From positions 1 through 43,392 of the forward strand of contig NZ_JAFIRA010000034.1 of NCBI RefSeq assembly GCF_022848905.1: DNA of 43,392 bases, given 5' to 3'. Positions 1-43,392 of the stretch are shown one piece after another. Position numbers and translations under genes: made by a program. Origin of the DNA: Thermostichus vulcanus str. 'Rupite' (lineage in GTDB: Bacteria; Cyanobacteriota; Cyanobacteriia; Thermostichales; Thermostichaceae). Under the pieces are notes generated by a model. The model made no database searches. It had not been told where the DNA came from and saw only the letters and a program-made list of their open reading frames with translations. Position 1 is the first letter of the stretch; the number at the start of each line of letters is the position of its first letter.

Positions 1-27
1 CTTGAGTGTGGTGGTGACCCGTTTCAT
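1..27 (-). CDS. tnpB: TnpB, first nine codons only (continues past the left edge)
   Basis: The nine codons read MKRVTTTLK, identical to the start of the full TnpB at 24083. The rest of the gene is beyond the window. It is the RNA-guided nuclease gene of an IS605-group element; see the complete copy for domains. Confidence 0.75.
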
Positions 28-122
28 GGGGACTATTGTATGTACTATTTCTGTTGCTGAATAAATTCAGCCTGTGCGCTTATATCCCCCGGTTAGAAAC
101 CGGGGGCTTTACGCTGCTTTTC
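1..122 (-). mobile_element. Left end of an IS605-group tnpB element, cut by the window edge
   Basis: The reverse complement of this stretch matches the left end of the complete element at 23988-25294 almost base for base. It has the GA(A/G)AGCAGCGT lead, an AAAG tetranucleotide, a CCCCCGG hairpin, and then the leader and first codons of tnpB. Just outside the element, on the minus strand, lies TTAC (126-123), the same flank as at the other copy. That supports the border at 122. The element points left, so its body lies outside the window and I cannot say whether it is intact. Confidence 0.85.
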
Positions 123-127
123 GTAAC

Positions 128-500
128 AGCAAGGCCAGGGATCCGGTTGCCCCACTCCAACGGAATCTCCATGAATGACCAAAACTCATAATGAACACTC
201 CTCACAAGGCAAAGGGTCAAAGACCAACCTCGAAAGATTGGCATGACCCTCAACTGTAGGGGGCCAAATCCCTACAGACTGTATCCAATGTGCTTAATCC
301 AATGTGCTTAAACGTGTTCGGCTATACAGTCACGTGCGGAATGGGTGGATAAATGTTTGTTTTTTCCTGTATTCAGGATATTTCTATCATTCTTAAACAA
401 GATTCTAACAAAATTTTACCTCTGCTTAGTTTGCCCTTAACCTTAGGCGCTTATCGTGCAGCCAGAATGGTCAGCCAACCTGCCTGAGAGGAACTGGATT
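128..500. other. Gene-free spacer between the IS end and the sugar ABC operon
   Basis: I see no convincing gene here. The stretch holds an 8-bp hairpin (CTGTAGGG 254-261 with CCCTACAG 270-277), an exact tandem 14-bp duplication (283-310), and an AT-rich tract at about 345-430 that probably contains the promoter of the following operon. I could not pick out a clear -35/-10 pair. A GTG at 456 could extend the next gene upstream but has a poorer ribosome site than the ATG at 501. Confidence 0.6.
283..310. repeat. Exact tandem duplication, 14 bp x 2
   Basis: ATCCAATGTGCTTA occurs twice back to back (283-296, 297-310). It is the longest of a series of exact two-copy tandem duplications in spacers of this window. 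Confidence 0.9.
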
Positions 501-1847
501 ATGAGCATGCATCAAACCCCTGTAGAAAGGCCCTCTACGCAAGCCAAGGTCAAGTCCTTCCTACTGCCTGCCCTGTTGCTGGGGTTGTCTTTATTGGGAG
601 AAGTCCAACCTGCTGCCAGCCAAGAGGTGACCGAGCTGACGTTTTACTATCCGGTGCTGGTGCCGGGGCCGATTACGGAGCTGTTTGACCAACTGGTGAG
701 CGACTTTACCGCCAAAAACCCCGATGTTCGAATCACACCCGTCTATTCTGGAAGTTACGACGAAACCACCAATCGCATTCAAACGCAGCTACGGGCTGGC
801 GGAGAGCTGCCCGATCTGGCAATTATCGGCAACCAGCACACGGTGATGTACGTGGATTTGGATGCCATTGTGCCGTTGGATGAGCGAATCCAAGCGGAGG
901 GATCCGACTTCGAAGCCGATCTCGTGCCCGCCTTCATGCTCAACACCCGCTTCCGGGGCCAAACCTGGAGCATTCCCTTTCAACGCAGTACGCCGGTGAT
1001 GTACTACAACAAGGATATGTTCCGGGCAGCAGGGCTGGATCCGGAGTCGCCCCCCACCAACTGGGCAGAAGTGATTGAGTATGCTCAAAAACTGACCCAA
1101 CGGGATAGCAGTGGCAATGTCACCACCTGGGGGATCCAGATCCCTTCTGATATCGATGCTTGGGTGATCCAAGCGATGGCGGTGGGCAATGGGCAGCCTT
1201 GGGTGAACGAGACGGATGCCAACCGAGTCTTTTTCGACCATCCCGCCACCATTGGTGTGCTGCAACACCTGCGTGCCTTGGCGGAAGATTATCAGGTGAT
1301 GCCGGGTGGGTTGATCCCATGGGCCCAAATTCCTGCCGAGTTCACCAGTGGCAAAGCCGCCATGGTTTATCACACCATCGGCAGCCAAACCAGCATCCTC
1401 AAGCAAACCGAAGGGAAATTTGAAGTAGGGGTGGCCTTTATCCCCGGCGGCCAAAAGTACGGGGTGATCACCGGCGGCGGCAACCTCGCCATTTTCAAAC
1501 AAAGCAGCCCGGAAGAACAGAATGCCTCTTGGCGCTTTATTCGCTTCTTGCTGGAGCCAGAACAAATGGCCACCTGGTCTGCGGGCACAGGCTACTTGCC
1601 CGTTACCCGATCAGCCTATGAGCATCCGATCTTCCAAGAGTATCTGCAACGGGCACCGGGGGCGGCGGTAGCCTTTGAACAGTTGAACGTAGCTGCCAAA
1701 CAAATGGCTGTACACGAGTTGCTACGGGTTACCGACGTGGTGAAAGCCGGGATCCAAGCCAGCATTACGGGAGAAAGCACCCCTGAACAAGCCATGCAGA
1801 GGGCCCAAGCAGAAGCCGATGCCATTCTCAGTCGTTACCGGGACTGA
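501..1847 (+). CDS. ABC sugar-type transporter, extracellular solute-binding protein (family 1, UgpB-like)
   Basis: Periplasmic binding protein that captures the substrate for the permease pair encoded directly downstream. From the ATG at 501 the protein has 448 residues. It starts with a basic stretch, a hydrophobic core (FLLPALLLGLSLLG) and an AASQ cleavage site, so a Sec signal peptide is clear. The mature part has the family-1 pattern: an early FYYPVLVPGP segment, GELPDLAIIGNQ, a hinge IPFQRSTPVMYYNKDMF, and the late GGNLAIFK. A GTG at 456 would add 15 residues in front of the signal peptide; GAGAGGA at 486-492 favours 501. The fold resembles sn-glycerol-3-phosphate and oligosaccharide binding proteins. 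The actual substrate cannot be read from sequence. Confidence 0.88.
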   Translation: MSMHQTPVERPSTQAKVKSFLLPALLLGLSLLGEVQPAASQEVTELTFYYPVLVPGPITELFDQLVSDFTAKNPDVRITPVYSGSYDETTNRIQTQLRAGGELPDLAIIGNQHTVMYVDLDAIVPLDERIQAEGSDFEADLVPAFMLNTRFRGQTWSIPFQRSTPVMYYNKDMFRAAGLDPESPPTNWAEVIEYAQKLTQRDSSGNVTTWGIQIPSDIDAWVIQAMAVGNGQPWVNETDANRVFFDHPATIGVLQHLRALAEDYQVMPGGLIPWAQIPAEFTSGKAAMVYHTIGSQTSILKQTEGKFEVGVAFIPGGQKYGVITGGGNLAIFKQSSPEEQNASWRFIRFLLEPEQMATWSAGTGYLPVTRSAYEHPIFQEYLQRAPGAAVAFEQLNVAAKQMAVHELLRVTDVVKAGIQASITGESTPEQAMQRAQAEADAILSRYRD

Positions 1848-1850
1848 TCC

Positions 1851-2759
1851 ATGGGCCATCAGCCAAAACGGAGAGCCACTCGTACACAGCACTGGCTGGG
1901 ATTTCTGTTGGTCTTACCTACCCTGGTCGTGGTGGTTCTCTTCACCCTCCTCCCTTTGGGTTTGGCTCTGTACAGCAGCCTCACCATCGACAAGTGGACG
2001 GATCCCTTCGGGGAGAATGGCACCTTTGTGGGTTGGGAAAATTACCGCACCCTGTTTGCCGATCCGGTATTCCAAAAAGTGCTACAGAATACGGGCCTCT
2101 TCATTGGGGTAACGGTACCGATCAGCCTGGCTCTGGCCTTTGGGCTGGCCCTATTGCTCAATCAGCAGATGGCTGGCCTAGGGCTGCTACGGCTGGGCTT
2201 TTTCTACCCGACTGTACTGCCGATGGTGGGGGCGGGTACCATTTGGTTGTTCATCTACAATCGCAACTTTGGTCTGGCCAATGACTTGGTGAGTTGGCTA
2301 GGGCTACCCCGGCAAAATTGGTTGGGTACGCCCCAGTGGGCTTTGTGGGCCGTGATGGTGATGAGCATTTGGAAATCCACCAGCTACTATTTGATCTTTT
2401 TTTTGGCGGGGTTACAAAGCCTACCCACAGAGGTGATGGAAGCAGGCCAACTGGATGGGGCCAATCGTTGGCAACGGTTTTGCTACCTAACTCTGCCCTT
2501 GATGCGTAACACTATCTTTTTTGTCACAGTGATTGCTCTGGCAGCCGCCTTTCAAACCTACGATCAAATAGCGGTTCTAACCAAAGATGGCGGCCCCAAT
2601 CATGCCACCAATTTGCTGCTGTTCAACGTTCGTATTGCCTTCAGCAACGGGGATTACGATTTAGCCAATGCCCAAAGTATCCTGCTGGTGTTGATGGTCT
2701 TGTTTTTAACTTTACTGGCCTATGGACTGGCGGAAGCTGGACAAACAAAGGTGGACTGA
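1851..2759 (+). CDS. ABC sugar-type transporter permease 1 (UgpA/MalF-like)
   Basis: Inner-membrane permease of 302 residues, starting 3 bases after the binding-protein stop, so the two are translated together. It has about six hydrophobic helices and the cytoplasmic EAA loop (MEAGQLDGANRWQRFCYLTL), which docks on the ATPase. It pairs with the second permease two bases downstream. Family assignment is firm; substrate is unknown. Confidence 0.9.
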   Translation: MGHQPKRRATRTQHWLGFLLVLPTLVVVVLFTLLPLGLALYSSLTIDKWTDPFGENGTFVGWENYRTLFADPVFQKVLQNTGLFIGVTVPISLALAFGLALLLNQQMAGLGLLRLGFFYPTVLPMVGAGTIWLFIYNRNFGLANDLVSWLGLPRQNWLGTPQWALWAVMVMSIWKSTSYYLIFFLAGLQSLPTEVMEAGQLDGANRWQRFCYLTLPLMRNTIFFVTVIALAAAFQTYDQIAVLTKDGGPNHATNLLLFNVRIAFSNGDYDLANAQSILLVLMVLFLTLLAYGLAEAGQTKVD

Positions 2760-2761
2760 GA

Positions 2762-3607
2762 ATGCAAGGATACGAATTCAAGGGAGTTGAAATATCAATG
2801 CGTGGGATCCAAAACCGACTGGCAACACTGGCCACCTGGGGACTGATGGGGCTTTGGTTGGTACCTCTGGTCTGGGTGGTGGCCATTTCGTTGCGTCCAG
2901 AGGCGGTGCCTTTGGGGCGGGGATCCAGCCTGTATGCAGGGAGCTTCACCTGGCAAAATTATGAGCAGGCTTGGCGAACCATCGCCCCTAGCTATACCAA
3001 TACCGTAATCATCGTGTTTGGAACCCTAGCGGTGCAGTTGGTCACGATTACGTTGGCAGGGTATGCTTTTGCTCGACTACGGTTTTGGGGCCGCGAGGGT
3101 TGGTTTCTACTGAGCCTAGTTCAGATCATGATCCCGATTACGGCATTGATTATCCCAAATTTTTTTATCATTCGCTCCCTTGGTCTTTATGACACCGTTT
3201 GGGCAGTGATGGTACCTTATTTTGGCTCCGCCTTTGGTACCTTTTTGATGCGACAAACCTTTCGAAGCGTACCGATTGAGCTAGAAGAATCCGCCCGCAT
3301 AGATGGGGCTAACTTTCTACAGGTTTTACTCTATGTTTACCTGCCGATGGGGATCCCGGGTTTGGTGGCTTTTTCTTTGGCTTCAATCGTTTATCACTGG
3401 AACGACTTCTTGTTTCCTCTGTTGGTCACTGCTGACAAAGCTAGTCCCCTCAGTGTTCGTCTCTCCATTTTGGCTGCTACTGAAGGTGGGATCCAATGGC
3501 CACAATTGGCAGCAGCGACCGTTTGGGTAATTTTGCCCCTACTCTTGCTTTTCATGGTTTTACAGCGACAATTTGTACAGAGCTTTGCTCGCTCGGGCCT
3601 CAAATAG
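2762..3607 (+). CDS. ABC sugar-type transporter permease 2 (UgpE/MalG-like)
   Basis: Second permease subunit, 281 residues from the ATG at 2762. An ATG at 2798 (protein starting MRGIQNRL) is also possible, with AGGGAG at 2781-2786 in front of it. There are about six membrane helices and the EAA loop EESARIDGANFLQVLLYVYL at about residues 178-197. It completes the membrane channel of this importer. No ATPase gene follows, so a shared MsmK/UgpC-type ATPase from elsewhere in the genome is probably used. Confidence 0.9.
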   Translation: MQGYEFKGVEISMRGIQNRLATLATWGLMGLWLVPLVWVVAISLRPEAVPLGRGSSLYAGSFTWQNYEQAWRTIAPSYTNTVIIVFGTLAVQLVTITLAGYAFARLRFWGREGWFLLSLVQIMIPITALIIPNFFIIRSLGLYDTVWAVMVPYFGSAFGTFLMRQTFRSVPIELEESARIDGANFLQVLLYVYLPMGIPGLVAFSLASIVYHWNDFLFPLLVTADKASPLSVRLSILAATEGGIQWPQLAAATVWVILPLLLLFMVLQRQFVQSFARSGLK

Positions 3608-3664
3608 CCATAAAAAACTTCTGGTTTTAATTTTCCTTTAATTCTGTTTTAACCCCACTGATCA

Positions 3665-4447
3665 ATGCTAGCCAAACTCTCTGCCGCTGAACGTCAGCAA
3701 TATATCCTTGATCAGATCCAAAAAAAAGGATCCATCAGTGTTTCTGATACTGCTATTACTCTTAAAGTTTCAGAGATGACCGTGCGACGGGATTTGATGG
3801 AGTTGGAAAAACGGGGCTTACTGCAACGGCGACATGGAGGGGCAACTCTTCTGACCGCCCAACTTCTAGACGACCTCTACTCCTGGGAAACTCGGGTTCG
3901 CCACAATGTGGAGGCAAAGGTAGCCATTGCCAAGGTGGCGCTGGGATTGATTTCCGAGGGGGACAAATTAATTTTGCACAGTGGTACAACAGTTGCTTTG
4001 CTGGCGCGAATGTTGCGCAGTTATGGCAGCCTGACCATCGCCACCAACAGCATCTTGAGCATGGAAGAATTGCTCGGCTCTCCCCAGGTAGAAGTAATCT
4101 TAACTGGAGGGATCCTCAATCCTGACTTAAAACAATTGGCAGGCCCTTTGGCCTTACAATCCCTCAACTCGATTCGAGCTGATAAGGTCTTTTTAAGCTG
4201 TAGCAGTATTTCCACCCAGGATGGGCTATTTTTTACCAGCGCCATGGATGAAGTAGCCCTCGAACAAGCCTCCATCCGCAACTGTCGGGAGGCCTATTTG
4301 CTCGTGGATCACAGTAAGTTCCAACGTTCTGATTTTTGGGTGGTTGGGCAACTGACGCAACTTAAAGCCGTCATTACCGATGCCGGGATCCCTCCAGAAC
4401 GAGTCAAAGAGATGGAAGCTGCTGGGATCCCTTGTATTGTCGCTTAG
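3665..4447 (+). CDS. DeoR/GlpR-family transcriptional regulator
   Basis: Protein of 260 residues. The N-terminus is a DeoR winged helix-turn-helix: RQQYILDQIQKKGSISVSD, then EMTVRRDLMELEKRGLLQRR, the family signature, then HGGA. The rest is the DeoRC sensor domain, which normally binds a phosphorylated sugar. Signature pieces are ILHSGTTVALLA, TNSILSMEEL and the late LLVDHSKF. It lies 57 bases behind the sugar permease on the same strand, so it is probably the local repressor of this importer. Its stop overlaps the convergent alaC stop by four bases. Confidence 0.92.
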   Translation: MLAKLSAAERQQYILDQIQKKGSISVSDTAITLKVSEMTVRRDLMELEKRGLLQRRHGGATLLTAQLLDDLYSWETRVRHNVEAKVAIAKVALGLISEGDKLILHSGTTVALLARMLRSYGSLTIATNSILSMEELLGSPQVEVILTGGILNPDLKQLAGPLALQSLNSIRADKVFLSCSSISTQDGLFFTSAMDEVALEQASIRNCREAYLLVDHSKFQRSDFWVVGQLTQLKAVITDAGIPPERVKEMEAAGIPCIVA

Positions 4448-5640
4448 CTATAGCGGATCCCGGCCTCTCTCCAGCGATCCATCGCCTGCCCCATGCGCTC
4501 ACAATCGGCAATCAAACTAATCCGCACATAGCCTTCGCCCCCTTCCCCAAAAGCATTGCCTGGAGTCACCACAACCCCCGTCGATTCCAAAACCCGCAAG
4601 GCAAATTCCGTCGAACCTTCTGCCCCACCACTGGCCGTGCGAGGGGTCGGGATCCAGAGGTACATCGTCGCCTGAGGAGGAGAGAGCCGCCAGCCCAATT
4701 CCGCCAACCGGCCAATCAGATAGTCGCGGCGGGTTCGGTAACGTTCTTGCACTTGGTGTAGGTAGCTATCCGGCAGGCGCAGAGCCGTTTCAGCAGCCTT
4801 CTGAATGGCAGCGAAAATGCCGTAATCCAGGTTGGTTTTCAGGGTACGCAGGCTTTGGATAATTTGGCGGTTGCCCACCACAAATCCCACCCGCCACCCG
4901 GCCATGTTGTAGGTTTTGGAGAGGGTGTGAAACTCCACCGCCAGCTCTTTAGCACCAGGGATCTGGAGCAAGCTGGTGGGCTGGTAGCCATCGAAAGCCA
5001 GCTCTGCATAACAGAGATCGTGCACCAGAATCAGATCGTAGCGGCGGGCAAATTCCACCACCGCCTCGAAAAAAGAGCGGGGTGCAACCGCCGCCGTCGG
5101 GTTGTTTGGGTAATTGAAATAGAGCACCCGCGCCTGCTGGGCCACTTCTGCGGGAATTTCCTCCAAATCGATCAGCCACCCGTTTTCGGCCCGCATCATC
5201 ATTGGGTAAATTTGTCCACCGGCAATCATCGGGCCACGGAAATGAGCCGGATAGGCGGGGCTAGGCACCAACACCAAATCTCCCGGATCCACATAGGCCA
5301 AAGCCAGATGGGTGAGTCCTTCTTTGGATCCCAGTAGGGGCAAGGCTTCCCCATTGGCATCTAGCTCCACCCCATAGCGGCGGTAGTACCAATCCGTAAT
5401 CGCCTGACGGAAACTGGCCGTGCCTTCAAAGGGCGGGTAACCATGATGAGCGGGATCCGCAATCGCCGCTTGGGCTGCCTCCACCACCGGCTGAGGGGTA
5501 GGACCGTCGGGATTCCCCATCCCCAAATCAATCAAGTCCAATCCCTGCTGGCGGGCGCGGGCCTTTAGCTCATCCAAACGGGCAAAGACATAGGCGGGCA
5601 GTTTATTCAGCCGTTGGGCAGGGATGAGGGCACGGTTCAT
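4444..5640 (-). CDS. alaC: Class I/II aminotransferase, AlaC-like (alanine/glutamate-pyruvate type)
   Basis: PLP-dependent aminotransferase of 398 residues counted from the ATG at 5640 (MNRALIPAQRLNKLP). It follows E. coli AlaC along its length: DLGMGNPDGPTP, LGSKEGLTHLAL, PSPAYPAHFRG, YFNYPNNPTA, HDLCYAELAFDGYQ, and the PLP-lysine motif TLSKTYNMAGWRVGF. The C-terminal VVVTPGNAFGEGGEGYVRI binds the substrate carboxylate. Members make alanine from pyruvate; some cyanobacterial relatives are annotated as LL-diaminopimelate aminotransferases, so substrate is less certain than family. A GTG at 5685 would extend it by 15 residues, but that extension reads through ten T's (5650-5641) and looks like untranslated leader. 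Confidence 0.9.
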   Translation of the reverse strand: MNRALIPAQRLNKLPAYVFARLDELKARARQQGLDLIDLGMGNPDGPTPQPVVEAAQAAIADPAHHGYPPFEGTASFRQAITDWYYRRYGVELDANGEALPLLGSKEGLTHLALAYVDPGDLVLVPSPAYPAHFRGPMIAGGQIYPMMMRAENGWLIDLEEIPAEVAQQARVLYFNYPNNPTAAVAPRSFFEAVVEFARRYDLILVHDLCYAELAFDGYQPTSLLQIPGAKELAVEFHTLSKTYNMAGWRVGFVVGNRQIIQSLRTLKTNLDYGIFAAIQKAAETALRLPDSYLHQVQERYRTRRDYLIGRLAELGWRLSPPQATMYLWIPTPRTASGGAEGSTEFALRVLESTGVVVTPGNAFGEGGEGYVRISLIADCERMGQAMDRWREAGIRYS

Positions 5641-5800
5641 AAAAAAAAAATACTGGGGGACTGAGGGATCCGGTGCAGCCGTCACTTGGGGTTAACTACC
5701 CAACTTACCGCCAGAGCCGGATCCAAAGCAATGGTTTGGTTTGGGCATTTGGGATCCCAAACAGTTAGGATAAATATCCCGATTTTCAACAGGTTGGACG

Positions 5801-7177
5801 GTGCCGTTACCGCTTGTGGCTATTGTTGGTCGCCCGAATGTGGGCAAATCCACCCTCGTCAATCGCATGGCAGGGACCCGTTCGGCCATTGTGCATGACG
5901 AGCCGGGAGTGACACGGGATCGTCTGTACCAGGAGGTGGAGTGGAATGGGCGTCGGTTGCGGGTGGTGGATACTGGCGGCCTGATTTTTGGGGATGATAG
6001 TGAATTTTTGCCCCATATTCGTCAGCAAGCGATGGCAGCACTAGCCGAGGCCCAAGCCGTGATCTTGGTGGTGGATGGCATGGAGGGGTTGCTTCCTGCC
6101 GATGTAGAAGTGGCCAGTTGGCTGCGCAAACAACCCCTGCCAGTGGTGGTGGCCGTGAACAAATGCGAATCGGGGCAAATGGGACTGGCCCAGGCAGCCG
6201 CCTTTTGGGAGCTGGGACTGGGGGAGCCGATCCCCTGTTCCGGCATTCATGGCAATGGCGTGGCAGAAGTGCTGGAAGCGGTGTTGCCGCATCTGCCAGA
6301 GTCAGTTCCAGACACCGCCGAGCAAGAACCGATTGCCATCTCTGTGGTGGGGCGGCCCAATGTTGGCAAATCCAGCCTACTGAATCGTTTGGTGGGATCC
6401 GAACGGGCCATCGTCAGCCCCATTTCCGGCACCACCCGCGATGCCATCGATACGGTGATCGAGTGGGAGGGACGGCCCTACCGGTTGATCGATACCGCCG
6501 GGATCCGCAAGAAAAACCGAGTCGATTATGGGGTGGAGTTTTTTAGCATCAACCGCGCCTTCAAAGCCATTCAACGCTCAGATGTCGTGTTGCTGGTGAT
6601 CGATGCCCTGGATGGGGTGACGGAGCAGGATCAAAAGCTGGCCAGCCGTATCGAAGAAGAGGGCCGCGCCTGTGTGATCGTGGTCAACAAATGGGATGCC
6701 GTCGAAGACAAAGACACCTACACCCTCAACGAATTCACCTGCGACATCCGCGCCAAGCTCTACTTTTTGGAATGGGCACCACTCCTCTTTGTCAGCGCCC
6801 TGACTGGGCAACGCACCCAGAAAATCTTTGAACAGGTGGATACTGTTGTCGCCGCCCATCGTAAACGCATCTCTACTGCCGTGGTGAACGAAGTGCTCCA
6901 AGATGCCCTTTCCTGGCAATCCCCACCCACCAATCGCCAAGGCAAACAAGGAAAAATCTACTACGGCACCCAAGTTTCGGATCGGCCACCGACCTTTGTC
7001 TTATTTGTCAATGACCCGGATCTGTTTAAAGATAATTACCGACGCTTCATGGAGAAGCATTTTCGGCAAAACCTTGACTTTACGGGTACCCCGATTCGCT
7101 TTCGTTGGCGGGGAAAATCCGAGCGTTCGGTGGGGCGGGCTGTGCAGAAGTTAGAGGGATCCCCATCACCTCGCTAG
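5801..7177 (+). CDS. der: Ribosome biogenesis GTPase Der (EngA)
   Basis: Two G domains in tandem followed by a KH-like domain, 458 residues, the normal length for Der. Domain 1 has [14 protein letters not shown] and NKCE; domain 2 (from about residue 177) has [14 protein letters not shown] and NKWD. The C-terminal KH-like part holds [14 protein letters not shown]. Der is needed for maturation of the large ribosomal subunit. The start is GTG at 5801 ([11 protein letters not shown]), since the first G domain begins right there. It is divergent from alaC. Confidence 0.97.
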
Positions 7178-7240
7178 GCCAAGATGGAAGTGTTTACAAG
7201 TTCCCTCTCTCCCAATGGAGTTCATTCCTAGTCCAAGCCT

Positions 7241-7705
7241 ATGGCCGTTGATCCGAATGTTAAAACGATTGTGGATAACCGCCGTGCCCGGTTTGAGTAC
7301 GAAATTTTGGAGACCTACGAAGCCGGGATCCAGCTGACCGGAACGGAGGTGAAATCCATCCGGGCGGGGAAGGCCAACCTGCAGGATGCCTTTGCTCTGT
7401 TTCGGGATGGAGAAGCCTGGCTGCACAATTTGCACATTTCCCCCCACGGCACCGCCAGCAAGGTGTTTAACCATGATCCCACCCGGCGGCGCAAGCTGCT
7501 GCTGCATCGCAAAGAGATCAACCGCATGATGGGCTTGGTGGAGCAAAAAGGGCTGACGGTGATCCCCCTGAAGTTGGTGCTGAATCGGGGCTGGATCAAG
7601 GCTCATCTCGGGGTGGCTCGCGGTAAAAAATTACACGATAAACGGCAAGCGATCAAAGACCGGCAAACCCAGCGGGATATCCAACGAGAATTGAAGGAGC
7701 GTTGA
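7241..7705 (+). CDS. smpB: SsrA-binding protein SmpB
   Basis: Partner of tmRNA in trans-translation. The 154-residue product has the family landmarks: NRRARFEYEILETYEAGI, LTGTEVKSIRAGKANL, EAWLHNLHISPH, and the basic tail KLHDKRQAIKDRQTQRDIQR that enters the decoding centre. It lies 63 bases behind der on the same strand. No tmRNA gene is visible in the window. Confidence 0.97.
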   Translation: MAVDPNVKTIVDNRRARFEYEILETYEAGIQLTGTEVKSIRAGKANLQDAFALFRDGEAWLHNLHISPHGTASKVFNHDPTRRRKLLLHRKEINRMMGLVEQKGLTVIPLKLVLNRGWIKAHLGVARGKKLHDKRQAIKDRQTQRDIQRELKER

Positions 7706-7938
7706 CATAGCCCTGGTTGGAGCTTCGCCCCACCCCACTTGGCACGCGGGCCTAGCGGAGTATGCCGGGGGAGGGGATCCCGTAGAAACACGGTTGAATC
7801 GATGTATCTTTACCTAGATGTGATTCCAAGAAATTGTTGAATCTCTATATATTCTCGGTTTCCCCAGTTTTTTCCCTGTGGAAAGCTAGGATGGCGCATC
7901 CCACATCCTGAGCCTTTTTCAAAACAGGTTTTTGTAAC

Positions 7939-9186
7939 GTGAGCAATTGGCTGCGTGAGTGGTTCTCCCCGCAAGGATTCATGCCCCATGGCCAGTGCTA
8001 CCTATGGGAGCAAGATTTGCTTTGGCTACATGCCATCGCCGATAGCCTGATCAGCCTGGCTTATTTTTCGATTCCACTGTTGCTCATCTACTTCATTCGG
8101 CAGCGGCAGGATGTTCCCTTCAAGCGGGTCTTTGCTTTGTTTAGCCTGTTCATCATCTCCTGTGGCCTGACCCACCTGATGGGGGTATGGACGCTGTGGC
8201 ACCCCGCCTATTGGATCTCTGGCTGGCTGAAAGCGTTGACAGCTCTCGTTTCTCTTTATACGGCTGTTGAATTGATCCCGATCATCCCGAAAGCCTTGAG
8301 TTTGCCGAGTCCTTCTGCTTTGGCAGCAATAAACCAAGCCTTGTCTCAGGAAATCCAGGAGCGACAAGCCGCCGAAGCACAAGTCCATCAGCTAAACGAA
8401 CGGTTGCAAAAACAGGTGGATGAGCTGGAGCGGCTGAACCTCCTGAAAGATGACTTCTTGAGTACCCTTTCCCATGAGTTACGCACTCCCCTCACCAGCA
8501 TTCGCCTTTCGGTGGAGCTGTTGCAGTTGTCTCTGGGGCAGTTTTCCCTTTCTGACAAGCAACAGCAGTATCTGAGCTTGCTTCGTCAAGAATGCCAACG
8601 GGAGATCGAGCTGGTGGAAGATCTGCTCATGCTACAAGAGCTGGAGACGAATTCCTATTCCAAAAACCCAGAAGACTTGAATTTCTCGCAGTGCCTAACC
8701 GCTTGGGTGCAACTGCTGCAGGAACAGGCACTGGCTGCTCAACAGTCTCTGAGCTTGCAGATTCGCTCTTTCTTTCCGCCACTGCGATTGGATGCCACCG
8801 GCTTAGAGCGCATTCTGCGGGAGCTGATCGTCAATGCCTGTAAGCATGGAGATCGCCCTGGTCAAATCCAGGTAGAAGCCACCCTAAATCCCAGACCCAT
8901 TGGCGAAAACAGCCCCTACCACTTAGTACTGCAGGTGCGCAACACCGGAAACATTCCCCCAATGGAACTGCCCTATTTGTTTAATTCGTTCTATCGGGTG
9001 CCCCAGGCGGATCCCTGGAAACAAGGGGGGACAGGCTTAGGGCTAGCCTTGGTCAAAAAATTGGTGGACTCCATGCAGGGCAAAATAACCGTCAAAAGCA
9101 AGGATGGCTGGGTCAGCTTTTGGGTAGAGTTACCGGTGGCTCCGAGCCTTGAGGCAGAAACTGATATCTCCCTCAACTACCGTTAG
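7939..9186 (+). CDS. Sensor histidine kinase with ethylene-receptor-type (ETR1-like) membrane domain
   Basis: Membrane kinase of 415 residues from a GTG start. Residues about 25-115 form three hydrophobic helices that align with the plant ETR1 ethylene-binding domain at a constant offset of ten. Asp35, Tyr42 (in LAYFSIPLLLIYFI), Cys75 and His79 (in FIISCGLTHLMGVWT) match ETR1 Asp25, Tyr32, Cys65 and His69; the last two bind the copper ion. A coiled coil (about 130-170) leads into HisKA with FLSTLSHELRTPLTS (phospho-acceptor His179), then HATPase with the N box ELIVNACKHGD and GGTGLGLALVKKLV. There is no PAS, GAF or phytochrome module, so it is more compact than Synechocystis Slr1212 as I recall that protein. 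No response regulator is adjacent. Ethylene or copper sensing is inferred from the residues. Confidence 0.9.
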   Translation: MSNWLREWFSPQGFMPHGQCYLWEQDLLWLHAIADSLISLAYFSIPLLLIYFIRQRQDVPFKRVFALFSLFIISCGLTHLMGVWTLWHPAYWISGWLKALTALVSLYTAVELIPIIPKALSLPSPSALAAINQALSQEIQERQAAEAQVHQLNERLQKQVDELERLNLLKDDFLSTLSHELRTPLTSIRLSVELLQLSLGQFSLSDKQQQYLSLLRQECQREIELVEDLLMLQELETNSYSKNPEDLNFSQCLTAWVQLLQEQALAAQQSLSLQIRSFFPPLRLDATGLERILRELIVNACKHGDRPGQIQVEATLNPRPIGENSPYHLVLQVRNTGNIPPMELPYLFNSFYRVPQADPWKQGGTGLGLALVKKLVDSMQGKITVKSKDGWVSFWVELPVAPSLEAETDISLNYR

Positions 9187-9334
9187 AATCTTTCCCCTTT
9201 TTTCCCTTTGTCCAGCACCCATTTTTGGTAGCACTCGATACAATGCTCTGGGGTAGGATCCCCATGATGGAACTTGGGATTTCTAATTGAGTCCCTGCTT
9301 AGATCCCTGCCCTGCTGTATTGTCGGAGCTGCTT

Positions 9335-10540
9335 GTGAACTGGAACCTTACCCGTACCGTTTCTCCGCTGAAAAGTCTGGCTGTTGGCCTGTCGGTAGCT
9401 GCTTTGATGGGGGCTACACCCACTTCGGCACAGGATCCCTTCAAGGTGGGTATGGTGCTGGTGGGGCCGATGCAGGATGGAGGTTGGAGCCAGGCTCACG
9501 TACAGGGTAGCGAATACGTCAAGGCCCAGTTGCCCGGTGTGGAATTCGATTATCTGGACAAAGTCAACCCGGCGGATCGACCGAATGTGCGGGCCTCACA
9601 AGTGGCTGATGACATGATCGCCCAAGGGGCTAGGGTAATCATCTTCACCTCAGATGATCACAAAGATGATGCGGTTGAAACCGCCCGTCGGCATCCTGAA
9701 ATTGCGGTCATTCACGCCTCCGGAGATATGGCCTGGCCGGAAGGAAAGAATTACATCGAGCAGCCCAACTTGGCCAACATCATGCCCCAGATGGAAGAAA
9801 TGCGCATGGTGGCTGGATGTGCCGCAGCCCTGGGATCCGAAACCGGCAAAATCGGCATGCTGGGGCCCTTGATCAACGATGAAACCCGCCGTTATGCGGC
9901 TGCAGCCTACCTGGGAGCCAAGTATTGTTGGGATACCTATCGGGATCGCCCTGAAGAGCTGGAGTTCCGCGTCACCTGGATTGGTTTTTGGTTCAATATT
10001 CCCGGTGTCACCTTAGATCCGACCAAAGTCGCGGATGATTTTTATAATGGCGGCTTTGATGTGGTCATGTCGGCGCTGGATACTCCAGAAGCGGCGGTAC
10101 AAGGGAAGCGGGCTGCCGAGGCTGGACAACGGGTACGCTACACTGGCTACGGTTTGGCAACAGGATGCGACTTTGCCCCCGACATTTGCTTAGGGGTTTC
10201 CTATTACAACTGGGGGCCCGGCTATAAAGAACTGATCGAAGCTGCCAAGGCTGGCACCTTTGAGAGCCAATTCGTTCGTCCCCCGATCGACTGGTCGGAT
10301 ATCAACAATCCCGATACCTCTTCTGCTGGCTTTGTGATCGGCGATGCTTTGGGAGCCGAGGAGCGGGCCAAGTTAGAGGAGTTTATCGCTGGCTTAGGGA
10401 ATGGCAGCATCGAGCTGTTCAAGGGGCCATTGAACTTCCAGGATGGCACGCCTTTCCTCGCTGAGGGCGAAGTGGCTAGCGAAGCCGACATCTGGTACCT
10501 TGGTCAACTGCTCGAAGGGATGGATGGCGCCAGCAACTAA
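9335..10540 (+). CDS. BMP-family ABC transporter substrate-binding protein
   Basis: Periplasmic binding protein of the basic-membrane-protein (PnrA/Med) family, which usually binds nucleosides or related purine-like compounds. From the GTG at 9335 it has 401 residues with a signal peptide (LAVGLSVAALMGATPTSAQ). The mature part starts DPFKVGMVLVGPMQDGGWSQ, the family hallmark, followed by IIFTSDDHKDDAVETA and GKIGMLGP. A TTG at 9287 is in frame further upstream, but CGGAG at 9325-9329 and the signal-peptide position favour 9335. It stands alone here; an ATPase of the matching transporter type lies at 41175-42719, about 31 kb away, and may or may not belong to it. Confidence 0.88.
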   Translation: MNWNLTRTVSPLKSLAVGLSVAALMGATPTSAQDPFKVGMVLVGPMQDGGWSQAHVQGSEYVKAQLPGVEFDYLDKVNPADRPNVRASQVADDMIAQGARVIIFTSDDHKDDAVETARRHPEIAVIHASGDMAWPEGKNYIEQPNLANIMPQMEEMRMVAGCAAALGSETGKIGMLGPLINDETRRYAAAAYLGAKYCWDTYRDRPEELEFRVTWIGFWFNIPGVTLDPTKVADDFYNGGFDVVMSALDTPEAAVQGKRAAEAGQRVRYTGYGLATGCDFAPDICLGVSYYNWGPGYKELIEAAKAGTFESQFVRPPIDWSDINNPDTSSAGFVIGDALGAEERAKLEEFIAGLGNGSIELFKGPLNFQDGTPFLAEGEVASEADIWYLGQLLEGMDGASN

Positions 10541-10600
10541 CGACCCCAGCAGGGATCCCAATTATCAATTATTATAATTGTGCATTGGGTTCAGCAGTAT

Positions 10601-10618
10601 GCTCTAAGCGCTCTAAGC
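10601..10618. repeat. Exact tandem duplication, 9 bp x 2
   Basis: GCTCTAAGC occurs twice without a gap in the spacer between the BMP protein and the glutathione transferase gene. Confidence 0.9.
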
Positions 10619-10664
10619 AACGACATTGCACTTGCCAAGCATCAACGATGTGCCCCGCTGTTGG

Positions 10665-11267
10665 TCACGCTCCAGGTAGCGGGAAGAACTGATCCGTTTC
10701 TTGCACCCGTTGACACCAGGCTTGAATGCTGGGGAAGGGCTTGAGGTCGAACCCGCCCTGCTCTGCCACATGCGTATAGGTGAATAGAGCGACATCGGCA
10801 ATGGTGTACCGCTCACCCACAAAAAAGGTTTTACCTTCTAGGTGGGTGTTCATGATGCGCAGAGCATCCGTGCCCAACTTGAGATTTTGTTCAATCAGAC
10901 TGGCATTCGCTTCAGCTTGACCGGCACGCACCCAAAACCGGGTGGTGGCAATATAACGGGCAATGCGGGTTTGCTCAAAGAATAGCCATTTTAAAATCTC
11001 GGCTCGTTCCAGCTTGGTTTGGCCGTACATTGGGGTATCTTCTGCCAAGTAGACCAGAATGGCTGCTGACTCGGCCAGCACTACACCACTTTCCAGTTCT
11101 AGGGCCGGGATTTGCCCAAACGGATTCTTGGCCAAGTACTCCGGTAGACGGTTCTCTCCTTGCCTGGAATTGACCGATATCCCTTCGTAAGGGATCCCCA
11201 ACTGTTTGAGGAGCAACTCCACCTTGTAGCAATTCCCAGAGGTCGGGATCCCGTACAGTCGCAACAT
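10665..11267 (-). CDS. Glutathione S-transferase family protein
   Basis: Cytosolic protein of 200 residues. The N-terminus is the thioredoxin-like GST domain (MLRLYGIPTSGNCYKVELLL, then GQIPALELESG and the ESAAILVYLAE glutathione-site helix). The C-terminal half is all-helical, with the GERYTIADVALFTYTHVA motif typical of the fold. The ATG at 11267 is chosen because the GST domain starts there and GAGG lies about seven bases upstream; a longer reading to 11312 adds unrelated residues. Convergent with the BMP gene. Substrate unknown. Confidence 0.9.
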   Translation of the reverse strand: MLRLYGIPTSGNCYKVELLLKQLGIPYEGISVNSRQGENRLPEYLAKNPFGQIPALELESGVVLAESAAILVYLAEDTPMYGQTKLERAEILKWLFFEQTRIARYIATTRFWVRAGQAEANASLIEQNLKLGTDALRIMNTHLEGKTFFVGERYTIADVALFTYTHVAEQGGFDLKPFPSIQAWCQRVQETDQFFPLPGA

Positions 11268-11415
11268 CGTTAACCTCAGCCCAAAGCACTCAATATCAGC
11301 AACCCAAACCACCCTACCTCCAACACTTTAAAATTATAAAGATTGCCATAAAGGTTGCTGGGAAAAACGCCTCCCCTTGTGGGTGGGGATGAGAGGCAAG
11401 GCAGACGACGGGGTA

Positions 11416-11435
11416 TGCCTACGGCAGGCTGCGCC
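11416..11435. repeat. Dispersed repeat unit, copy 1
   Basis: TGCCTACGGCAGGCTGCGCC here and a copy with 19 of 20 bases identical at 42857-42876. Here it sits in the loop of a 7-bp stem. Similar GC-rich elements are common in cyanobacterial spacers. Confidence 0.75.
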
Positions 11436-11475
11436 AACAATACCCCCTGAGCCTGCCAGAAATCTATCGGGTTGA

Positions 11476-11620
11476 AGTGAAGTTAATCTGCTCTACAAGG
11501 TTGTGCGCGAAGCCCGTGATCCTGACCGGGTGCTCCTTATTTCTAGAGAGCACCTATGACGCTGCGGCTAATTTAGCCCATTGGGATAAAGCTGCCCTCA
11601 GACAAACTTGGTTTAAGTGA
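11476..11620 (+). pseudogene. Possible decayed coding fragment of unknown family
   Basis: After a stop at 11473-11475 the frame reads LLYKVVREARDPDRVLLISR, then ends at TGA 11557-11559. The +1-shifted frame carries on with YDAAANLAHWDKAALRQTWF up to TGA 11618-11620. Both halves look protein-like and a single base change would join them. I do not recognise the family, and chance cannot be excluded for so short a stretch. Confidence 0.3.
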
Positions 11621-11703
11621 AAAGCATCTTGTTGGTTAGGCTCTGAAATGTCAGCATAGGTAAGCACGAGCTGACTTGGCTCCTGTTCTGGAAGGGATCC
11701 CTT

Positions 11704-12933
11704 GTGACGTTGAGTTTGCCCCTTGTCCTAACGGCGATTTTCCCATCTAAGCGCCGCCTGGAGGATCTGGATCCCCCCCTTTGGGTGAAACGGTTGTGGA
11801 TTTTCTGCCTCTGTGGGGGCATGTTTGCCTTTTTTGCCCAAGCCACCGCCTTTTTCCCGATTCTGCCGGTTTATCTAACCGAACGCTGGGGATCCACGGC
11901 TCCGGTGGGGTTGGTGGTGGGGGCGATGGCGGCAGGGGTGTTGATGTTGCGGCCTTTGATTGGTATAGCCCTAGATAAGTGGGGGCGAAAGCCCTTGTTG
12001 TGTCTTGGATTATTGGCGGCATTGTTGATTCAGCCGTTGTACCTGCTGGCCCATAGCCCGGAGTGGTTGCTACCGGTGCGGATCTTACATGGCCTCAGTC
12101 AGGCGGGGGTGGCAACGGGATCCCAAACCCTTTTGGCAGACTTGGTTCCTCCAGAACGGCGGGCTGCGATGATGGGCTACCTGGCTATGGCCAATACCCT
12201 GGGGTTTGCCTTTGGGCCGTGGTTGGGCACCCGCCTCTACCAAGCAGGAGGATTTGAACAGTTCATTGTCGGTCTGCTCTGGCTGCTCATTCTCGGGATC
12301 CTGCTCAGCTTTGTGTTGCCCTGGTTACCCCCTCCCCAAAAGTCGGACTTTCCCCATGATGGAACCCCTAGCCCTTGGTCGGCGCTGCTGTATTTTCCAG
12401 TACGGGAGGCAACTTTTTTGTTCCTGATTAGCTCCTTACTGCACGGGGGCCTGACCACTTACCTGCCTTTGTTGGTGGCTGAAACGGGGGATTTTTACAG
12501 CTTATTTGCCTTGGGGGCGGTGGTTGTGCGTTGGGCCCTAGGGCAATGGGGGCATCGGGTTTCCTACCGGTTTTTGTCTACAACGGCTTTTTGTTGTTCC
12601 AGTTTGGCGTTGATGGGCATTGTCTGGCAGCCGGGCTGGCTCAGCAGTTGGGCAATTCTCTACAGCTTGGGGTTTGGCACGGTGTTTCCGGTATTGTCAG
12701 CAATTGTCTCCTTAGCTGTGCCGCCAGAACAGCGTGGGCGGGTGTACAGCCTCTTTTTGATGGGGTTTGATTCGGGTATGACCTTGGGCAGTGCCGGGAT
12801 GGGATCCCTACTGGGGTTCGCTCCTTTGAGTGGGCTGTTCCTCAGTTGGGGAGGGTTGGGCTTGGGGGCAAGCTGGGTGGCGTTTCGGCAGTTTGCCCGC
12901 CCGATTCCGGTGGTAGAAGCCAAAAACTCCTAA
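11704..12933 (+). CDS. Major facilitator superfamily (MFS) transporter
   Basis: Integral membrane protein of 409 residues with about 12 hydrophobic segments. MFS landmarks are the loop 2-3 motif GIALDKWGRKPLL, the helix-4 VRILHGLSQAGVATGSQTLL with LVPPERRAAMMGYL, and its echo VPPEQRGRVYSLFLMGFD in the second half. The start is GTG at 11704 with GGAAGG upstream. It resembles drug and small-molecule efflux transporters, but nothing fixes the substrate. IspD follows 65 bases downstream on the same strand. Confidence 0.88.
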   Translation: MTLSLPLVLTAIFPSKRRLEDLDPPLWVKRLWIFCLCGGMFAFFAQATAFFPILPVYLTERWGSTAPVGLVVGAMAAGVLMLRPLIGIALDKWGRKPLLCLGLLAALLIQPLYLLAHSPEWLLPVRILHGLSQAGVATGSQTLLADLVPPERRAAMMGYLAMANTLGFAFGPWLGTRLYQAGGFEQFIVGLLWLLILGILLSFVLPWLPPPQKSDFPHDGTPSPWSALLYFPVREATFLFLISSLLHGGLTTYLPLLVAETGDFYSLFALGAVVVRWALGQWGHRVSYRFLSTTAFCCSSLALMGIVWQPGWLSSWAILYSLGFGTVFPVLSAIVSLAVPPEQRGRVYSLFLMGFDSGMTLGSAGMGSLLGFAPLSGLFLSWGGLGLGASWVAFRQFARPIPVVEAKNS

Positions 12934-12998
12934 GGGATCCCGACACAGTACACTGAGATCCGATCGCGCAGCGCGTCCTTTTTCATCTTTTCAGCCCC

Positions 12999-13691
12999 AT
13001 GCACCTTTTGATCCCAGCGGCGGGTAGCGGTAAGCGGATGGGGGCAACGGTGAACAAGCTGTTGCTACCGCTGTTGGGGCGGCCAATTTTGGCCTGGACG
13101 TTGCGGGCTGCGGATCGGGCCCGCTCGATTGAATGGATTGGCATCCTGGCACAACCCAGCGATTGGCCGGCCATTGAGGCGATGTTAGCAGCGGATCCCT
13201 TGGCTACACCTGTGGAGATGGTGCAGGGGGGTGTTACCCGCCAAGAGTCTGTTTTCAACGGCATCCAACACCTTTGGCAACGGGGGAATGTGGAACGGGT
13301 GCTGATTCACGATGGGGCGCGCTGCTTGGCCACTCCCGAACTATTCGATCGCTGTAGTGCCGCCCTGCAGCAGGTGGATGGGTTGATCGCGGCGATCCCC
13401 GTCAAGGACACAATTAAAGTCACAGAAACTGGCCCCAACGGGATCCAAGTGCAATCCACCCCAGAGCGCAGCAGACTGTGGGCTGCTCAAACCCCGCAAG
13501 GCTTTCGGTTGCCACTGCTGTGGCAGGCCCATCAGGAAGCACAAACTCAAGGTTGGCAAGTCACCGACGATGCCGCTCTATTCGAGAAGTTGGGTTGGCC
13601 GGTTTACATTGTGGAAGGGGAGGAGTCGAACCTCAAGCTAACTACCCCCTTGGATTTGCTGCTGGCCACTCAGATTTTAGAACAGCGCTAA
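12999..13691 (+). CDS. ispD: 2-C-methyl-D-erythritol 4-phosphate cytidylyltransferase IspD
   Basis: Third enzyme of the MEP isoprenoid pathway; it couples CTP to methylerythritol phosphate. The 230-residue product has the nucleotide-binding LIPAAGSGKRMGATVNKLLL, the QGGVTRQESVFNGI segment, VLIHDGARCLATPELFDRC, and the C-terminal EGEESNLKLTTPLDLLLA, all standard for IspD, with normal length. The ATG at 12999 sits immediately before the PAAGSGKR loop, so the start is secure. Confidence 0.96.
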   Translation: MHLLIPAAGSGKRMGATVNKLLLPLLGRPILAWTLRAADRARSIEWIGILAQPSDWPAIEAMLAADPLATPVEMVQGGVTRQESVFNGIQHLWQRGNVERVLIHDGARCLATPELFDRCSAALQQVDGLIAAIPVKDTIKVTETGPNGIQVQSTPERSRLWAAQTPQGFRLPLLWQAHQEAQTQGWQVTDDAALFEKLGWPVYIVEGEESNLKLTTPLDLLLATQILEQR

Positions 13692-13694
13692 ATA

Positions 13695-13714
13695 TCTGTA
13701 CTTGTCTGTACTTG
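13695..13714. repeat. Exact tandem duplication, 10 bp x 2
   Basis: TCTGTACTTG occurs twice back to back, starting a few bases after the ispD stop. Confidence 0.9.
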
Positions 13715-13789
13715 CTCAGCTACACCCAACCGCTATGCAAGTGGTGAGCGTATCCTGTGGCTGATTATTCTTGATGAATCCTCTGCACG

Positions 13790-14373
13790 GTAAGTAGCTA
13801 GACATGATTAAACTTAAAAACGTCCGTTTTTGTGAACCGCGTTTCGCGTAGCTGTAGTTGAGTGGACTACAGCGTTCAAACCCGCTTTCATCCAAATACT
13901 TCAGACAAATCACACCGGCAACTGCCCATGCTTTGAGGAATTGCCAGTCGGCTTGCTGAGCTTGCTGCAACTGAAGCGATTTTGGCTCAGCAGGACGGTA
14001 CCCCAGGCGCTTCTGAACAGAGCCCTTCTTTTCAATTTATTAAGATCTGTAGATCTGTCCGAGTTGCTTGCCACTGAGGACGACACCACGCTCAGTAGCC
14101 AAGCGCTCACACAACTGCACACTGGTGTAGCTACGCTGCTCTTGCAGCCAGGTTTCGACCGCTTTGATATCGGAGTTTTGCCACTTGGTCTTGCCCCCAC
14201 GCCCTGCTGCTTCCCACGGCCCACCGAGCCCACCGTTGCAGGGTTTGGCGCACCGTATGTTCACACTGATGCAGGGGTTGAGCAATCTGGGGCGTTGTCC
14301 AACCACTGGCATTGAGCCGCAAGGTGATAGCTCTGAGCCGGAGGCGACGGGCAATGCCATCAGCCAAGCTCAT
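13790..14373 (-). pseudogene. Decayed IS630-type transposase (N-terminal part)
   Basis: Three minus-strand frames together spell an IS630-like transposase. From the ATG at 14373 it reads MSLADGIARRLRLRAITLRL and WTTPQIAQPLHQCEHTVRQT (first helix-turn-helix). In another frame comes TWLQEQRSYTSVQLCERLAT (second helix-turn-helix) up to GQIYRS and a stop. In a third frame comes GYRPAEPKSLQL and then LKYLDESGFE, which carries the first catalytic Asp. At least two frameshifts break it and the C-terminal catalytic part is missing. It cannot encode a working transposase. Exact outer borders are uncertain; I see no terminal repeats. Confidence 0.8.
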
Positions 14374-14481
14374 CTCATCAAGGGACGGTCTTCTTCGGCA
14401 CTCAGTTCGATGTGATGAGCCGCAGGCACAGATGCGCACAAAATCAACTGCCCCATCTTAATAACTTTTCTTGTCTAACTA

Positions 14482-14499
14482 CTTAGAACTCTTAGAACT
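14482..14499. repeat. Exact tandem duplication, 9 bp x 2
   Basis: CTTAGAACT occurs twice without a gap, just upstream of the response-regulator relic. Confidence 0.9.
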
Positions 14500-14503
14500 G
14501 CTC

Positions 14504-14701
14504 ATGCAAAGTGGGCGACGAGTCCTGAGCCGAACCTTTCTCCTCGAACGGCTTTGGTCTCTCAGCGATCCCCCCAACGAAGAAACCATCAAAGCCCACA
14601 TTAAATCCTTGCGCAAATAACTCTCTCAAGCCGGAGCCCCCCAGAATCTGATTGAAACAATCCATGGTATGGGCTACCGACTTCAGTCAGTGGAACGTTA
14701 A
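14504..14701 (+). pseudogene. Relic of an OmpR/PhoB-type response regulator (DNA-binding domain tail)
   Basis: The frame from 14504 reads VLSRTFLLERLWSLSDPPNE, then TIKAHIKSLRK, an in-frame TAA at 14618-14620, then LSQAGAPQNLIETIHGMGYR and a final stop at 14699-14701. This is the C-terminal winged helix of the Trans_reg_C family, with the GMGYRL turn intact. The receiver domain is missing, so the gene is truncated at its 5' side and interrupted once. It lies next to the transposase relic, so an IS-related event may have removed the rest. Confidence 0.75.
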
Positions 14702-14740
14702 TCACGAATGAATGATCAAAAATGTGATCAAATAAATGAC

Positions 14741-15805
14741 CTATAGCCGCTCTGCAATCGCTTCCGCCATCTCTTGGGTACCGACGGGATCCCCTTTGGC
14801 CAGATCGTAGGTGACCCGCTTGCCTTCCGCAATCACAGCCTGGACTGCCGCTTCCACCCTTTCAGCTACTTCCCGTTCCCCGAGGTAGCGCAACATCATT
14901 ACCCCAGACAGGATCAACGCCACCGGGTTAACCTTATTTTGTCCGGCATACTTGGGCGCTGAACCATGAATGGCCTCAAATACCGCCATGTCATCCCCAA
15001 TATTTGCCCCCGGTGCTACCCCTAGCCCGCCGATCATCCCCGCGCATAGATCGGAAATGATATCGCCGTAGAGATTGGTTAGCACCAGCACATCGTAGAG
15101 TTCCGGCTTTTGCATCAACTGCATACACATGTTGTCCACAATGCGGTCTTCGAATTCAATATCGGGGTAATCTTTGGCCACCTCCCGCGCCACCTCCAGG
15201 AACAACCCATCGGTAAACTTCATGATGTTGGCCTTATGCACTGCTGTTACTTTTTTGCGGCCATTCTGTTGGGCATAGTCGAAAGCAAATTTGACAATAC
15301 GTCGGCTGCCGAAATCTGAGATCGGTTTGATGCCAATCGCGGATCCCTCCCGGATTGATTTGCCAGACAGTTGCATCATCTGTTCCCGCGCCTGGATAGC
15401 TTCGGGAGTGCCGCGCTCAAACTCGATACCGGCGTAGAGATCCTCGGTATTTTCCCGCACCACCACCAAATCAATGTTTTGAAACGGGCTTTTGACGCCG
15501 ATCATGGATTTGGCCGGGCGCAGGTTGGCGTACAGATCCAGCTCTTTGCGAATGGCCACATTCACCGAACGAAAGCCAGTACCCACAGGGGTACCAATCG
15601 GGCCTTTGATCGCCAGCTTGGTTTCCCGAATCGACTCCAACACCTGCGGCGGCAAGGGAGTGCCATATTTTTCGATCACATCCACTCCCGCATCCACCGG
15701 GATCCATTCAAACGGGATCCCCGTCGCATCCAGTACGGTGGTCATTGCTTTGGCCACTTCCGGGCCGATACCATCTCCAGGGATCAAGGTCACACGATAG
15801 GTCAC
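14741..15805 (-). CDS. Isocitrate/isopropylmalate dehydrogenase family, predicted isocitrate dehydrogenase
   Basis: Beta-decarboxylating dehydrogenase of 354 residues. Isocitrate rather than isopropylmalate is suggested by Ser80, Asn82 and Arg86 in [19 protein letters not shown], which match the isocitrate-phosphate-face Ser, Asn and Arg of E. coli Icd. The catalytic set is present: Tyr124 (DLYAGIE), Lys191 (KANIMKF), Asp248 and Asp252 (LYGDIISDL). Overall length and many segments resemble compact NAD enzymes, yet Lys285, Tyr286 and Val292 (PKYAGQNKV) match the E. coli NADP-specificity residues 344, 345 and 351. So cofactor choice is open, with NADP favoured. The GTG at 15805 is preferred: GAGGAGAA lies just upstream, inside a longer reading that would start at 15820. 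Confidence 0.88.
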
Positions 15806-15993
15806 AGATGTTCTCCTCACAGCCCAATGTTCATTGGTCGCAGGTCTCCCGGTTCTTAAGTCTTAGTTCTTTAGGTCTCAGACTCCGACCCGTTGGGAGC
15901 TCCAGAGCTTAGATGACTATAAAGCATGTTGGAATTGGGAATGATACGTCAGCTACTTTGTCGGGCAATCAAGACTGGATCCCTTTGAATCCT

Positions 15994-18900
15994 CTAAGTG
16001 CGGGGTGGCAACGGTACGAGCAACTCCACCACTGTGCCACTGCCAAAGCGGCGGCTTCGCCAAGCAATCGTGGCCCCGATCAATTCCGCTCGGTAGCGCA
16101 TGTTGAGTAATCCATGTCCACGGCTTGGGGGCTCAGTGGGATCCGTTTCGTCGTCCAATTGCGGCATGCCCCGGCCATCATCAATGATCTTCAATTCCAA
16201 GTGCGTGTAGAGATCCGGAGGTGTGGAGGAGGGTAAGGCACCCTCCTCTTTTGCTGTCGGAATGCCCGTTCCCAAAGCCCTTGGCTGGATGGTGACATCA
16301 ATCCGCTGCGCCCCCGCATGTTTGACGATGTTGTTCAGGGCTTCCTGCACAATGCGAAAAAGGCTGCTTTGACTGGCGGTGCTGAGACGCGCGAGCAACC
16401 CATTGGCCCGATTATCAAAACGGGTGACAAGGGGATGGGGAGAGCGTTGGGCAGCACGTTCCAAGAGACTGCGCAGGGCTGGGCCAAGGTTAAACGCCCG
16501 CATAGCAGTGGGTTGTAAATCTTCTACAATTCCCCGCAATTCGGCGATCGTCTCCCGCAGTTGCGCGCTCATGACTTGTAACTGATCCCGCCCAGACTGT
16601 CCAATGCTGGGATCGCCAGAAAGCTCCTGAATTTGTCGGGACAAGGCCCCCAGATCTGCCAGGGTTTGGTCGTGCAAATCGGCTGCCAAGCGACGGCTTT
16701 CCGCCTCCCGCCCCTCCGTCAGACCTCGTAAGGCTGCTGCTGTTGCTTCTTGACGCCGTACCCGTTCATAAAACAAGGCCCGTTGGAGAGCCACCGCCGC
16801 AATATCCGCCAGCGCCTTGACCAAATCCGTATCACTTTCGGAAAACCCGGCCTCTTCCGCGCGGGTCAGGGTGCCACCGGCCTCGGCAGCTTCCGGTGGA
16901 GTAAACGCACAGAGAACCCCGGCAATTTGGTCAGCATCGGTGGTCACCGGCACACACAGCAAAGAGCGGATCCCGGCTTGCAGCAAATTCTGTCGGGTTT
17001 CGGCGGGTAACGGAAACTGGTTCACATCCGGAATCAGCAGGGTGTCGCGGTTGCTATAGCAATGGAGTAGGAGCAGCCAGTTGAGATCGGGAGGTACCGC
17101 TTGCCCTAAGTGGGAGGAGATCCCCGGTTGACGACGATATTCCTGCAAGATCTTCAGAGGTTCGGATGAAGCCGGCAGGTTGAGCAAGGGATCCATTGCG
17201 GACGAAGAATCTTGTACCACCGCGCGACCAGACCACCCAACAACCTGGGGATCCTGGAGAGCGATAAAGTCACACTGGTTAATTTGCAGCGCATCCGCCA
17301 TGCCTTCGAGGGCAATTTGCACCACCTGATGGGGGTCATAGGTACCACTCAGGCGTTGGGCAACCTGCCGTAACAGGCTCTCCCGCTGGGCGGAGATGCG
17401 GGTTTGCTCGTAGAGTTGCGCTTGCTTGAGGGCGATCCCGGCTTGTTCTGCTACGGCCATGGCCAAAGACAGTTCCTCCGGGCGAAACTCCCGCGGTTGC
17501 GGGGCAGCAATCAGAGCAATCGTACCAATCAACTCTCCCCCTTGCCGAATTGGGATCAAGGCCATGCTGCGAATCGCCAAGACCTGGAAAAAGTGGCGCA
17601 GCCGCTCGGTTACCTCTGCTCCCAAATCCGGAAACAAGGGATCCCGCTGCACATCTTTGATGAGAAACGGTTCTCCCCGCCGCAACAGCTCGTAGGTCTC
17701 CGGGTGCATCAGGCAAAATTCCAGATGGGCTTCCAAAAAGCGATCCCCCGGTTGTCCCTGCAGTGAAGTATGCAGCACCACACTCGGATCCCGTAGAGAA
17801 TGAAAGGGAATCGGCACTTCGTTCGCAACTGAACCCGGCCCCGACTCGTGAACATCCTCCTGCATTAAGCCCCGCACAAATATCCCCTCCGACCAAACCA
17901 CCGGCTGCCGCATCTGGGCCAGTCCCTCTGTAAAAGGCACCCCGCCCGCCAGGGGTCGAGTATCCATCCAGCGCAGAAAAGAGTGGCAATGGTGAATCCA
18001 GTCCTCCCGCACACTGGGCTGGGAGCGGTAGAGAATGATCTCACAGCGATCATGGGATCCCGGTTGACTCGATTCCGACCCGATTTGGGTTTGCCGATTC
18101 AAGTGCAGTGCTGCTTCCAAAGAACGGACAATCGAGTACAACACCTGGCGCGGTTCTAAAGAGGTGCGGATTTGGGCGGTCAACTCATTCAGTAAGGTCT
18201 CACGGCGAGCCTGTTGCTGGGTTTTTTCGTAAAGGCGGGAATGGGTAATGGCCAAAATCAGTTGCTCCGCCACCAAGCGCAGCAGCGTTTGATCGGCCTG
18301 CGACCAATCCTCCAAACAGGCAGGCTGCTCCCCAGGTTGGCCGTAGTCCGCATGACAACGATGCACACTCAGGACCCCGAAGGTGCCGGATCCCAATTGC
18401 AGACTGGCGGAGATCACCGTTCTCACCCCCGCCTCCTGAAAGCGCCTGCGGCTCTCCAGATCAAAGCTCTCTAGCCCCGACCAGATGCGAATTTCCAAGG
18501 GATCCGACTGTGCTTCCAAGTAAGGGGCAATCGGGTTGTCGCGAATGGGAATGGAGCGGCCTTGCCAGCTATCAATGCCCGGCCGCGCATAGGCATGGCG
18601 AAAGACGCCGGTCTCCTGAGCCGGGTCGAAAAAGACAAATTGGGCTCGACAGGCTTTCAAGGCTTGGCCCACTTCCTCCACTGCCGACTGCAAAATTTCA
18701 TCCAAATCCAAAGAATGTCGAATCCGGTCGGTCATGCGGTTGAGCAATGAAGCCTGTTCCGCCTGCTGCCGGGTTTGTGCTAGGAGGTGCTGAGTTTGCT
18801 TCAACAGTCGCGCCTGACCAATGGCCATCGCCGCCTGCTCAGCCACCGCCTCCGCCAATTCCAAGTCGTCCGCCTGCCAAGGGGGAGGGAGCTGGGATCC

Positions 18901-20610
18901 CGGCTGGGGATGCCGCATCAGGGCAATACCCCCCAGCAGTTCCTGCCCATCTGGATTTCCTGCCGCGAAGAGGGGCACCAACAACAGCCCACTGCCCTGG
19001 CGACGAGGCTCCAAATCCGCCAAACACTGCACCATCTTCGGATCCGGCAGAACGACAGGCTCCGTCAAATGGGCCAGCAAACTACCCCCTAGGCGCAACT
19101 TGGCTTTGATGGTTTCTGGCAATGCCTGCGGGATCCCAGGCTCTACCCAAGGATGTTCTGGGGATCCCACCAGCAGAGCCATCCCCGGTAAGAGTGCTTC
19201 CAATTGGGCTGGGGTGAGCTGCGGTGCATAAATGCCGACGGGGTGCAATAGCTCCTGTTCTGGCTGCCAAAGGGCGAGGGTACACACATCCGCCTGAAAA
19301 GCCGCCCCGATCTGCTGGGTAATGGCGTGGAAGAGGGTGGTCGGCTCCAAGCTGGAGCGAATCGCCGCCGTGATCGAGTGCAACAGGGCCAGCCGTCCCG
19401 CTTGCCGATGAGCCTGATCAAACAGGCTGGAGCGGGTGAGGGCAATCGCCAGTTGATAGGCCACCGAACGCAGCAGCTCGATCTCTTCCGCCTGCCAGGT
19501 ATGGGGCGTAGTCATGTATACCCCCAGCAAGCCGATCATCCCCTCCGGCTCTGGGGTTGACCTCTCCCTTAGCAGCATCTCCCCCCCCAACTGGGGATCC
19601 CCTGACCCCGATTCAAAAAACTCCACCCCCGCCGAGCCGACCGAGTGAATCGGGATCAACACCACTGAGCGAGCCTCCAACGCCTGAAAAGCCCTCAACC
19701 CTTGCGGGGGTAAGGAATCCTGACCGGGCTCCTGGGGTAGAGCCAGTTGTACCACCTCCCCTTGGCGCAACGGCTCACACAGAGGGCCAAAATCCTGCAT
19801 GGGATAAATCTGCCCCAGCGAAGCAGTTAAGCCAGCACTATGAGCCTCATGGGTCACCTGAATGGTTTGTTGATGGGGGTTAAGGCTGTAAAAACAGCAA
19901 CGACTCAACCCTTTCAGCCCAGACGGCAGGAGCGCTTGTTGCAACGCCTGCAGGGCGGTGGTCACGATCTGATCCCAGTGCAAAGAGCAGTGAACGGTAT
20001 TGGTGATGCGGTTTAACAAGGCCTCACGGGCGGCCTGCCGCTGGCTGCGCTCCAACAGTTGCGCATTGATGATGGCGCTGGCGGTGTAGGAACAGAGGAA
20101 CTTCACCACCTCCAAGAAATTGGCATCCAAGGGAGTATGGCTAAAAAGACCCAAAGCCCCCAATCGCTCCTCACCCCGGTTGATCGGGTAGGCGACAAAG
20201 CTGCGCAAATGATTGGCTTCCACCCACTCAGGGGCAGGCATCCAGGGTTCTTGGGCCGGATTGTTGCTCAACAGCGGCAATCCCTGCTGAGCCACCCGTC
20301 CTAACGGGCTGTCATCTGGAACAATGCGCTGTATTTGTTCTTTCGCCGGGCTTGCTAGGCCAGCATGAGCTACCGACTGAAAACACCCCTGCTGGGGGTC
20401 GAAAAACCAAATGCGGGCAGAGGCAGCCCCCAAGCGACTGACCACCTGCTGCACCAGCGTTTCCGCCAGTTTCAGAAGGCGCTGCTCCAACGCCCCAGCT
20501 TCAGAAGGCAGTTGGGAAGACAGCAGCACCAATTCCTGCACAATTTGGTTGGCAGCCTGAAGCTGTACCAACAAAGTGGGATCCAAACCTGCAAGAGCAA
20601 CTGAAGACAT
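15994..20610 (-). CDS. Multi-GAF sensor histidine kinase (six GAF domains, HisKA_3)
   Basis: Soluble-looking kinase of 1538 residues with no membrane helix. I count six GAF-like sensor repeats at about residues 45-185, 205-395, 410-600, 630-805, 825-1080 and 1095-1290, each ending in a helical linker of the LLxRxTxxIRxSLxxxxI kind that starts the next. Then comes a NarL-type dimerisation domain (RRLAADLHDQTLADLGALS, phospho-acceptor His1313), and a HATPase with EALNNIVKHAGA, IIDDGRGM and GHGLLNMRYRAELIG. GAF domains can bind tetrapyrroles or small ligands; I see no obvious CH-type bilin attachment motif but did not check every domain. No response regulator is adjacent. It ends 18 bases before gltX on the same strand. 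Confidence 0.9.
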   Translation of the reverse strand: MSSVALAGLDPTLLVQLQAANQIVQELVLLSSQLPSEAGALEQRLLKLAETLVQQVVSRLGAASARIWFFDPQQGCFQSVAHAGLASPAKEQIQRIVPDDSPLGRVAQQGLPLLSNNPAQEPWMPAPEWVEANHLRSFVAYPINRGEERLGALGLFSHTPLDANFLEVVKFLCSYTASAIINAQLLERSQRQAAREALLNRITNTVHCSLHWDQIVTTALQALQQALLPSGLKGLSRCCFYSLNPHQQTIQVTHEAHSAGLTASLGQIYPMQDFGPLCEPLRQGEVVQLALPQEPGQDSLPPQGLRAFQALEARSVVLIPIHSVGSAGVEFFESGSGDPQLGGEMLLRERSTPEPEGMIGLLGVYMTTPHTWQAEEIELLRSVAYQLAIALTRSSLFDQAHRQAGRLALLHSITAAIRSSLEPTTLFHAITQQIGAAFQADVCTLALWQPEQELLHPVGIYAPQLTPAQLEALLPGMALLVGSPEHPWVEPGIPQALPETIKAKLRLGGSLLAHLTEPVVLPDPKMVQCLADLEPRRQGSGLLLVPLFAAGNPDGQELLGGIALMRHPQPGSQLPPPWQADDLELAEAVAEQAAMAIGQARLLKQTQHLLAQTRQQAEQASLLNRMTDRIRHSLDLDEILQSAVEEVGQALKACRAQFVFFDPAQETGVFRHAYARPGIDSWQGRSIPIRDNPIAPYLEAQSDPLEIRIWSGLESFDLESRRRFQEAGVRTVISASLQLGSGTFGVLSVHRCHADYGQPGEQPACLEDWSQADQTLLRLVAEQLILAITHSRLYEKTQQQARRETLLNELTAQIRTSLEPRQVLYSIVRSLEAALHLNRQTQIGSESSQPGSHDRCEIILYRSQPSVREDWIHHCHSFLRWMDTRPLAGGVPFTEGLAQMRQPVVWSEGIFVRGLMQEDVHESGPGSVANEVPIPFHSLRDPSVVLHTSLQGQPGDRFLEAHLEFCLMHPETYELLRRGEPFLIKDVQRDPLFPDLGAEVTERLRHFFQVLAIRSMALIPIRQGGELIGTIALIAAPQPREFRPEELSLAMAVAEQAGIALKQAQLYEQTRISAQRESLLRQVAQRLSGTYDPHQVVQIALEGMADALQINQCDFIALQDPQVVGWSGRAVVQDSSSAMDPLLNLPASSEPLKILQEYRRQPGISSHLGQAVPPDLNWLLLLHCYSNRDTLLIPDVNQFPLPAETRQNLLQAGIRSLLCVPVTTDADQIAGVLCAFTPPEAAEAGGTLTRAEEAGFSESDTDLVKALADIAAVALQRALFYERVRRQEATAAALRGLTEGREAESRRLAADLHDQTLADLGALSRQIQELSGDPSIGQSGRDQLQVMSAQLRETIAELRGIVEDLQPTAMRAFNLGPALRSLLERAAQRSPHPLVTRFDNRANGLLARLSTASQSSLFRIVQEALNNIVKHAGAQRIDVTIQPRALGTGIPTAKEEGALPSSTPPDLYTHLELKIIDDGRGMPQLDDETDPTEPPSRGHGLLNMRYRAELIGATIAWRSRRFGSGTVVELLVPLPPRT

Positions 20611-20628
20611 GTCAGTACAGAACCCAGC

Positions 20629-22065
20629 TCAAGCAACCAACTTCTGCACAGCCTGAAGCCGTCCCAACGCCCAACCCCGCCGCTGCAGGAGGACAAACGA
20701 CTCCATCAAATCCGGCCCCTGTAAATCTCCTGTCAGAGCCGCCCGCAAACTTTTCAGCAGCAGACCCTTTTTCAGACCCTGGGTTTTGGCCACCTGATCC
20801 ACCAAAGGCTTCAGGGTCTCAACCGTTACTTTGACAGAAGTAACGGTTTGCAAGGCTTCTGCCATTGCCGTCATTGCCTCTGCCACCCCTGGGATCCGCA
20901 ACTGTTCTAGCGCCGGCAAGGTATAGCTGAGGGATTCCTGCAGCAAAAAGCGACTCAAGGAGGGAGCATCCGTCAAGCGGTCAATGCCATCCCCGATCAG
21001 ACGGGCCACATCCTCCAGCCAAGCGGGATCCGGCACCGTTGCCAGCTCCAACCCCGCCGCTTGCCAAAAGGGGCTAAGCCGCTCCACGAGTTCCGGTGGG
21101 GAGAGCTGTTTGATGTACTGGCTATTGATCCAGTTGAGCTTATCCCAGTCGAAGCGGGCTGCAGAGCGGGTCACCCGGTCAAAGTCAAACAGCGTGGCTG
21201 CCTTTTCAAAGGAGAAAATCTCCTCCCCATCCGGAGGCGACCAACTGAGCAAAGCCAAATAGTTTTTCAACGCTTCCGGCAAAAAGCCCATCTGCTGAAA
21301 CTCCGCCACAGAGGTTGCCCCATCCCGTTTGGAGAGCTTTTTCCCTTCCGGGTTCAGAATCAAAGGCGAGTGGGCAAACTGAGGCGGTTCATGGCCGAGG
21401 GCTCGGTAGAGCAAAATTTGCTTCGGGGTATTGCCGATGTGATCTTCGCCGCGAATCACATGGGTAATGGCCATGTCGAGGTCATCCACCACCACCGCCA
21501 AATTGTAAAGGGGGTAGCCATCCGCCCGCGCAATCACCATATCCCCACCCAAATCCTGAGTATTCCAGGTAATTTGGCCACGAATCAGATCCACCCAAGA
21601 GACCTCTAGCGGCTCCTCAATTTTGAAGCGGATCACCGGCTGCCGACCCTCGGCTTCGTAGGCTTGTCGTTGCTCTTCGGTGAGATAGCGATGGCGGTTA
21701 TCGTAGCGGGGGGCCTTGCCGGCGGCTTTTTGAGCGGTGCGCATTTCCTCCAATTCCGCCTCACTGACGTAGCAGCGATAGGCCAATCCTTGCTCCAGAA
21801 GCTGCTGCACCACCTCTCGGTAGCGTTCGATGCGATTGGATTGGTAGATCGGCCCCTCATCCCAGTCCAGCCCCAACCAAGCCAATCCGGCCAAAATGTT
21901 ACGAGTGTAGCGGGGTAAAGACCGCTCGCGGTCGGTATCCTCAATGCGTAAAACAAAGGTGCCACCATGCCTACGGGCATACAGCCAATTGAAAACCGCT
22001 GTCCGGGCTGTGCCAATGTGCAAATTCCCGGTGGGGCTAGGGGCGATGCGAACACGAACAGTCAC
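20629..22065 (-). CDS. gltX: Glutamyl-tRNA synthetase
   Basis: Class I aminoacyl-tRNA synthetase of 478 residues, normal bacterial length. The HIGH motif is in APSPTGNLHIGTARTAVFNW near the N-terminus and the KMSKS-type motif is KKLSKRDGATSV at about residues 242-253. The C-terminal half is the helical anticodon-binding domain. In cyanobacteria the glutamyl-tRNA product also feeds tetrapyrrole synthesis. It lies upstream of the multi-GAF kinase and may share its transcript. Confidence 0.97.
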   Translation of the reverse strand: MTVRVRIAPSPTGNLHIGTARTAVFNWLYARRHGGTFVLRIEDTDRERSLPRYTRNILAGLAWLGLDWDEGPIYQSNRIERYREVVQQLLEQGLAYRCYVSEAELEEMRTAQKAAGKAPRYDNRHRYLTEEQRQAYEAEGRQPVIRFKIEEPLEVSWVDLIRGQITWNTQDLGGDMVIARADGYPLYNLAVVVDDLDMAITHVIRGEDHIGNTPKQILLYRALGHEPPQFAHSPLILNPEGKKLSKRDGATSVAEFQQMGFLPEALKNYLALLSWSPPDGEEIFSFEKAATLFDFDRVTRSAARFDWDKLNWINSQYIKQLSPPELVERLSPFWQAAGLELATVPDPAWLEDVARLIGDGIDRLTDAPSLSRFLLQESLSYTLPALEQLRIPGVAEAMTAMAEALQTVTSVKVTVETLKPLVDQVAKTQGLKKGLLLKSLRAALTGDLQGPDLMESFVLLQRRGWALGRLQAVQKLVA

Positions 22066-22160
22066 AGGCTAGGGATCCCGAGCAGAGCATTCAGATCCTA
22101 GTCGGCGGTGGGATCCTTTGTCATGTTGGGGTGCTGTTAAGCCCGATCCGCCTAAAACCG

Positions 22161-22188
22161 TTGCCAATTTGGACATTTCGAGTAGAAT
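22161..22188 (+). promoter_or_regulatory. Candidate sigma-70-type promoter for the gene at 22308
   Basis: TTGCCA (22161-22166) and TAGAAT (22183-22188) are separated by 16 bases, close to the consensus layout. It would give a leader of about 110 bases ahead of the ATG at 22308. It is a pattern match only. Confidence 0.45.
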
Positions 22189-22307
22189 CGGCTTCATCTG
22201 CCGGTCAAAATGTAGGTTTTGTGGGGATAAGGGCTGATTAGCAATATCCCAATCCCCTTTTTTCTGGTGTTGAGGAACGAGCTGTCGCGCAAGAGGAATC
22301 ACGACAC

Positions 22308-22658
22308 ATGCGTCTTACTTTGGCAATCGCTCTTGGACTGGTGTCTGCCGGGATCCCATTGGGATCTGCTTTCGCCCAAATGGCTTATCCTTCTTATCCA
22401 GTGGGCAACGCCCTGGATGCGATTCTGTTCGATACGGGCAAGGATGTGGATCCAGTTGTCTACCCCGAAGAGGTGGTGCGTTCCCAGGCCCGACAAACCA
22501 ACGCCTACTTTACCACCCTCTTGGATCAGCGCACCAGTGCTCCGCCCTTACGGTCGCTGGATTTGCCTAGCCCCTATCAAGCTTCGGTTCGTACCCAGGC
22601 GGGCTACTACCGTGTCACCCAAACGGAGCCGGTTTTGGATTTTGAAATCTTGCGCTAG
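22308..22658 (+). CDS. Small secreted protein of unknown function
   Basis: The 116-residue product opens with a clear signal peptide (MRLTLAIALGLVSAGIPLGS, then AFAQ). The mature part of about 92 residues is rich in Tyr, Pro and Val, with no cysteines and no motif I recognise. Divergent from gltX and preceded by a plausible promoter. It is likely periplasmic or secreted; function unknown. Confidence 0.75.
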   Translation: MRLTLAIALGLVSAGIPLGSAFAQMAYPSYPVGNALDAILFDTGKDVDPVVYPEEVVRSQARQTNAYFTTLLDQRTSAPPLRSLDLPSPYQASVRTQAGYYRVTQTEPVLDFEILR

Positions 22659-22781
22659 GCAAGACAATCCGGGCAGGGGGTCTGGGCAGGTCGTATGTAG
22701 AACCTGTACAAATCCGCCTTTCCGGCGAGGGGCTTCGGAGCGAAGAGGCTAAGATCGGCTTGTAGCGTGTTCAGGCTGCCT

Positions 22782-23009
22782 ATGTCTGCTCGATCCAACA
22801 AAATCGAAGCTCCAGTCAAGGGAGTGGATCCCCGCCAGTTTACCGAATCTGATGTGGCAGCCATTGCAGAACGGTTGGAGCGAAACGATTATCCAACCGT
22901 CTTTGGCTGTTTAGAAGACTGGCATGCCCTCCGCGCCATTGCCTTTTATTCCCCCAGCTTGGTTGCTCCCTATGCCCACCTGCTGGAGTGGGAAGTGGAT
23001 GAGGATTAG
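22782..23009 (+). CDS. Small conserved cyanobacterial protein (resembles DUF2555)
   Basis: The 75-residue product starting MSARSNKIEA has a C-terminal half DYPTVFGCLEDWHALRAIAF followed by SPSLVAPYAHLLEWE. This resembles the short cyanobacterial DUF2555 family as I remember it; the family call is from memory. The ATG at 22782 is favoured over a GTG at 22767, since the conserved part begins well after it. No membrane segment. Function unknown. Confidence 0.7.
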   Translation: MSARSNKIEAPVKGVDPRQFTESDVAAIAERLERNDYPTVFGCLEDWHALRAIAFYSPSLVAPYAHLLEWEVDED

Positions 23010-23052
23010 AACTTCAATCCTGCTGAGGAATTCGTAAATTCCCGATGCAACT

Positions 23053-23538
23053 TCAATCTGAATTGGATGGTGGCTCCTGCGGCTGATCTTGTCGGCGAAT
23101 CAGGTAGCGCACCTCCTCAAGCAAGACGTAGAACCTCTGATCCGCTTCGACCCGATACTGGCGCATCTCTTCTAAAGCTCGCTCCTGCCTTTCCTGAAGG
23201 ACTGTGATCCTGACTATCATCTGGGTGACTTCCTCGGCCCATTCGACAAAGTGGGCGAGGTCAGAGCGAGTCTCGCTGACGACCTGCTGTAGATCTCTCA
23301 GTCCTTGGGCGTTGGCGGCAGCTTGTTCAGCGAATTCAGCGCGGCTGTCCCGGATGACCTGCTGTAGCTCACGGATTCCTTGGGCGTTGGCGGCAGCTTG
23401 TTCAGCGAATTCAGCGCGGCTGTCCCGGATGACCTGCTGTAGCTCTCTCAGTCCTTGGGTGTTGGCAGCAGTTTGTTCGGCTACTCTGACCAGTAACTGC
23501 TCCACCCGATCTAATCGATCCTGACTCTGGCTGTGCAT
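23053..23538 (-). CDS. Coiled-coil protein with three 25-residue repeats
   Basis: A 161-residue, fully helical, highly charged protein. Residues 21-95 are three consecutive 25-residue repeats of the type EQAAANAQGIRELQQVIRDS plus RAEFA. Repeats 1 and 2 are nearly identical and repeat 3 has diverged. The C-terminal part (VEWAEEVTQMIVRITVLQ, then QERQERALEEMRQYRVEA) continues as coiled coil. No membrane segment. It probably forms a rod-like oligomer; partner unknown. The repeats resemble the linker-like coiled coils of many cyanobacterial proteins of unknown function. Confidence 0.75.
   Translation of the reverse strand: MHSQSQDRLDRVEQLLVRVAEQTAANTQGLRELQQVIRDSRAEFAEQAAANAQGIRELQQVIRDSRAEFAEQAAANAQGLRDLQQVVSETRSDLAHFVEWAEEVTQMIVRITVLQERQERALEEMRQYRVEADQRFYVLLEEVRYLIRRQDQPQEPPSNSD
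23254..23478 (-). repeat. 75-bp tandem repeat, three copies, inside a coiled-coil gene
   Basis: Units lie at 23478-23404, 23403-23329 and 23328-23254, in frame with the coding sequence (25 codons each). The middle unit is almost identical in DNA to its neighbours over long stretches, so copy number may vary between strains. Confidence 0.85.
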
Positions 23539-23624
23539 TAACTATTTTGACTCTATTTCAACTTCTTTCGGTTTGCCCTTTTCCGATAAGCCTTGGGTCA
23601 GCCTTGAAGGCTAAATAGGGTGAG

Positions 23625-23882
23625 TTACAAACCCATGCCTGCCAGGGTATCAATCACCTGCTCCAAAATCAGAGTGAGCTGGGGGTGAGAGGTTTCAAAT
23701 AAACCCACGGCTTCTCCGATGCGGTCTTTGCTTTGGGCCGGGGATCCCATTTCAGCCAGTACAGCTGCTACTTCTTGGCGGATGGAGGCGATCTGTTGTC
23801 GCTGCTTCTCATCCAGGCCAGGAGTTTTTTGCAGTTCGGTATCCAGATTGTGCAGCAGTTGCCGCAGTTTCGATTCGGCCAT
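23625..23882 (-). CDS. Small helical protein, resembles DUF4404
   Basis: An 85-residue acidic helical protein starting MAESKLRQLLHNLDTELQKT and continuing with VAAVLAEMGSPAQSKD and a C-terminal FETSHPQLTLILEQVIDTLA. The spacing of helices and the late HPxLT...LxxVIDTLAxMGL match the DUF4404 family as I recall it. The ATG at 23882 is chosen because the family pattern begins there; longer readings run into the insertion sequence at 23988. That insertion lies about 100 bases upstream of the start and may affect its promoter. Confidence 0.75.
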   Translation of the reverse strand: MAESKLRQLLHNLDTELQKTPGLDEKQRQQIASIRQEVAAVLAEMGSPAQSKDRIGEAVGLFETSHPQLTLILEQVIDTLAGMGL

Positions 23883-23987
23883 TCTCGAATAGATCCTGAT
23901 AGATGCTGACCAAGACACCTCGGTGGCGCTCCGCCCCGTGCATAGCACAATCATACAGCCTGATGCGGTTGACCAGGGATCCCTTAC

Positions 23988-25294
23988 GAAGAGCAGCGTA
24001 AAGCCCCCGGTTTCCAACCGGGGGATATAAGCGCACAGGCTGAATTTATTCAGCAACAGAAATAGTACATACAATAGTCCCCATGAAACGGGTCACCACG
24101 ACACTCAAGCTCAAGTTTCTTGGCCTCAATGCGGTCAAAGCAGAGATGTTCGACCAGACGGTTTGTGCGACAACCGCACTGGCAAACGAACTGCTCCGCA
24201 TCAGTCCGAAGGAACGAAAAGCATTAACAACCGCCAAAGTGGTGACACCACTCAAGTCGGCCCTCTCCAACCAGGTGATTCGCATCCTCAAAGGGAAGGC
24301 GGGTAGGCGGGTCAAACACTTCAAAGTGTTCTGGCCAGAGGTCAACAACCAAAACTGGAAGCTGCACAAAGTAGGTAGCACCTACTCAGTGAGTTTCCCC
24401 ACAATTCAGGGTGACAAGCGGGTTCCCCTTGAGGTTGGCAGTTCCTACTATGCCGAGCGTCTTGAGCGCATCCTGGCCGAACAGGATTGTGAACGGGGAA
24501 CCTTGAAGCTGATGCAAATACGTGGGGTTTGGTATGCTGTTCTGTCTATCACTTGGGAAGTTCCCGAAGTGAAGAGTACGGAGCGACTGGGTGTTGACCG
24601 TGGGCAGAACCGTTTGGCAGTGGCGGCCACCCGTTGGGGTCGGGCGGTGTTTTTTGGGGGTGGAGAGGTAGCCTATCGTCGTCGTCGTTTCCAGAAGCGT
24701 CGCGCCCAGTTGCAGCAGGCGGGTAAATACCGAGCACTCAAGCGACTGGAGCGCAAAGAAGCCCGTTGGATGAGGGCGGTCAACCACACCGTTAGCCGTC
24801 GCATTGTACGGTTTGCCAATGCGGTAAATGCGGATGTGTGGATGGAAGACCTATCGGGTATCCGCCAATCCAGACAGAGCCAGAAGGCGCGTTCGGATGC
24901 CGGGAAATCGCGCCATACCTGGTCGTACTACGACCTGGAGTGGAAGGTTGCCTACAAGCTGGAGATGGCGGGTAGGACGCTGCATAAACGTCCTGCTGCC
25001 TACACATCCAAAACCGACCACAGGACAGGATTGATTGGGAAAAGGAGTGGGCATTTGTTCACCGGGCAGGACGGGTATTGCTGTGATGCCGACTGGAATG
25101 CCGCAATGAACATTGCCCAGTGGGACGGGTTTTCGTGTCCTCTGAGTCTAAAAGAAGCCCTGCCCGTAATAGGTAGGGTCGGCTCAGGGGATGGGGTAGT
25201 TGGCAATCCCCTGAACTCCATGAATCCTCCACAGCTTCAAGCTGTGGGGAGCTAGAAGGGAGAATCCCCCGGTTTCTAACCGGGGGAGTGTCAA
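23988..25294 (+). mobile_element. tnpB-only insertion sequence, IS605 group with IS608-like ends
   Basis: Element of 1307 bp inserted 3' of TTAC (23984-23987). The left end has a 12-base linker, the guide AAAG (24000-24003) and a hairpin with a 7-bp CCCCCGG stem (24004-24024). The right end has the guide GAAT (25262-25265), the same CCCCCGG hairpin (25266-25286) and terminal TCAA (25291-25294). TTAC/AAAG and TCAA/GAAT are the cleavage and guide tetranucleotides known for IS608. There is no tnpA (Y1 transposase) inside, so movement needs TnpA from another copy. A second copy in opposite orientation is cut by the left window edge. Confidence 0.9.
24083..25255 (+). CDS. tnpB: RNA-guided endonuclease TnpB (IS605 OrfB family)
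   Basis: Protein of 390 residues. The N-terminal half is the OrfB helix-turn-helix and WED-like region. The RuvC nuclease triad is complete: Asp172 (RLGVDRGQNRLAV), Glu255 (DVWMEDLSGI) and Asp337 (DADWNAAMNIA). The zinc-ribbon segment between the last two acids is odd. Where most TnpBs have two CxxC pairs, this one reads TSKTDHRTGLIGKRSGHLF and then GQDGYCCDAD, leaving only an adjacent Cys pair (333-334). TnpB normally cuts the donor joint left after excision, using an RNA made from the element's right end, which keeps the element in place. Whether this variant folds without zinc cannot be told here. Confidence 0.92.
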   Translation: MKRVTTTLKLKFLGLNAVKAEMFDQTVCATTALANELLRISPKERKALTTAKVVTPLKSALSNQVIRILKGKAGRRVKHFKVFWPEVNNQNWKLHKVGSTYSVSFPTIQGDKRVPLEVGSSYYAERLERILAEQDCERGTLKLMQIRGVWYAVLSITWEVPEVKSTERLGVDRGQNRLAVAATRWGRAVFFGGGEVAYRRRRFQKRRAQLQQAGKYRALKRLERKEARWMRAVNHTVSRRIVRFANAVNADVWMEDLSGIRQSRQSQKARSDAGKSRHTWSYYDLEWKVAYKLEMAGRTLHKRPAAYTSKTDHRTGLIGKRSGHLFTGQDGYCCDADWNAAMNIAQWDGFSCPLSLKEALPVIGRVGSGDGVVGNPLNSMNPPQLQAVGS

Positions 25295-25314
25295 CCCAGT
25301 CAGTTAACTTTTGC
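25200..25314 (+). ncRNA. Predicted omega RNA (reRNA) scaffold and guide of TnpB
   Basis: In this family the guide RNA overlaps the 3' end of tnpB and runs through the right end of the element. Here the tract holds a stem CCACAGC (25229-25235) / GCTGTGG (25241-25247), the terminal hairpin (25266-25286) and TCAA at 25291-25294. The guide would be the flanking DNA from 25295 onward. The 5' boundary is a guess. Confidence 0.45.
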
Positions 25315-25391
25315 AGCCAAGGGATCCACTCCCTGGATGAGCCCCTTAACATCGGCAATAGCGGCTTCTTTTGCACCCCCGCTTCCTTTTC

Positions 25392-25700
25392 ATGTCTGAT
25401 CTCGCTTTGCTGCTGTTGGTGCTGGCTGCGATCAGCTTCGCGATTTGGAGTATTTTTTGGCAGCAGAAGCGGAGCCAAGAATTGCTTCAGCGATGGGCAG
25501 CAGAACATGGCTATCAGATCCTGAGCCAAGAGGTACGGTACTGGCGGCGGGGGCCTTTTTTTTGGACCACTTCTCGCTATCAGTGGGTGTTTTATGTGCG
25601 GGTACGGGATTCTTGGGGGCGAGAACGCACCGGCTGGGTGAGGCTGGGAGACTGGTGGTGGGGACTATGGTCGGATCGGGTGGAAGATCGCTGGGAGTGA
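25392..25700 (+). CDS. Small membrane-anchored protein of unknown function
   Basis: A 102-residue protein with one N-terminal membrane helix (LALLLLVLAAISFAIWSIFW) followed by a basic, tryptophan-rich cytoplasmic part (YWRRGPFFWTTSRYQWVFYV, then DSWGRERTGWVRLGDWWWG). I read the ATG at 25392 as the start; a TTG at 25371 is in frame but adds nothing helix-like. It resembles short cyanobacterial proteins annotated as hypothetical. Its 5' side abuts the insertion sequence, so its promoter may be altered. Confidence 0.65.
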   Translation: MSDLALLLLVLAAISFAIWSIFWQQKRSQELLQRWAAEHGYQILSQEVRYWRRGPFFWTTSRYQWVFYVRVRDSWGRERTGWVRLGDWWWGLWSDRVEDRWE

Positions 25701-25818
25701 GAGTGTTGGTGGATCAGGGTGGATAAAACAGCGTTTTGCTTCCGCCAACTGTGCGTTTTAACCCTATCGGCAGCCTCCTAAAAAGAGGTTGAAGCAATCA
25801 AGATGAGAAGCTCAACAG

Positions 25819-25832
25819 AATTTGAAATTTGA
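25819..25832. repeat. Exact tandem duplication, 7 bp x 2
   Basis: AATTTGA occurs twice back to back in the spacer before the metallopeptidase gene. Short enough that chance is possible on its own. Confidence 0.7.
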
Positions 25833-25926
25833 ATGGAGAGCTTGAATTGTCCTTACTGAAGTCCTCAGATTCATCAAGACGAGTAAAATGCTATACTCTC
25901 CCCAGGATCTGACTCAAAGAGGAGTT

Positions 25927-26721
25927 ATGCGGAGCTGGCTCAGTCGAATGGTTGGCGGGGTTTTGGCAGGTACGCTGACTTGGGTCGGGATCCCGTCCTT
26001 GAGTTTGGCGCAGACCATCGAGGACGAAGGAGATCTGGTTCTCACCTACGAAGCAACTGAGGATGTCGAACTGGAGGCAGTGCGCCTGATCCTGGAAAGC
26101 AATGGCACCTTTGATGAGTTGATTGCTGGCCTAAATGAAGAGTTTGCTTTCCCTCAAGATATCCAGGTGGTTTTCACCGAGTGTGGCACAGTTAACGCCT
26201 TTTACGATCCTGAGGTTGTGCAGATCTCAATGTGCTACGAGCTAATCGCCTACTATGCCGCCCTTTTTGCGGATGAGAACATGTCCCCAGAAGATCTGGA
26301 AGCTCAGGTGATCGATTCGGGCCTGTTTACTTTTTTTCATGAGCTAGGCCACGCCCTGGTGGATCAGTATGAACTGCCGATCACCGGGCGGGAAGAGGAT
26401 GTAGTAGATGAGTTTGCCGTTTTATCTTTGCTGGAATACGGCTCGGAAGGAGAATGGGCCGCCATTGTTGGCATGGCTCAATTCGCCTTTGATGCGGCTC
26501 AAGAGGCAGAAGTGGGGAACCTAGCCTACTGGGGAGAGCATGCTCTCAGCGCCCAGCGGTTTTACAGTATGGCCTGTCTGATCTACGGCAGCAACCCAGA
26601 ACAATTCGCGGATTTGGTCGGCGAGGATGGTTTGCCGGAAGAACGCGCCACCCAGTGTCCCTATGAATATGAACAAAAGTACAACAGCTGGACAGTGCTG
26701 CTGGATCCCTACCTAAAGTAA
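25927..26721 (+). CDS. Secreted DUF4344-type zinc metallopeptidase
   Basis: A 264-residue protein with a signal peptide (GGVLAGTLTWVGIPSLSLAQ). The zinc-binding HELGH is at residues 138-142 in FTFFHELGHALVDQYELPI, and a downstream EEDVVDEFAVLSLLE supplies a likely third acidic ligand. This arrangement, plus the early LNEEFAFPQDIQVVFTECG, fits the DUF4344 family of putative metallopeptidases. The ATG at 25927 is preferred to one at 25888: GAGGAG lies right in front and the signal peptide then begins correctly. Expected to act in the periplasm or outside; substrate unknown. Confidence 0.85.
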   Translation: MRSWLSRMVGGVLAGTLTWVGIPSLSLAQTIEDEGDLVLTYEATEDVELEAVRLILESNGTFDELIAGLNEEFAFPQDIQVVFTECGTVNAFYDPEVVQISMCYELIAYYAALFADENMSPEDLEAQVIDSGLFTFFHELGHALVDQYELPITGREEDVVDEFAVLSLLEYGSEGEWAAIVGMAQFAFDAAQEAEVGNLAYWGEHALSAQRFYSMACLIYGSNPEQFADLVGEDGLPEERATQCPYEYEQKYNSWTVLLDPYLK

Positions 26722-26850
26722 CCGGAGGTAACCGAGCCAACTGTTCTAGGGATCCCCTGGAATCTACCCAGCTGGGATCCCATTGTTCATTTACCGGAAG
26801 GCGCTTCTCCGAAGCTTTGGCCGATCTTCGGTTGAAGGCAAGCTGCAAGC

Positions 26851-27045
26851 TCAGATCCAGCCTAATTCATCCAAAACCAGGGCAAATACTGTCGCACAAC
26901 TGGCCACTAACACAGACACATAAGCCGGCTGACCATGGGCAATGCAGACAGCGGCTGCCACCGAGGCCCCGACAGCAGCGGAGAAGGTGCGGCCAGCCCA
27001 GTTACCCTTGGAAGGTTTGTCTGAAGGATTGAATTTGTTAAACAT
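26851..27045 (-). CDS. Small membrane protein of unknown function
   Basis: A 64-residue product from the ATG at 27045 with two hydrophobic stretches (SAAVGASVAAAVCIAHGQ and VSVLVASCATVFALVLDELG). A longer reading to 27213 would overlap the next gene's 3' end and adds unlikely sequence. I do not recognise the family and the ribosome site is weak. The gene lies 127 bases behind the HAS-barrel gene on the same strand. Confidence 0.5.
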   Translation of the reverse strand: MFNKFNPSDKPSKGNWAGRTFSAAVGASVAAAVCIAHGQPAYVSVLVASCATVFALVLDELGWI

Positions 27046-27172
27046 TTTTAAGCAAGAAATGGGGATACAAAAGGGATCCAACCAATCCATCTGTTGGGAT
27101 GAATCCATTGGGAAACCGCCCCAGACTACCATTCTCAGCTTGGTAATAAAGCCATTCTCAATATTTCTTCGC

Positions 27173-27802
27173 TTAGGCTTCAATCTTTCGTAAAATTGCG
27201 CTGAGATGCTCATAATCCTCCCGCAGGAGCGAACTCAGGTGTCGCCCCGCCTGTAAAAGCCAGTTGCGATCCCGGTTCAAGATCTGGTAGCTCTGGCGGA
27301 TCACGGCAGCCACCAACTCATCGGCAGGGATCCCGCCTACCTGCAGCAGGGTGCGCAAAAACTCGAAAGAGCTACAAAACTCCGCCACCTCTGCTTCAGA
27401 GCAACGGTAAACCGGTTGGTGAATCTGGGGAGGGCGGGGGGGCAAATACTGATAGATGCGCCCTTCGCTGACAAATCCGACAATCGCTGAGCGGAAATCG
27501 GTTCGCAACATGGCAAAAATTTGGGGTTGTTGCTCCCGTAGCTCCTGGGCGGATAGACCTAAAGCTCTGGCACGGTGAACGGTGTCGATGGGGGTGATGG
27601 CGGCATGGCAAACTACCCCATAAATCCAGTTGCCAGTCTCTTCATCCTGGGAGCGTGTCCAACTGCCGAGGGCAGGCATCGTCGGGAAAGTCAGCCGTTC
27701 CGGTTCAAAACACTGGGCGACAAAGGTTGTGGTACTGGCCTCCACCACTTCCCCAAGGGCAGAACGGGGCTGGGAAGTCAGAGGAGGAGAGGCGGCTCGC
27801 AT
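27173..27802 (-). CDS. HAS-barrel domain protein, conserved in cyanobacteria
   Basis: A 209-residue soluble protein. The N-terminal half, with ALGEVVEASTTTFVAQCFEP, then WIYGVVCHAAITPIDTVHRA and RALGLSAQELREQQPQIFAM, matches a cyanobacterial family described as carrying the HAS barrel (the HerA/ATP-synthase beta-barrel). The C-terminal half is helical, ending DRNWLLQAGRHLSSLLREDY. HAS barrels often assist ring ATPases, but no such partner is adjacent. The family call is from memory of relatives; no function is known to me. Confidence 0.75.
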   Translation of the reverse strand: MRAASPPLTSQPRSALGEVVEASTTTFVAQCFEPERLTFPTMPALGSWTRSQDEETGNWIYGVVCHAAITPIDTVHRARALGLSAQELREQQPQIFAMLRTDFRSAIVGFVSEGRIYQYLPPRPPQIHQPVYRCSEAEVAEFCSSFEFLRTLLQVGGIPADELVAAVIRQSYQILNRDRNWLLQAGRHLSSLLREDYEHLSAILRKIEA

Positions 27803-27858
27803 ATTCTGAGTGGGTGTTCGGGTAGAAGAACGAAGAAGCGACTGCCCATGTAGATAGA

Positions 27859-28125
27859 TTAGACGGATCTAACGGATTGATGCAGCTCAACTAGATCCAA
27901 TCCACAGACAGATGTGTCGATGGACAGATGATTGAGTTTAAGACTTATGAAGCAAAGGTCAATCGACTTGCCTGATATTTTGCCACTTTTGTGAAGCTTT
28001 TCTTTCACCTTCTCAAAAAAATCGGTATCCTTCCGCAGCCAATCCACGACTTGGCAGTCTTCGAGCTTGTAATTGCTAAGAAAGTTAGCAGCTGTCGCGT
28101 GGGACTGCGTAATATATTTTTTCAC
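27859..28125 (-). CDS. Doubtful small protein, possibly a fragment
   Basis: An 88-residue reading from a GTG at 28125. The middle part (LEDCQVVDWLRKDTDFFEKV, then KEKLHKSGKISGKS) looks protein-like and helical, but I recognise no family and no good ribosome site. The reading is open further upstream to a stop at about 28152, so it may be the tail of a truncated gene. Confidence 0.3.
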   Translation of the reverse strand: MKKYITQSHATAANFLSNYKLEDCQVVDWLRKDTDFFEKVKEKLHKSGKISGKSIDLCFISLKLNHLSIDTSVCGLDLVELHQSVRSV

Positions 28126-28185
28126 ACGCTCTTGGATGGATTCGCCATCCTAAATATAGGTAGTTGGCGAGTGGAGGAAGAAGAA

Positions 28186-28365
28186 ATGAACGCCCAGCAA
28201 CGTGGTCAAATCATCGCTTCTGAGTGGATGATCGACAGTCAAAATCCAGTGCACTCCATTTCTCGGCTTAAGCGCAGAGCTACCTATTCCGATGTAACCC
28301 TGTGGTGGTTGGTGGTGCAATTGAACTTGATGGAGCAAACCTCCATGCACTCAGAGCACCGCTAG
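28186..28365 (+). CDS. Small protein of unknown function (59 residues)
   Basis: From the ATG at 28186, preceded by a strong GGAGGAAG ribosome site. The sequence starts MNAQQRGQIIASEWMIDSQN and ends in a hydrophobic-to-polar tail (DVTLWWLVVQLNLMEQTSMH). No family recognised. The good ribosome site is the main reason for listing it. Confidence 0.45.
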   Translation: MNAQQRGQIIASEWMIDSQNPVHSISRLKRRATYSDVTLWWLVVQLNLMEQTSMHSEHR

Positions 28366-28454
28366 AACCTGCTTAGCCCTAGCGGGATCCCAATCCAGAA
28401 CCCCCCAGATTCTAAACTCAACCTTAAGAAGAAGAGCTAAGGTTCGAGCTTGGC

Positions 28455-28489
28455 GGGGACTCAGTCAAGGTGGATGGACTGAACTCCCC
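28455..28489. repeat. Imperfect inverted repeat
   Basis: GGGGACTCAGTC (28455-28466) faces GACTGAACTCCCC (28477-28489). The arms pair with one bulge around a 10-base loop. There is no T-tract on either side, so it is not a standard terminator. Confidence 0.55.
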
Positions 28490-28611
28490 AGTGGGCCTAC
28501 AAGTATTCTCAAAGAAAAGTGTTAAGGGATCCCAAAAGGATGACGCAGATCCCCATCAGGCTCAGTAGCGTAGAAACTGTTGCAAACCTTCTGGCGCGGG
28601 AGCACTGCCCA

Positions 28612-28707
28612 ATGACCCCTTCCGAATTGCTGACGTTGGTGACGTTGCTTTTTCCCGGCATCCTGCTGTCACTGATTTTGATGGCGACCTTTGCAGCAGG
28701 GGGATGA
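28612..28707 (+). CDS. Candidate 31-residue single-helix membrane protein
   Basis: From the ATG at 28612 the product starts MTPSELLTLVTLLFPGILLS and ends LILMATFAAGG: one membrane helix with short polar ends, like the tiny subunits of photosynthetic and NDH complexes. GGGAG lies about ten bases upstream, a good ribosome site. A longer in-frame start at 28540 would add 24 residues. I cannot match it to PetL, PetM, PetN, PsaM or Psb30 from memory. Confidence 0.45.
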   Translation: MTPSELLTLVTLLFPGILLSLILMATFAAGG

Positions 28708-28879
28708 TCACTCCAGTATCGATGATCAAGAGGAACCGGCGTCCGCAGAGGTCGCAAATCTCGGATTGCTAGGGATTCCATCCGTTGGATGGGTCGTCGA
28801 GAAACGCTGCAATCCGTATTCCTCGAAGGTGTGTAGGCGGGTGGGTTCATCGCTGACAACGGCCCAAAACTCACCATCT

Positions 28880-28904
28880 TTTGTCAGTCAATCAGGCTGA
28901 CAAA
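28880..28904. repeat. Inverted repeat downstream of the tRNA pair
   Basis: TTTGTCAG (28880-28887) and CTGACAAA (28897-28904) form a perfect 8-bp stem with a 9-base loop. It lies about 80 bases 3' of tRNA-Thr on the tRNA strand. No T-run follows, so a terminator role is doubtful. Confidence 0.5.
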
Positions 28905-28984
28905 GTTGCCAGAAAACTTCATCCAAAAGGGTCAAAACAAGACTGACTTGTAAGGGCCCCACTATCTATCTGGAACAGCTTGCA

Positions 28985-29056
28985 AGCCCACGACGAGGAT
29001 TGAACTCGTGACCTCCCCCTTACCAAGGGGGTGCTCTACCACTGAGCCACGTGGGC
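28985..29056 (-). tRNA. tRNA-Thr (anticodon GGT)
   Basis: The reverse complement folds as a tRNA of 72 bases. The acceptor arms GCCCACG and CGTGGGC pair; the anticodon stem CCCCC/GGGGG encloses loop TTGGTAA with anticodon GGT; the T arm carries GTTCAATCC. The discriminator base is T and CCA is not encoded. It lies 8 bases 3' of tRNA-Tyr on the same strand. Confidence 0.95.
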
Positions 29057-29064
29057 AATTGGAA

Positions 29065-29150
29065 TGGTGGGCCGAGTTGGATTTGAACCAACGTAGGCGT
29101 AAGCCAGCGGATTTACAGTCCGCCCCCTTTAACCCCTCGGGCATCGACCC
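29065..29150 (-). tRNA. tRNA-Tyr (anticodon GTA)
   Basis: The reverse complement is a type II tRNA with a long variable arm. The acceptor stem GGGTCGA pairs with TCGGCCC, the discriminator is A, and CCA is encoded (29067-29065). The anticodon stem CGGA/TCCG encloses the loop CTGTAAA with anticodon GTA; the T arm has GGTTCAAATCC. It heads a Tyr-Thr pair likely transcribed together. Confidence 0.95.
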
Positions 29151-29290
29151 AGTCATGCAGGCTTCCCATGTTAGCAGAAAGTGTTGGAATTGATCGAGAG
29201 CTGACTGGGAAAAACCCCTCGTTTTTTCAAGGCTGGTCATCGCCCCGGGGAAACTTGATATGGTAAAGAACGGTTTTCATTTCCTCATCT

Positions 29291-30670
29291 ATGGTTTCTA
29301 CCCTCAGCAGCTCCACTCAAGCGACTCCAGTAGTCTCTCCCAACCAGTCACTATACCCCTTAACCAGTCGAACCAACAGCCAGGGACACCTGGAAATCGG
29401 GGGGTGTGATGTGGTGGAGTTGGTGCAAGAGTTCGGATCCCCTCTCTACATCTTGGACGAGTGGACACTGCGGCGAGCCTGTCAGCTTTATCGAGATACC
29501 CTGGCTCAGTGCTACGGAGGCACCTCCCAGGTTTTGTATGCCACGAAAGCCTGGAATTGTTTGGCGATTTGTGCGTTGGCTTTGCAGGAAGGGTTGGGTT
29601 TGGATGTAGCCTCTGGCGGGGAGCTGTACACAGCTCTGCAGGCGGGAGCCAAGGGAGAGGATCTCTACCTACACGGCAATGCCAAGTCGGTGGAGGAGCT
29701 AAAAATGGCCCTTGAAGTGGGTTGCACCGTGGTTGTGGATAGCCTATTTGAGCTGGAGCAACTGGCAGCCCTGGCCACTCCAGAACAGCCGGCTCGGCTG
29801 CTACTGAGAATCAACCCCGGCATCGATGTGCATACCCACGAGTACATCCGCACCGGACAAACCGACAGCAAGTTTGGCATTGGGCAGTTTCAATTGCCGC
29901 AGGCCTTCGAGTTCTTAAGCCAGCATCTCCAGTTGCGTTGTGTTGGGTTCCATGCCCATATCGGATCCCAGATTTTTGATCTGCAGGGTCATCGGGATCT
30001 GGTGGGGGTATTGGCCCAAATCTGGCGGCAAGGGCTGCACAAAGGGTTGCCGTTGCAAGAACTGAATGTGGGCGGGGGCCTCGGGATCCGCTATGTGGAG
30101 TCGGATGATCCCCCCTCGATTCCAGCCTGGGTGGAAACCGTGGCTACCGCCGTTCAACAGGGGTTTGGATTGGCCGGGATCCCGTTGCCCAAGTTGCTCT
30201 GTGAGCCGGGACGGTCTCTGATTGGGCCAGCCGCCGTTACCGCCTACACCTTAGGGGGTCAAAAAGGGATCCCGGCCAGCGATGACCTACCGGAAGGACG
30301 CACCTATATCACCATCGACGGGGGTATGTCCGACAACCCGCGCCCCATGACCTATCAAGCCCGCTACACGGCGCGACTGGCCAATCGACCGGAAGCTGAA
30401 CCTACCCAACTGGTGACGGTGGCCGGCAAGCACTGTGAATCAGGGGATGTGTTGCTGAGGGATATCCGCTTACCCGATCCGGTGGCAGGGGAGGTGTTGG
30501 TGGTGCTGGCCACAGGCGCCTACAACTACAGCATGGCCTCCAATTACAATCGTTACCCCCGGCCAGCTGCGGTGCTGGTCAATGAAGGACAGGCTCAACT
30601 GATTCTGCGACGGGAAACCTATGCAGATCTCATCCGTCAAGACCTTCTGCCGGAGCGGTTGCTGCGCTGA
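29291..30670 (+). CDS. lysA: Diaminopimelate decarboxylase LysA
   Basis: Last step of lysine synthesis: PLP-dependent decarboxylation of meso-diaminopimelate. The 459-residue product is a fold-III PLP enzyme, with the PLP Lys86 in VLYATKAWN, FHAHIGSQIFD, the phosphate-binding LNVGGGLGIRY, LCEPGRSLIGPAAVT, the second-subunit catalytic GKHCESGDVL, and the late ATGAYNYSMASNYN. Length is normal. The ATG at 29291 gives an N-terminal extension of about 30 residues before the conserved part, common in cyanobacterial LysA. CdaA follows after about 160 bases on the same strand. Confidence 0.97.
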   Translation: MVSTLSSSTQATPVVSPNQSLYPLTSRTNSQGHLEIGGCDVVELVQEFGSPLYILDEWTLRRACQLYRDTLAQCYGGTSQVLYATKAWNCLAICALALQEGLGLDVASGGELYTALQAGAKGEDLYLHGNAKSVEELKMALEVGCTVVVDSLFELEQLAALATPEQPARLLLRINPGIDVHTHEYIRTGQTDSKFGIGQFQLPQAFEFLSQHLQLRCVGFHAHIGSQIFDLQGHRDLVGVLAQIWRQGLHKGLPLQELNVGGGLGIRYVESDDPPSIPAWVETVATAVQQGFGLAGIPLPKLLCEPGRSLIGPAAVTAYTLGGQKGIPASDDLPEGRTYITIDGGMSDNPRPMTYQARYTARLANRPEAEPTQLVTVAGKHCESGDVLLRDIRLPDPVAGEVLVVLATGAYNYSMASNYNRYPRPAAVLVNEGQAQLILRRETYADLIRQDLLPERLLR

Positions 30671-30828
30671 AGGGAAAAGTGAGTCACAATTGAGCGTCTA
30701 TGGCCAGAGGAGGCGTAAGTCTGGTGGGGGTGAGTGGTAGGCTGGTCAGGGGGCCGCAGGTCTGAAAGTTCTGGGACGGGGCAGGCAGAGGTTCCGCAAT
30801 GAGAGGAGCGTGAACGGGGTTTTTCGCC

Positions 30829-31749
30829 ATGCTGGCGGCCATATGGGCTTGGCTACAGCAATTTAACTTTCTCAGCCTCTTGGACTGGGCTCTGGCAGTC
30901 TTGTTGTTGGCACTGGCTCTTTATTACACCCGCGACAGTCGTGCTGGGGTGCTGGTTCGGGGATTTATTCTGTTGTTGGTATTATTTCTGGTTACCACCC
31001 CACTGCCGTTGGTCAATCTGATTTTGGATCGGTTGTTGGTCGCTACAGCGGTGGCGATGGGCGTGCTGTTTCAGCCGGAGTTTCGGCGGCTCCTGGAGCA
31101 GTTGGCCAAGGCAATCCGCATTGAGTGGCCGGGTAACGCGGGAGACTACGAAGACGATCCCGAAGAGGACTTGCTGGAGGAGCTGGTGCAGGCGGTGCGG
31201 GAGCTCTCCCAAAATCGAACAGGGGCATTGATCGTGATTGAGCCGGATCAACCGATTGATTCACGGGTCTTTACTGACAAAGGAGTGCTGCTGCAGGCGC
31301 GGGTATCGCGGGAGATCTTGCAGACCATTTTTCAAACCACAACCTTGCTCCACGATGGGGCAGTGGTCATCCATCAGGATCGGATTCGGGCAGCGGGGGT
31401 GATCCTACCTGTATCGGAACGGGTGGCCTCCCGGCAGTTGGGAACACGGCACCGCGCAGCGATGGGGATCACAGAACAAACCAACTGTTTGTGTATTGTG
31501 GTCTCAGAAGAGACGGGATCCATCTCTCTGGCGGAAGGAGGCCGTCTGGAACGACCCCTAACCAGTACCAAATTGCAAGAGCTGCTGGCAAAACGATTGC
31601 GGGGTAGCCGCGATGCCAAACGGGAGGTACCGTTGCAAGGATTGTGGTCCCATCCCTGGTTTCGCAATGGGCCGCAACGCTGGTGGGGATCCCTGCGGGA
31701 TCTGGCCAAATTGCCTCGCAAACCTGAGAAAACTCTTCCTAAAGAATAA
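30829..31749 (+). CDS. cdaA: Diadenylate cyclase CdaA
   Basis: Makes the second messenger c-di-AMP from two ATP. The 306-residue product has three N-terminal membrane helices (about residues 18-33, 42-56 and 66-80), a short coiled segment, and the DAC domain with Asp176-Gly177-Ala178 ([18 protein letters not shown]) and Arg207-His208-Arg209 ([14 protein letters not shown]), both required for catalysis. The C-terminal 40 residues are basic. The gene sits 5 bases before uppS on the same strand. The gene order lysA-cdaA-uppS is recurrent in cyanobacteria as far as I recall. Confidence 0.96.
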
Positions 31750-31754
31750 TCCGC

Positions 31755-32501
31755 ATGACCCTTTCTCCAGCCCATCTTCTACAGTTGCCCGCCGATCTGG
31801 ATCGTCAGTTGTTACCCCACCATGTGGCGGTGGTCATGGATGGCAACGGTCGTTGGGCACAAAAGCGAGGATTACCCCGTAGCCTTGGACATCGACAGGG
31901 GGTCTTGGCCCTGAAGGAGTTGCTGCGCTGCTGCGATGATTGGGGGATCCCGGCCCTGACCGCCTATGCTTTTTCCACCGAAAACTGGGGCCGTGCCCAT
32001 GAAGAGGTGGATTTTCTCATGACTCTATTCGAGCAGGTGCTCTGGCAAGAATTGGAGGAAATGGTGCAGCAGGGGGTGCGCATTCAGTTTGCCGGTCAAC
32101 TGTCGGCATTACCCACTTCATTGCAAGACACCATTTTGCACGCCGTGGAGAGCACCCGCCAAAACCAGGGGATTTGTCTGACGGTGGCCCTCAACTACGG
32201 CGGTAGACAGGAGATCCTACAAGCCTGCCGTTCTATTGCCACCTTGGTGCAGCAGGGGCTTTTGCACCCGGATCAGATCGATGAGGCTTTGTTTTCCCAG
32301 TTTCTGTACACCACTGGCCTATCGGATCCCGATCTGTTGATTCGTACCAGCGGCGAAATGCGGATTAGCAACTTTCTCCTCTGGCAGATGGCCTATACCG
32401 AGCAGTATTTCACCCCGATTCTATGGCCAGATTTTGACCGGGCCGCTTTTCACGAGGCATTGCTCAGCTATCAGTCTCGGCAGCGGCGGTTTGGCAAGTA
32501 G
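31755..32501 (+). CDS. uppS: Isoprenyl transferase (undecaprenyl diphosphate synthase type)
   Basis: Cis-prenyltransferase that builds the lipid carrier for cell-wall and polysaccharide synthesis. The 248-residue product shows all family regions: [18 protein letters not shown] (catalytic Asp), [46 protein letters not shown] and the final [20 protein letters not shown]. The start ATG at 31755 follows the cdaA stop by 5 bases, so translation is probably coupled. Confidence 0.96.
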
Positions 32502-32570
32502 ATCCCAGGGATCCCCGATACCTGCCTGGCTTCAACTGTGGGCTTACATCTCTACTCCCAATCCAAAATT

Positions 32571-32590
32571 TAGAAATAAGTAGAAATAAG
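32571..32590. repeat. Exact tandem duplication, 10 bp x 2
   Basis: TAGAAATAAG occurs twice back to back in the spacer between uppS and the dynamin-like gene. Confidence 0.9.
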
Positions 32591-32678
32591 TAAAGAAGAC
32601 TACACGACTCCTATGCTGTTTATGGTAGGGTTTAAGGAAATTTGCTTTTAATTTGGCTGAACAGGGAGGTTCCCCCCA

Positions 32679-34769
32679 ATGCATCCCTCACAGGTCTTAC
32701 AAACAAGCCGCGAGCTGCTTTTTCAGCTGGGTAACGCTGTCAAGGGGATCCCCAACGAGTATCAAGACACGATTGGGGATCCACTCATCCTAGAGAAATT
32801 GGAAAAATTCCGCGTTGATTACGAGGAGGCCGTCGCTCGCCTAGAGAACCCTTCCTTCCGCATTGCCACCATCGGTACTACTTCGTCCGGCAAGTCCACC
32901 ATTGTCAATGCCCTGATCGGCAGGCAGATAGCCCCAATCGAAGCTCAAGAGATGAGTGCCGGGATCCTGCGCGTTAAGCACAGCGAGGAAACCAAGCTGG
33001 TGATCCACGAAACCGAGGGATCCACATGGGAAACCGGAATGTGGGAGGGTCTGAGTGACCAGGAGATATACAGCAAGGTAGAGCATGTCATGGGTGCTTA
33101 CCATCAAGAGCGCAAAAAGAAGAAAAATAATGTTGAAGCAATGGTGCCAGAAGTAGATGTTTATTGCCCGATTCTGCCAGTCAGGGATCCATCTTTGCTG
33201 AATTTGCCGAAGGAGGTGGGTGTCGAGATTTATGATTTGCCGGGATTAAAATCAATTCAGGACAGGAGTAACCTACGGGTTATCCAAGAGCAAGTAAGCA
33301 AATGTTTTAGTATTGTTTCTCTGGATTACACTCAAGTCGATGATCAGCATCGAGCTTCTCTGTTAAAAGAACTCAAAAATGTAGTGGAGTATTTAGGGGG
33401 CCGAACCGACCAAATCCTCTTTTTGCTCAACAGGGTGGACTTGCGAACTCAGCAGGATAAGCCTCTGGAGGAGCGTATCGAAGAATTGCAGCGCGAGATC
33501 CAAAATGTCCTAGAGCTTCCTGATCAGCCCCATGTTGTTCCGCTGAGCGCTCTGATGCTTTTCTACGCTCAGTGTGCATGGGGAGCCAATTCATTTCAAT
33601 CTTCAGATGTAGATCCCGGTGTCCGAAAACGGATGCTTGACTCTCTTTTTAAGGACTGTGCCAAGTTAATCAAAACTTCCACGAGTGGGGATAGAATCCT
33701 GAGAAGCTGGCTACATGATTTAGAGCAAGATATTGAGGAAGGCCTAGATATCAGTGATGAGGATGTCAAGAAAGTTCTAATGTATGCATTAGATTGGAGT
33801 GGCGGAGGAACACTATGGAATGCCTTACGAGAAAGGGTTAGATCTGCCTTCCCAGCAGCCGTAATAACACCGGCATTATTTCAAGTAGTCAACACAGCCA
33901 AAGATTTTGTTGCCTCGATGGATATTGTAATAGAAGCAAGACGGATTGAGACCATTGAAGAGGTGGACAGGCAGCAGCGCTATATTCAGCAAAGACAAGA
34001 GAGCTGTAAAGCAGAGGCAGAAAAGCTTGTTGCAAAATTTGTTGATGACATCTCAGATCTAGAAGAACAAATTTCCAAAAGTGATGGAAGTCCTGAGGAT
34101 AACTTAAAGATCGAAAAGAAGGCGAAAGAAAAAGGATGGACAGGGTTTCCAGCCTTCTCTGATTTCCTAGAGGATCGGGCAAAGGATCTTACACTGCAGG
34201 TCATTCTACCTATTCGTGGAGCACTCAGGGGAGAGATTGGGATTTACGAACTGGAAGATTCTCTCTCAAAGGTTGTACCTGGGCATTTGGCAAATCGTGT
34301 GGCTAGATGCTGCGATCTGGCCATCAGAGTTTTTAGTGATTTTGAGCGAGGCGCAGATAACTTTACAATCCGGATCGAGACTGAGGCGTCTGATGGCCAA
34401 AAGCACAAAAAAATAGAGAATGCTGAATTTGTAACTCGGGCCTTGTATCAATCAGTCAGGCAAGCGCTCACATGCAGGGCTGAATTTCTACTGCAAGCCA
34501 AGGCGAAAACCTTTGTGTCGTTTGGCAACTCCTTGATCTCACAGCTCGTTGAAGGCCTAATTAACATTTATAAAGACTCCCCAGATTCTTTATCTATTAG
34601 CCAAGCGATTGTTAATGACATTAAGGTTTACACTGAGAGCCACCCTTTGACTCTCCCAGAAGATGAGGTTTTTGTTTTCCCAGATCCTCTAACTGTGGAG
34701 GAAGAAACAGAACCCATAAAGACAAAAAAAAACCAAACGAAGATCCTGCTGGGGAGGGGTCGACTATAA
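32679..34769 (+). CDS. Dynamin-like large GTPase
   Basis: Protein of 696 residues. G1 is GTTSSGKST (66-74), the switch region holds EMSAG (91-95), G3 is DLPGLKSI (186-193) and G4 is NRVD (251-254). An N-terminal helix precedes the GTPase and a long helical stalk follows, with a coiled coil at about 425-490 (RQQRYIQQRQESCKAEAEKL). No membrane helix is obvious. This is a bacterial dynamin-like layout, families of which remodel membranes or act in phage defence. GGGAGG at 32665-32670 gives a good start. Near the 3' end lies a run of nine A's (34724-34732); one A fewer would fuse this frame to the coiled-coil reading that ends at 35100. First gene of the cluster 32679-36925; the role is inferred. 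Confidence 0.85.
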   Translation: MHPSQVLQTSRELLFQLGNAVKGIPNEYQDTIGDPLILEKLEKFRVDYEEAVARLENPSFRIATIGTTSSGKSTIVNALIGRQIAPIEAQEMSAGILRVKHSEETKLVIHETEGSTWETGMWEGLSDQEIYSKVEHVMGAYHQERKKKKNNVEAMVPEVDVYCPILPVRDPSLLNLPKEVGVEIYDLPGLKSIQDRSNLRVIQEQVSKCFSIVSLDYTQVDDQHRASLLKELKNVVEYLGGRTDQILFLLNRVDLRTQQDKPLEERIEELQREIQNVLELPDQPHVVPLSALMLFYAQCAWGANSFQSSDVDPGVRKRMLDSLFKDCAKLIKTSTSGDRILRSWLHDLEQDIEEGLDISDEDVKKVLMYALDWSGGGTLWNALRERVRSAFPAAVITPALFQVVNTAKDFVASMDIVIEARRIETIEEVDRQQRYIQQRQESCKAEAEKLVAKFVDDISDLEEQISKSDGSPEDNLKIEKKAKEKGWTGFPAFSDFLEDRAKDLTLQVILPIRGALRGEIGIYELEDSLSKVVPGHLANRVARCCDLAIRVFSDFERGADNFTIRIETEASDGQKHKKIENAEFVTRALYQSVRQALTCRAEFLLQAKAKTFVSFGNSLISQLVEGLINIYKDSPDSLSISQAIVNDIKVYTESHPLTLPEDEVFVFPDPLTVEEETEPIKTKKNQTKILLGRGRL

Positions 34770-34803
34770 GGAAGTTATTATCGGCACAAGAAACTATCAG
34801 CGA

Positions 34804-35100
34804 TTGAGTGTCCCAAGCTTCGATGTAATGGCTAGCCAGTGGTCGGAGGGGATAAATCTTGGCAAGAAGGAGTTGTGGAATGCTCTGAAGAAATGGCTGA
34901 TCGACTATGTTAGTAAAGCAAAGGAAGTTATCCAGGAATCCCATGAGAGAACCATTAACTTGGCTCTCAACGAGCTGGACAAACAAAGGCAAGAACTCAA
35001 TGCACAAACAGACATAAAAACGATTATCATCGATTCTCTAGAAGAAAGGAAGAAATGGATTGAGGAAGCGTTGGAATCATTATCTGCGGTAGGGAGATGA
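34804..35100 (+). CDS. Coiled-coil piece, probably the frameshifted C-terminus of the dynamin-like protein
   Basis: An in-frame start at TTG 34804 or ATG 34828 gives 98 or 90 residues of helix (LGKKELWNALKKWLIDYVSK, then IIDSLEERKKWIEEALESLS). Neither start has a convincing ribosome site. The frame is open back to a stop at 34714-34716 and in between reads plausible protein (GVDYKEVIIGTRNYQRLS). Dropping one A from the 9-A run at 34724-34732 would join it to the GTPase in front. It may therefore be a genuine tail made by slippage, a recent mutation, or a separate small gene. The next gene has a good ribosome site, so it is translated independently. Confidence 0.6.
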   Translation: MSVPSFDVMASQWSEGINLGKKELWNALKKWLIDYVSKAKEVIQESHERTINLALNELDKQRQELNAQTDIKTIIIDSLEERKKWIEEALESLSAVGR

Positions 35101-35104
35101 GAAA

Positions 35105-35701
35105 ATGCCAGGAGAGAATCAAGACCAAGTCATTAGGGTTGGGGGAGCTGCCGCTGCTGGTGGTTTGCTAGGTGCATTGATAGGGGGACCGATAGGTGCT
35201 GCTGCTGGTGCTGGGGTAGGAGTTTGGCTTGCTGAGCAGCTTGGCGAACTTCAGGGGGGGAACCAGGAAACTAGGTCAGCTCCTCAAAAAGGCTCTACGT
35301 TCTTAGTGCTAGCGTTCAGAACTTCCGAAATCGAAAGTATCAGCTCTATCCCAATAGGTAAACCATTAGATGAGGATTCTTGTAAGAAACTTTTCCAGTG
35401 CTCAAAATATATGTGGAAAGGATCAAGTCAGTCATTTAATACAAACAACTTTATGGATCTAATTAAGGGTAGGAACATCCAAAAAGCAGATCCAAGTGAT
35501 GAGTATGCTTTTCATCTGATAGCTCTTGAAGTAGACAAAGACATCTCTTCTAAGTTAGATAGAGGATTGGATAAAGGGGTAGATCTTCTAGATAAACTAG
35601 ATGCTTTCATGCAGCTAGCTGGTAGGGCGAGGATTGTAGGGGTCTCTCCCCCATTACTGCCTGCTTCTTTTGAGCATAAAGGTTTTTACAAGTTGGTTTA
35701 A
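35105..35701 (+). CDS. Glycine-zipper protein of unknown function
   Basis: A 198-residue protein from the ATG at 35105, with GGGAGATGAG upstream. Residues 13-50 are a Gly/Ala-rich membrane-insertable hairpin (GGAAAAGGLLGALIGGPIGA, then AAGAGVGVWLAEQLG), the glycine-zipper pattern seen in small membrane-active proteins. The rest is soluble-looking (SDEYAFHLIALEVDKDISSK, then LDRGLDKGVDLLDKLDAFM) and I do not recognise it. It starts 5 bases after the preceding reading, so it belongs to the same transcript as the GTPase. A role in anchoring or permeabilising membrane is inference. Confidence 0.75.
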   Translation: MPGENQDQVIRVGGAAAAGGLLGALIGGPIGAAAGAGVGVWLAEQLGELQGGNQETRSAPQKGSTFLVLAFRTSEIESISSIPIGKPLDEDSCKKLFQCSKYMWKGSSQSFNTNNFMDLIKGRNIQKADPSDEYAFHLIALEVDKDISSKLDRGLDKGVDLLDKLDAFMQLAGRARIVGVSPPLLPASFEHKGFYKLV

Positions 35702-35719
35702 GGTTTAGGAGCTTGTCTT

Positions 35720-36925
35720 GTGCTTATCCCTACTCTGCTCTCTGCTTCAGCTCCCATTGTCAAGGGACTTCTCGATGGATCCTTGGTTCGTTACGGTGGT
35801 GTGATTCGGGAAGCCAGCAGTGGACGTATTGTTAAACACTTAACTGAGTCACCTGGCCTGACAGAAGCGCTGATGCACAGCCCGGATACTCCTATTTTAG
35901 GTGGAGCAAATCCAATCATTAATGTCCTTGGGCGTCAGGTTAACCCGCAAATCCCTGGTCTTTTGTCCAGTTCTGCCATGGGTATGTCTCAGATTGCTGC
36001 TGGGGCCAGCGCTCTCAACCTAGGAGTTAGCATCATTGGCTTCACTTACATGCACTTCCGCATGAATCAGCTACAAAATGCTATTATCGATCTCAAAAAC
36101 ACTGTTGAAGCCGGGATCCGAGACATCGAATCTAGACTGGATACTCTCTCTGGTCAGTTGGCCTACTTGAAAGTTCTAGCGGAGCAAAGCCGAACCGAAA
36201 TTTTGGATGCCATCTCTGAACTCCATCGCGCCATCTTCATCCAAAACCTTGCCAAACTTCAGGCCGAGCTTGCCAGCCTAGCCCGCTTTCCTGATTCTTC
36301 TCCTCGGGATGCCCTCAAGGCTTTAACTGAAGCTCGCGTCTTTTTTGTCGATCAGGCTCATCAAATCCCTACCCAGCGGCAAGCCCGATACCTCCTTCTG
36401 GGTGATATTGCTCTCAAGGGTTGGGCCGTTTCTCTGGCTACCGAGTCGCAGCTGCTCATCAAACACGGTTTTGTCAAAGATTCCACTGCTATCCTTAATT
36501 CAGAAGTTCCCCGGTTTCGTCAACTGTCCCAAAAGTGGTGTGAGGCTCTTCTTCCAGACGATCGCCCCCGTCTCAAAACCGCCTACACTTACGATGCCCC
36601 CCGATTTGCTCCTTACATTTCTACTGAACGTATTCGGCGTATTGCCCGTCTTTCACCCGTCGATCAGTCTCTCACTCCTGAGCAACTTTACCGAAGAAAA
36701 AGTGATCTTGACGTCGAGTTTCAAATGTCCTATTTCCGCGACCTGGATAAATCCTGGTATCTGACTCAAGTCGGTATTGCGGAGTATCTGGATCAACTGA
36801 GTGAACTCACCGAGCGGCTAGAGAGTTTGCAAGCATTCGCCAAGCTTTGTGAAAGTCTTGATGAAAGGGATCCCTACCGGTTCTTGCCTGCAAGCTCAGA
36901 GGATAAGGGATTATACTTAATCTGA
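35720..36925 (+). CDS. Membrane/coiled-coil protein of unknown function, cluster partner
   Basis: A 401-residue protein from GTG 35720 (TAGGAG at about 35706). Residues 82-111 form a hydrophobic stretch (GMSQIAAGASALNLGVSIIG, then FTYMHF), followed directly by a coiled coil at about 114-175 (MNQLQNAIIDLKNTVEAGIR, then IESRLDTLSGQLAYLKVLAE). The C-terminal half is helical and soluble (ALKALTEARVFFVDQAHQIP). No enzyme motif is visible and I do not recognise the family. It follows the glycine-zipper gene by 18 bases. GGATCC motifs reappear within it, unlike the genes just before, so this gene may be older resident DNA. Confidence 0.75.
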   Translation: MLIPTLLSASAPIVKGLLDGSLVRYGGVIREASSGRIVKHLTESPGLTEALMHSPDTPILGGANPIINVLGRQVNPQIPGLLSSSAMGMSQIAAGASALNLGVSIIGFTYMHFRMNQLQNAIIDLKNTVEAGIRDIESRLDTLSGQLAYLKVLAEQSRTEILDAISELHRAIFIQNLAKLQAELASLARFPDSSPRDALKALTEARVFFVDQAHQIPTQRQARYLLLGDIALKGWAVSLATESQLLIKHGFVKDSTAILNSEVPRFRQLSQKWCEALLPDDRPRLKTAYTYDAPRFAPYISTERIRRIARLSPVDQSLTPEQLYRRKSDLDVEFQMSYFRDLDKSWYLTQVGIAEYLDQLSELTERLESLQAFAKLCESLDERDPYRFLPASSEDKGLYLI

Positions 36926-36944
36926 TTTCAATATGATTTCAATA
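36923..36944. repeat. Exact tandem duplication, 11 bp x 2
   Basis: TGATTTCAATA occurs twice; the first copy begins with the stop codon of the preceding gene (36923-36925), so the duplication starts exactly at the gene end. Confidence 0.9.
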
Positions 36945-37034
36945 TGTATTTCAGACAAGCTGCCGTTACCTCAGTCAGGAATTCTGGGAACTCTAGAACC
37001 CTTCGCTTTCCTACAGCAGCCCTCTCTCCTGACT

Positions 37035-37496
37035 TCAATACCACTGTTGGGCATAAAGCCGCTGGACCAAGTAAAACACCAGTAGATTGACATCCACCCG
37101 CCGCTCATCAATCATAAAAGACTCAATGGTGCTGGCCGGGGATCCCTCGGTGGTACAGCGAAAGAACTTCCGACCGTTCAGGGATCCCTCGGCAAACAAC
37201 ACGCTAAATTGCTTTTTCCCGCCCGCAAAGGAGCCAAGCAGCGTTTTCCCCTCGAGGCGCAGTTGTAGATCGGTCACGCCCCGTTTTTGAAAGGCAGCGA
37301 TGGCAGCTGGGATCACATCCTCGGTGATTTCTTGCTCAAAGGGTTTTTCTTCTTTGGCCTTGGCGGCTTTCTTACCCGCCGCTTTTGCAGGCGCTTCAGC
37401 AGCATCAGACTCAGGGGCAGCCGCTTTGGATCGAGGGGGCTTCTTGGCTGTGGCCTCTTCAGGCACCGAGGTTTCGGGGGTAGGTTCTCCAGACAT
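37035..37496 (-). CDS. DUF2996-family cyanobacterial protein
   Basis: A 153-residue protein with an N-terminal Pro/Ala/Lys-rich low-complexity tail of about 50 residues (MSGEPTPETSVPEEATAKKP) and a C-terminal conserved domain: VTDLQLRLEGKTLLGSF, KQFSVLFAEGSLNGRKFFRC, STIESFMIDERRVDVNLLVF, then VQRLYAQQWY. This fits the cyanobacterial and plastid DUF2996 family. The ATG at 37496 gives the usual layout; an upstream start at 37535 adds unrelated residues. It follows ndhM by 73 bases on the same strand. Function unknown to me. Confidence 0.88.
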   Translation of the reverse strand: MSGEPTPETSVPEEATAKKPPRSKAAAPESDAAEAPAKAAGKKAAKAKEEKPFEQEITEDVIPAAIAAFQKRGVTDLQLRLEGKTLLGSFAGGKKQFSVLFAEGSLNGRKFFRCTTEGSPASTIESFMIDERRVDVNLLVFYLVQRLYAQQWY

Positions 37497-37569
37497 GGGA
37501 AAAGTGCTCCAGCGATAAGTGCAGACAGGATCCAATTGAATGAGTCACACTCAAAACACTAACAAGACA

Positions 37570-37935
37570 CTAGCCTTTGGGAATGTACTGGCCGACAATC
37601 TCTTCCGCCGGAATCTGAGGGAAGCCCATGCTGAAGTTCGGGGTACGGCCCTGAAGGTTGTAGGCGATCTCCCCTTGTTTGAGCAGAGAGCGAATGAAGT
37701 GCTCCAGATCCGACCCAATGCGGCGCATGTTGTACTCCGTCAAGTCCCTTCCTTGGTAAGCAGCCACCAACTCCTCAAAGCGGGCATACACCTTCTGCAG
37801 AGCGGCATCATTCCAGACCAGCTCGTTGTCCGGGTCAACATCCAAGGTAAACAGGTCTTCTCGGGGCAAAAAGTCGTTGTTGGCAGTGACCTCACCAGCA
37901 AAGATATGGACGTGGCGGGTGGTGCATTTCAGCAT
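37570..37935 (-). CDS. ndhM: NAD(P)H-quinone oxidoreductase subunit M (NdhM)
   Basis: Peripheral subunit of the cyanobacterial/plastid NDH-1 complex, which runs cyclic electron flow and respiration at the thylakoid. The 121-residue product starting MLKCTTRHVHIFAGEV carries the family core DNELVWNDAALQKVYARFEE, then LTEYNMRRIGSDLEHFIRSL and LKQGEIAYNLQGRTPNFSMG. The ATG at 37935 is where NdhM proteins begin; a start at 37980 would add 15 unrelated residues. NdhM is specific to oxygenic phototrophs, so it supports the cyanobacterial origin of the window. Confidence 0.96.
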   Translation of the reverse strand: MLKCTTRHVHIFAGEVTANNDFLPREDLFTLDVDPDNELVWNDAALQKVYARFEELVAAYQGRDLTEYNMRRIGSDLEHFIRSLLKQGEIAYNLQGRTPNFSMGFPQIPAEEIVGQYIPKG

Positions 37936-38081
37936 CTTGATTGCTCCGGTTCGGATCCCAACTTTTACCCAAGGTATCATTCCTCTCGCTCCTCAGGGGA
38001 TCCCCTGCCATCCAGTTTCAGAAGATCGCTACAGTATCACCAGGCTCCCTCAGGGGCCAGTGCTCCTTCTGACGGGATCCC

Positions 38082-38306
38082 ATGCAATCTATCAATCTGG
38101 GCAAAACGGGCTTGAAAGTCTTTGTTGCTCCGCAACGCTTGTGCGACCGACGATGCTTGGGCACCATGACTGATGGCAACAAACAGGGGCGGGATTGGGT
38201 GCTGATGGAAGCGGAGAGCTGCCCCTTTTTTCAAGCGGCCTTGGGAGCAGGCATCAATTTTTTCGATACTGCCGATAGGTATTCTTTAGGAATGAAAGAG
38301 GAATGA
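38082..38306 (+). pseudogene. Truncated aldo/keto reductase relic (N-terminus only)
   Basis: The frame opens MQSINLGKTGLKV and continues with ALGAGINFFDTADRYSLGMK, both hallmark pieces of the aldo/keto reductase N-terminus (the catalytic Asp region ends in ADxYSLG). The segment between them (VFVAPQRLCDRRCLGTMTDG) is longer and rougher than in family members. The reading ends after 74 residues, where a full enzyme has over 300. Its stop overlaps the start of the D-aminopeptidase gene (ATGA at 38303-38306). Confidence 0.75.
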
Positions 38307-39106
38307 AAGTTTATATCAGCGCCGACATCGAAGGGATCACCGGAATCGACCATTGGGATGAAGCCACCATTGGCCAACCCGGTTATGAGCTGTTTCGAGA
38401 GCAAATGACCCGCGAGGTGATTGCCGCTTGCGAGGGATCCCTGGCTGCCGGAGCCACCCATATCACCGTCAAAGATGCTCACGATTCTGGGCGTAATCTC
38501 ATCCCGGACCGACTCCCCGAACCGGTACAGCTGATCCGGGGCTGGAGCGGGCACCCCTACTGCATGGTGCAGGAGTTGGATCGCAGTTATGATGCCTTGA
38601 TCCTGATTGGCTACCATTCCCCCGCCGGCTCCGGTGCTAACCCCCTTGCCCACACCTACACCACTGAAGTCAGCCAAATCCGATTGAATGGCCAACGCAT
38701 TTCTGAGTTCCATCTGGTCAGCTTCACCGCCGCCCACGAAGGGATCCCGGTGGTTTTTCTGGCCGGGGATGCGGACTTGTGTGCGGAAGCGAAGGCTTAT
38801 GATCCCACCATTCAAACGGTGATTACCCACAAAGGAATCGGTCAATCGGTGATCGCCCAGCATCCGCAGCGCACTCTACAAGCCATCCGAGAAGGGGTGG
38901 AGGGATCCCTGCGGCGCCTTAAGGAGTATCGGCCTCGCCCCCTGCCGGAGCACTTTCTTCTGGAGGTGGACTACAAAGAGCCTTCCCGCGCCTATCGCAA
39001 GTCTTTTTATCCCGGTTGCCAGTTGGTTGCGGATGCTACGGTTCACCTGCAGGTTTCCGATTGGTTCGAGGTGCTGCGGGCTCTGGAGTTTATTGTGCTG
39101 ACCTAG
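38303..39106 (+). CDS. dppA: D-aminopeptidase, M55/DppA family
   Basis: Zinc-dependent self-compartmentalising peptidase that removes N-terminal D-amino acids from short peptides, probably in peptidoglycan turnover. The 267-residue product has the family ligands: Asp8 and Glu10 in ISADIEGITG, His60 in VKDAHDSGRN, His104 in LIGYHSPAGSGANPL, and a Glu near 133 in QRISEF. The start ATG at 38303 overlaps the stop of the upstream aldo/keto reductase relic. Converges with mnmH, overlapping its stop region by 17 bases. Confidence 0.92.
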   Translation: MKVYISADIEGITGIDHWDEATIGQPGYELFREQMTREVIAACEGSLAAGATHITVKDAHDSGRNLIPDRLPEPVQLIRGWSGHPYCMVQELDRSYDALILIGYHSPAGSGANPLAHTYTTEVSQIRLNGQRISEFHLVSFTAAHEGIPVVFLAGDADLCAEAKAYDPTIQTVITHKGIGQSVIAQHPQRTLQAIREGVEGSLRRLKEYRPRPLPEHFLLEVDYKEPSRAYRKSFYPGCQLVADATVHLQVSDWFEVLRALEFIVLT

Positions 39107-40157
39107 CCAGGGATGAATCGGTTAAGAGCTGTCTGGCGGCCTCTTTCAAGCTGTCCTCTGAGAGGTTGGGCAGCTCAATCCGGGTGCGGATGCGATTAAA
39201 ATACCGCTGCAACCCATGCCGATAGGTGGGATCATAGTGCTGCTCCAACAGCTCCTGCACCAATACCGACCAGTTTTGGGCATCAATCAGTTCAAACCAC
39301 CACTGCAAACAGGCTTGGCCATAGCGAGCCTTGAGGGGCCATAACTTCTGCTTCAACGCCTGCGGATGGGCAATCCAATGGGGGTAATGGGCAATAATCC
39401 CTTGCACCCGTTCCTGCAGGGGCAACTGCACTTCTATACAGTCGGCCTCCGTCAGAGCTTGCCAAAGAGCGGGTGGCAAATGCAACTGGCCCACCTTGGC
39501 ACTCTCCGATTCCACCCACACCCACTTGGTGGGATCCCAGCTGAGAAAAGCTTGCAGCAACCGGCTCTCAAACCCCTTCTGACTGGGTTGCGGCAACTGC
39601 CACTCTGCCCCCAACAGGGATCCCCGATGCCGTGCTAGCCCCTCTAAGTCCAGAACCTGTGCCCCCTGCACCTGCAGCTGATGGAGCAACTGGGTTTTGC
39701 CGCTTCCCGTTGCCCCACACAAAACCCGGTAAGTAAACTGTTGCGGTAGGGTCTGAAGTTGTCTGCGCACCCAAGCTCGGTAGGTCTTGTATCCGCCTTC
39801 CAGAACCGTGACCAGCCAGCCCACCTGAGACAGCACCAAAGCCAAACTGCCGGATCGTTGTCCGCCTCGCCAGCAATAGATTAGGGGACGATAGTCACGA
39901 TCTTTATCCGCAAAATGGGTTTGCAAATGGCGGCTAATGTTTTGGGCCACCAAGCTGGCCCCCCGTTTGCGGGCTGTGAAGGGATCCACCTGCTTGTAGA
40001 GCGTTCCCACCTCCGCCCGTTCTGCATCCTGTAAAACCGGCAAATTAATCGCCCCGGGCCAATGATCCTCCGCAAACTCGGCGGGAGAACGCACATCGAT
40101 AATTTCGCTGTAGGTGTGCGACCAAGGTTCTGCGGTGAACTGAATCGGAGGAGACAC
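39090..40157 (-). CDS. mnmH: tRNA 2-selenouridine/geranyl-2-thiouridine synthase MnmH (SelU)
   Basis: Modifies the wobble 2-thiouridine of tRNAs, replacing sulphur by selenium or adding a geranyl group. The N-terminal rhodanese domain starts [20 protein letters not shown] and has the active Cys in [18 protein letters not shown]. The C-terminal half is a P-loop domain with [18 protein letters not shown]. From the GTG at 40157 the protein has about 355 residues, typical of the family. A longer reading to 40337 would overlap the divergent gene start at 40336, so it is unlikely. The start is the least certain part. Confidence 0.9.
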
Positions 40158-40335
40158 AAGCCCAAAGATAAAGATGGCAAACTTTGCTTTATCTTGGCAG
40201 GTCTTATTGTTCTGCCGGAGGTCGCCACCCCCATTCAGCTTGCCAGACCTGCTCGGTAGCCCTAGAGTCATATCACCCAAAGATGATCGACCGGATGATC
40301 CGTTCTTCGATAACCTATTTTTCGCTAGAGGTGCC

Positions 40336-41028
40336 ATGGGATCCTACGTTGCAGCAGAACCCTACCCCTATCCCTACAATGGCGACTTGCGGCCTGAAAA
40401 CACCGCCCTGATCATCATCGATATGCAGACGGATTTCTGCGGTGTTGGCGGCTACGTGGACAAAATGGGCTACGACCTCTCCCTCACCCGCGCCCCCATC
40501 GAGCCGATTCGTCGCGTTTTGGCGGTGATGCGTACCAAGGGCTTTTTGATTTTGCATACCCGCGAGGGCCATCGTCCCGATCTTTCGGACTTGCCAGAAA
40601 ACAAACGCTGGCGCAGTCAACGCATTGGGGCAGGCATTGGGGATCCCGGGCCTTGTGGGCGGATCTTGGTGCGGGGGGAACCCGGTTGGGAGATCATCCC
40701 CGAATTGGCACCCCTGCCAGGCGAGGTGATCATCGACAAGCCGGGCAAAGGGTCCTTCTACGCCACTGATTTGGACTTGATCCTAAGGCGCAAAGGCATC
40801 CAGAACCTGATTCTGACCGGGATTACCACCGATGTCTGTGTCCACACCACCCTGCGGGATGCCAACGACCGTGGTTATGAATGTTTGTTGCTGTCCGATT
40901 GCACAGGTGCCACAGACTACGGAAATTATCTCGCCGCTCTGAAAATGATCCAGATGCAAGGCGGTGTTTTCGGGGCAGTCGCCAGTTCCGCTGCTTTGAT
41001 CGAGACACTAGAGGGAGTTGAGGGATGA
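40336..41028 (+). CDS. Isochorismatase-family cysteine amidohydrolase, biuret-hydrolase-like
   Basis: Protein of 230 residues from the ATG at 40336 with AGAGGTG upstream. The catalytic triad is Asp29 ([11 protein letters not shown]), Lys135 ([10 protein letters not shown]) and Cys168 ([13 protein letters not shown]). With a constant offset of seven these match Asp36, Lys142 and Cys175 of Rhizobium biuret hydrolase as I remember it, and Gln208 ([11 protein letters not shown]) falls on its Gln215. Long segments such as [20 protein letters not shown] and [15 protein letters not shown] also look closely alike. So hydrolysis of biuret or a similar N-carbamoyl amide, releasing nitrogen, is the best guess. 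A HicB relic and a BMP-type ABC ATPase gene follow on the same strand. Confidence 0.85.
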
Positions 41029-41174
41029 AGCTCAAGGTTGTTCTGGAGCCCAGTGAAGAAGGAGGGTACACCCTCTATGTTCCTAATTTTGCCGGGTTGC
41101 ATTAGCGAGGGAGACACGATTGAACTCCTCTTTATGTATAGACAAAACCATCCATTCAGGAGATCTTTCCATCC
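41025..41174 (+). pseudogene. HicB-type antitoxin relic (frameshifted N-terminus)
   Basis: The ATG at 41025 overlaps the stop of the amidase gene and reads [20 protein letters not shown] then NFAGLH and a stop at 41103-41105. Reading one base later continues as GCISEGDTIELL, exactly the next part of the HicB antitoxin pattern (VPxLPGCxSEGDTxEEA). So a one-base change broke the gene, and the rest of the roughly 70-residue antitoxin is gone. No HicA toxin gene is visible. Confidence 0.75.
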
Positions 41175-42719
41175 ATGACCACCACTGCCCAATCCCAAGT
41201 CTCCACGACACGAGAAGCTCCTCCAGAACTAGAAGCTGTTAACATTACCAAACGATTTGGATCCCTGTTGGCCCTAGACCACGTTTCCATGAAGCTAAGG
41301 CCGGGATCCTTTCATGCCTTGCTGGGAGAAAACGGGGCTGGCAAAAGCACGCTGGTGAAGTGCATCATGGGCTTTTATCATGCCGACTCTGGCGATATCT
41401 GTATTGGTAAACGGGCTCGTGCCATCCATAGCCCACGGGATGCTTACCACTACGGCATTGGCATGGTGTACCAACATTTCACCTCTGTTCCTGCTATGAC
41501 CGTGGCAGAAAATTTGGTGCTGGCTCGTCCGGATTTGCCTTTGGTGATCAATTGGAAGGAGGAGCAGGAAAAACTGGCTGCCTTCATGGAAACCGCTCCA
41601 TTTCAGGTGAATTTACGGGCCTCTATTTCCGATTTGGCGGCAGGGGAAAAGCAAAAAGTTGAAATTCTGAAGCAGCTTTACCTGAATACCAAGATCCTGA
41701 TTTTGGATGAACCGACGTCGGTCTTAACCCCAGAAGAAGCGGATGAAGTGCTGGGGTTGGTACGCCGCTCCGTAGAAGCTGGGGAGTTGAGTGTATTGCT
41801 GATCACCCACAAGTTTCGGGAGGTGAATGCCTTTGCCGATGAGGTGACGGTGTTACGGCGTGGAAAATTGGCTGGCCATGGTGAGGTGAAGGATCTATCG
41901 ACGGCAGAGATGGCTGAGATGATGCTGGGTCAGCAACGGGTGCAGGTGCAACTGGAGAAAGCTCTGAGCGAAACGGGATCCCCTCTGCTGCAAATTGAAG
42001 GGATCCATGCCGATAAAGACAATGGCTTGCCCGCTGTACGGGGGGTGACCCTAACTGTCCATGGCGGTGAGATCGTCGGGATTGCGGGGGTCTCCGGCAA
42101 CGGCCAACGGGAACTGATGGAGGTTTTGGCAGGGCAGCGGATGGCAACGGGGGGCCAGATCAAGGTGAATGGACAACTGTATACGGCAACTCGTGCAGAA
42201 ATGGTGCGTCATCGGGTTTGCTGCCTGCCGGAGGAACCTTTGAGAAATGCCTCCATCCCCAATATGAGCGTTGGGGAGAACCTGGCTTTGCGCTGTTACG
42301 ACCGGGATCCGATGGCGAAAGGCTGGATGTTGATCTGGCAAGAAATTTGGCGCTCTGCCCGGGCCTTGATCGGGCAATTTAAGGTGAAGACGCCTACAGC
42401 CCAAACCCCGATTGGCCACTTGTCGGGGGGCAATGTGCAGCGGGCAGTTCTGGCGCGGGAACTATCTGGGGATCCGCAAATTTTGATCGCTGCCAACCCT
42501 TGTTTTGGCCTAGATTTTGCGGCAGTGGATTACATTCACTCCCAAATTGTGGATGCCCGTAACCGGGGGGTGGCTGTTTTGCTGATTAGCGAGGATCTAG
42601 ATGAACTGCTCAAACTTTCCGACCGATTGGTGGTGATGGCGGGAGGTCAATTTGTCTACGAGAGCCCCATCGGTAGTGCGGATCTCAAGGAAATTGGCCA
42701 CAAGATGGGTGGTCACTAG
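41175..42719 (+). CDS. ABC transporter ATPase, BMP/nucleoside type (two ATPase domains)
   Basis: A 514-residue fused double ATPase. Domain 1 has Walker A LLGENGAGKSTLVKCIMGF, signature LAAGEKQKVEILKQLYL and Walker B ILILDEPTSVLTPEEAD. Domain 2 has a degenerate Walker A (GVSGNGQRELMEVL), signature LSGGNVQRAVLARELSGD, and a diverged Walker B (ILIAANPCFGLDFAA). One good and one degenerate site is normal for ATPases of the sugar/nucleoside importers that use BMP-type binding proteins (YufO/NupA-like). AGGAGA lies about 12 bases before the ATG. The permeases are not in the window. The upstream amidase suggests a nitrogen-rich compound as substrate; this is inference. Confidence 0.92.
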   Translation: MTTTAQSQVSTTREAPPELEAVNITKRFGSLLALDHVSMKLRPGSFHALLGENGAGKSTLVKCIMGFYHADSGDICIGKRARAIHSPRDAYHYGIGMVYQHFTSVPAMTVAENLVLARPDLPLVINWKEEQEKLAAFMETAPFQVNLRASISDLAAGEKQKVEILKQLYLNTKILILDEPTSVLTPEEADEVLGLVRRSVEAGELSVLLITHKFREVNAFADEVTVLRRGKLAGHGEVKDLSTAEMAEMMLGQQRVQVQLEKALSETGSPLLQIEGIHADKDNGLPAVRGVTLTVHGGEIVGIAGVSGNGQRELMEVLAGQRMATGGQIKVNGQLYTATRAEMVRHRVCCLPEEPLRNASIPNMSVGENLALRCYDRDPMAKGWMLIWQEIWRSARALIGQFKVKTPTAQTPIGHLSGGNVQRAVLARELSGDPQILIAANPCFGLDFAAVDYIHSQIVDARNRGVAVLLISEDLDELLKLSDRLVVMAGGQFVYESPIGSADLKEIGHKMGGH

Positions 42720-42735
42720 AAGCTAGAAGGAGAAG

Positions 42736-42751
42736 ACTAGATCACTAGATC
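42736..42751. repeat. Exact tandem duplication, 8 bp x 2
   Basis: ACTAGATC occurs twice without a gap shortly after the ABC ATPase stop. Confidence 0.9.
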
Positions 42752-42856
42752 AAGATCAAACTGGATCCCTTGCTGGAGGACACTCAATACTCGAGCTACA
42801 GCCCTTTAATGCTCCGCAGTCGCGTGTCGCGTAGCATTAGCGTTGCGTAGCAACAA

Positions 42857-42876
42857 TGCCTACAGCAGGCTGCGCC
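42857..42876. repeat. Dispersed repeat unit, copy 2
   Basis: TGCCTACAGCAGGCTGCGCC differs from the copy at 11416-11435 at one base. It lies inside the repeat-rich spacer, preceded by GCGTAGCATTAGCGTTGCGT, another piece common in cyanobacterial repeats. Confidence 0.75.
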
Positions 42877-42979
42877 ACCCCTGAAGTGAACGCGGGTTTG
42901 CGACACCAACGGTAGTTTCCATAATCGATTTCAAAAGGGCTAGCGTGCTCCGCACCGCTGGCGCGAAAGGGATTGACCC

Positions 42980-43088
42980 TGTGCTAGGTGACTAGCGGTC
43001 GCGCTAGCGTCCAACAGGCTTTGCCAACGTCTCTCGTCCTCCGCACGACCCAGAGGGTCATCGTGCTCCAACACTGGTCACCTAGCAC
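42980..43088. repeat. Inverted repeat with about 15-bp arms
   Basis: GTGCTAGGTGACTAG near 42981 is matched by CTGGTCACCTAGCAC near 43074-43088 on the other strand, with one mismatch. The interior contains further GC-rich repeat pieces. It could be the ends of a small non-coding mobile element. Confidence 0.6.
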
Positions 43089-43116
43089 GGACGCAGCGCC
43101 TTGGTTCTGATTTGCC

Positions 43117-43136
43117 CTGGCCTTGACTGGCCTTGA
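43117..43136. repeat. Exact tandem duplication, 10 bp x 2
   Basis: CTGGCCTTGA occurs twice back to back just before the end of sufS. Confidence 0.9.
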
Positions 43137-43158
43137 TCTAGGATCTAGAGACAACTCC

Positions 43159-43392
43159 TCAACTTAAAGCCACACTGAAAAACTCCACCGCCTCCGCCAA
43201 AACCTCCAAGAAGCGATCTACTTCCGCCAAAGTGTTGTAAAGATAAACGCTAGCCCGTGCTGTCGATTGCACCTTCAAGTAGCGATGCAACGGCTGCGTG
43301 CAGTGGTGGCCGGCCCGGATGGCAATGCCATGCTCATCTAGTAACGTTGACAGATCGTGAGGGTGAATCGCCTCTGCCGAAAAACTGACCAA
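43159..43392 (-). CDS. sufS: Cysteine desulfurase SufS, C-terminal part (continues past the right edge)
   Basis: The last 77 or so residues of a class V aminotransferase-like cysteine desulfurase, which supplies sulphur for Fe-S clusters. The active-site Cys lies in [17 protein letters not shown], followed by [20 protein letters not shown], the typical SufS ending. The 5' part, including the PLP lysine, is outside the window. Confidence 0.92.

What the first reader, a model, noticed from the sequence alone, without database searches (positions are those of the whole stretch)
32679..36925. Four-part dynamin-like GTPase cluster with a glycine-zipper protein: candidate undescribed membrane or defence system
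Seen: on one strand with gaps of 0-35 bases lie a large GTPase with clear G1, G3 and G4 motifs, a coiled-coil piece, a protein with an N-terminal glycine-zipper hairpin, and a protein with a hydrophobic stretch followed by a coiled coil. None of the last three is known to me. Known: bacterial dynamin-like proteins often come in sets with membrane partners, and LeoA-type sets (Eleos) act against phage. Inference: the set may form a GTP-driven membrane-remodelling or membrane-disrupting machine, with the glycine-zipper protein as effector or anchor.
Basis: partly seen in the sequence, partly recalled or inferred. Interest (0 to 1): 0.78.

Follow-up and report, generated by a model that had tools for sequence, protein, structure and literature searches.

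The report
Dynamin GTPase with JukB-like membrane attacker

Summary
The cluster is real, but it is three genes, not four. ORF2 is the C-terminal end of the GTPase, moved out of frame at an A9 tract (34724-34732); relatives encode one ~800-840-aa protein. The order GTPase, small membrane protein, ORF4 recurs in 32 cyanobacterial genomes in many locations. In 291 genomes the middle gene never occurs without the other two. ORF4 was the unrecognised part. Its N-terminal half is homologous to JukB, the effector of the jumbo-phage-killer system (reported to form pores). In four genomes ORF4 carries a class 3 lipase, and in one of these the lipase replaces the JukB-like hydrophobic segment. The glycine zipper is only one of several interchangeable anchors on the middle protein; the conserved part is a ~135-aa alpha/beta domain with no recognised fold. 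One cassette lies inside a BREX operon between PglX and PglZ, and one beside Hma on a conjugative plasmid; most lie outside defence islands. Best reading: a GTPase-controlled, membrane-attacking anti-phage system, a new variant combining dynamin-type and Juk-type parts. It is neither Eleos (LeoA/LeoBC) nor canonical Juk (no JukA). The window copy is frame-shifted and may be inactive, or partly rescued by transcriptional slippage. No function was tested.

The parts
32679..34769 (+). Dynamin-like GTPase, N-terminal ~690 residues (GTPase domain plus most of the helical part); G1 32874-32897, G3 33234-33245, G4 33429-33440
   Evidence: Dynamin_N E 3.8e-15; 45% identity over 650 residues to the intact Nostoc plasmid homologue; motif positions
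34724..34732 (+). A9 tract at which the GTPase reading frame is shifted by one base relative to G004 and L022
   Evidence: runs of nine As are a known transcriptional-slippage length in bacteria (PMC1088944)
34733..35100 (+).
35105..35701 (+). Middle protein: glycine-zipper membrane segment (about 35159-35239) plus conserved ~135-aa alpha/beta domain (35285-35698)
   Evidence: alignment A1; AlphaFold2 model pLDDT about 80-95 for residues 61-198; membrane segments compared
35720..36925 (+). ORF4, JukB-superfamily protein: JukB-like N-terminal segment (about 35738-36073), then coiled coil and helical C-terminal part
   Evidence: JukB PDLC04114 E 7e-4 for the window protein, 1.1e-13 to 3e-11 for its orthologues; hhalign 97.5% probability to a bona fide JukB over 106 columns and 99.8% to the JukB-like family over 328 columns

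Best explanation
This is a three-gene, horizontally moving anti-phage cassette that acts on membranes. Shown by sequence: a dynamin-superfamily GTPase, a small protein made of an interchangeable membrane anchor and a conserved C-terminal domain, and a JukB-superfamily protein (ORF4) always occur together in the same order in cyanobacteria; ORF4 sometimes carries a class 3 lipase; some cassettes sit inside or beside known defence systems. Inferred: the membrane-anchored middle protein recruits the GTPase to a membrane (the cell membrane, thylakoid or an infection-associated membrane). On sensing a phage-caused disturbance, GTP-driven assembly of the dynamin exposes or clusters ORF4, whose JukB-like segment permeabilises the membrane; in lipase versions the lipase hydrolyses it. 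The fast-evolving middle protein (dN about 0.36-0.6 against about 0.1-0.2 for the first third of the GTPase and about 0.2 for ORF4) is the likeliest sensing or specificity part. In the window's own genome the GTPase is frame-shifted at an A9 tract, so the copy is either decaying or makes some full-length GTPase by transcriptional slippage.
For: Co-occurrence and order: 12 complete triads in 291 cyanobacterial genomes, with no middle gene (E<1e-15) outside them (naive hypergeometric p about 1e-19), plus 20 more in two family samples. Effector: JukB homology; JukB is described as an effector recruited by JukA that forms tetrameric pores on the phage's early-infection vesicle, and Juk effectors also include phospholipases (review PMC13282480). 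Effector exchange: Lipase_3 fused to ORF4 in G098, G507, G491 and G354; in G098 the JukB-like hydrophobic segment is gone while the GLxxGSLxRYG motif and C-terminal part remain. Defence context: the cassette lies between PglX and PglZ/BrxL on one strand in G280, 13 bases from PglZ, and beside HmaC/HmaB on a conjugative Nostoc plasmid. Real JukAB and other JukB-like genes lie among restriction-modification and helicase genes. Accessory behaviour: about 4% of sampled genomes, different loci, in-place decay in relatives (G004, G001, G005).
Against: Of about 28 loci whose flanks were scanned, only two have unmistakable defence neighbours, so most cassettes are not in islands. The JukB similarity of the window protein itself is weak and confined to the N-terminal part (E 7e-4). 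No JukA-like sensor was found; the middle protein is not related to JukA (1.4%). Methylococcaceae and Ruminiclostridium have the GTPase and middle gene without a detectable ORF4, so the membrane attacker is not universal. The sensing step, GTPase role and target membrane are inferred only. The window copy's GTPase is interrupted.
Confidence: 0.6

Rival explanations
1. An accessory membrane-remodelling or membrane-repair system (thylakoid or cell membrane) unrelated to phage, like the cellular cyanobacterial dynamin-like proteins such as SynDLP.
For: Dynamins remodel membranes, and cyanobacteria have other cellular dynamin-like proteins (PMC5827413, PMC10104851 listed). Most cassettes are not next to known defence genes.
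Against: Patchy presence (about 4% of genomes), presence on a conjugative plasmid and inside a BREX operon, JukB homology and lipase fusion, frequent decay. G015 carries a separate ~811-aa dynamin besides the cassette GTPase.
Confidence: 0.18
2. In this genome the cluster is a dead remnant: the GTPase frameshift inactivates the set, and the separate ORFs are by-products of decay.
For: Frameshift at A9; in-place decay in relatives: four in-frame stops in G004, a GTPase-ORF4 deletion remnant in G001, only an ORF4 tail in G005.
Against: ORF3 and ORF4 are intact. The disruption lies exactly at an A9 tract, and A8-to-A9 frameshifts in other bacteria still yield full-length product by transcriptional slippage (PMC1088944). 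An assembly error in the homopolymer is not excluded. This rival concerns the window copy, not the family.
Confidence: 0.45
3. A toxin-antitoxin or addiction module that uses the JukB-like/lipase protein as toxin and the GTPase as regulator.
For: Plasmid carriage in Nostoc; a membrane-active protein encoded last in a tight cassette; the GTPase is interrupted in 8 of 32 loci, mostly with ORF3/ORF4 intact.
Against: ORF4 stays intact where the GTPase is broken, so the GTPase is not an essential antitoxin. An ~840-aa dynamin is far larger than known antitoxins.
Confidence: 0.12
4. Two separately encoded GTPase pieces that assemble as a split dynamin, like LeoC and LeoB.
For: LeoB/LeoC are a split dynamin conserved in several bacteria (PMC4159319). 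In the window the C-terminal piece is an open frame with a possible TTG start at 34804.
Against: The split is not conserved: the gene is continuous in most relatives. The break differs by locus (frameshift in the window, TAG at the conserved Trp in G217, TGA in the linker in G292, TAA in G383), as expected of decay.
Confidence: 0.05

Closest known systems
Juk (jumbo phage killer) system, effector JukB
   Same: ORF4 shares JukB's N-terminal segment (GLxxGxxxxYGGVIRxxxxGQIVxHL plus hydrophobic helix before a coiled coil); like Juk, the effector can instead be a lipase.
   Different: No JukA; a dynamin-like GTPase and a membrane-anchored alpha/beta protein instead; ORF4 has a longer C-terminal part; the window ORF4 matches the JukB model only over residues 7-118.
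Eleos (LeoA, LeoBC) dynamin-type defence
   Same: Dynamin-like GTPase in a short operon; PADLOC LeoA matches the P-loop region (E 1.4e-10).
   Different: The match covers only the GTPase motif region; far below the LeoA family cutoff (18.9 against 325); partners are not dynamins in cyanobacteria; no LeoBC.
Bacterial dynamin-like protein BDLP1 of Nostoc (PDB 2j68)
   Same: Closest solved structure by sequence, GTPase domain (E 3.6e-6, profile columns 10-253).
   Different: No detectable similarity beyond the GTPase domain; BDLP1 has its own hydrophobic paddle (PMC4159319), whereas the cassette GTPase shows no strongly hydrophobic segment.
Genes embedded in BREX loci (BrxU, BxaP)
   Same: Accessory genes inserted inside BREX operons; BxaP protects independently of BREX (PMC8565348, PMC10799925). 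The cassette is embedded in the same manner in G280.
   Different: Unrelated proteins; only one such cassette seen.

Membership tests
Dynamin superfamily GTPases | Dynamin_N domain above the curated cutoff with G1, G3 and G4 motifs | tested here: met
   56.8 bits against a cutoff of 27; GTTSSGKS, DLPG, NRVD
Dynamin superfamily GTPases | C-terminal helical region in one chain with the GTPase domain | tested here: not met
   Met in relatives, but in the window copy it is out of frame after the A9 tract; this marks a broken copy, not a different family
Eleos (LeoA/LeoBC) | GTPase passes the LeoA/HP0731 family cutoff | tested here: not met
   NF041922 18.9 bits against a cutoff of 325
Eleos (LeoA/LeoBC) | A second dynamin encoded as LeoB/LeoC in the same operon | tested here: not met
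   ORF2 is the C-terminal end of ORF1; ORF3 and ORF4 are not GTPases
Juk system | JukB-like effector (homology to JukB) | tested here: met
   N-terminal homology only:
Juk system | Full-length match to the JukB model | tested here: not met
   Only residues 7-118 match; a bona fide JukB matches over its whole length at 4e-142
Juk system | JukA sensor in the same operon | tested here: not met
   No JukA hit among the four ORFs at E<=1; the middle protein is unrelated to JukA
Juk system | Protection against nucleus-forming phages through attack on the early-infection vesicle | not testable with these tools
   Needs phage challenge
Class 3 lipase effectors | Lipase_3 domain with GHSLGG nucleophile elbow on ORF4 | tested here: not met
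   Absent from the window ORF4; present in four homologues, best E 1.2e-31

The most novel reading that the evidence does not exclude
A previously undescribed anti-phage system in which a dynamin-like GTPase, anchored through a protein with a domain of no recognised fold, activates an exchangeable membrane-destroying module (JukB-type pore or class 3 lipase): a dynamin-gated membrane attack complex of bacteria. It would link dynamin-type and Juk-type immunity and might act on infection vesicles or on the host membrane.
Probability: 0.45. Interest if true: 0.82.

Novelty: new variant of a known kind. Interest (0 to 1): 0.66.

Why it matters
Few bacterial dynamins have a known role in immunity, and how they act is open. 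A cassette that always couples a dynamin to a JukB-like pore module, and sometimes to a lipase, makes a specific hypothesis testable: that the GTPase gates membrane attack. It also extends JukB-type effectors to cyanobacteria, where few membrane-targeting phage defences are described (own knowledge), and it offers ready natural variants (pore only, lipase plus pore, lipase only) for comparing mechanisms.

Tried and rejected
Four independent genes: rejected. Glycine zipper as the conserved effector: rejected. Eleos/LeoA membership: rejected by cutoff. Middle protein as JukA: no relation. Phage-borne system: no relative of the GTPase in phage records or IMG/VR; a JukB-like fragment protein occurs in one viral contig. 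Middle-protein fold: Foldseek and VIA-align gave no convincing match (best Foldseek E 0.33-0.85, best Z 3.3), so the fold stays unassigned. ORF4 structure from a single sequence was poor (pLDDT 47) and was not used for fold searches; I should have spent that job on an alignment. Empty-site test: the two flanks of the cassette are not adjacent in the relatives, so no empty site could be shown. Programmed frameshifting as a family trait: rejected, because the A9 tract is not conserved and breaks differ between loci. dN/dS: dS is saturated, so only dN was compared. I first thought the GTPase was specially prone to disruption (8 of 32 against 3 of 32 for ORF4), but per kilobase the two genes do not differ clearly. 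Literature searches found no description of this cassette, but the library lacks most subscription papers and preprints; the only paper it returned for JukA/JukB is a review.
Full report
OBSERVATION. The window is a cyanobacterial contig (window = G000:C34, genome 3.72 Mb). The stretch 32679-36925 holds four same-strand ORFs with gaps of 34, 4 and 18 bases. ORF1 is a dynamin-superfamily GTPase (Dynamin_N E 3.8e-15, above the gathering score) with G1, G3 and G4 motifs. The stretch is GC-poor (46.6% against 53.8%; GC3 35-47% against 65% in neighbouring genes).

ONE GENE, NOT TWO. A plasmid of Nostoc sp. TCL26-01 carries the same set as three genes: GTPase 837 aa, then 282 aa, then 429 aa. Window ORF1 matches residues 9-658 of that GTPase, and ORF2, in another frame, matches residues 735-798. 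The ORF2 frame is open upstream to a run of nine As at 34724-34732. It contains RRSCWGG, which corresponds to the conserved SCF motif inside the single reading frame of the relatives. So the GTPase gene is frame-shifted in this genome. Bacterial A9 runs are a recognised transcriptional-slippage length, and A8-to-A9 frameshifts that still give functional product are documented (PMC1088944). Whether that happens here is unknown, and an assembly error is not excluded.

THE CASSETTE IS CONSERVED. In 291 cyanobacterial genomes I searched profiles of the GTPase, the middle gene and ORF4. Twelve genomes have all three, adjacent and in the same order. No genome has a middle gene at E<1e-15 without the other two. 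Three more have remnants: G001 (GTPase residues 1-360 joined to the C-terminal part of ORF4), G005 (ORF4 tail only) and G062 (GTPase plus a 60-residue piece of ORF4). The hypergeometric p of about 1e-19 ignores relatedness; adjacency in different surroundings is the stronger argument. Two further family samples (62 and 193 genomes) gave 24 new GTPase loci: 20 complete triads, three cut by contig ends, one degraded (G472). Total: 32 triads. Outside cyanobacteria the GTPase and middle gene occur in Ruminiclostridium and Methylococcaceae, the latter followed by a second dynamin-like GTPase instead of ORF4.

ORF4 IS A JUKB-SUPERFAMILY PROTEIN. The window protein matches the PADLOC JukB model weakly (E 7e-4, residues 7-118). 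Its orthologues match at 1.1e-13 to 3e-11 over the same region. A bona fide JukA-JukB pair was found on a Pseudomonas luteola plasmid next to a type I restriction system (JukA 2.4e-28, JukB 4e-142). hhalign of the ORF4 family against this JukB gives 97.5% probability over 106 N-terminal columns, and against a JukB-like family alignment 99.8% over 328 columns. A 2026 review states that JukB is recruited by JukA to the early phage infection vesicle and forms tetrameric pores, and that Juk effectors also include phospholipases (PMC13282480).

EFFECTOR EXCHANGE. In four genomes ORF4 carries an N-terminal class 3 lipase with the GHSLGG motif (best Pfam E 1.2e-31). In G507, G491 and G354 the JukB-like hydrophobic segment is kept. 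In G098 it is deleted, while the short GLxxGSLxRYG motif and the helical C-terminal part remain. This series (pore-like only, lipase plus pore-like, lipase only) is what one expects if the hydrophobic segment and the lipase do the same job, membrane damage. That reading is inference.

THE MIDDLE PROTEIN. Its N-terminal membrane segment varies: glycine zipper in 5 of 17 homologues, single TM helix in 6, none in 6. Its C-terminal ~135 residues are conserved and predicted as a confident alpha/beta domain (pLDDT about 80-95, residues 61-198) with no convincing match among solved or viral structures. In G062, which lacks the middle gene, the GTPase itself has a glycine zipper (residues 670-710), which fits a role of the zipper as membrane anchor for the GTPase. 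The middle gene evolves fastest: dN 0.36-0.6 between close relatives, against 0.1-0.2 for the first third of the GTPase and about 0.2 for ORF4; the rest of the GTPase lies between, and dS is saturated.

CONTEXT. In G280 the cassette lies inside a BREX operon: PglX C-terminus (2.2e-108), 214-aa gene, GTPase, middle gene, ORF4, 13 bases, PglZ (E 0), BrxL (1.2e-230), all on one strand. Genes embedded in BREX loci are known (BrxU, PMC8565348), and BxaP protects independently of BREX (PMC10799925). On the Nostoc conjugative plasmid the cassette is followed by HmaC (1.8e-97) and HmaB. Of 99 flanking proteins from about 28 loci, few others hit PADLOC strongly, so most cassettes are not in recognisable defence islands. 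The cassette is patchy, sits at different loci, and is decaying in place in relatives of the window genome (G004 has four in-frame stops). I count the GTPase gene interrupted in 8 of 32 loci (G000, G004, G007, G217, G280, G292, G343, G383), partly in draft genomes.

MECHANISM. Shown: composition, order, homologies, fusions, contexts. Inferred: the middle protein anchors the GTPase at a membrane; phage-triggered GTPase assembly activates ORF4; ORF4 breaks the membrane by pore or lipase. The target (host membrane, causing abortive infection, or a phage vesicle) cannot be decided here.

COMPARISON. It is not Eleos: LeoA family 18.9 against a cutoff of 325 bits, and no LeoBC. It is not canonical Juk: no JukA, and only the N-terminal part of JukB. 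It works most like a Juk-type effector under a dynamin-type controller, hence a new variant of a known kind. I found no description of it in the papers available, but the library is incomplete.

Noticed in passing
L072 (G280 contig C214) 229-11228: The cassette is embedded in a BREX operon between PglX and PglZ/BrxL, with ORF4 ending 13 bases before PglZ.
   Followed up: yes
L087 (G062) 1178-3676: The cassette-type GTPase carries a glycine zipper in its own chain (residues 670-710); the middle gene is absent and only a 60-residue piece of ORF4 remains.
   Followed up: partly
L024, L026, L027 (Methylococcaceae): GTPase plus middle gene are followed by a second dynamin-like GTPase of 769-797 aa, with further GTPase genes beside them in L026; no JukB-like protein was seen.
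   Followed up: partly
L079, L083, L085, L088 and L084 (G001:C1:1809529-1809963): Solitary ~400-aa JukB-like proteins without JukA or a GTPase are widespread in cyanobacteria.
   Followed up: partly
L089 852-1439 (IMGVR_UViG_2923491830_000001): A 195-aa protein with the JukB-like N-terminal motif lies beside phage structural genes.
   Followed up: no
L137 5986-7155 (Ca. Chlorohelix plasmid): A JukB-like gene (7.6e-23) lies between a DruE-like helicase and another helicase plus an N-6 methylase, suggesting another association of this effector.
   Followed up: no
L074 (G217) and L029 (G004), GTPase C-terminal part: Both have a TAG at the same otherwise conserved tryptophan codon (MA[KR]QW); this may be coincidence.
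   Followed up: no
L071 8055-9197 and L142 4955-6097: A PDC-S11-like gene (about 1e-14) lies downstream of the cassette in two genomes of one family (G276, G306).
   Followed up: no
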